This document shows positions 1 through 33,256 of a stretch of DNA of 33,256 nucleotides, in pieces (position 1 is the first letter of the stretch; each line of letters opens with the position of its first letter). Under the pieces are notes generated by a model. That model saw only the letters and a program-made list of their open reading frames with translations, ran no database searches and was not told the DNA's origin. This DNA comes from Chlorobiota bacterium (GTDB taxonomy: Bacteria > Bacteroidota > Bacteroidia > Bacteroidales > F082). The stretch spans positions 1 to 33,256 of the forward strand of contig JAUXDH010000010.1 of NCBI GenBank assembly GCA_030618545.1, given 5' to 3'. Made by a program: the position numbers and the translations under genes.

Positions 1-1
1 A

Positions 2-120
2 GGGGCTTATTTCCTAAATGAGATTATTACATACCAAAGGAGATTGCCAACGATTTTGAAAAACAGCGTCTGAATAGCTCAGATATCAATATTTTAGCGG
101 CACGGTCTTTTAAGAATTAA
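2..120 (+). pseudogene. 3' end of an unidentified upstream gene, apparently frameshifted
   Basis: The last 33 codons before the TAA at 118-120 read as a plausible polar C-terminus (DYYIPKEIANDFEKQ...), but that frame has a TGA at 19-21. The neighbouring frame, from base 2, reads GAYFLNE before diverging. Joining the two frames around bases 18-22 gives one continuous tail. This suggests either a natural frameshift or a sequence error at the window edge. I do not recognise the family and cannot see the rest of the gene. The CatA-like gene starts 8 bases downstream on the same strand. Confidence 0.25.
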
Positions 121-128
121 AAACCTGA

Positions 129-761
129 ATGAAACTACTTGATATAGAAAACTGGAACAGGAAAGAGCATTACGAGTTTTTCTCTCAGTTTGATGAACCG
201 TTTTTCGGGCTGGTATCAGAGATTGATTGCACCAAAGCTTATAACGCTTCAAAGGAAAACAACCATTCTTTTTTTGCCTGGTATTTGCACAAGTCCCTAA
301 TGGCTGTCAATGAGATTGAGGAGTTCAGGTACAGGATCGTTGAAAAAGAGGTTGTGATCTTTGATGAAATACATGCCTCTGCCACAATAGGCAGGGAGGA
401 TGGCACCTTCGGGGTGACCTTTGTGCCATTCAACAATAGTTTTGAAAATTTTAACCAATCACTGAAAAAGGAGATTGATGGTGTTAAAAACTCGGTTGGA
501 ATGAGATTAAATGTTCATGCACAGCGCAGTGATGTGATCCATTATTCTTCTATTCCCTGGACCAGGTTTACAGGTTTAACTCACCCAAGAAGATATGGCA
601 CCGACGAGAGTGAACCAAAGATATCATTCGGAAAGATATTCCTGAAGGATGACAGGTGGATCATGCCGGTAGCTGTTTATGTTCATCATGGTCTGGCAGA
701 TGGCTATCATGTGTCAAAGTATTTGGAAGTGTTTCAACAATTGATGGATAAACAATATTAA
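129..761 (+). CDS. Chloramphenicol acetyltransferase-like protein (CatA/type A fold)
   Basis: The 210-residue length is typical of type A chloramphenicol acetyltransferases, which form cytoplasmic trimers and move an acetyl group from acetyl-CoA to a hydroxyl. The N-terminus (IENWNRKEHYEFF) matches the family opening. The C-terminal motif HHGLADGYHV at about residues 186-195 is the family's HHxxxDG signature and contains the catalytic histidine (H187). Chromosomal CatA-like proteins of this type are common in Bacteroidota, and most have no proven link to resistance; the natural acceptor here is unknown. No mobile element or resistance cassette lies nearby. The next gene follows within about 30 bases on the same strand, so the two may be co-transcribed. 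The ATG at 129 gives the normal family N-terminus. Confidence 0.85.
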   Translation: MKLLDIENWNRKEHYEFFSQFDEPFFGLVSEIDCTKAYNASKENNHSFFAWYLHKSLMAVNEIEEFRYRIVEKEVVIFDEIHASATIGREDGTFGVTFVPFNNSFENFNQSLKKEIDGVKNSVGMRLNVHAQRSDVIHYSSIPWTRFTGLTHPRRYGTDESEPKISFGKIFLKDDRWIMPVAVYVHHGLADGYHVSKYLEVFQQLMDKQY

Positions 762-790
762 ATTTGTCAATCTTACCAATGAACCTCATT

Positions 791-2110
791 ATGGATAAAA
801 AGAAAATTTTAGTTTTAGGTGCCGGGATGGTAGTTAAACCGGCCGTAGATTATTTTTTGGATCAATGCAATTATCATGTAACTATTGCTACAAGAACCGT
901 GTCAAAAGCTCATGAGATAATAGGAGGAAGAGAAAATGCTGTTGCTATTCAATGGGATGCTACGGATTTCGTAACACTTGACAAACTGGTTCCCCAGGCC
1001 GATCTCGTAGTTAACTTCATCCCACCTGCCTTCCAGGTAGAATCAACTAAGATATGTATCAGGCACAAAAAGCATATGATACATACAGACTTTACAATTC
1101 CCGAAGTAACAGCTATGGACGGGGAGGCTAAAAAAGCAGATGTGATTATCTTAAACGAAATTGGTGAAGACCCGGGCATTGATCACATGGGTATCAAAAA
1201 GTCACTTGATGAAATAAAAAGAAAAGGAGGTAAAGTTATTAGCCTTGATTCTTATGGGGCAGGATTGCCATCATTTGAAGATAACAGGAATCCGTTTGGC
1301 TACAAGTTTTCATGGAATCCAAAAGGACTGATGAAGTCAGCAATGGCTTCCGGTGAATATATTAAGGAGGGCAAAATTATTCAGGCAACAAATCTATTTG
1401 ATCATTTCCGGCTTGTTGATCTTGAAGGGTTGGGAACATTTGAAACATATCCCAACAGAGAATGTGCAGTATATAAAGAGCCATACGAACTTGATGATGA
1501 TGTAAGTTTCTACAGGGGTTTGCTAAGATTTACAGGGTGGTGCAATACCTTAAGAAAGTTCATAAAGCTGAACCTGTTAGAATCTCAAACTGTTAATAAC
1601 TATGAGAATTTGACCTACAATGAGTTTATGAGTCACCTTGTAAACTCATCCAAAGAGGCATCTGAGGCAATTGCCGATTATTTTAATCTTGATACCAAAG
1701 ATGATTTTATTAATAGGTTAAGATGGCTGGGGTTCTTTGAAGACAAACAGATAACGTTTAATAAAGGTACGAATGTAGATGTATTGGTTGATTTGATGCT
1801 GAAAAAAATGTCGTATCAACCACATGAAAAAGACATGGCAATAATACATGATGATATTCTCGTTGACTTTAAGGGCAGAAAAGAAAAATGGTCATCAACA
1901 ATGGTAGTTAATGGGATTCCGGGAGGTGATAGTGCAATGGCCAGGACGGTTTCACTACCTGTAGCTATCGCTGCAAGATTGATCCTGGAAGGAAAAATCA
2001 CCATAAGAGGTTCGGTATTGCCTATATACAACGAGATATACAATCCCGTTCTTGAAGAACTTGAGAAGTTTGGAATAAAATATAGACACCAAAAGAGAAT
2101 GCAAAGATAA
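791..2110 (+). CDS. Saccharopine dehydrogenase family protein (saccharopine reductase, LYS9-like)
   Basis: This 439-residue cytoplasmic enzyme has an N-terminal Rossmann domain (KKILVLGAGMVVKP, residues 4-17) and a long C-terminal saccharopine dehydrogenase domain. Family landmarks include NEIGEDPGIDHM and the GAGLPSFEDNRNPFGYKFSW region. Relatives make or oxidise saccharopine, linking lysine, glutamate and aminoadipate semialdehyde. I see no lysine-ketoglutarate reductase or aminoadipate semialdehyde dehydrogenase nearby, so the direction of the pathway cannot be inferred. The ATG at 791 is chosen because it puts the dinucleotide-binding strand immediately after a short lysine-rich start, as in relatives. 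In-frame ATG at 779 and TTG at 764 are alternatives, the latter 2 bases after the preceding stop. It probably forms a two-gene unit with the acetyltransferase. Confidence 0.88.
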   Translation: MDKKKILVLGAGMVVKPAVDYFLDQCNYHVTIATRTVSKAHEIIGGRENAVAIQWDATDFVTLDKLVPQADLVVNFIPPAFQVESTKICIRHKKHMIHTDFTIPEVTAMDGEAKKADVIILNEIGEDPGIDHMGIKKSLDEIKRKGGKVISLDSYGAGLPSFEDNRNPFGYKFSWNPKGLMKSAMASGEYIKEGKIIQATNLFDHFRLVDLEGLGTFETYPNRECAVYKEPYELDDDVSFYRGLLRFTGWCNTLRKFIKLNLLESQTVNNYENLTYNEFMSHLVNSSKEASEAIADYFNLDTKDDFINRLRWLGFFEDKQITFNKGTNVDVLVDLMLKKMSYQPHEKDMAIIHDDILVDFKGRKEKWSSTMVVNGIPGGDSAMARTVSLPVAIAARLILEGKITIRGSVLPIYNEIYNPVLEELEKFGIKYRHQKRMQR

Positions 2111-2334
2111 TTCAACTCCAAATATTTTTCTGCTCAGATCCTATCTCCTAAAAATTTCTTATGGAGAAGATTGTAACTAAAATGAATTATTTTCGTCCAG
2201 TAACAAGCTGCACTTTCCTGCGATTATTTGAACTTATGAAATAGTTGTGTAAACAGCATCGGTGGTATACACAGGCGCTATAGTGAATTTCGAAGAAGGA
2301 AATGTGAGCATCAATAGTTTAACGAACAGAAAAC
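2111..2334. other. Intergenic region, no gene seen
   Basis: These 224 bases separate two same-strand genes. No coding potential, repeat or clear -33/-7 promoter pair was found. The best candidates are imperfect AT-rich matches, so no promoter is called. Confidence 0.4.
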
Positions 2335-3885
2335 ATGAAAAGAGTATATCTGTTGTCAACACTTTTTATTTTAATATCCTTTGTGCCCCTTCATTCCCAG
2401 ACAAAACCCATCCCTACAGTTTTTGATACCCTAAAAGCTGATATGGCTGACAAAGAAATAAGAGGATTGGTTCTTGACATGGATAAAAAAACGCCGCTGC
2501 CTTACGCCAACATTTATGTTCTGCACAAAAACACAGGTGCCATTACCAATGAGAAAGGACATTTCTCGATGAATATTTCGGGTCTGGAAACAACAGATAC
2601 TTTGCGTTTTCAATACATTGGCTATAAAACCAAAAAGATAACTGTTGGACAATTGGACACGACTTCCGTTGTGTATTTAAAAGAAGAGATCATTAATTTG
2701 AGTGAAACGGTCATTTTTGGAAGTGTCCCTGATCTGGTATCAATTGTAAAAAAAGTTTTGGAAAATAAAGACTCGAATTATAAACGAACGACCAGCAGGA
2801 AGCAAACCTTTATTCGTGAAAGAGAAATTGCGGATATCGTTGAATTCAAACTCAAGTATAAAAAAAGCACCATCGATGAACTGGATCGGGAAATGATTAA
2901 AACGATTGAAGAAAGAACACCGGAGCATGTTACTTCCTACACAGACTTCTTAGGTCATTTTTATTTTAACGAAAATCAAGACGATTCCGTAACAATCAAA
3001 ATCGATCCCATCCGGATGGTATCCCTTAAAGAGGAATATATTGACGACCTTAAACAATTAGAATCGATCTTTGAAAGTATCCTTGCCAATACCGGAGAAA
3101 AGGAATACTGGAAAATAAGAAGTGGAATTTTCGGGACAAAACTAGATCTTGAAGAAGAAAATGAAGAAACTAAGATTGATTCCCTGATTGAAAACCGCCG
3201 GAAACTCACTCACTACGGTCGGTATGTTAATTATCAACTCGGCTATAGTTTACTTGATGATAAAGACCAATGGGAATTCCTGCATAAAACCGGCAAATAC
3301 AAATACACGCTTGCAGGAGGTACACGGGTGAATGGAGAAGACGTTTACATTATTGATTTTGAACCTGACAATAGTGGCTTATACGTAGGCAGAATGTATA
3401 TCGCAATAAATACATTTGCTTTGATCAGGGCGGATTACGAATATGCGCCGGACAAAACCGGCACAGATTTCCATCTTTTAGGCGTTGGATATACAGAAAA
3501 TCAGTTTAGCGGTTCAATCTATTTTGAAAAGAAAGACAATAATTATTTGTTGAAGTATTTCTCTAACAGAACTGGTTCCAATGCCACTATCGACAGAAAT
3601 CTTGCTCTGTTAAAAAAAAGAAAAAGATTCCTGTTCGACAAAAAACTTAATGAGTTAAAAGTGGGTATCAATCTCTCTGTTAAAATGGAAGAATCGATTG
3701 AATATTTGGTTTTGGATGACATGGACATTTCGGATACTCAATTTGCAGGGTTTAAACAAAAGAAACATATGGAAGTCATCTATGTTGATCAGTTTGACGA
3801 AAACCTGTGGAGAGGTTACTCCATCATTGAACCCACCCAACAAATGAAGGAATATAAAAAGCAGGAAGTGAATTATGGTGAATGA
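2335..3885 (+). CDS. Exported protein with CarboxypepD-reg-like domain (function unknown)
   Basis: This 516-residue protein begins with a signal peptide (residues 1 to about 22, hydrophobic core LLSTLFILISFVPL, cleavage near HSQ). A carboxypeptidase D regulatory-like beta-sandwich follows at about residues 40-125 (EIRGLVLDMDKKTPLPYANIYV, NEKGHFSMN, YIGYKTKKI). This is the small domain often found at the N-terminus of Bacteroidota outer-membrane proteins. The remaining roughly 390 residues are mixed and charged, with tyrosine/aspartate-rich strands towards the end (YIIDFEPDNSGLYVGRMYI, LIRADYEYAPDKTG) like periplasmic or outer-membrane proteins of the DUF5686-type group. There is no lipobox and no T9SS tail. 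It stands alone, ending in a shared convergent region with the regulator downstream. The exact role is unknown. Confidence 0.8.
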   Translation: MKRVYLLSTLFILISFVPLHSQTKPIPTVFDTLKADMADKEIRGLVLDMDKKTPLPYANIYVLHKNTGAITNEKGHFSMNISGLETTDTLRFQYIGYKTKKITVGQLDTTSVVYLKEEIINLSETVIFGSVPDLVSIVKKVLENKDSNYKRTTSRKQTFIREREIADIVEFKLKYKKSTIDELDREMIKTIEERTPEHVTSYTDFLGHFYFNENQDDSVTIKIDPIRMVSLKEEYIDDLKQLESIFESILANTGEKEYWKIRSGIFGTKLDLEEENEETKIDSLIENRRKLTHYGRYVNYQLGYSLLDDKDQWEFLHKTGKYKYTLAGGTRVNGEDVYIIDFEPDNSGLYVGRMYIAINTFALIRADYEYAPDKTGTDFHLLGVGYTENQFSGSIYFEKKDNNYLLKYFSNRTGSNATIDRNLALLKKRKRFLFDKKLNELKVGINLSVKMEESIEYLVLDDMDISDTQFAGFKQKKHMEVIYVDQFDENLWRGYSIIEPTQQMKEYKKQEVNYGE

Positions 3886-3920
3886 TTTATTGCAGGATAT
3901 TAAAGGTGATTCTTCAAAAT

Positions 3921-3944
3921 GAATAAACAATAAGGGGTTTATTC
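3921..3944. terminator. Hairpin between convergent genes, possible bidirectional terminator
   Basis: An 8-bp perfect inverted repeat (GAATAAAC/GTTTATTC) surrounds an 8-base loop, in the 69-base gap between convergent stop codons. On the minus strand it is followed by ATTTTG, a weak U-tract. On the plus strand no immediate T-run follows. Position favours a terminator, but the stem is AT-rich, so strength is doubtful. Confidence 0.4.
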
Positions 3945-3954
3945 ACGGACAGTT

Positions 3955-6018
3955 TTATAGGATTAATCCTTTCTCCTCAAGAGAAGCCTTAAACTGATTA
4001 TGACTATTCCAGAATTTGATTTCCAAGTCATTAAATAACTTCTTGAATTCAGGAAGGTCTTTAATATTATCCATTAAAGGATCGATTTCTAAAAATAGAA
4101 TTATCCAGTAATGATAATTGTCTTGTTGCGAAAACAACTTCATTCGTTCAATCGCTTTTTCTGTGTCTCCTTTGTAAGAATAATAAGCTGCGAGACTTAG
4201 ATCTTTATAGATTGATTTATCGTTTTCAGCATATTCCTTAAAATTCAGCAGATATTTTTCAGATTCCTCTGCTAATCCCATCCTGGATAGCACGACTGCA
4301 ATTTTTGCATCTTCGCCTCTGTAAATATCCAGATTAAGCGCTTCCTTAATCTCTATAAATCTTTTATAATAAACATAAGCACTTTCATAATCCCTCATGA
4401 AATAACAAATCTTCCCAACTTCCTGAACGATATCCAACCTGTTGGTATCTTTATCAAGTGCTACAATCAAAAGTTCTTTTGTTCGCCTGAGATCCCTATT
4501 CTTAGCAAACAGGATATAGGCTTTTACATATTCTGAATATAGATTTTCCGGATAATATTCCAATGACTTGTTAATGTACTTCTCAGCTTCATTAACAAAA
4601 CCGGATTGTATAAACGCATTGCTTATGTGTAAATAAATAAAGCTTGTTGTAATTGAATCATATGCTCCGATATCTAACCGAATCCCCTTAAGTGCGTATT
4701 CCAGGTATTTCTCTGTATTGGGAAGATGATTTACATAAAGGTCAACCAGAAAAACATAGACGAGGTCATAATTCGGGTTGTACTCGAGTGCCTTCTCAAG
4801 ATAAGGTACAGCCAATTCATATTCTTCACTATTCATATAAAACAAGGCCTTCGCAATTAAACTCTGGGGCAACTGCGAATCGAATAATAATGCGTTATCA
4901 GCGTAATAATTAATCTGCGAAGCATATTTCTTTTCAGCCTTGTGCTCATCCATAAGGTAATAAGCTATTGCAATAGCTGCATATGCGCGTGCAAATTCAT
5001 TATCATGTTCTATTGCCTTTTTAAAATATTGAATTGCTTCTTCCAGCTTGTCACGCTCCGGTTTATTCAGTAAATCAAGCCCTTTTAAAAAATAGTCATA
5101 GGCAACGAGGTCATCGGTCGGGGCTTTGTTGATCCTTTCTTCTTCTTCCGGTGTGATGATAACCTCTATTTTATCCGTAATGTTTTTTGCAACTTCCTTC
5201 TGCAGCTTAAAAATATCTATTGCATCCCTGTTGTATTGTTCAGCCCACAAATGGTTATCGCCTGGCGCTTCAATCAATTGAACGTTGAGTAGAATTTGAT
5301 CTCCAATTTTTTGGCCGCTGCCTTCTACAAAATAATGCACATCCAACTCCCTCGCTATTTCTGATATTGTTTTCGGGTTGTTTCGGTACTTTTCAACGGA
5401 GGTCCTGCTGATCACCCTTAGATCTTCAATTTTTTGAAGATTATTCAGTATTGATTCCATCAGTCCATTAATTATATGAACGTTGGTTGAATCATTACTA
5501 TCGTTCTTGAATGGTAAAACTGCAATTGATTTTTCAAGTTTATTATTTTTGGATGAAAATGGCTTAAAAATAAAGATGAGCACAATTGTCAGTAAAACAA
5601 TCAGAATAGTTGCTCCAATCAATTCTATCGTTCTTTTTTTCTTAGGCTGGTCATTTTGAACGGAATCACTTTCGCCAAGATCTCTTTTCCCAACCTCCCC
5701 TGGCGGGTATCCATAATAATCGTGGAAACATTTGATGAAATAGGATGTGCTGTTAAAACCAACCTTAAAGGATACCTCTGAAACATTTGAGGAAGCCTGC
5801 CTCAACAATTCCATTGCATTTTGCAAACGTACTTGCCGGATAAACTGACTGGCGGATAAATTGGTTAACTTTTTTATTTTACGAAGCAGGTTGGACCGGC
5901 TCATTCCTATTTCACGTGCAAGCTCAGATACTCCGAACTGCTCATTGGATATATTCTCCTCTATAATTTCTGTGATCTTGCTTAAAAAATCATTCTTATT
6001 GGAGTGAGCATCTGGCAT
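3955..6018 (-). CDS. Membrane-anchored AraC-type HTH regulator with TolB-like and TPR domains
   Basis: The 687-residue protein has four visible parts. An AraC/XylS helix-turn-helix pair lies at residues 10-108 (FGVSELAREIGMSRSNLLRKIKKLTN and the second-helix signature VSFKVGFNSTSYFIKCFHDYYGYPPGE). A single membrane helix lies at about 132-152 after a KKKR stop-transfer cluster. A TolB-N/FlgO-like domain lies at about 163-287 (SIAVLPFKNDS, YFVEGSGQKIGDQILLNVQLI, LWAEQYNRD). Multiple TPR repeats fill about 300-680. The layout predicts a cytoplasmic DNA-binding end and a periplasmic sensor, that is, a one-component transmembrane regulator. It is divergent from the acyltransferase-ankyrin gene across a 218-base intergenic region, which makes that gene its most likely target (inference). 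The start at 6018 gives a normal HTH N-terminus. Confidence 0.88.
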   Translation of the reverse strand: MPDAHSNKNDFLSKITEIIEENISNEQFGVSELAREIGMSRSNLLRKIKKLTNLSASQFIRQVRLQNAMELLRQASSNVSEVSFKVGFNSTSYFIKCFHDYYGYPPGEVGKRDLGESDSVQNDQPKKKRTIELIGATILIVLLTIVLIFIFKPFSSKNNKLEKSIAVLPFKNDSNDSTNVHIINGLMESILNNLQKIEDLRVISRTSVEKYRNNPKTISEIARELDVHYFVEGSGQKIGDQILLNVQLIEAPGDNHLWAEQYNRDAIDIFKLQKEVAKNITDKIEVIITPEEEERINKAPTDDLVAYDYFLKGLDLLNKPERDKLEEAIQYFKKAIEHDNEFARAYAAIAIAYYLMDEHKAEKKYASQINYYADNALLFDSQLPQSLIAKALFYMNSEEYELAVPYLEKALEYNPNYDLVYVFLVDLYVNHLPNTEKYLEYALKGIRLDIGAYDSITTSFIYLHISNAFIQSGFVNEAEKYINKSLEYYPENLYSEYVKAYILFAKNRDLRRTKELLIVALDKDTNRLDIVQEVGKICYFMRDYESAYVYYKRFIEIKEALNLDIYRGEDAKIAVVLSRMGLAEESEKYLLNFKEYAENDKSIYKDLSLAAYYSYKGDTEKAIERMKLFSQQDNYHYWIILFLEIDPLMDNIKDLPEFKKLFNDLEIKFWNSHNQFKASLEEKGLIL

Positions 6019-6236
6019 TGTTGTGAATGGTTAAATCGAACTTAGCAATTCATTGCAAAAGATAAGAATAATGAAGAAAGATACAACCGTTGCGTCATAA
6101 TTTATACCCATGCAACATAATTATTAAAAGATCGACAAACTTGATATAATTGACCTCATAGTTGATTAGTGGTGCATCATGGCCTGACGGACCTTTACAC
6201 CATGGAAAAAATGTCAAACTTTAAAACTATGAAATC
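6019..6236. promoter_or_regulatory. Divergent regulatory region between HTH-TPR regulator and acyltransferase
   Basis: These 218 AT-rich bases separate divergent start codons, so they must hold promoters for both genes. I see imperfect -7-like boxes: TATCTTTTG on the minus strand (one extra T relative to TAnnTTTG) and TATAATTG near 6144 on the plus strand (one mismatch). No convincing operator repeat was found. The region is called from gene arrangement rather than from a clean motif. Confidence 0.45.
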
Positions 6237-7955
6237 ATGAAAACAAGAATTTATTTTTTAGACAACTTAAGAACATTTCTGATTTTCTTAGTGGTTGTAA
6301 TTCACGCAGGACTCGTTTATGAACCTGTACTGGAAAACACCTGGATAGTAGTTGATCCTGTTAAAAGCAACTCAATCGGATTAATACGAATGTATCTGGA
6401 CTTGTTCGTTATGTTCATTATTTTCTTCATCTCAGGTTATTTCATATCTGATTCATTAAAAAGCAAAAGCAGTTGGGATTTTATCAAATCCAAATCCAAA
6501 AGGATAATGCTACCATGGTTGGTAGCCGTATTAACCCTGATCCCTGCCTATAAAGCAATATTTCTTTATTCAAGGGGCTTGCCCCAGGAAGAATGGTATA
6601 CCTATTTTCATTTATTCCAGAGAGCAGGAACTGTTTTAAGCTTTTTTGCCAATAATCCGGCCCAAAGCTGGTTGTGGTTTCTGCCTGTTCTATTTCTGTT
6701 CCAGGTTTTGTATCTGGTCATGTCCAAAACCAATTTGCTACGCTTTAAAATTTCTTTAAAAACCGGTGTCATTTTAACCTTTATCATCGGTTTAATTTAT
6801 AGTCTGGTCATTTCATATGCCGACCTTAGAGGTTGGTTTCATTCACCACTTCTTCATTTTCAAAGAGAACGGCTGCTGGTTTATTTTCTGGCTTTTCTTT
6901 TGGGTTCTTTATGCTACAAACTCAAAGTATTCGAATCAAACTATAAAAACAGGAAGGTTTATATTTTATCAAATGTAGTGTTAACAATCGCATTGTCAGT
7001 TTTCACTGTGGTAGCCCTGAATTTCTTTTTCAATATGGTTGAACCCGGAAGAAATTATTTTTTTATTTCAGAGTCGGTTGACAGGGTTCTTTATTACACA
7101 TCTGTTCTCCTGTCGATGTTAAGCTTCCTGTACATTTTTATTCATGTTTTCAGGTTCAATTTCAACAAAAGAAACGACTTAATGCTTCAACTAAATAAAA
7201 ACTCTTATTCCGTATATATCATTCATATGATCGTCATGGGACTGATTGCCCTGATCCTGGTAAGCATACCCCTCCCTGCTATGGTTAAATTGCTGGTTCT
7301 GACAATCCTGACTTTTGCTGTCAGCAATATCCTTGTGTACGCCTACAACCATTTATTTAAGAGTACCATTGGTCTGAGGATTATGAAAGTTGCATCAATT
7401 GCTGTAGTTCTTTTTGCCATAGTGTACTTCGGAAGTAGTGCGAAAAGAATCACTGATAATGAACCTGCAAAGGTTTCACAAACAAACCAATCACAACCTG
7501 TTGTAGGACTCCACATGGCAGTTATACAGGGTAACCTGGAAGCCATCAGGCAACACATACAAGTTGGGTCGGACCTTGATCAAAGTGAGCCATCGGGTGG
7601 TTCCAGCCCTTTGATCACTGCAGCAGTATTTGGGAAAACCGAGGCGGCTTTGGTTTTGATAGAAGCCGGTGCAGATGTGAATTTCAAAAATTATGAGGGA
7701 TCAACTCCCCTTCACACTGCTGCTTTTTTTTGCCGCATGGAAATTGTCGAAACTCTGATAACCAATGGCGCTGATGCAACCATAAAGAACAATGCCGGAT
7801 CCACTGCTTTGGGATCGGTTACAGTTCCTTTCGAAGCTGTAGAAGGAATTTACGATTTCTTCGGAAGTACCCTTGGCCCACTGGGATTGGAACTGGACTA
7901 CGAGCAGATCAAGAAGACCCGCCCTAAGATAGCAGAGATGCTGCGTGAGAATTAA
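6237..7955 (+). CDS. Acyltransferase 3 family membrane protein fused to C-terminal ankyrin repeats
   Basis: Residues 1 to about 375 form a multi-pass acyltransferase 3 domain. It opens with the family signature (YFLDNLRTFLIFLVVVIHAG, containing the conserved helix-1 histidine H23) and has about ten hydrophobic helices. Such enzymes O-acylate sugars or other envelope molecules. An extra membrane helix (about 384-400) leads to ankyrin repeats at about 421-525 (GLHMAVIQGNLEAIRQHI, SPLITAAVFGKTEAALVLI, GSTPLHTAAFFCRMEIVETLI) and a short helical tail. The fusion is continuous in one frame with no stop. Ankyrin repeats normally bind proteins, so the tail may recruit or regulate a partner. The divergent HTH-TPR gene is the likely regulator. 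The substrate cannot be read from sequence. The ATG at 6237 places the first helix correctly. Confidence 0.88.
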   Translation: MKTRIYFLDNLRTFLIFLVVVIHAGLVYEPVLENTWIVVDPVKSNSIGLIRMYLDLFVMFIIFFISGYFISDSLKSKSSWDFIKSKSKRIMLPWLVAVLTLIPAYKAIFLYSRGLPQEEWYTYFHLFQRAGTVLSFFANNPAQSWLWFLPVLFLFQVLYLVMSKTNLLRFKISLKTGVILTFIIGLIYSLVISYADLRGWFHSPLLHFQRERLLVYFLAFLLGSLCYKLKVFESNYKNRKVYILSNVVLTIALSVFTVVALNFFFNMVEPGRNYFFISESVDRVLYYTSVLLSMLSFLYIFIHVFRFNFNKRNDLMLQLNKNSYSVYIIHMIVMGLIALILVSIPLPAMVKLLVLTILTFAVSNILVYAYNHLFKSTIGLRIMKVASIAVVLFAIVYFGSSAKRITDNEPAKVSQTNQSQPVVGLHMAVIQGNLEAIRQHIQVGSDLDQSEPSGGSSPLITAAVFGKTEAALVLIEAGADVNFKNYEGSTPLHTAAFFCRMEIVETLITNGADATIKNNAGSTALGSVTVPFEAVEGIYDFFGSTLGPLGLELDYEQIKKTRPKIAEMLREN

Positions 7956-8038
7956 TACTCTTTTATTGTTTTCAGTAATGAGAAGAAGAGAAAGTTCAAT
8001 ACTTTTATAGAACCAATCCAGAATTAATAGATGCCGCA

Positions 8039-9007
8039 ATGAAAGCAATTGTATACACACGATACGGATCACCGGATGTCCTTCAACTTAAAGAGGTAGA
8101 TAGACCTGTTCCGAAAGACGATGAAGTGTTGATTAGAGTATTTGCGGTTACCGTTAACAGGTCAGATTGTGCCATGCTCACGGCGAAACCATTTATTATG
8201 CGGTTTATGATTGGCTTCTTCAAACCAAAAAAGCAGATTCTCGGAACCGATTTTGCCGGTAAGATTGAAGCTATTGGAAAAAATATTTCATCGTTCAAAG
8301 TCGGGGATAATGTTTTTGGATTTGATGATGGTGGTTTACTTTCCCACGCTGAATACATGACACTTTCGGAAGACAATGCAATTTCAACCATGCCTGATAG
8401 CATATCCTATGAGCAAGCTGCTGCCAGCATAGAAGGTGCACATTATGCATATAATTTTATCAATAAAGTAGAGTTGAAAGGTGGAGATAAAGTGCTCGTT
8501 AATGGTGCCACAGGAGCAATCGGTTCTGCCATGGTTCAGCTTTTAAAATATTTTGGTGCAGATGTGACTGCCGTGTGCAACACAATAAACATTGAATTAA
8601 TAAAATCGATAGGTGCCGGTAAAGTAATTGATTATACCAAAGAGGACTTCACTAAAACTGATGGAAAATATCATTTTGTTTTCGATGCAGTTGGCAAAAG
8701 CACATATGGAAAGTGCAAACCATTGTTATTACCCAGAGGTGTGTATATTTCGTCTGAATTAGGTCCTATGGCCCAAAATCTTTTCTTTGCCATTTTAACA
8801 CCGATACCTGGAGGGAAAAAAGTCATATTTCCATACCCTGCTGATCGCAGAGGAAGTGTGCTTTTGATGAAAAAACTCATTGAAGAAGGAAAGTTCAAAG
8901 CCGTTATTGACAGAACATATTCATTGGACAAGGTTGCAGACGCTTTTACTTATGTTTTAACAGGTCAGAAAACCGGTAATGTTGTATTAAAGATATCAGA
9001 CTCATGA
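8039..9007 (+). CDS. Zinc-less MDR family NAD(P)-dependent oxidoreductase (quinone oxidoreductase-like)
   Basis: The 322-residue enzyme has a GroES-like N-terminal domain (AIVYTRYGSPDVLQLKEV, residues 3-20) and a Rossmann domain with NGATGAIGSA at residues 155-164. The catalytic zinc ligands of alcohol dehydrogenases are absent: the segment around residue 40 reads NRSDCAML where zinc enzymes have a Cys-Gly-Ser/Thr-Asp pattern. The structural-zinc cysteine loop is also missing. This places it with quinone oxidoreductase/enone-reductase type MDR proteins, which reduce alpha,beta-unsaturated carbonyls or quinones with NAD(P)H. It is followed 6 bases later by a decayed AlkA fragment. The substrate is unknown. 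Confidence 0.87.
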   Translation: MKAIVYTRYGSPDVLQLKEVDRPVPKDDEVLIRVFAVTVNRSDCAMLTAKPFIMRFMIGFFKPKKQILGTDFAGKIEAIGKNISSFKVGDNVFGFDDGGLLSHAEYMTLSEDNAISTMPDSISYEQAAASIEGAHYAYNFINKVELKGGDKVLVNGATGAIGSAMVQLLKYFGADVTAVCNTINIELIKSIGAGKVIDYTKEDFTKTDGKYHFVFDAVGKSTYGKCKPLLLPRGVYISSELGPMAQNLFFAILTPIPGGKKVIFPYPADRRGSVLLMKKLIEEGKFKAVIDRTYSLDKVADAFTYVLTGQKTGNVVLKISDS

Positions 9008-9013
9008 AAGCAA

Positions 9014-9283
9014 ATGCTTACCACAAATATAGTTCAACCGATGACCCAAATCGTTAACCAAAAAGACATCTTTCCGTATGGGGACATCGCAGTTGTAAAT
9101 AGCGTAAAAGAATTAAGTGAAGCAAAAACAAAAGATGAGATTATCCTGCAAGCTGAAAAATGGAAACCGTATCGTTCACTTGCGGCTTATTTTCTCTGGC
9201 ACTATTATCTAAATAAAGAGAATGAGATATCGTGTGATCTATGTAATGGGTGTATCGGGAAGCGGCAAATCAACCATTGGTAA
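9014..9283 (+). pseudogene. alkA: 5'-truncated DNA-3-methyladenine glycosylase II (AlkA) fragment
   Basis: An 89-codon open frame carries, from about residue 10 to 72, a clear AlkA-family C-terminus: QKDIFPYGDIAVVNSVKEL followed by EKWKPYRSLAAYFLWHYYL. The aspartate in PYGDIAVV falls where AlkA enzymes carry the catalytic Asp. The N-terminal domain and the helix-hairpin-helix, well over half of the normal length of 200 or more residues, are missing. The preceding oxidoreductase ends 6 bases upstream, so no room exists for them. The last residues (CDLCNGCIGKRQINHW) run past the likely original end into the gluconokinase gene. An alkylation-repair gene was probably cut by a deletion or rearrangement. 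The fragment is unlikely to be active. Confidence 0.75.
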
Positions 9284-9716
9284 ATTGCTGGCAGATACCT
9301 TGGGATGCTCTTTTTATGATGGAGATGATTTTCATCCTGAAAAGAACATTAAGAAGATGCAATCCGGAAAGCCATTGAACGATGAAGATCGGCATGACTG
9401 GATTGTTTTATTGAACAGGCTGGCAAAGAAGCAATCGCATGGCAGACTCGTTGTCATTTCCTGCTCAGCGCTAAAAGAATCTTACAGACAAACATTAAGG
9501 AATGGGATTATTGATGAATGTTTGTTTATCTATTTAAAAGGCGATTATCAAACCATTCTTCAAAGAATAAAAAACAGGGATGACCATTTTATGCCCGTGG
9601 ATTTGCTGCAGTCGCAATTTGACACGCTGGAAGAGCCTGATTACGGAATTCATGTAGATTCAAATCAGTCTCAGGAAGAAAACATTAGTTTTATCCTCAA
9701 AAAATTAAGTAAATGA
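9222..9716 (+). CDS. Gluconokinase (GntK/IdnK family)
   Basis: At 164 residues this is a normal-length small gluconokinase, which phosphorylates D-gluconate to 6-phosphogluconate with ATP. Visible signatures are the P-loop GVSGSGKST (about residues 10-18), the substrate-side DGDDFHPEKNIKKMQSGKPL and DEDRHDWI, and the SCSALKESYR motif. The last helps separate it from shikimate kinases. The start at 9222 gives MRYRVIYVMGVSGSGKS, as in relatives; it overlaps the AlkA remnant's frame. No 6-phosphogluconate dehydrogenase or dehydratase lies nearby, and both flanks are broken genes (AlkA fragment upstream, YrdB fragment downstream). Confidence 0.92.
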   Translation: MRYRVIYVMGVSGSGKSTIGKLLADTLGCSFYDGDDFHPEKNIKKMQSGKPLNDEDRHDWIVLLNRLAKKQSHGRLVVISCSALKESYRQTLRNGIIDECLFIYLKGDYQTILQRIKNRDDHFMPVDLLQSQFDTLEEPDYGIHVDSNQSQEENISFILKKLSK

Positions 9717-9731
9717 AGTCAGTAGTCAGTC
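9717..9731. repeat. Perfect 7-mer tandem duplication at a gene-decay junction
   Basis: AGTCAGT occurs twice back to back immediately after the gluconokinase stop, followed by a further C. It lies about 40 bases before the truncated YrdB frame and may mark a rearrangement junction. It is too short to interpret alone. Confidence 0.4.
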
Positions 9732-9769
9732 TTATTGGTTTGGGGATATAGTGGAAAAAACCTGGCAAT

Positions 9770-9895
9770 ATGGGTAACAATCCAATAAATCCAGGTCTTC
9801 GTTTCATATTGGAGATAATGACATTGGTAGCTGTTGGCTTGTGGGGCTGGACCCACCATGAAGGCTGGCTGAAATATTTGCTGGTCATCGGGTGA
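9770..9895 (+). pseudogene. 3'-truncated YrdB family (DUF2568) gene fragment
   Basis: A 41-codon frame, too short to be noticed by most gene callers, starts with ATG. It reads MGNNPINPGLRFILEIM and continues TLVAVGLWGWTHHEGW and LKYLLVIG before a TGA. This is the characteristic first membrane helix and loop of YrdB/DUF2568 membrane proteins, which are normally about 110-120 residues. The conserved continuation into the second helix is absent in all forward frames just downstream. The gene therefore seems to have lost its 3' two thirds. With the AlkA fragment, this makes two decayed genes within 900 bases. The family assignment rests on recalled similarity. Confidence 0.6.
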
Positions 9896-10053
9896 AATGG
9901 CTATTGAAACAATAATATTTTGGAATTCTTTTCATTTAAAAATACGTCTTACAACCAACTGACTTTGATTTGTGTCAATAGGTATGTAATTAGATTAATC
10001 AAAACGCGGTTTTATTCAATACATTTGACGCTGGATTGAAAGTACAGGCCAAA

Positions 10054-10920
10054 ATGTTCAACAAACAATTAACATTATTCATATCATCGTTTGTTTTGAT
10101 AACAATCTTTTTTACTTCTTGTAGAAAAGATGAGCCTCAGCCGCCGCCTGAACCCCTGTCTGCACAATATATCCACATCTCCCATACCAGGTCGGGCAAC
10201 AACGACGCGATGGATTCATTGGCAGAAAGTATTGATTACAGTCAGTTTGATATGATCTGGCTTGGAGGCGATCTTATGTATATCACCTCTCAAACTGAAG
10301 AATCAATGATGTATGTTGATTCAGTATTTGATGTGGGGAACAAAAACACACTGTGGGCCCTCGGTAACCATGACTATCCGTACTTAAACACGATAGAGGA
10401 TTTTACCTACAGAGAAGCTTTTTACGCCTACCATAAAAACGGGATTACGTTCATTGTTATGGATACCCAGGATAGTTTCAGCAACATTGTTGGCTATCAA
10501 AAAGATCTTTTCGATGCAGTAACGGATTCCATTACAGAATCTTCTCACCTGATACTCCTGCATCACAAGTTAATCTGGATGTATGGCAATGATGATTTAG
10601 AGTATCAAATTCCCGACATATCAAATGGACCACCTGGCGATTGCTTTTACTGCATCAATCCAAACAACTTTTATGAGGACATTTATCCAAAACTTTTGAA
10701 AGTAAAACAAAGGGGGATTGAAGTCCTTTGCATTGCCGGGGATATTGGCACAAAAACAAATGAATTTGAATATGAAACCACTGAAGGAATACATTTTCTG
10801 GCATCAGGCATTAAATATAACATCGACGAAAAAAAGGCATTATTGTTTAATCACGACATAACCAATAAACAACTCAGTTGGAGTTACACTCTCCTTTCCG
10901 ATATTATAAGCGGAGATTAA
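10054..10920 (+). CDS. Calcineurin-like metallophosphoesterase lipoprotein with altered motif I
   Basis: The 288-residue protein has a lipoprotein signal ending in TSC (Cys23) and then a proline-rich linker. Calcineurin-like motifs follow: WLGGDLM (motif II, GGD), ALGNHDY (motif III, GNHD), LLHHKL (motif IV) and AGDIG near the end. The first motif, usually DxH in a strand such as LSDTH, reads HISHTR here. Two metal-site positions appear changed, so the metal site or activity may differ. The likely location is a membrane surface facing the periplasm or outside. The ATG at 10054 is preferred over the upstream TTG at 10036 because it begins the signal peptide directly. Function beyond the fold is unknown; it stands alone between the gene-decay region and the choice-of-anchor-B gene. 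Confidence 0.75.
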   Translation: MFNKQLTLFISSFVLITIFFTSCRKDEPQPPPEPLSAQYIHISHTRSGNNDAMDSLAESIDYSQFDMIWLGGDLMYITSQTEESMMYVDSVFDVGNKNTLWALGNHDYPYLNTIEDFTYREAFYAYHKNGITFIVMDTQDSFSNIVGYQKDLFDAVTDSITESSHLILLHHKLIWMYGNDDLEYQIPDISNGPPGDCFYCINPNNFYEDIYPKLLKVKQRGIEVLCIAGDIGTKTNEFEYETTEGIHFLASGIKYNIDEKKALLFNHDITNKQLSWSYTLLSDIISGD

Positions 10921-11088
10921 AATCCCAATTAACCTAAACTATTCCGGTTGAACAATCCTCATGATTCTGTGTTAACCGAATGTTAAAAAGTTTCCGTTAT
11001 CAAAAAATTTACATTTATTTTGTGCGAAATCTTTAGCCGGGATAATTACAATCCTGGTTTTTCAAGCACTCACAGCTAAACAGAATTT

Positions 11089-12666
11089 ATGAAAAGAATC
11101 GCCGTCTTTCTTGTTTTTGCAGCATGTTCCATGTTTGCCTTCGGGCAATTAAACATGACACAGCTGGGACATTTACCATACAGTAACAGTTTAAGTGACA
11201 TCTGGGGTTACGCCGATGAAATGGGTAATGAATATGCCCTCGTGGGAGTGTATAATGGTTTCTCGATTGTTGATGTAACTGACCCTGCTTCTCTTTCTGA
11301 GGTATATTTCGAACAAGGGGTACAATCCATTTGGAGAGACGTTAAAACTTGGAATAACCACGCTTATGTATCAACAGAAGGCGGTAACGGAATTCTTATC
11401 GTAGATATGAATCCATTGCCAGGAACCATTAGCAGCTCAACTTACTACACCGGTTCAACTTATTCTTTCACAACTGTCCACAATATTTACATTGATGAGT
11501 TTGGCAAACTTTATATTTTCGGAGCTGACAGCGGATCAGGCGGCGCTATCATTTGTGATTTAACCGGTGATCCAATGAATCCGGTTGAACTAGGCAGATT
11601 TGATGACCATTATCTGCATGATGGAATGGCACGTGGAGATACACTCTGGGGTGGCGCCATCTATGCCGGAATGATGTTAGCCATCGATGTGTCGGACCCG
11701 GAAACCCCAACGATAATAGGTTCAGCCAGTACACCAAACCAGTTTACACACAATGCATGGGTATCAGACAATGGGCAGCACGTTTTCACCACTGATGAAA
11801 TAGGTGGAGCATTCATTACTGCCTACAATGTAACCGACATGAATAATATTTATGAAACAGACCGCGTCCAGTCAAACCCAGGATCAATGGTCATTCCTCA
11901 TAATGTTCATGTATTAAACGATTACCTTGTCACCTCTTACTATGCCGATGGTGTAACTGTTCATGACGCCAACAGACCCGGCAACCTTATTGAGGTGGGT
12001 CAATACGATACCTCGCCAGACTATTCCGGTAACGGCTTCAATGGATGCTGGGGAGTTTACCCGTTTCTTCCATCAGGGAACATCGTTGCTGCCGACATCC
12101 AGGAAGGATTATATGTATTGGGGCCCGATTATAAAAGGGCCTGTTATGTTGAAGGGATAGTTACTGATAGCACAACAGGATCTCCATTGCAGGATGTTAC
12201 CGTAAGAATCATGGACACAGATTTTAGCACAGAAACAAATCTTAATGGAGATTATGCTTTTGGCACGGTAGTATCAGGGACTTACAATATCGAGTACGCT
12301 CACCCTGAATATCCGAAAAAAGTCATTGAAGATGTTGAACTCGACAATGGTGTCCTCACAAACCTTAATGTGGTGATGTCAAGCTGGTTTACCGATATTG
12401 ACGAAGTGGCTGAAAACACCAGCATTACAGCTTTTCCAAACCCTTTTAGCTCGGCTGTATCTGTTTCTTATCAATTGAACGACCAGGTATCACCTTCCTC
12501 AAGCCTGCAGGTTTTCGACGTAAATGGAAGATTGGTTGAAAAACACCAACTAACAGATCAACAAGCTACGTTATCCATTGGAAACAACCTGCCGGACGGC
12601 ATCTATTTAGTCAGGATAACTAACGGATCGGAAGTGGTAAAGGCAAGAAGAATCAGCAAACTCTGA
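11089..12666 (+). CDS. Choice-of-anchor B family protein with CarboxypepD-reg domain and T9SS sorting domain
   Basis: The 525-residue secreted protein has a signal peptide (residues 1 to about 19, cleavage near FAFGQ). A beta-propeller-like choice-of-anchor B/LVIVD region spans about 25-345 (DIWGYADEMGNEYALVGVYNGFSIVDVTDP, WRDVKTWNNHAYV, LHDGMARGDTLWGGAIY). A CarboxypepD-reg-like domain lies at about 350-430 (VEGIVTDSTTGSPLQDVTV). The end is a T9SS type A sorting domain at about 440-525 (ITAFPNPFSSAVSVSY, LPDGIYLVRI, basic end ARRISKL). It should cross the outer membrane through T9SS and be surface-attached or released. It converges on the FG-GAP T9SS gene with a 1-base gap between stop codons. 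The molecular role of the family is not established. Confidence 0.9.
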   Translation: MKRIAVFLVFAACSMFAFGQLNMTQLGHLPYSNSLSDIWGYADEMGNEYALVGVYNGFSIVDVTDPASLSEVYFEQGVQSIWRDVKTWNNHAYVSTEGGNGILIVDMNPLPGTISSSTYYTGSTYSFTTVHNIYIDEFGKLYIFGADSGSGGAIICDLTGDPMNPVELGRFDDHYLHDGMARGDTLWGGAIYAGMMLAIDVSDPETPTIIGSASTPNQFTHNAWVSDNGQHVFTTDEIGGAFITAYNVTDMNNIYETDRVQSNPGSMVIPHNVHVLNDYLVTSYYADGVTVHDANRPGNLIEVGQYDTSPDYSGNGFNGCWGVYPFLPSGNIVAADIQEGLYVLGPDYKRACYVEGIVTDSTTGSPLQDVTVRIMDTDFSTETNLNGDYAFGTVVSGTYNIEYAHPEYPKKVIEDVELDNGVLTNLNVVMSSWFTDIDEVAENTSITAFPNPFSSAVSVSYQLNDQVSPSSSLQVFDVNGRLVEKHQLTDQQATLSIGNNLPDGIYLVRITNGSEVVKARRISKL

Positions 12667-12667
12667 T

Positions 12668-14902
12668 CTATCTGACGACTATTTTCTTCATTGTAGTTTG
12701 CCCGTTTTCGGAGCTTATTCTTAGCAGGTATATGCCTTTTGGATAATTTGAAATTCTCAAAGTCAGCACATTTTCATCATGGCTGATATTCCTGTTCATC
12801 AATAACTGCCCGTAAGCATTGGTAAGCAGAATAGTATAGTCAGTATTTTCAACAGGCTCGTTAACGCGGATATTTAGTTGGTCTGTCGCGGGATTTGGAA
12901 AAACCGTCACATCGATTTGCGCTTCCATTCTCTCAGTAACATCAATAAAGACTGGTATTCCTGATTTGAGAATAGCAATCCCTCCTGCATACTCTCCATA
13001 AACCAGTTCCTCTTTGCCGTCACTATTGATATCACTTCCTGACACATTAACATTTAAACCATGCAAAAACAGGGAATCGACAATGCTAAACCCGCCATTC
13101 AGATTGTCGTCGATATCGTTGAACAGATACAAAATGCCCTTTTCAGAACCCACGTACAAAATGGAGCTTCCAACAGAACCCTTTGTCATATAGGGAGAGC
13201 TATAACCGGTGCAGCATTCCGGCATCACATCGATTTCACCGAAAAGGTCATTTGTCGGGCTTGAAGAGAAATCAGGTTCGGTATCGCTTCCGGTGTTTTT
13301 GAAATACTTGATGGTTCCGCTTCTTTCCCCAATGAGTAAATCCGGAAGTTCATCCCTGTCTACATCCACAATCTGTGGCATGGCTGTTTGGCCAACATCA
13401 ATTCCTTTGTAATTCGGGCCGCTCAGCACAAATATTGCCGGTTGTCCCTGCTCGGCGATGTTGGTAAAAAGATGGATGTTTCCTTCTTCGTCACCACTTA
13501 GCAGGTCCTGGTCTCCATCGTTATCCAAATCTCCAAAAGCCGGGTAAACACCCTTGAAGTTAAAGGCTGAGAGACCTGAGTAGTCATCTTCAATAAATTC
13601 AAAGGATGGCATCGCATTTGTTCCATTATTCCTGTAGAGAGCAAGTTTACTCTGGAAAGTAGCTGACTCAATAAAGTATCCAAAATTGCCAATCACGATA
13701 TCCTGTTTGCCATCACTGTCATAATCAAAAAACACCGGTTTGGCGCCCTCACCCACATCGATCATTTGACCCTGAAGAAAATCGTCAGCCTGGTAGGTGA
13801 ACTCAGGAGCATCCTGTGTCCCCGTATTTTTATAATACCAGGCCGAATGGGTATTAACAGATGTATTCGGGTTGTTTGGAGAGACAAGCAAATCCTTAAG
13901 CTGATCATTATTTACATCAAGATAAAAAGCAGCAGGAAAGGTGGTCAGGTCAACAGGAATTGTATTAGAGGGAAATACAGAATCAACAGCTACCATTCCT
14001 GAACTTGTCGTTGTTCCGCCATTGGTAAGTTTTACAAGGTTGTCGTGGGCAATATCTCCTATGACCAGATCTTTCACCTGATTACCGGTCAGGTCGACAG
14101 CAAGTAGTGTGGATCCGGCATGTCGTCCGCTTTTTTCAGGGTCCGGTACATTTTCAGCACAGGTATCAAACAGGTTGATCCCATTGTTGGTTTCATTTTC
14201 TGAGAAATAGCCCCAGCAGCGGTTCTTAAGTTCAAATACCAGTTCGTCACAATTACCATTATTTTCTATTGATTGGTTCTTATGGTATTCCACATATTTT
14301 CCAAGGATATCAAAGGCGAGGATATCCAGATCACCATCATTGTCAATATCAGTTATAGATGGAATATCCGGTGGACTCACATACAGAATGTCTTCACCCT
14401 GTGGAGTAGATGTCCGCAAAAGACCGGTAACCTTTGTAAACTTAATACCGGTGGAATTGGAAAAATCATTTCGATATACCGCGATCCCGAACGGTACGCT
14501 TGTAAAGATATCTTCCTTACCATCACAGTTGTAATCCGCAAGCAATGCCCAGTTTCTCATAGGGGGAAAAGCGGCCTGGTAAAATGAGTCATGATGATAA
14601 TCGACACTGTCGTTAGTTCCTTCGTTGATAAATGTCTTTACAATGCCGTTAAAGTTTCGTTCCAGTACAAAAAGATCTTTAACCCCATCGCCATCGAGGT
14701 CAATCTCCGAAAACTGTGGACTGTTGAATCCGCCTGCCCATGCCAGGTTCAACGGTTTTCCTGATACTGTTACAGGTATCGAATCTGCACGAACCAATTG
14801 TAACTGGGAGAAAACTTTAGCAGGAATTAATGCAATGAATAATATGGTAATATTTAAAGCTGCAAAGTGAGTGATTCTGGAATCATTTGACATCATGCCC
14901 AT
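12668..14902 (-). CDS. FG-GAP/VCBS repeat protein with T9SS type A sorting domain
   Basis: The 744-residue exported protein has a signal peptide (hydrophobic core about residues 14-30, cleavage near VFSQ). About nine FG-GAP/VCBS-type calcium-loop repeats follow, each with a D-x-D/N-x-D/N-G-like loop and a hydrophobic strand (EIDLDGDGVKDLFVLE, DIDNDGDLDILAFD, FDYDSDGKQDIVIG, GDLDNDGDQDLLSG, DINSDGKEELVYG). These predict a calcium-stabilised beta-propeller. Residues from about 660 form a T9SS sorting domain (VTVFPNPATDQLNIRV, YPKGIYLLRIS, MKKIVVR). It starts 38 bases after the di-heme peroxidase stop on the same strand, so it is probably the third gene of the MbnP operon. ATGs at residues 3 and 4 are alternative starts. 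The surface partner is unknown. Confidence 0.9.
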   Translation of the reverse strand: MGMMSNDSRITHFAALNITILFIALIPAKVFSQLQLVRADSIPVTVSGKPLNLAWAGGFNSPQFSEIDLDGDGVKDLFVLERNFNGIVKTFINEGTNDSVDYHHDSFYQAAFPPMRNWALLADYNCDGKEDIFTSVPFGIAVYRNDFSNSTGIKFTKVTGLLRTSTPQGEDILYVSPPDIPSITDIDNDGDLDILAFDILGKYVEYHKNQSIENNGNCDELVFELKNRCWGYFSENETNNGINLFDTCAENVPDPEKSGRHAGSTLLAVDLTGNQVKDLVIGDIAHDNLVKLTNGGTTTSSGMVAVDSVFPSNTIPVDLTTFPAAFYLDVNNDQLKDLLVSPNNPNTSVNTHSAWYYKNTGTQDAPEFTYQADDFLQGQMIDVGEGAKPVFFDYDSDGKQDIVIGNFGYFIESATFQSKLALYRNNGTNAMPSFEFIEDDYSGLSAFNFKGVYPAFGDLDNDGDQDLLSGDEEGNIHLFTNIAEQGQPAIFVLSGPNYKGIDVGQTAMPQIVDVDRDELPDLLIGERSGTIKYFKNTGSDTEPDFSSSPTNDLFGEIDVMPECCTGYSSPYMTKGSVGSSILYVGSEKGILYLFNDIDDNLNGGFSIVDSLFLHGLNVNVSGSDINSDGKEELVYGEYAGGIAILKSGIPVFIDVTERMEAQIDVTVFPNPATDQLNIRVNEPVENTDYTILLTNAYGQLLMNRNISHDENVLTLRISNYPKGIYLLRISSENGQTTMKKIVVR

Positions 14903-14940
14903 ATAATTTTCTATGCTTATAAAATATTTCCAGAGTTGGT

Positions 14941-16011
14941 TTATTCACCTTCAGTGGGGTTTGAGAAATCGGGATTGTTTACAAAGGTACTATCTGTAAG
15001 CACTTTCAGAAAGGCAATGAGGTTAAGTTTATCTTCCTCGTTCAGCCTGATGCCTCCCTGCCCTACCTGCTTCATCAGCGGATCAATGGTGGGTGACCAT
15101 TTTACTCCTTCGCTGTATTGGTCGATGACCTCTTCTATGGTTTCAAACCTGCCGTCATGCATATAAGGTGCGGTAAAGAAAACATTTCTTAATGTTGGCG
15201 CCCTGAACTTTCCAATGTCATTTGGGTTAGCTGTAACTTCAGCCAATCCGTGGTCAGAAAAAACCGAATCGAGCCCATTATTATGAAAAAGGTTATCAGT
15301 AAAAAGTATGGTGCCATGGCAATGAAAACAATCTCCTTTTTCGGTAAAGAATATCTCAAACCCTTTGGTTTCTGATTGCGATAAAGTGGCTTCGCCATTC
15401 AGGTATTTGTCCCATTTGGAATCAGATGAGATCATCGTCCGTTCAAATTGGGCAATTGCTTTAACCACAAGCATGGAATCAATATCCCGGGTTCCGAAAG
15501 CCTTAAAGAACATGTCTGGATAGTCATCATGGTTGTTCAGTTTTTTCATGGCTTCTATCCATTCCAGGTGCATCTCAATTGGATTGGGTACCGGTTCCAG
15601 GGCTTGTTCTTCAAGATTGGAAGACCTGCCATCCCAAAAAAGATCAGGCATCCAAGCTGCATTAATCAGATTCATGGAATTGCGCGTCCCGATGGAACCG
15701 TCAATACCTTCACTGAAACGTTTCCCATTGTCTGTAAAGGCAAACTCCTGCGCATGGCAGCTTCCGCATGATTGTGTGTTGTCTGCTGAAAGTATTGGAT
15801 CGTAAAAAAGTTTTTTACCCAGCTCTAATCCTTCAACAGTCATTGGATTGTCGTCAGGGATAATCATATCCGGGAATCCTTTTGGTATCTCAATCAAATA
15901 GGGTGTTGGATCAAACACCTCTGACGGGGGCTGGGGTTCTTCCTTTTTGCTGCAACTAATTGCCAGCGACAAGACAAATAGAATAACTATGGCTTTTGCC
16001 AGATCCTTCAT
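14941..16011 (-). CDS. Di-heme cytochrome c peroxidase family lipoprotein (MauG/MbnH-like)
   Basis: The 356-residue protein has a lipoprotein signal (LAISC, Cys20). It carries two c-type heme motifs, CGSCH (82-86) and CFHCH (228-232), the spacing of bacterial di-heme peroxidases and MauG-type enzymes. Other family landmarks are the inter-heme tryptophan segment LFWDGRSSNLEEQA (about 125-138) and APYMHDGRF (about 281-289). Relatives either reduce hydrogen peroxide or, in MauG and MbnH, use a bis-Fe(IV)-type state to oxidise a protein side chain. The MbnP-family gene ends 9 bases upstream on the same strand, the arrangement that defines MbnH-type enzymes. I therefore favour an MbnH-like maturase over a plain peroxidase (inference). 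Location: periplasm, lipid-anchored. Confidence 0.9.
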   Translation of the reverse strand: MKDLAKAIVILFVLSLAISCSKKEEPQPPSEVFDPTPYLIEIPKGFPDMIIPDDNPMTVEGLELGKKLFYDPILSADNTQSCGSCHAQEFAFTDNGKRFSEGIDGSIGTRNSMNLINAAWMPDLFWDGRSSNLEEQALEPVPNPIEMHLEWIEAMKKLNNHDDYPDMFFKAFGTRDIDSMLVVKAIAQFERTMISSDSKWDKYLNGEATLSQSETKGFEIFFTEKGDCFHCHGTILFTDNLFHNNGLDSVFSDHGLAEVTANPNDIGKFRAPTLRNVFFTAPYMHDGRFETIEEVIDQYSEGVKWSPTIDPLMKQVGQGGIRLNEEDKLNLIAFLKVLTDSTFVNNPDFSNPTEGE

Positions 16012-16020
16012 TCAGTTTAT

Positions 16021-16773
16021 TTACTTCAATATTTCTAAAGAAAACACATCTGCCCCGTTGTCCTTCAATTTTTGCTGCATCTCCAAATTACCCATCACCA
16101 TCGACATATCATTCAAATCAAGTGTATTTGGGTTCTCCCACCATTTGTTAATGTCCATATCAAAACGGATATCTACAGTTTGGCAATCGCATGAAAAAGG
16201 ATCCTGGGTAAGTGAAACTTCTACATAATAATGGTTACCCATGGATGGGCCTGTGTGGGCCTGGTAGTTTTTGGTCACTCCAGCGGAATCAAATTTGCCT
16301 TCAAGTTTCATGTAATGGTAGCCACTTCCCATTGCAAGGGGCCATTCCATGTTGCTTTCCGGAGGATTGGGAAATCTGCCGGCGACATTCTTTGTTTCGT
16401 TCAAACCGAAAATGAAAGTCAGTTTATTATATTTAGCCAGAGGGATACTTGCCCCTGGATTGAATACCAGAGTAGAACTTTCGCGAGCATCTACATAATG
16501 CTCAGCATCAAAAATTACCTGTGTTCCATCTTCCTGGTGCAGGGTGATATCCGATACAAAGTATTTCAGTGTCTCTACACTGTATGTATTACCAGCTTTG
16601 CTAACATATTTCATGTTGCCAAACTGGACCGTTTCAGTGCCTATGAGGTGATTGAATATGAACTTGACCTGTACGGAGTCAGCTTCATTGTTATCCTTAT
16701 TACAACTTGCAACTATCAATAAAAAACCTGATAGCACAATGATTGATAAAAAGTGTTTCATTATTATTTTCAT
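16021..16773 (-). CDS. MbnP family copper-binding-type lipoprotein
   Basis: The 250-residue lipoprotein (lipobox IVASC, Cys24) matches the MbnP family. The mature part opens with VKFIFNHLIG, then YSVETLKYFVSDITLHQEDG (residues 64-83) and the core motif MEWPLAMGSGYHYMKLEG (142-159), with a matching C-terminal strand FSCDCQTVDIRFDMD. In Methylosinus MbnP a tryptophan is converted to kynurenine by MbnH and helps bind copper. W144 in the core motif is the obvious candidate here, with nearby histidines (H153, H173, H181). It leads an operon with the di-heme enzyme (9-base gap) and the FG-GAP T9SS protein, and a perfect TAnnTTTG -7 box lies just upstream. ATG at residue 5 (16761) is an alternative start. 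Confidence 0.85.
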   Translation of the reverse strand: MKIIMKHFLSIIVLSGFLLIVASCNKDNNEADSVQVKFIFNHLIGTETVQFGNMKYVSKAGNTYSVETLKYFVSDITLHQEDGTQVIFDAEHYVDARESSTLVFNPGASIPLAKYNKLTFIFGLNETKNVAGRFPNPPESNMEWPLAMGSGYHYMKLEGKFDSAGVTKNYQAHTGPSMGNHYYVEVSLTQDPFSCDCQTVDIRFDMDINKWWENPNTLDLNDMSMVMGNLEMQQKLKDNGADVFSLEILK

Positions 16774-16802
16774 TATTTAATTCATGTCAATAGACAAGCC
16801 GG

Positions 16803-16810
16803 CAAAGATA
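16803..16810 (-). promoter_or_regulatory. Candidate Bacteroidota -7 box (TATCTTTG) for the MbnP operon
   Basis: On the minus strand TATCTTTG matches the Bacteroidota -7 consensus TAnnTTTG exactly. TTCG, a one-mismatch version of the -33 TTTG, lies 16 bases upstream (plus-strand 16827-16830). Transcription would start about 20-25 bases before the MbnP start codon at 16773. Motif and position agree; no experimental support. Confidence 0.45.
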
Positions 16811-16838
16811 AAGGTTTTCTTATCCGCGAATTTTTTAA

Positions 16839-17924
16839 TCAGGAAGCTAAAAACGGGTAGTCAATATACCCTTTGGTACCGCCATGATACAGGGTGGACT
16901 TATCAGTTTCATTTAACGGACCGTCTTTCAAAAACCTTTCTGCCAGGTCAGGGTTAGAAACAAACAGCTTGCCAAAAGCCACAAGGTCAGTTTGACCCTC
17001 ATTAAGTGCCAGGATAGCTGATTCTTTCGTGTGTCCGCCACAGGATATCATTGTTCCATTATAGATGCTTCTGTAAAGTGGAAGGGCTGTTTTATCGGAA
17101 TAATTACTCCTCATGTCAGGCGATATCATTTCACTGATATGCAAATATGCAAGCTGATAATCATTTAGTTTTTCTACCACATATCTAAAAGTATTGGCCT
17201 GGTCGGAATCGCCGGCGCCCGGTCTTTCAAAAGAGGGTGAAAGCCTCAGCCCGGTCCGGTCAGCAGACCATGATTCAATAACCTTATCTACAATCATGAA
17301 CAAAAATCGGGACCTGTTTTCGACAGAACCTCCGTAATCATCTGTTCGTTTATTGGTTCCGTCTCTCAGGAATTGATCGACAACGTAGCCGTGTGCACCA
17401 TGTATTTCCACTCCATCAAATCCGGCGGTTTTTGCATTGGCAGCGGCCCGGCCAAAATCTTCGACAGTTTGGTGAATCTCTTTTTCTGTCATTGGTTTTG
17501 GCGTAACATAGTCTTTATGCCCCTCAGGAGTAAGCACCTGCCCTTCCGGTTGCATAGCCGATGCCGCCAGAGGGAGGTCACCATTTGGTTGTAGCAGCGG
17601 ATGGGAATAAGGTCCGACATGCCAGAGCTGAAGAAAGATTCTGCCACCTGCTTTATGTACAGCATCTGTGACAATTTTCCATGCCTCGATTTGCTCCCTG
17701 GTGTAGCAGCCCGGCGTATTTGTGTATCCGTATGCCCTGGTTGAAATCTGACTTCCTTCCGAAATTAACAGTCCTGCGGATGACCTTTGTTCATAATATG
17801 TAGCAGTAATATCTTCAACCGCCAGTTGGTCATTTTCAGCCCTTCTTCTTGTCATCGGGGCCATGACTATCCGGTTATTCAATGTAATACCTGACAAGTC
17901 AAATGGTTGAAAAAGTTTTTCCAT
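16839..17924 (-). CDS. Alkene reductase, Old Yellow Enzyme family (NemA-like)
   Basis: This 361-residue FMN-dependent oxidoreductase reduces activated C=C bonds (enals, enones) with NAD(P)H. It starts LFQPFDLSGITLNNRIVMAPMTR, with the FMN-contacting Thr25. The substrate-binding pair H175/H178 and Tyr180 lie in EIHGAHGYVVDQFL, and the hallmark RSRFLFMIVDKV helix follows. The segment after LWHVG reads PYSHP, where most relatives have R-(I/V)-SHP; this could alter the active-site rim. A good Shine-Dalgarno (GAAAGGA, plus-strand 17931-17937) sits 6 bases before the ATG, which is unusual in this window and supports the start. The thioesterase gene lies 52 bases upstream on the same strand. The physiological substrate is unknown. 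Confidence 0.93.
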   Translation of the reverse strand: MEKLFQPFDLSGITLNNRIVMAPMTRRRAENDQLAVEDITATYYEQRSSAGLLISEGSQISTRAYGYTNTPGCYTREQIEAWKIVTDAVHKAGGRIFLQLWHVGPYSHPLLQPNGDLPLAASAMQPEGQVLTPEGHKDYVTPKPMTEKEIHQTVEDFGRAAANAKTAGFDGVEIHGAHGYVVDQFLRDGTNKRTDDYGGSVENRSRFLFMIVDKVIESWSADRTGLRLSPSFERPGAGDSDQANTFRYVVEKLNDYQLAYLHISEMISPDMRSNYSDKTALPLYRSIYNGTMISCGGHTKESAILALNEGQTDLVAFGKLFVSNPDLAERFLKDGPLNETDKSTLYHGGTKGYIDYPFLAS

Positions 17925-17930
17925 AATAAT

Positions 17931-17937
17931 TCCTTTC
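17931..17937 (-). promoter_or_regulatory. Strong Shine-Dalgarno for the Old Yellow Enzyme gene
   Basis: GAAAGGA on the minus strand sits 6 bases before the ATG at 17924. Most genes here have A-rich leaders without a clear Shine-Dalgarno, so this one stands out and fixes the start codon. Confidence 0.6.
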
Positions 17938-17976
17938 GATAAAGAAATAAAAACACAATAAACTTGAAATTGTTTG

Positions 17977-18402
17977 CTATTCCGGTTGTTTCTTCAAAAT
18001 GAAGTTGGTTAAGCGGCATGTGGATACTTTCCTGCCTTCTTCATCTTTGATATCGATATTCCACACATGGGTATTTTTTCCCCTGTGAATAATATGGGCT
18101 TCAGCGAATACCCATCCGGCATGGGCTGTACCTAAGTGGTTGGCGCTCATCTGTGAACCTCTCACGTCGTAATTGTCAAGATCTACAATCAAGGCCGAAC
18201 CCAATCCGCCTATGGTTTCCGCAAGTGCGAGATTTGCTCCCCCATGTAAAATACCCATGGGTTGTTTGGTTCGTTCATTAACAGGCATGCGTGCCCTGAC
18301 AAATCCGTCAGCTACTTCAAGGTATTCTATATGGAGCTGTTCCATTAGGGTACCCTGGTTGATTTTATTGAGCTGGTCTATGGGGGTGTTTAAGTTTATC
18401 AT
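17977..18402 (-). CDS. Hotdog-fold thioesterase (PaaI/MenI/EntH-like)
   Basis: The 141-residue protein has the single hotdog domain of small acyl-CoA thioesterases. The signature GILHGGANLALAETIGGLGS (about residues 48-67) contains the HGG turn and the catalytic-type glutamate in LAET. Relatives hydrolyse 1,4-dihydroxy-2-naphthoyl-CoA in menaquinone synthesis (MenI), phenylacetyl-CoA intermediates (PaaI) or aryl carrier products (EntH). No menaquinone gene is adjacent, so no symbol is given. It probably acts as a homotetramer in the cytoplasm. It lies 52 bases upstream of the Old Yellow Enzyme gene and may share its transcript. Confidence 0.88.
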   Translation of the reverse strand: MINLNTPIDQLNKINQGTLMEQLHIEYLEVADGFVRARMPVNERTKQPMGILHGGANLALAETIGGLGSALIVDLDNYDVRGSQMSANHLGTAHAGWVFAEAHIIHRGKNTHVWNIDIKDEEGRKVSTCRLTNFILKKQPE

Positions 18403-18743
18403 GATCTTATTAAAAAGGCGAAGGTATCATTATCCACCGAATGCGACTGTACTGTGTAAATAATTCTTATATCGATTTTATTGACCGGTGTTTGTTATAC
18501 CCGGATTGTACCAGGATTTTTCCGATCCCCGAGATGAAGCACGGGGTAACTGATGATTGATAGGCTTTACTTCTTCCAGCCCCCGAGCTGAAGCACGGGG
18601 CAACTGAGGAGTTGTTATGCTTTATTCTTCCGGTTTCAATCTGCCAACCTTCCAATCTTCCATTCTTTCATTCTTCCAGTCTCCCAACCTTTCATTCTCC
18701 CCTCTCCTTCCCAAATCATAAATCATAACTCATAAATCATAAT
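18403..18743. other. 341-base gene-free region made of short repeats
   Basis: Between the thioesterase start and the comM stop there is no credible gene. The interval holds, in order, an upstream region for the thioesterase, two 54-bp tandem units each with a GC hairpin, a pyrimidine-rich run of CTTCCA-like words, and AATCATAA-like words reaching the comM stop. A 62-codon minus-strand frame crosses it but only translates the repeats. Confidence 0.7.
18521..18631. repeat. 54-bp tandem repeat, two copies plus a stub, each with a CCCCG/CGGGG hairpin
   Basis: Unit 1 is 18521-18574 and unit 2 is 18575-18628; a third begins TCC at 18629. Each contains a 5-bp GC stem with a 10-base loop (18527-18546 and 18581-18600), then GGYAACTGA and a TTCTTCC end. 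The loops differ by one base. Compact GC hairpins in tandem between genes resemble REP-type elements. No RAYT transposase is present in the window. Confidence 0.7.
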
Positions 18744-18749
18744 TCATAA
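18646..18749. repeat. Low-complexity 7-8-mer repeats (CTTCCAN and AATCATAA words)
   Basis: From about 18646 the sequence cycles through CTTCCAA, TCTTCCA, TTCTTCCA-like words. From about 18714 it cycles through AATCATAA/ACTCATAA/AATTCATAA. The second tract runs into the comM stop codon (plus-strand 18744-18746), so the gene's end lies within the repeat. Confidence 0.55.
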
Positions 18750-20282
18750 CCCCCAACTCTCCCTGTCCAAACTTCTGTACTGGATGGCTTCGGCAAGGTG
18801 ATCTGATCTGATGTCGGGAGTATTATCCAGGTCGGCAATTGTCCTTGACACCTTAATGATCCTGTCATAAGCTCTTGCTGACAGGTTCAGCTTTTCCATG
18901 GCATTTTTCAACAGTGATTTTCCTGATTCATCCAACCGGCAATAGACATGCACGTCTTTGTTGCTCATCTGGGAATTGGAATAAACCTTTAGCTGATCTT
19001 TGAATCGTTCTTCCTGGATCTTTCTGGCGATTATCACCCTCTCTCTCACCATACTGCTTTTCTCGCCTGGCGGCGCTTCAGCAAGGTCCGAAAAGGGGAC
19101 CGGAGTCACTTCCACATGCAGATCGATCCTGTCCATCAAAGGACCGGAAATGCGGTTAAGGTAACTCTTAACTACCCCGGGGGAGCAGACGCATTCTTTC
19201 TCGGGGTGGTTGTAATAACCGCAGGGGCATGGATTCATGGCGGCGATCAGCATGAAACTGGCCGGGTAGTCCACTGTAACCCTTGCCCTTGATATAGTCA
19301 CCATGCGGTCTTCCATTGGCTGCCGCATCACTTCAAGGACCGATCTTCTGTACTCAGGAAGTTCATCAAGAAACAGCACACCATTTTGAGCAAGGGAAAT
19401 CTCACCAGGCTGGGGATATGTTCCTCCCCCCACCAGGCCGGCATCACTGATGGTGTGGTGCGGAGACCGGTAAGGCCTGTTGGTTATCAGCGCCTGATCT
19501 CCATTCATCAGGCCGGCAACGGAATGTATCTTGGTCGTTTCCAGCGCCTCATCCAGCGACAGGGGTGGAAGAACCGAAGGCAGACGCTTGGCAAGCATGG
19601 TTTTGCCTGAACCGGGAGGTCCGATCATTATCACATTGTGCCCTCCTGCTGCTGCTATTTCCAATGCTCGTTTGATATTCTCCTGACCTTTGACGTCTTC
19701 AAAATCAAAAGGATAATTATTCAGGTTCTGTGAAAGTAACTCTTCAGCACTGACTTTGGTTGTTGCTATCATCTTTTTCTCATCAAACATCTCAATGACC
19801 TCTGAAATGTGGTTGCAGCCATAAACTGAAAGTTCCTCCACTATTGCGGCTTCCTGAGCATTACTGGCAGGAAGAATTAATCCTTTGTATCCTTCCTCTT
19901 TTGCCTTCAAAGCCATAGGTAATGCACCACGGACCGGGTTCAACCCACCATCCATCGACAGTTCACCCATCATCATGTATTCTTCAAGACCTTCACCTAT
20001 GATTTGTTCGGAGGCAGCCATCAACCCGATAGCAATGGGAAGGTCATAAGCGGAACCTTCTTTCTTGATATCTGCGGGAGCCATATTAACGACTACCCTT
20101 CTGCGGGGGAACTTTCTATCAATATTTGCCATTAAGGCTACCAGGCGGTGGTGGCTTTCCTTTACCGCGTTATCAGGTAATCCTACCAGGTGAAAATTCT
20201 TGCCCTGGCTAACATTTACTTCGATGGTGATCAGGATGGCATCAACGCCATGAATGGCACTGCCATAAGTTTTGACAAGCAT
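18744..20282 (-). CDS. comM: YifB/ComM family Mg-chelatase-like AAA+ ATPase
   Basis: The 512-residue cytoplasmic protein has an N-terminal Lon-S5-like ChlI domain (MLVKTYGSAIHGVDAI, GLPDNAVKESHHR). An AAA+ Mg-chelatase domain follows, with Walker A GPPGSGKTM, Walker B VLFLDELPEY, and the PCPCGYYNHPEKECVCSP cysteine-rich loop. The C-terminal subdomain reads LNLSARAYDRIIKVSRTIADL. ComM is a hexameric helicase that promotes branch migration during natural transformation in gamma-proteobacteria; YifB homologues are widespread, including in species not known to be competent. The ATG at 20282 is chosen because it gives the universal MLVKTYGSA start; the frame extends 8 codons further upstream. A 9-bp repeat array fills the gap behind it. 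Confidence 0.95.
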   Translation of the reverse strand: MLVKTYGSAIHGVDAILITIEVNVSQGKNFHLVGLPDNAVKESHHRLVALMANIDRKFPRRRVVVNMAPADIKKEGSAYDLPIAIGLMAASEQIIGEGLEEYMMMGELSMDGGLNPVRGALPMALKAKEEGYKGLILPASNAQEAAIVEELSVYGCNHISEVIEMFDEKKMIATTKVSAEELLSQNLNNYPFDFEDVKGQENIKRALEIAAAGGHNVIMIGPPGSGKTMLAKRLPSVLPPLSLDEALETTKIHSVAGLMNGDQALITNRPYRSPHHTISDAGLVGGGTYPQPGEISLAQNGVLFLDELPEYRRSVLEVMRQPMEDRMVTISRARVTVDYPASFMLIAAMNPCPCGYYNHPEKECVCSPGVVKSYLNRISGPLMDRIDLHVEVTPVPFSDLAEAPPGEKSSMVRERVIIARKIQEERFKDQLKVYSNSQMSNKDVHVYCRLDESGKSLLKNAMEKLNLSARAYDRIIKVSRTIADLDNTPDIRSDHLAEAIQYRSLDRESWGL

Positions 20283-20325
20283 AGTAATTAATTTGGTTCC
20301 TAACAAAGGTAGGGAAAAAAGTGAC

Positions 20326-20513
20326 TGGAGTTATTAAAGTGACTAAAGTGACTAAAGTGCCTAGAGTGTCTAAAGTGCCTAAAGTTACTGGAGTGACTCA
20401 AAGTGACGATTCAAGTGTACCACAATACCAGAAGTACTTTATAAGCTTTAGGCACTCTAAATACTTTAGTCACTCTAAATACTTTAGGTACTCCAAATAC
20501 TTTAGTCACTTCT
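20326..20513. repeat. 9-bp degenerate repeat array with inverted arms (TAAAGTGAC-like)
   Basis: Eight forward units of nine bases (consensus TRRAGTGNC, for example TAAAGTGAC, TAAAGTGCC, TAGAGTGTC) occupy 20326-20397. After a spacer of about 53 bases, seven reverse-complement units (GGCACTCTA, AATACTTTA, GTCACTCTA and so on) occupy 20451-20513, ending 3 bases before the gldB stop. The two arms could fold into a long imperfect hairpin or extrude a cruciform. The array lies between gldB and comM. The same unit recurs at 26234-26341. A plus-strand frame through it encodes only KVTKVP-like repeats and is not a gene. Confidence 0.8.
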
Positions 20514-20515
20514 CC

Positions 20516-21511
20516 TCAAGGCCTGTATCGTGCACCATTCAATATCTTTTGAGAATCAGTTTCTGATAAAAGTTCCTGAAGAGCAATGTCCGGATTGTTT
20601 TTAAGGTAGGCTCTTACAATTTGCCATCCGATATAAACCCCGAGTCTGGATGGCGAATTATTGGAGAAGCCGGTGGTAAATGGCCCGTCCTGAATCATTT
20701 TCGTCTGAATCTGGTAGTCTGTCGTAAAAAGAAGTTCCTTTTCAACTAAAAAAGCCCAGACATTCCTTTCGTTGGCTTCTGCCCATTTCAGTTTATTTCC
20801 ACTGTAGCATATCTTCAGGCTATCGTCAACTTCCGGTAATACAGCATCCAGATATGCCAATAACTTTCCTCCTTCAATCATCCTGTCAAGCAGCGTCTTT
20901 GATTTATTGTCTGCAATTACATCTTCAAAATATACCGCTTTCATCACATCTACGATCATATTCTCAGGTGCCATACAGCGGATTTTGTAAAGAGGTAAGC
21001 CGAGGTGCAGGTATAGGGAATAGCCTGCACCCAGGTAAACATCGATGGCAATAACCACCACTGATTCTCTCTTGATAACGGGAGACTCAAAATAGAGATC
21101 GGAAATGTAGGAATAGAATTCCGTCGCGGTTTCCTCCGGATAAAAGTGTTGATGCCGGGCAAACGCATCAGATAATTGCAGCTCGAAATCACCCAGGTCA
21201 TCGTATACCTCCATCACTTTATGATAAATACTGATAAGTTGCGAATCAGTGACATAATCATAAAGCTGGTTGATATTTAAAGTATCGTCCAGATCCGCAT
21301 CCAGAAATACCCTGAACTCATCCTGAATGGATTTCAGCCCCTCCTGCATATTCAAAGTGTCGATCTGGAAAAGTGCCTTTCCGTATCTGTGAACTTCTAC
21401 CTCATCAATCTTCTCAAGGTGAACATCAGCCTGTGGAAAGGGATTTTTGTCGGATGAGCAGGCCGAAAAAAGAACAAAAGAAAAGCAACAGATGTAGAAT
21501 ATATTTCTCAT
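20516..21511 (-). CDS. gldB: Gliding motility lipoprotein GldB
   Basis: The 331-residue lipoprotein (signal MRNIFYICCFSFVLFSAC, Cys18) matches GldB. Landmarks are the VHRYGKALFQID strand near the start, DFELQLSDAFARHQHFYP in the middle, and the closing SRLGVYIGWQIVRAYLKNNP. GldB is needed for gliding in Flavobacterium johnsoniae and is found across Bacteroidota, including non-gliders. It fits the T9SS cargo proteins seen here, but no core por/gld secretion genes are in the window. The ATG at 21511 begins the signal peptide; the upstream in-frame ATG at 21529 would lie inside a terminator-like hairpin and is rejected. The beta-barrel gene upstream is on the same strand. Confidence 0.88.
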   Translation of the reverse strand: MRNIFYICCFSFVLFSACSSDKNPFPQADVHLEKIDEVEVHRYGKALFQIDTLNMQEGLKSIQDEFRVFLDADLDDTLNINQLYDYVTDSQLISIYHKVMEVYDDLGDFELQLSDAFARHQHFYPEETATEFYSYISDLYFESPVIKRESVVVIAIDVYLGAGYSLYLHLGLPLYKIRCMAPENMIVDVMKAVYFEDVIADNKSKTLLDRMIEGGKLLAYLDAVLPEVDDSLKICYSGNKLKWAEANERNVWAFLVEKELLFTTDYQIQTKMIQDGPFTTGFSNNSPSRLGVYIGWQIVRAYLKNNPDIALQELLSETDSQKILNGARYRP

Positions 21512-21514
21512 AAG

Positions 21515-21542
21515 AAAAAATGTCAGCACAAAAGTACTGACA
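21515..21542 (-). terminator. Intrinsic terminator between the beta-barrel gene and gldB
   Basis: On the minus strand TGTCAGTAC-TTTT-GTGCTGACA forms a 9-bp stem (one G-U pair) with a 4-base loop, followed directly by six T residues. This is the cleanest rho-independent terminator in the window, about 30 bases after the beta-barrel stop. The six-T run ends only 3 bases before the gldB ATG. Confidence 0.7.
21529..21536 (-). promoter_or_regulatory. Candidate -7 box (TACTTTTG) for gldB inside the terminator stem
   Basis: TACTTTTG on the minus strand matches TAnnTTTG exactly and spans the stem/loop of the terminator. Transcription would begin about 10 bases before the gldB ATG. No good -33 TTTG was found upstream. 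The match may be accidental. Confidence 0.3.
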
Positions 21543-21572
21543 TTCAGTATAAATTGAATGTGTAGCTTTTAT

Positions 21573-22196
21573 TTAAAATATCTTCCATCCCAGTGTCACC
21601 TGGAACAGATTTGATTTGGAAGATATGGACCTGGTTTCGCTATCGATAGTGATATCCTTGGTCATGATATTATTGATGCCGCCGAAATACCTGACATCGA
21701 TGGCAAACATGAACACGTCCACACCAGCCCCAAGTTGCCACTGCCACTGGACATTGTTAAAATCACTGGGAAGAAGGTAATCGGAACCGTCACCATTTTT
21801 TGTGTTTATAGTTGTGTTGAGTACAAAATTGGCACTAACACCACCATATATCCTGATATTGACAACTTTGAGATTGATGATCCGCCATCCAATACTTACG
21901 GGTACCTGTATTGTGCTGAGCTTAATTTCCTGTTCAACAGGATTTGGATTGCTCAATGATGGATATTGTAAAATGCTGCCCTGGGTTAGCCAGTTAATTT
22001 CCGGCTGCACATAAATCTTCTTGCCAAATCTTGCAAATGCACCGATGAGGAAATTGCTTTTGAGGTTGTTAACAACTTCGCTCTTGTCTACTGTTAAATT
22101 TGACGCCGTGTACCCTATCTGAGGTCCGAAGGTGAATTGCCCGAACATGCTTCCTGCAACAAACATGATCACAACAATAAAAAAGACTTTTTTCAT
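21573..22196 (-). CDS. Outer-membrane beta-barrel protein (porin/PorT-like family)
   Basis: The 207-residue protein has a signal peptide (MKKVFFIVVIMFVAGSMFGQ, cleavage after FG). Alternating amphipathic strands of an eight-stranded-type outer-membrane barrel follow (FTFGPQIGYTASNL, FARFGKKIYVQPEINWL, STIQVPVSIGWRI), ending VTLGWKIF with a C-terminal aromatic, as expected for BAM recognition. The PorT-like family includes general barrel proteins of unknown role. The ATG at 22196 begins the signal peptide; the longer frame adds a polar stretch that would spoil it. It is divergent from a second beta-barrel gene, and a strong terminator follows it. Confidence 0.83.
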   Translation of the reverse strand: MKKVFFIVVIMFVAGSMFGQFTFGPQIGYTASNLTVDKSEVVNNLKSNFLIGAFARFGKKIYVQPEINWLTQGSILQYPSLSNPNPVEQEIKLSTIQVPVSIGWRIINLKVVNIRIYGGVSANFVLNTTINTKNGDGSDYLLPSDFNNVQWQWQLGAGVDVFMFAIDVRYFGGINNIMTKDITIDSETRSISSKSNLFQVTLGWKIF

Positions 22197-22210
22197 GTTT
22201 TCAGTTTTTG

Positions 22211-22225
22211 GATTATTCAATAATC
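22211..22225. promoter_or_regulatory. Perfect palindrome GATTATT-C-AATAATC in the leader of the beta-barrel gene
   Basis: A 7-bp perfect inverted repeat with one central base lies just downstream of the -7 box at 22225-22232, near the expected transcription start of the minus-strand gene. It could be an operator or an mRNA hairpin; its AT-rich content lowers confidence. Confidence 0.35.
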
Positions 22226-22232
22226 AAAAGTA
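22225..22232 (-). promoter_or_regulatory. Candidate -7 box (TACTTTTG) for the minus-strand beta-barrel gene
   Basis: An exact TAnnTTTG match lies 28 bases before the start codon at 22196. No convincing -33 TTTG at the expected distance was found. Confidence 0.4.
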
Positions 22233-22360
22233 TGATATTATTATCTGTAAGTAATGTTTATTCCAAATGAAATCAAGAATCGAATGTGGATAAAAATCTG
22301 CCGGCTGAATCTTACATGACCCTTTATTTCTTAGTTATGCCAGTGTCAAAATACCACAAA

Positions 22361-23065
22361 ATGAAACTGATGAAACATACTCTCCTCTTAGTACTCATTT
22401 TTACTGCAATTGTGACATTTGGACAGCATAAACCTTTTCAGTTTGGTTTTAGCGGAGGTGTGAACCTGGGATGGTATGCCACCAATGCTGAAGGATACAG
22501 CAACAACGGAGCTAAAGTTGGCGGATCATGGGGATTTGTGGCTGACATTTTCATTATGGAGGGATATGCCTTCACCACTGGGTTTAATGTCCTCTTTATC
22601 AATGGCAGCATGACTTATCCACATACTATAAAAAGTGAGCAGAGTTCTGTTTTGATTCCAGGCACTATTCAAAGAGATTTTAGAACCAGGTATGTCCAGA
22701 TTCCTTTGATCTTTACCATGAAGACCAAGCCAATCAAAGAGAAGGTCAGGATTTTCGGGCAGGTGGGATTTGGTCTTGGGTTTTTACTGAGCGCCAAATC
22801 CAGGGATACCTTTACTCCGGAAGAAGGTGGTGATGTGATGAGCAATGAACACAATGCCAAAGATGATTTTCGCTCGACCCGTGAATCCCTGATTCTGGGC
22901 GCTGGTGCAGAAATCCCTATTCACGGCTCCATGTTTGTGAGAACGGGTGTCAAGTTCGACAATGCGTTTACAAATGTGCTAAAGGGATACAATAAATTGG
23001 ATTCTGAAATAAAAAACAACGGTCGTAACAATTTTATTGAGATTTTTGCTGCAATAATATTCTAG
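22361..23065 (+). CDS. Outer-membrane beta-barrel protein (porin family)
   Basis: The 234-residue protein has a signal peptide starting at the ATG at 22361 (MKLMKHTLLLVLIFTAIVTFGQ). Barrel-type strands follow (FGFSGGVNLGWYATN, GGSWGFVADIFIMEG, RTRYVQIPLIFTMKT, RIFGQVGFGLGFLL) and the end is aromatic (IEIFAAIIF). An upstream GTG-started extension of 25 codons is polar and would hide the signal, so it is rejected. Only two bases separate its stop from the nadE start, so the two are probably co-transcribed although unrelated in function. It is divergent from the other barrel gene, and the two may be paralogues. Confidence 0.83.
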   Translation: MKLMKHTLLLVLIFTAIVTFGQHKPFQFGFSGGVNLGWYATNAEGYSNNGAKVGGSWGFVADIFIMEGYAFTTGFNVLFINGSMTYPHTIKSEQSSVLIPGTIQRDFRTRYVQIPLIFTMKTKPIKEKVRIFGQVGFGLGFLLSAKSRDTFTPEEGGDVMSNEHNAKDDFRSTRESLILGAGAEIPIHGSMFVRTGVKFDNAFTNVLKGYNKLDSEIKNNGRNNFIEIFAAIIF

Positions 23066-23067
23066 CA

Positions 23068-24708
23068 ATGAAAATCGCACTGGCACAGTTAAACTACCAC
23101 ATCGGAAACTTTCCTGATAACATCAGTAAAATAACACGTTCTATCAAGAAGGCTGAAGAAGCGGGAGCCGAGCTTGTTGTTTTTGCAGAACTTGCTGTTT
23201 CCGGATACCCTCCCAGGGATTTTCTTGAGTTCGGAGATTTCATAAATAAATGTAATGATGCCATTGAGGAGATTGCTGTTCATTGCAACAGGATTTCGGC
23301 AATTATTGGCACACCTGTTTTCAACAACAACAAAAAAGGGAAACCCCTTTACAATGCTGCGGCATTCCTTTCGGATGGAAAAGTAAAAGAATACATTTAT
23401 AAGACACTTCTTCCGAACTACGATATTTTTGATGAATACCGGTATTTTGAACCGAACCGGGAATTTAAAACCATTGATTTCAAAGGTCACAGGATAGCAT
23501 TGAATATTTGTGAAGATCTCTGGAATGTGCAGGACAATCCCCTTTATACAATAAACCCGATGGATGAAGTGATGGATCAAAAGCCTGACTTTATTATCAA
23601 TATCGCGGCTTCTCCCTTTAATTATCATCAGATAGATATCCGTACTGAAATACTGGAACGCAACGCCAGAAAATACGATCTCCCTTTGTTCTATGTCAAC
23701 CACGTAGGAGCACAAACCGAGCTGCTTTTTGATGGAGGATCATTGGTGATGGACAGGCATGGTAACATACTGGACGAAATGCATTATTTCAAAGAGGATT
23801 TTCGGGTGTATAATTTAGAGGATATCGAAAAAGATAAGGTTATCAGAGGCATTACCAACACCCGTTCGGAGATAGGGATGATCCATGATGCGCTGGTCAT
23901 GGGCATTAGAAACTACTTCTCCAAACTGGGTTTTACCAGGGCGATACTTGGCTCATCCGGTGGAATAGACTCAGCAGTGACTGCAGCCATAGCTGCCGCA
24001 GCACTGGGCCCGGAAAATGTATCCAACATTCTGATGCCCTCAAGGTTTTCTACCGATCACTCGGTAAATGATGCCGTTCAACTGGCCAAAAACCTTGATA
24101 TGCCTTATGAAACCATCACCATCGAAAAAGGGTTCACTGCCTTTGAAGAAACATTAAAACCTTTATTCAAGGATTTACCTTTTGATGTTACTGAAGAAAA
24201 CATTCAGGCAAGAACCCGCGGGGTGATCCTGATGGCCTTATCCAACAAGTTTGGTAACATCCTGCTCAACACCAGCAACAAAAGTGAAGCTGCAGTAGGT
24301 TATGGTACACTTTATGGAGACATGAACGGTGGACTCAGTGTGCTGGGTGATGTTTACAAAACCCAGGTTTTTGAACTGGCCCGTTATATCAACCGTGAAA
24401 AAGAGATCATTCCGGAAAACATCATTACCAAACCTCCATCTGCCGAATTGCGTCCTGACCAGAAGGATTCCGATTCACTTCCTGCCTACCACGACCTGGA
24501 TGAAATCCTTTATCAATACATTGAACTCAGAAAAGGTCCTAAAGAGATCATTGAAATGGGATTTGCGGAGGACCTGGTAAGCAGAACGCTCAAACTGGTT
24601 AACGCCAACGAATATAAACGCTACCAAACACCGCCTATTTTAAGGGTTTCTTCCAAAGCATTTGGAATGGGGAGGAGGATGCCGATTGTGGCGAAGTACT
24701 TGTCTTGA
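23068..24708 (+). CDS. nadE: Glutamine-dependent NAD+ synthetase
   Basis: The 546-residue enzyme converts nicotinate adenine dinucleotide to NAD+ using ATP and ammonia from glutamine. An N-terminal nitrilase-type glutaminase domain (1 to about 255) shows the Glu41 (FAELAVSGYP), Lys112 (YKTLLPNY) and Cys148 (NICEDLWN) triad. The C-terminal synthetase domain has the ATP pyrophosphatase loop GSSGGIDSA (about 295-303), NTSNKSEAAVGYGTLYGDMNGG and KPPSAELRPDQKDSDSLP. It is cytoplasmic and normally essential. It follows the barrel gene by 2 bases. Downstream lies a short tandem repeat and then the convergent NfuA-type gene. Confidence 0.97.
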   Translation: MKIALAQLNYHIGNFPDNISKITRSIKKAEEAGAELVVFAELAVSGYPPRDFLEFGDFINKCNDAIEEIAVHCNRISAIIGTPVFNNNKKGKPLYNAAAFLSDGKVKEYIYKTLLPNYDIFDEYRYFEPNREFKTIDFKGHRIALNICEDLWNVQDNPLYTINPMDEVMDQKPDFIINIAASPFNYHQIDIRTEILERNARKYDLPLFYVNHVGAQTELLFDGGSLVMDRHGNILDEMHYFKEDFRVYNLEDIEKDKVIRGITNTRSEIGMIHDALVMGIRNYFSKLGFTRAILGSSGGIDSAVTAAIAAAALGPENVSNILMPSRFSTDHSVNDAVQLAKNLDMPYETITIEKGFTAFEETLKPLFKDLPFDVTEENIQARTRGVILMALSNKFGNILLNTSNKSEAAVGYGTLYGDMNGGLSVLGDVYKTQVFELARYINREKEIIPENIITKPPSAELRPDQKDSDSLPAYHDLDEILYQYIELRKGPKEIIEMGFAEDLVSRTLKLVNANEYKRYQTPPILRVSSKAFGMGRRMPIVAKYLS

Positions 24709-24716
24709 GTTTAGAG

Positions 24717-24790
24717 TTTAGAGTTTGTGCCAAAGGCATCCCTTCGGGAGAGTTTAGAGTTTGTGCCAAAGGCATCCCTTCGGGAGAGTT
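24717..24790. repeat. 36-bp tandem repeat with two mini-hairpins per unit
   Basis: Two units (TGCC starts at 24728 and 24764) each contain TGCC-AAA-GGCA and, directly after, TCCC-TTC-GGGA. The two hairpins have 4-bp stems and 3-base loops. They are separated by GAGTTTAGAGTTTG-type sequence, itself a 7-mer repeat. The block fills the 92-base gap between the convergent nadE and nfu-like genes and could serve as a terminator. It resembles REP-type repeats. Confidence 0.7.
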
Positions 24791-24800
24791 TGGAGTAGAG

Positions 24801-25058
24801 TTAGTGTTGTTCAAGATTAATTGCAACAACTTCTTTTATCTCCGGCAATGCTTTTTTCATGGTTGACTCAACACCATTTTTTAGGGTCATAGTGCTGAAC
24901 GGACAGGATCCACAAGCACCGGTAAGTTCAACATTTACGATATAATCATCTGTAAGCTCAACAAATGTAATGTCGCCGCCATCCTGCTGCAGATAAGGTC
25001 TAACCTGCTCGAGTATGTTGATTACCTTTTGTGTTAATTCTTCTCTGTTATTATCCAT
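24801..25058 (-). CDS. NifU-like C-terminal domain iron-sulfur scaffold/carrier (Nfu)
   Basis: The 85-residue single-domain protein has GGDITFVEL and the cluster-binding GACGSCPFS motif (Cys49, Cys52). A dimer holds one [4Fe-4S] cluster bridged by two CxxC motifs and passes it to client proteins. It lies 11 bases after the mrp gene on the same strand, so two Fe-S carriers are encoded together. Length and motif spacing are normal for the short Nfu type. Confidence 0.93.
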   Translation of the reverse strand: MDNNREELTQKVINILEQVRPYLQQDGGDITFVELTDDYIVNVELTGACGSCPFSTMTLKNGVESTMKKALPEIKEVVAINLEQH

Positions 25059-25069
25059 TTTATTGTTGT

Positions 25070-26134
25070 TTAATTCGGGGTTAATGCTTGTTTTATTTCT
25101 ACTTGTTTCATGGTTTCCACCGCTATGTCATTGAAGGCAGCACTCACGGGAGATAATACATCAAGTGAGAGAGGAGTGCCATTGTCTCCGCTTTCGGTGA
25201 TCTTTTCTACAATCGGGATCCTGCCAAGTACAGGTATGTCAAGTTCAGCAGCCAATTGGTCTGTAGCACCCTTTCCAAAGATATAATATTTTTTATCGGG
25301 GAGTTCATCCGGAGTGAAATAGGCCATGTTCTCAATAAGGCCAAACAAAGGAATAGTAAGCTTCTCCTGTCGGTACATCATGGCTGCTCTCCTTACATCA
25401 GCAATGGCAATCTTTTGCGGAGTCGTTACCAGAATTGTACCGGTTACCCTGTAATCCTGGGCAAGTGTAAGCTGTATGTCTCCTGTCCCCGGCGGCATGT
25501 CAATCACAAGGTAATCCAAATCTCCCCATTCCGCATCATTCATCAACTGGTTGAAGGCCTTGTTGATCATTGAGCCGCGCCACATCAATGCCTGGTCGGG
25601 GGTGACAAAAAAACCAAGGGATAAGATCTTGACATCATACTTTTGAATAGGAATGATCAGGGGTTTTCCCTCCCTCTCAATGACGCCTGGGTGCTCTTCT
25701 TCTACCCCAAACATAATCGGCACAGAAGGTCCCATAATATCAGCATCAAGAATACCAACAGATTTACCCATTTTAGCAAGAGAAACAGCCAGGTTGGCAG
25801 CTACTGTTGATTTTCCTACGCCTCCCTTTCCTGAAATAACAGCAATGATATTCGTTACACCGGATAATGGCCCTTTACCAAGTTCCGCTTCACTTACAGG
25901 CTTAACAGTAACCGGCGTGTCCTCACCAAATTCTTTTTTAAGAATGTTGGTTGCAGAATTGCAGACAATACCAACAGAAGGATCATTCATATCAGGAAAA
26001 ACAATGGATACTGTTATTTCATTCCTGACTACCCTAATATCGTGAATCATGCCCAGATCAACTATGTTGTTCTGTTTTTTAAAGTAGATCACCTGCTTCA
26101 AAGCCTCCGTGATCTTTTCTTTTGTGGTCGACAT
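25070..26134 (-). CDS. Mrp/NBP35 (ApbC) family P-loop ATPase, Fe-S carrier
   Basis: The 354-residue cytoplasmic protein has an N-terminal MIP18/DUF59 domain (ITEALKQVIYFKKQNNIVDLGMIHDI) and a ParA-type ATPase with the deviant Walker A GKGGVGKST (102-110). LDADIMGPSVP and YLVIDMPPGTGDIQLTLAQ follow. Mrp proteins carry [4Fe-4S] clusters through a C-terminal CxxC. Here the only cysteine is C58, and the position after ENMAYFTPDELPDKKYYIFG has none. If it binds a cluster it must do so differently, or it may not. The neighbouring Nfu may supply the scaffold function. The two genes form an operon with 11 bases between them. Confidence 0.93.
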   Translation of the reverse strand: MSTTKEKITEALKQVIYFKKQNNIVDLGMIHDIRVVRNEITVSIVFPDMNDPSVGIVCNSATNILKKEFGEDTPVTVKPVSEAELGKGPLSGVTNIIAVISGKGGVGKSTVAANLAVSLAKMGKSVGILDADIMGPSVPIMFGVEEEHPGVIEREGKPLIIPIQKYDVKILSLGFFVTPDQALMWRGSMINKAFNQLMNDAEWGDLDYLVIDMPPGTGDIQLTLAQDYRVTGTILVTTPQKIAIADVRRAAMMYRQEKLTIPLFGLIENMAYFTPDELPDKKYYIFGKGATDQLAAELDIPVLGRIPIVEKITESGDNGTPLSLDVLSPVSAAFNDIAVETMKQVEIKQALTPN

Positions 26135-26233
26135 GAACTATTTATTTTTATTTAGACTTAATTATAATAACTTAATATTCAAAGGCAAATGTACGTAATA
26201 TACCTTTTAGAATTCAATGAGTGCAAAGATTAA

Positions 26234-26341
26234 TGGAGTATTTAGAGTGCCTAAAGTAATTAAAGTGACTAAAGTATTTAAAGTGACTAAAGTATTTAAA
26301 GTGCCTGGAGTATTTAAAGTGCCTGGAGTATTTAAAGAGTT
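26234..26341. repeat. 9-bp degenerate tandem array, 12 units (TAAAGTGAC-like), second locus
   Basis: Twelve uninterrupted 9-base units: TGGAGTATT, TAGAGTGCC, TAAAGTAAT, TAAAGTGAC, TAAAGTATT and similar. They largely alternate between a GTGNC and a GTATT ending, so an 18-base higher-order period is visible. The unit is the same as the one at 20326-20513, but here all copies face one way. Confidence 0.8.
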
Positions 26342-26507
26342 TATCATTTAATAAAAGTTAGTTATTTGGTTATTTCACAGCAGAGGATTAGGATTTACGA
26401 GTTACCTATTACGCGGTTCTTGTCCTGTATCATCCATCCATCCATACGGGCTCCCTTCGGTCACTGGTAAATTTGTTGAATTAGTTAATAAGGGAATCAC
26501 AACTGAA

Positions 26508-26528
26508 GACTGTGGACTGCGGACTGTC
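26508..26528. repeat. Triple 7-mer repeat (GACTGTG-GACTGCG-GACTGTC)
   Basis: Three adjacent near-identical 7-mers in the gap downstream of the alkyltransferase-like gene. Its word length matches the AGTCAGT duplication at 9717-9731 and the GTTTAGA words at about 24715, suggesting 7-mer slippage tracts are frequent in this genome. Confidence 0.45.
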
Positions 26529-26567
26529 ATTGGCTCATTTTTATATTTACCTGGTATTACTAATTTT

Positions 26568-26900
26568 TTACCCAGGTTCTTGCGGATGCCAAAAGACTTC
26601 GTTAAAATTAGTGATCCTGTTATCTTCAACATAGATACCTTCACTTTCCAAAAGCTGTTTCATCACATCTTTTCCACCAAAATGGAACTTGCCTGTCAAA
26701 AGTCCGTTTCTGTTAACCACCCGATGGGCCGGAATATTATCAGGCTGGTGGTGGGAACCATTCATAGCCCAGCCTACCATCCGGGCTGATCCTTTGCTTC
26801 CAAGGTACTCCGCTATTGCTCCATAAGAGGTTACCCTGCCGTAGGGGATCTGCATTACGACCTCATAAACCCTTTGGAAGAATCCTTGTTTGTCATCCAT
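26568..26900 (-). CDS. MGMT family protein, alkyltransferase-like (ATL) with Ala in place of active Cys
   Basis: The 110-residue protein is the DNA-binding domain of O6-alkylguanine-DNA alkyltransferases: QIPYGRVTSYGAIAEYLG (helix-turn-helix), SARMVGWAM (with the arginine-finger Arg40) and IPAHRVVNRNGLLTGK. The active-site PCHRV cysteine is replaced by Ala58, so it cannot accept an alkyl group. ATL proteins instead bind O6-alkylguanine and flag it to nucleotide excision repair. Its first 8 bases overlap the end of trmB, so the two are translationally coupled. A decayed alkA elsewhere in the window means base-excision alkylation repair may be reduced here. Confidence 0.9.
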   Translation of the reverse strand: MDDKQGFFQRVYEVVMQIPYGRVTSYGAIAEYLGSKGSARMVGWAMNGSHHQPDNIPAHRVVNRNGLLTGKFHFGGKDVMKQLLESEGIYVEDNRITNFNEVFWHPQEPG

Positions 26901-27567
26901 TTTCCAGTTGGAATTTTAGGTATTTGATCCTGGTGCCATGCTTGAGCCATATCTTCTCATAATAAGTTTGAATCTGTGTTACTTCATTTTCCAAACCCGA
27001 AGAATACACGTCGTCATTTGCATACAATAATTTCAATCCAAGCTCATTAATTACATCGAGAGTGTATTCGAAGAATATGATGTTGTCTGTCTTTAAATGA
27101 ATAATTCCCCCGGGCTTAAGAAATTCAGAATACTGCTTGAGGAAATTAGGTGATGTCAATCTCTTTTTAGATTTGATCTGTCGGGGCTGTGGGTCTGGAA
27201 AAGTGATCCATATCTCAGAAACCTCATCTTTACTAAAATAAAATCCTGTCAGATTGATGCGTGTCCTGATAAAAGCTACGTTGGTTATCCCTTCATCTTC
27301 CGCTGTCTTAAGTCCCTTCCACATCCTGGCACCCTTGACATCTATCCCAATGTAGTTGCGATCAGGATTCATTCGCGCTAAACCAACCGTGTATTCTCCC
27401 TTGCCGCATCCTAATTCAAGAATAAGGTCGTTACTGTTTTTGAAAAAATCCTTTGACCAATTCCCCTTGAGATCAAATCCCAGGGCTATTTCTTCATAAG
27501 TGTACTGGAAAAGATTATCGAAAGTGAGGTTCTCAGCAAACCGTTGCAATTTGTTTTTAGCTGCCAA
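26893..27567 (-). CDS. trmB: tRNA (guanine-N7-)-methyltransferase
   Basis: The 224-residue SAM-dependent enzyme methylates G46 in the tRNA variable loop. It shows the SAM-binding LELGCGKGEYTVGLA (about residues 50-64), the acidic YIGIDVKGARMW, and the TrmB signature ITFPDPQPRQIKSKKRL with the TSPNFL segment typical of Bacteroidota. The length is normal. It overlaps the ATL gene by 8 bases downstream and follows the HU/SPOR gene by 11 bases, within a minus-strand run of six closely spaced genes. Confidence 0.95.
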   Translation of the reverse strand: MAAKNKLQRFAENLTFDNLFQYTYEEIALGFDLKGNWSKDFFKNSNDLILELGCGKGEYTVGLARMNPDRNYIGIDVKGARMWKGLKTAEDEGITNVAFIRTRINLTGFYFSKDEVSEIWITFPDPQPRQIKSKKRLTSPNFLKQYSEFLKPGGIIHLKTDNIIFFEYTLDVINELGLKLLYANDDVYSSGLENEVTQIQTYYEKIWLKHGTRIKYLKFQLENG

Positions 27568-27578
27568 CCTATAGAAAT

Positions 27579-28730
27579 TTACTTCTTAAGTATCCAGGCA
27601 TCGGCATTGTCTTCCACCCTGATAGCCTGGAGCTTTTCTTTTGCCAGTTTCAGATTCCCAACACTCACATACGCCACCCTGAACATACCCCTGGAATTGG
27701 TGTCAGCGATCATCGCATCAAAACCTTTTTGTTTCAATTGTTCGATAAGCCTTGCTGCATTCTTTTCCTTGCCAAAAGATCCGGCGATAATGTAATATTG
27801 TTTGGTTGAGGGGGCTGGTTTTGGAATTGAAATTTCTTTATCGGGCATTTCGACGGATTCAACTTTCTTTACCGGGTCCTTTTCAGCGGGTGCGATATTT
27901 TCAGTTACCGGTTGGTTTTCAGAAGCTGTCTCTGCAGTCTTGGATGGTAATTCTGAAATGCCTGTTGCCTTTTCACCTTCTTTGGAAAACTCAGACTTTG
28001 GAAGTACTTCTTTTTCCGCCCGGAATACCTCCGGTTCCTGTCTTGGTTGATATTGTGGAGTTGTATTGTTGAATGGGAAAAAAGATGCCTGGTTTTCCCA
28101 ATAGTTGAGTACGTTATCCCTGTTTTGCAAACCCCATGCAATTGTTATCACAAATAGCGCCAGCAAAGAAATGATCAATGAAGGCCTTACAAAAGCTCTC
28201 TTTTTCTTTTTTTCACCTCTGTTATCTTTTACCGGTTTCCTGTCAACGGGTTTGCTCCGTTGCCTTTGCTCAGGTACAAGCAGCCCCATAAATTTACCTT
28301 CTTCATAATCACGTTTAATTGCCGGAGAGATAAAACTGTAAAGGCCGAATGATTTCGTATTGTAATTGAGGGTAAAGTCCTGATCAAATGAGATATTTTT
28401 TCCTTCATCCAGAAACAGGGATCCGATGTCTTCCAGTTCTATATTCTCCCCTTGCTGTAATTTGAGATAGATTCCGGAAACAAATTCATCAACTATCCGG
28501 CGTGCATCTGAATAGGTAATGTTCTCTTTTCGACTAATGTAGTTAACCAGCAAACCATCATCCGTGTTAAGGTGAATGTTAAAAAATAATTGGTTGTATG
28601 GCGGTTTAAACTCGTGGGTTAGCCGATTGATTGTCGCTGAATGTGCATTCGTAATAAATCCCCCCAATCCTGGTAAAACAACACATTCGTAGTTAATTAT
28701 TAGTTCTGAGATGTATCTGGAGATATTCAT
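27579..28730 (-). CDS. HU-CCDC81 and SPOR domain membrane protein
   Basis: The 383-residue protein has N-terminal HU-CCDC81-type domains (ISRYISELIINYECVVLPGLGGFI and the second half to about residue 135). A basic linker with KKKKR leads to a membrane helix (about 183-201, IISLLALFVITIAWGL). A long Pro/Glu/Lys-rich periplasmic stalk follows, then a C-terminal SPOR domain (about 308-383, QYYIIAGSFGKEKNAARLIEQL). SPOR domains bind denuded septal peptidoglycan, so it probably localises to the division site with its HU-like part in the cytoplasm. The architecture is typical of Bacteroidota. It is upstream of trmB in the same run. Confidence 0.92.
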   Translation of the reverse strand: MNISRYISELIINYECVVLPGLGGFITNAHSATINRLTHEFKPPYNQLFFNIHLNTDDGLLVNYISRKENITYSDARRIVDEFVSGIYLKLQQGENIELEDIGSLFLDEGKNISFDQDFTLNYNTKSFGLYSFISPAIKRDYEEGKFMGLLVPEQRQRSKPVDRKPVKDNRGEKKKKRAFVRPSLIISLLALFVITIAWGLQNRDNVLNYWENQASFFPFNNTTPQYQPRQEPEVFRAEKEVLPKSEFSKEGEKATGISELPSKTAETASENQPVTENIAPAEKDPVKKVESVEMPDKEISIPKPAPSTKQYYIIAGSFGKEKNAARLIEQLKQKGFDAMIADTNSRGMFRVAYVSVGNLKLAKEKLQAIRVEDNADAWILKK

Positions 28731-28783
28731 GTGATCAGGCCAATTATCCGAATGTGCTAAAATAAGTAAACATCCTTTCTATT

Positions 28784-29536
28784 TCAAATGCTGTTTGTAA
28801 GTTTTGATAAATCTTCGGGCGTATCAACAGAAAGACTTTCAAATTCTGTAGTGGCGACAGTGATGCTGAACCCTTGTTCCAACCACCTGAGCTGCTCCAG
28901 TTTTTCAGTTTCTTCGAGCAAACCAGATTTTAATTTCGTGATTTTCGAAAGAATATCGGATCGGTATCCATAAATACCAATATGTTTATAAAAATCGTGG
29001 TGATCTAACCAGTCTTGCGGGTCTGCGTCGCGAACAAAAGGTATCGTTTGCCGGCTGAAATAAAGCGCTTTACCGGCAGAATTCTTTACGACTTTTACTA
29101 CATTGGGATTAAATAATTCTTTTGAATCAGTTATTTTTCTGGCCAGTGTTCCTATTTCAACCTCAGTGTCCTGAAACAATTGGGCCACCTGATCAATTTG
29201 GACGGGATTGATAAAAGGTTCATCTCCCTGAATATTAATCAATGTAGCTGCTTGTGTTTCTGTCTCCCCAACGGAAAGAATATCCAGCACCTCTTTGCAT
29301 CTTGAAGTGCCATTCTGATGATCTGCTGTGGTCATCAGTACCGACCCGCCGAATCCCTTTACATGATCATAGATGCGCGAATCATCGGTGGCTACAATAA
29401 CATCACCAAGCAACCTGGATTTCTTTGCCTGTTCCCAAACCCGCCTTATCATACTCTTACCATTGATTATGGCCAATGGTTTGCCGGGAAACCTGGCAGA
29501 AGCATAACGGGAAGGAATTACACCAATTATTTTCAT
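28784..29536 (-). CDS. kdsB: 3-deoxy-manno-octulosonate cytidylyltransferase (CMP-Kdo synthetase)
   Basis: The 250-residue enzyme activates Kdo with CTP to CMP-Kdo for lipid A-core assembly. It opens with the nucleotide-binding PSRYASARFPGKPL, then IVATDDSRIYDH, the ADHQNGTSRC motif and INIQGDEPFI, all KdsB hallmarks. The length is normal. It confirms a Kdo-containing lipopolysaccharide-type outer membrane. The deoxynucleoside kinase lies 15 bases upstream on the same strand. Confidence 0.97.
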   Translation of the reverse strand: MKIIGVIPSRYASARFPGKPLAIINGKSMIRRVWEQAKKSRLLGDVIVATDDSRIYDHVKGFGGSVLMTTADHQNGTSRCKEVLDILSVGETETQAATLINIQGDEPFINPVQIDQVAQLFQDTEVEIGTLARKITDSKELFNPNVVKVVKNSAGKALYFSRQTIPFVRDADPQDWLDHHDFYKHIGIYGYRSDILSKITKLKSGLLEETEKLEQLRWLEQGFSITVATTEFESLSVDTPEDLSKLTNSI

Positions 29537-29551
29537 GATGCAAAAAATGAA

Positions 29552-30163
29552 CTAGAAAAGACCATGGACCTCTGCATTTACTGCGTTGATCACTTCACTG
29601 AGATCTTCAGGTTTGGCAAAATCTGTGTCATCCACCTGAACAATGAGCAGTTTTCCAAGTTTATAACTGTTGATCCATGTTTCGTATCTCTCATTCAACA
29701 GCTTTAAATAATCGAGACGGATGGAAGCTTCGTATTCCCTTCCTCTTTTCTGGATCTGTTCTACAAGCGTTGACACCGAAGCCCTAAGGTAAATAAGCAG
29801 GTCAGGCGGCTGAAGAAAAGAACTCATCAATTCAAACAGTGATGCATAGTTCTCAAAATCGCGGGTCGACATCAGATTCATCGAATGAAGGTTAGGCGCG
29901 AAAATGTAAGCATCTTCGTATATCGTTCTGTCCTGAACAATATTTTTACCGCTCTTACGGATCTCCACAACCTGTCTGAATCGTGAGTTAAGGAAATAGA
30001 CCTGGAGGTTAAACGACCACCGCTGCATATCCTCATAAAAACTGTTGAGGTAAGGATTGTTTTCCACATCCTCATACTGGGGTTTCCATCCAAAGTGTTT
30101 TGCCATTAATCGGGTCAGGGTTGTTTTTCCTGAGCCAATATTCCCTGCGATAGCTATATGCAT
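29552..30163 (-). CDS. Deoxynucleoside kinase (dNK/dGK-dAK family)
   Basis: The 203-residue cytoplasmic kinase phosphorylates deoxynucleosides for salvage. Visible are the P-loop GNIGSGKTT (residues 7-15), the QDRTIYEDAYIF segment carrying the family DR motif, LIYLRASVSTLVEQIQKRGRE with the arginine-rich lid, and a C-terminal helix region. Substrate preference (dA/dG versus dC or dT) cannot be decided from sequence alone. It lies 15 bases upstream of kdsB in a minus-strand run. Confidence 0.93.
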   Translation of the reverse strand: MHIAIAGNIGSGKTTLTRLMAKHFGWKPQYEDVENNPYLNSFYEDMQRWSFNLQVYFLNSRFRQVVEIRKSGKNIVQDRTIYEDAYIFAPNLHSMNLMSTRDFENYASLFELMSSFLQPPDLLIYLRASVSTLVEQIQKRGREYEASIRLDYLKLLNERYETWINSYKLGKLLIVQVDDTDFAKPEDLSEVINAVNAEVHGLF

Positions 30164-30231
30164 TTGTAAAAGTTTTGTGTACGAATTTAGTCTTTTTATC
30201 GATAAACCGGTTATTGAACCAAAAGCAAAAA

Positions 30232-31737
30232 TCAGATCATTCTGATTATTTCATCAGCATATTCACGGGTGTTCGAAAGACGTGGCACTTTGTTCTGACC
30301 GCCAAGCTTATCCCTTTTTTTCATCCATTTGTAAAAAGTTCCTTTCGGAAGGATTTTAATGATCGGGGCTTTGAGAATAAGGCTTTGGTAACGTTTTGCT
30401 TCGTAATCAGAATTTAACGATTTCAGCGCGTTGTCGAAGGCTTCCCTGAAAAACTCCTTATCTGTTGGGATTTTTTCAAATTCTATTAGCCATTCATGTG
30501 TCATGTCATCATCCTTAAAAACAGGAGAGGCGGTATATTCAGCCACCTGCGCGCCGGTTTTGGAACAGGCAATGATTAAGGCCTTTTCGGCATTGTCGAT
30601 GATCAATTCTTCTCCAGCGACGTTTATAAAATTCGTGGTACGACCTGTTATCCGTATGCGGTGAGGTTTTGTAGAAGTGAATGTAACCGTATCACCTATC
30701 TGGTAACGCCATAAGCCTGCGTTGGTGGTGATGATCAAAGCATAGTTTTCACCCTCACGTACATCACTGAGGTGTACAATTTTTGGATAATCCTTACCTA
30801 ATTCGCTGGTCGGTAAAAACTCATAGTAAATACCATAATCCAGCATAAGCAATATCTCATCGCTATTTTTTTGATCCTGTATGCCAAAGAAACCTTCAGA
30901 AGCATTGTAGGTATTAATATAGGTCATCCCATCAGGATTGATGAGGGAATTGTATTGGTCCCGATAAGGATCAAATTTCACTCCTCCATGAAAAAAGACT
31001 TCAAGGTTCGGCCATACTTCTCTCAGGTCAGTTTTCTTTGATTTCTTCAGAATTTTTTTCAGAAGAACCAGCATCCATGACGGCACCCCGGAAATGCTCC
31101 TCACATCATGGTTGATGGTAGACTCCGCCATCAACTCCAGTTTATTTTCCCATTCATCCATCAGCGCTATTTCAATGGATGGTGTGCGCTTGAACTGTGC
31201 CCAGAAAGGAAGATTTTGCATCAGGATGGCTGAGAGGTCACCCTCATAATAAGAAGTGTTGCTTACCTCCTGTACCACTCCACTGCCCCCCATTACCAGG
31301 CTTTTACCTTCAAACAGTCCCGAATCCTGGTACATATTAAGGTATATGGAAAGCATGTCTTTTCCTCCTTTGTAATGGCAATCTTCAATGGAGGACTCTG
31401 TCATTGGTATGAACTTGCTTTTGCCGGTAGTGGTACCTGATGATTTTGCAAACCATTTTACCTCCTCCGGCCATAACAAATAGTTTTCTCCATTTCTTAA
31501 CCGGTCAATGGTTGGCTTAAGGTCTTCGTAGGTGCTCACCGGCAATCTACTGGCAAAGGTGTCGTCCGAGCGGATTGAACGGAAATCGTAGTTCCTGCCC
31601 CATTCAGTATCCCTCGCTGTGTGCAGCAGTTTTTTCAAAAGTTCATCCTGCACCTCATAAGGGTACTTCTTAAAGAGTTCTATCTGGTGTATCCTTTTTT
31701 TAATCAACCAGTGAATAACGGAATTAATAAGGGTCAT
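30232..31737 (-). CDS. GH3 auxin-responsive promoter family protein
   Basis: The 501-residue protein belongs to the GH3 family, acyl-adenylate-forming enzymes related to the plant acyl-acid amido synthetases. It carries the ATP-binding SSGTTTGKSKFIPMT (about residues 94-108), YINTYNASEGFFGIQ and the YRLGD-like YQIGDTVTF motif, then RTTNFINVAGEELI. Bacterial GH3-like proteins are common in Bacteroidota, but their acid and amine substrates are unknown. It is divergent from ispE across 79 bases that contain exact -7 boxes on each strand. It is the first gene of the minus-strand run. Confidence 0.93.
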   Translation of the reverse strand: MTLINSVIHWLIKKRIHQIELFKKYPYEVQDELLKKLLHTARDTEWGRNYDFRSIRSDDTFASRLPVSTYEDLKPTIDRLRNGENYLLWPEEVKWFAKSSGTTTGKSKFIPMTESSIEDCHYKGGKDMLSIYLNMYQDSGLFEGKSLVMGGSGVVQEVSNTSYYEGDLSAILMQNLPFWAQFKRTPSIEIALMDEWENKLELMAESTINHDVRSISGVPSWMLVLLKKILKKSKKTDLREVWPNLEVFFHGGVKFDPYRDQYNSLINPDGMTYINTYNASEGFFGIQDQKNSDEILLMLDYGIYYEFLPTSELGKDYPKIVHLSDVREGENYALIITTNAGLWRYQIGDTVTFTSTKPHRIRITGRTTNFINVAGEELIIDNAEKALIIACSKTGAQVAEYTASPVFKDDDMTHEWLIEFEKIPTDKEFFREAFDNALKSLNSDYEAKRYQSLILKAPIIKILPKGTFYKWMKKRDKLGGQNKVPRLSNTREYADEIIRMI

Positions 31738-31765
31738 GTTGAAATGAAAGAATTAAACTAGCGCC

Positions 31766-31773
31766 CAAAATTA
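31766..31773 (-). promoter_or_regulatory. Candidate -7 box (TAATTTTG) for the GH3-like gene
   Basis: An exact TAnnTTTG match on the minus strand lies 28 bases before the start codon at 31737. No TTTG at about -33 is apparent. Confidence 0.4.
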
Positions 31774-31803
31774 ACAAGAAATAAAGATAATCGGGGTTTG
31801 CAT

Positions 31804-31811
31804 TACCTTTG
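31804..31811 (+). promoter_or_regulatory. Candidate -7 box (TACCTTTG) for ispE
   Basis: An exact TAnnTTTG match ends 5 bases before the ispE ATG at 31817. If used, the mRNA would be leaderless or nearly so. TTTG also occurs at 31797-31800, but too close to act as the -33 box. Confidence 0.3.
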
Positions 31812-31816
31812 ATTTT

Positions 31817-32623
31817 ATGATCTGTTTTCCTAACGCGAAAATAAACCTGGGTTTACATGTCACTTCAAAGAGGCCGGACGGGTATCACAACATCGAATCG
31901 GTTATCTATCCTATTCCTTTTTTTGATGTGCTGGAATTTTTTCCTTCTGATAAGTATTCTTTGAAGGTTTCAGGTCTGGATATCTCCTCTCCTGTTGAAG
32001 ATAACCTTGTTACTAAAGCATGGAACCTGCTGAATAAGAGATACGGAATACCGTCAGTCAGCATCCATCTGTTAAAAACAATACCGGCAGGATCGGGATT
32101 GGGCGGAGGATCAGCGGATGCATCTTTCCTTCTGAAATCACTCAACCTGTTTTTTAACCTGAAAATAGAAGACGAAAACTTAGTGAAACTCGCTGCTGAA
32201 CTTGGAAGCGACTGTCAATTTTTTATTGAGAACAAACCTGCTCTGGTTATGGGAAGGGGCGAAATCATCACCCCCATTGATGGAGTGCTGAAAGATCTTA
32301 TCCTGATCGTGGTGTATCCAGGAATTCCAGTATCATCAAGGGAGGCGTATGAAGGAATAATACCATCTCAAAAGAATAAAAATATTGTATCCGTTTACAA
32401 TAGTCCAATTGGAAAATGGAAGAATGAATTAATTAATGACTTTGAATCACATGTTTTCAGTATCCACCCCGACCTCAGGGATATTAAAGACAGCCTTTAT
32501 CAACAGGGAGCCGCCTATGTTTCCCTTAGCGGAAGTGGTTCCGGAATCTACGGCATCTTCAATCAAAAACCGGCTGAATTGAAAATAAACTCCAATTACC
32601 TGATTCGATGGGTGAAGTTATGA
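31817..32623 (+). CDS. ispE: 4-diphosphocytidyl-2-C-methyl-D-erythritol kinase
   Basis: The 268-residue GHMP kinase of the non-mevalonate isoprenoid pathway phosphorylates the 2-hydroxyl of CDP-methylerythritol. It starts MICFPNAKINLGLHVTSKRPDGYHN, with the conserved Lys and Asp region. It has the ATP loop IPAGSGLGGGSADA (about residues 91-104) and the C-terminal SLSGSGSGIYGIF. The length is slightly shorter than in E. coli, as usual for Bacteroidota. It indicates that this organism uses the MEP pathway. It ends 1 base from the stop of the convergent carboxymuconolactone decarboxylase-like gene. Confidence 0.96.
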   Translation: MICFPNAKINLGLHVTSKRPDGYHNIESVIYPIPFFDVLEFFPSDKYSLKVSGLDISSPVEDNLVTKAWNLLNKRYGIPSVSIHLLKTIPAGSGLGGGSADASFLLKSLNLFFNLKIEDENLVKLAAELGSDCQFFIENKPALVMGRGEIITPIDGVLKDLILIVVYPGIPVSSREAYEGIIPSQKNKNIVSVYNSPIGKWKNELINDFESHVFSIHPDLRDIKDSLYQQGAAYVSLSGSGSGIYGIFNQKPAELKINSNYLIRWVKL

Positions 32624-32624
32624 T

Positions 32625-32936
32625 TTAATCCAGGATATCATTTACCCAGCTCATGCCAGCCATAACCGCTGGAAAACCAATCGTATTGGTCAGCAACAAA
32701 ACCGTATGCCTGATTTCTTCAACAGTAGCACCGGCATCAAGGGCTCTTTTGGTATGGCTGTGTGTTGCACCTTCTGATTTGGCCGCTATTGATGCCGCCA
32801 GTTGGATCAGTTGAGCATGTTTTTCATCAACAGGACCTGATCGCTTTACAATCAGTCCCAGATTTTCAACAGAATCAAGATAATCGGGGTGGTACTTTTT
32901 AACTTTCTCGTAATGGTCTGCAATTTTGTGTGCCAT
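32625..32936 (-). CDS. Carboxymuconolactone decarboxylase family protein lacking redox cysteines
   Basis: The 103-residue all-helical protein matches the CMD/AhpD fold: LIQLAASIAAKSEGATHSH, then TKRALDAGATVEEIRHTVLL and the small-residue C-terminal helix. AhpD-like members have a CxxC motif before the conserved His. Here that stretch reads EGATHSHT, with no cysteine anywhere in the protein, so thiol peroxidase activity by the AhpD mechanism is not possible. It converges with ispE (1-base gap) and is divergent from the SDR gene at the window's end. The true reaction is unknown. Confidence 0.88.
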   Translation of the reverse strand: MAHKIADHYEKVKKYHPDYLDSVENLGLIVKRSGPVDEKHAQLIQLAASIAAKSEGATHSHTKRALDAGATVEEIRHTVLLLTNTIGFPAVMAGMSWVNDILD

Positions 32937-33117
32937 GGCTGAGTATTGTTTAGAGATATTTTTAAATGAGTTTTTCGAAATAAAATAATATCTGTAAAAT
33001 TAGGGTTTTTTAATTCAATTATTTGAGATCTGATCAGTGCCAATTATTAATCAACCATTGTAATTTTCTCATTACATTCGACGTTTATTCCAAAACAGTA
33101 TTTATCAATTAATCAGA

Positions 33118-33256
33118 ATGAATGATTTTACCTTAATCACTGGAGCAACAGCCGGAATTGGTCTCGCCTGCGCGCAGAAGTTTGCTGAGAACAAACATAA
33201 TCTTATCATTACCGGACGCAGGGCTGAAAGGTTGAAAGAATTGTGTGGGCAGCTCA
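33118..33256 (+). CDS. SDR family NAD(P)-dependent oxidoreductase (5' partial)
   Basis: The 46 codons present begin at the ATG at 33118 and read MNDFTLITGATAGIGLACAQ. This contains the TGxxxGIG cofactor loop of classical short-chain dehydrogenases at residues 8-15. GRRAERL after the second strand is typical of NADP(H)-preferring members. The gene runs off the window, so the YxxxK catalytic part and substrate class are not visible. The 181-base gap behind it is shared with the divergent CMD-like gene. Confidence 0.9.
   Translation, partial: MNDFTLITGATAGIGLACAQKFAENKHNLIITGRRAERLKELCGQL

Follow-up and report, generated by a model that had tools for sequence, protein, structure and literature searches.

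The steady part of the cluster described here is a pair of genes, for an MbnH-type di-heme enzyme and an FG-GAP beta-propeller protein, rather than the whole triplet that they form with an MbnP gene in the window (the entire stretch analysed, 33,256 nucleotides of contig JAUXDH010000010.1 from a Chlorobiota bacterium). Judged from its sequences, the window cluster represents a putative variant MbnP/MbnH system, because the MbnP fold and W144 are kept while the second Trp of the WxW motif is lost and the TIGR04052 cut-off is missed, and the propeller is assigned to one clade of a widespread FG-GAP family. We favour, at a probability of roughly 0.45, the reading that this variant MbnP/MbnH pair works with the propeller as a specialised cell-surface partner in joint copper capture. 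The first-pass annotation had proposed a Bacteroidota version of MbnP/MbnH with a surface partner; the families, the fold and the linkage to a T9SS FG-GAP protein stand, but the pair proved steadier than the triplet.

Gene layout and the FG-GAP propeller

Three genes on the minus strand, in the order MbnP, MbnH and FG-GAP, have 9 bases between the first two and 38 between the last two; their open reading frame coordinates agree with the arrangement first annotated. They encode an MbnP-family lipoprotein of the 'WP' subtype (16021..16773, 250 aa; assigned by PF20243, a structure match and a lipobox), an MbnH/MauG-type di-heme lipoprotein (14941..16011, 356 aa; TIGR04039, a match to PDB entry 6e1c and residue counts) and an FG-GAP beta-propeller protein with a signal segment and a T9SS type A sorting domain (12668..14902, 744 aa; PF13517 and PF18962). 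The exact TAnnTTTG box reported in front of them was recovered as TATCTTTG (16803..16810, minus strand), with its start 37 bases upstream of the MbnP ATG; it is a candidate Bacteroidota-type -7 box, of which we take TAnnTTTG to be the consensus. When the window's 150-base upstream region was base-shuffled 500 times, 9% of the resulting copies contained this motif; it lay at most 150 bases upstream in seven of 13 assessable loci against 1.09 expected, a count that includes the window and near-copies. On the plus strand, a gene for a choice-of-anchor B (LVIVD) protein with a T9SS tail (11089..12666; TIGR04312, 201.4 bits) is convergent with the FG-GAP gene, with 1 base between the two. Some flanking genes are common to the window and loci L035 and L037.

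The FG-GAP protein is a predicted T9SS type A cargo, as had been annotated: it matched the Pfam families FG-GAP_3 at 84.7 bits and Por_Secre_tail at 66.3 bits (cut-off 27), its sorting domain spans residues 667-743, and SprA of the T9SS was found in the same genome at 2527.6 bits. Por_Secre_tail was also above cut-off in all 12 further linked FG-GAP proteins scanned. Since Por_Secre_tail is matched 98 times in the genome at E 0.001 or better, a T9SS neighbour by itself is weak evidence, and we discarded the idea that such a neighbour is remarkable in its own right. A structural model of the protein (pLDDT 83.8) gave propeller matches reaching Z 18.0 across some 250 residues, and eight strict Dx[DN]x-type loops are the sole basis of its predicted calcium dependence.

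The FG-GAP family is widespread, with members in 299 of the 395 class genomes. Its generic T9SS members in Bacteroidia (about 740 aa; the seven compared share 41-47% identity with the window protein) have no MbnH directly beside them except at L104, where the FG-GAP gene is convergent with MbnH and is placed elsewhere in the FG-GAP tree. In a 126-row tree the 20 linked FG-GAP proteins formed one clade (SH-aLRT 97) with no unlinked member inside, and in another FG-GAP tree 15 linked rows grouped together with a support of 100; 23 positions set this clade apart. The linked type was defined by tree and not by bit score, which was rejected as a definition when about 863 bits were reached by both unlinked (L067, L132) and linked (G159) proteins. 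At L078 and L083, MbnH and FG-GAP are about 3 kb apart.

Conservation of the MbnH-propeller pair

In the window's family, 12 of 173 genomes encode the MbnH type (at least 387 bits; next score 322) and the same 12 encode the FG-GAP type (at least 861 bits full-length, with one partial match of 726; next score 650), the two being adjacent in every case. The T9SS choice-of-anchor B protein was present in 12/12 pair-bearing genomes compared with 3/161 others, and MbnP of the window's type in 11/12 compared with 1/161, G018 (83% complete) having the pair without such an MbnP and G161 (77% complete) having the MbnP without the pair. Eight loci from further genomes also have the pair. The linked propeller follows MbnH in all 20 loci found, at one of them with two small ORFs between, and in 16 of the 20 the two ORFs overlap or are at most 40 bases apart, whereas MbnP lies directly upstream of MbnH in 14 of 19 assessable loci and is elsewhere or missing in five genomes that have the pair. 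Co-occurrence across related genomes, which the first-pass annotation had set as a test, was thus found for MbnH and the propeller, but MbnP is not always beside them.

These proportions, together with G018, would suit a reading in which MbnH and the propeller are a functional pair, MbnH oxidising a residue of the propeller or of the choice-of-anchor B protein, or the propeller acting as its redox partner, with MbnP as an auxiliary or second substrate. We regard this as rather unlikely: window-type MbnP is still retained in all but one of the pair-bearing family genomes, a lipoprotein enzyme must meet the propeller before or after its export, and no new target residue is apparent in the propeller, because most of the Trp, Cys and His residues that linked propellers conserve are likewise conserved in unlinked propellers and none is clade-specific (at least 85% of linked and at most 25% of unlinked rows).

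The pair is patchily distributed within genera (1/6 in g1, 2/5 in g4, 3/8 in g7 and 4/7 in g14), suggesting that its two genes were gained or lost together. In the four g14 genomes MbnP is relocated and MbnH and the propeller are still together, with the choice-of-anchor B gene beyond them in the three where the contig continues. The MbnH tree placed 18 of 20 linked rows in one clade (97) and the two rows of G011 and G012 outside it; a single origin of all linked MbnHs may be compatible with the starred branches of this tree. The 12/12 co-occurrence and the trees indicate a linkage beyond chance. A distance correlation between MbnH and propeller that was first 0.68 on 15 taxa (without L053, L056, L063, L064 and L223) did not persist on the 11 taxa with MbnP as well (0.08; 3077 of 9999 permutations as high), on which the values were 0.26 for MbnH and MbnP and 0.40 for propeller and MbnP.

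Class-wide relatives of the window MbnH, 55-63% identical to it, occur in other contexts at the 20 loci inspected, none of which has a linked-type FG-GAP beside MbnH, and the idea that this MbnH type is confined to linked genomes was rejected. At four loci of one family (L233, L235, L237 and L239) a generic FG-GAP gene lies about 2-4 kb from MbnH on the same strand, with a WxW-type MbnP. Such relatives, along with the abundance of T9SS proteins and FG-GAP family members and the flanking genes shared with L035 and L037, would fit two unrelated units in one operon, namely an ordinary MbnP/MbnH pair and a T9SS protein of separate function joined by shared regulation or block inheritance. This is unlikely in view of the exact co-occurrence in patchy genera, a linkage that survives different surroundings and MbnP relocation, and a linked FG-GAP clade that in 8/12 pair-bearing family genomes exists beside a generic FG-GAP paralogue elsewhere in the genome.

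Features of the MbnP and MbnH lipoproteins

The annotated membership of the MbnP family was upheld by profile and predicted fold, but not by the complete motif. The window MbnP passed the PF20243 gathering cut-off (92.7 bits; cut-off 27) but failed the TIGR04052 equivalog cut-off (19.5 bits; cut-off 140), which is strict for Bacteroidota since none of 296 phylum genomes had a match above it. Its signature reads M142-E-W144-P ... G-Y-H153-Y-M155-K, with further histidines at H42 and H173. By profile alignment the first Trp of WxW corresponds to W144, invariant in 17/17 and 14/14 aligned rows of two alignments, and the second position to M148; because the second Trp is missing, we assign the protein to a putative divergent subfamily. 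Among phylum loci retrieved through TIGR04052, 18 of 20 had the full WxW, the remaining two apparently being wrong-frame ORF picks. An AlphaFold model (pLDDT 74.9, with the lowest confidence at 139-143, beside W144) aligned to 7l6g_B over 199 residues (Z 14.0, rmsd 3.2; next match Z 5.5), predicting an MbnP fold. PDB sequence searches with this MbnP alone and with alignment A1 found no credible relative, and a search with a WxW-type alignment reached 7l6g at E 2.7e-10. In Methylosinus, MbnH reportedly oxidises a Trp of MbnP to kynurenine, which is needed for copper binding; a 2021 PNAS study is said to assign the kynurenine to the first Trp of WxW and to describe a copper site of His, Met, solvent and kynurenine.

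The window MbnH matched CCP_MauG of Pfam at 192.2 bits and TIGR04039 at 287.6 bits, below the cut-off of 362.85. Both annotated heme motifs, CGSCH and CFHCH, are present (C82-H86 and C228-H232), and all 20 linked MbnH rows have two CxxCH hemes. The best PDB match was 6e1c ('Di-heme enzyme'), which we take to be MbnH, at E 6.8e-64, followed by a cytochrome c peroxidase at 8.1e-40. Catalytic positions were mapped by sequence, from the 6e1c alignment and the MauG spacing (W+10 Q, +14 P, +20 E; residue numbers from passages of PMC6405878), giving W126, Q136, P140, E146 and Y299. The predicted Tyr axial ligand of the 6c-heme (Y299), bridging Trp (W126) and distal Glu (E146) recur in 20/20 linked MbnHs. 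It is very unlikely that this MbnH serves as a cytochrome c peroxidase for peroxide detoxification and leaves MbnP unoxidised, a reading that CCP_MauG superfamily membership and an MbnP without the second Trp might allow: 6e1c is the better match, the MauG-type Trp/Gln/Pro/Glu spacing is retained, and Y299 stands at the 6c-heme ligand position of MauG/MbnH, where the Tyr of 6e1c aligns and canonical peroxidases are reported to have Met.

A rough pattern placed the lipobox Cys of the window MbnP at Cys24. The lipoprotein export motif CxK[DE][DE], taken from passages of PMC5080379, was counted after the lipid Cys against a background of 68 lipoprotein-like ORFs, with near-copies included, window rows excluded and 11 of 27 rows cut or not assessable by the rough lipobox. 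Lys at +3 was found in 13/16 assessable linked MbnP/MbnH rows compared with 15/68 in the background, the mean number of acidic residues at +3 to +7 was 1.88 compared with 0.47, and the strict motif occurred in 3/16 compared with 2/68, a hint of a lipoprotein export signal in linked MbnP and MbnH.

Proposed mechanism and related systems

Joint copper capture with the propeller as surface partner, for which we infer outward topology, W144 modification, copper and propeller docking, would proceed as follows. The MbnP and MbnH lipoproteins would reside in the outer membrane, probably facing outward, judging from the residues after the lipid Cys. With H2O2, MbnH would reach a MauG-like high-valent di-heme state and oxidise W144 of MbnP, to kynurenine by analogy, and the oxidised W144 would complete a predicted Cu(I) site with Met and His of the family (candidates M142 and H173). 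At the surface, the T9SS-exported propeller, often with choice-of-anchor B, would hold or dock MbnH and/or MbnP and share in copper capture. Apart from MbnP, neither a known copper gene nor a methanobactin gene was found among the ten window proteins scanned. A stronger version, possible though doubtful, has MbnH dedicated to a surface machine, docking on or oxidising the propeller, with the oxidised-Trp copper site made or used in an outer-membrane complex at the surface that comprises MbnH, MbnP and two T9SS proteins. If true, a protein-modifying enzyme of the MauG family would here be acting together with type IX cargo; among the matches listed from the open-access literature we found no precedent for such an enzyme, nor any publication that connects MbnP/MbnH with T9SS or FG-GAP proteins.

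The window system resembles MbnP/MbnH of Methylosinus trichosporium OB3b (7l6g, 6e1c) in its adjacent gene pair, predicted MbnP fold and first Trp of WxW. It differs in the T9SS propeller partner and in an MbnP that lacks the second Trp, has a loop two residues longer, carries a WPxxMGxGYHYMK signature, and is 12% identical to 7l6g in the structural alignment. MopE/SACCP and CorA/CorB of methanotrophs likewise have a MauG-like enzyme gene beside a partner gene, and we know of no T9SS partner in these systems. According to PMC3912023 and PMC3621798, the partner of their enzyme is a copper(I) protein at the cell surface that contains kynurenine; CorA, as described in PMC3912023, is a precedent for surface location of kynurenine-Cu proteins, and PMC3621798 describes MbnP as without marked sequence similarity to MopE or CorA. 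Within the window's family, loci composed of a TonB receptor, a small lipoprotein, MbnP and MbnH also combine a WP-subtype MbnP with MbnH, and one of them (L051) is a second MbnP/MbnH pair in the window's own genome. Unlike the window, their surroundings include a TonB receptor, as checked at L045, and ResB/CcsA cytochrome c assembly, as checked at L046, and none of the 11 loci L041-L051 contains anything matching the window's FG-GAP protein.

MbnP/MbnH pairs are widespread, and as such are common in Bacteroidota. A clade in which MbnH is constantly accompanied by one surface propeller offers a concrete partner and points to the Bacteroidota cell surface. Trp-derived copper sites at that surface would be a new copper-handling route, and the conserved joint travel of MbnH and propeller hints at an undescribed surface copper system.

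Layout and genomic setting of the cluster

The first-pass annotation had placed three genes in order on one strand with gaps of 9 and 38 bases, and our ORF calls confirmed this layout on the minus strand for MbnP (16021-16773), MbnH (14941-16011) and the FG-GAP propeller (12668-14902); Pfam and NCBIfam matches assigned the products to MbnP, CCP_MauG/MbnH and FG-GAP with Por_Secre_tail, the sorting domain of type IX secretion (T9SS). A fourth gene (11089-12666), encoding a choice-of-anchor B protein (AnchB) with a T9SS tail, converges on the FG-GAP gene. The pattern TATCTTTG was found in the window sequence at 16803-16810 on the minus strand, and the oxidoreductase gene upstream ends in a terminator-like hairpin (16871-16855, a consensus match only), which would be compatible with a transcript that begins at MbnP.

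The genome assembly (2.77 Mb, 225 contigs, 88% complete) encodes SprA (2527.6 bits), has 98 T9SS tail matches and carries a second MbnP/MbnH pair, locus L051, whose preceding gene corresponds to a TonB receptor in the same-layout locus L045. The order TonB receptor, small 120-aa lipoprotein, MbnP and MbnH was seen in other family loci (L045 8411-13280, L046 2057-11540, L051 6699-11578), and the one small lipoprotein scanned had no Pfam match. In several of these loci a DUF2027/Smr protein and a ResB/CcsA cytochrome c assembly protein lie nearby (tested on L046, the rest by eye), the latter plausibly a heme-supply link. Genome G142 is a single contig whose sole detected MbnP and MbnH lie about 880 kb from one another, each lacking the other as a neighbour (L183 9405-10568 and L042 9600-10412).

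Linkage of MbnH and the propeller

The first-pass annotation had proposed co-occurrence in related genomes as a check, and this was observed: propellers of the linked type, adjoining MbnH as in the window, and window-type MbnH occurred in the same 12 of 173 genomes of the window's family (G000, G011, G012, G018, G019, G023, G025, G032, G159, G160, G163 and G164), side by side in each. The chance of identical 12-genome sets is about 1e-18 assuming independent genomes, which these are not. The pair is patchy within four genera (1/6, 2/5, 3/8 and 4/7 genomes), which suggests that it was jointly gained or lost several times. AnchB at E 1e-60 was found in 12/12 pair-bearing genomes vs 3/161 others (G007, G008 and G027), and window-type MbnP in 11 of the 12 and, among other genomes, only in G161 (77% complete). 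The MbnPs of G159 and G163 are broken or contig-edge pieces with 92-94% identity over 106-117 residues to that of G161; G018 (83% complete) has the other MbnP type only. In 8 of the 12, a generic, unlinked FG-GAP paralogue is also present elsewhere in the genome. No match to the window FG-GAP protein was found in 11 family loci with other MbnPs (L041-L051), and no linked-type FG-GAP gene lay beside MbnH in 20 class-wide loci whose MbnHs share 55-63% identity with that of the window; a generic FG-GAP gene lay about 2 to 4 kb away in four of these 20, all from one family.

The FG-GAP family is widespread: at a threshold of E 1e-60 it is present in 299/395 genomes of the class. Genome contigs were scanned with an FG-GAP alignment and the best 79 of 137 relatives taken as loci; MbnH was upstream on the same strand in 14 of these best-scoring 79, with MbnP visible in 13 and the remaining contig beginning inside MbnH. 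In a quick tree of 101 FG-GAP proteins these 14 and the window formed one clade with no unlinked member (SH-aLRT 100), linkage labels changing 2 times vs 15.1 in shuffles; a further linked row, the convergent L104, was placed elsewhere. A second quick tree of 126 rows, adding G018, G159, G160, G163 and G164, grouped all 20 linked proteins in one clade, again with no unlinked member (SH-aLRT 97). By eye, generic T9SS FG-GAP genes adjoin putative SecDF and TatA genes in several loci (L078, L083, L104 and L121).

MbnH is followed by the linked FG-GAP gene in 20 loci, some of them near-copies (e.g. L054 and L064) and eight being further loci from genome contigs that differ in length from every linked family contig (L052, L053, L054, L055, L057, L060, L061 and L064). 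With starts called mechanically, the two ORFs overlap or are at most 40 bases apart in 16/20, and MbnP is directly upstream of MbnH in 14/19 assessable loci. In G159, G160, G163 and G164 a separate contig carries MbnP, and there is a 17-base overlap between the MbnH and FG-GAP ORFs; AnchB lies beyond the FG-GAP gene in the three of these whose contig continues. Overall, AnchB adjoins the FG-GAP gene or is one ORF off in 11 of the 15 loci with downstream sequence. Other surroundings mostly differ between loci; the window has several more genes in common with L035/L037. At L054 8266-8926 two small overlapping ORFs separate MbnH and the propeller; judged by eye, the first may encode the nucleotidyltransferase of a toxin-antitoxin pair. 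In G011 and G012, and on the basis of clustering also in G032, a gene for a DUF5916 protein bearing a CBM9-like domain lies ahead of the cluster (L032 6648-9317, L034 11497-14205; domain tested on L032).

Features of the encoded proteins

The window MbnP is a PF20243 member, yet its TIGR04052 score is only 19.5 bits, where the cut-off is 140. When profiles were compared, it matched the WxW-type MbnPs of the phylum with a probability of 99.7, and an alignment of the latter hit the Methylosinus MbnP structure (PDB 7l6g) at E 2.7e-10. Its AlphaFold model (pLDDT 74.9) matched 7l6g over 199 residues with Z 14.0, the next match having Z 5.5. In the alignment with the WxW type, W144 of the motif region (M-E-W-P-L-A-M-G-S-G-Y-H-Y-M-K) corresponds to the first Trp and the second is absent; this WP form also occurs in some MbnPs outside the window's family (L230, L242). 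Neither of two MbnP alignments (17 rows in A1, 14 in A5) shows any variation at H42, M142, W144, P145, Y152 to K156 or H173. A 2021 PNAS study reportedly found kynurenine formed at the first Trp of WxW in MbnP, and a copper site consisting of His, Met, solvent and kynurenine.

The best PDB match of the window MbnH was 6e1c (E 6.8e-64), titled 'Di-heme enzyme', which we take to be MbnH of Methylosinus, followed by cytochrome c peroxidase (E 8.1e-40). By alignment and spacing W126, E146 and Y299 correspond to MauG Trp93, Glu113 and Tyr294, whose roles are described in the portion of PMC6405878 consulted. All three are kept in 20/20 linked MbnHs, and Q136 and P140 in 18/20, the exceptions being the G011/G012 rows. 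The MbnHs of G011 (L032 10198-11202) and G012 (L033 7486-8490) lack about 20 residues before and in the distal-pocket region; the Q-P-E set has lost its Gln and Pro, and the Trp, Glu and Tyr are retained. In the MbnH tree 18 of the 20 linked rows form one clade (SH-aLRT 97), with the deletion-bearing G011/G012 rows outside it on a long branch; a single origin of the linked MbnHs is compatible with the starred branches of this tree.

Por_Secre_tail scored above cut-off in all 12 linked FG-GAP proteins scanned besides the window's. In the propeller model (pLDDT 83.8) an N-terminal helix is followed by a region rich in strands, which reaches about residue 650, and by a C-terminal domain of strands. 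Its best PDB matches were glycoside hydrolases of families 43 and 32 (Z up to 18.0, about 250 residues), which are five-bladed propellers, with integrins and phytases lower; these matches to a predicted model indicate a propeller fold and no function. The window propeller contains eight strict calcium-type loops by sequence pattern, and 23 positions separate linked from unlinked FG-GAP proteins, with no new Trp, Cys or His among them.

A candidate surface copper system

Several observations count against reading the cluster as an MbnP/MbnH copper system placed at the surface: scores fall short of the TIGR cut-offs, MbnP lacks the second Trp, no co-variation was seen, G011/G012 split off in the MbnH tree, and the ten window proteins scanned include no known copper gene besides MbnP. 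The surface reading draws on CorA/MopE, a precedent for surface kynurenine-copper proteins according to the portions of PMC3912023 and PMC3621798 consulted. These results support a conserved unit that has MbnH and the T9SS propeller at its core and regularly includes MbnP and AnchB; its most economical candidate mechanism would be the MbnP/MbnH copper system in a surface version.
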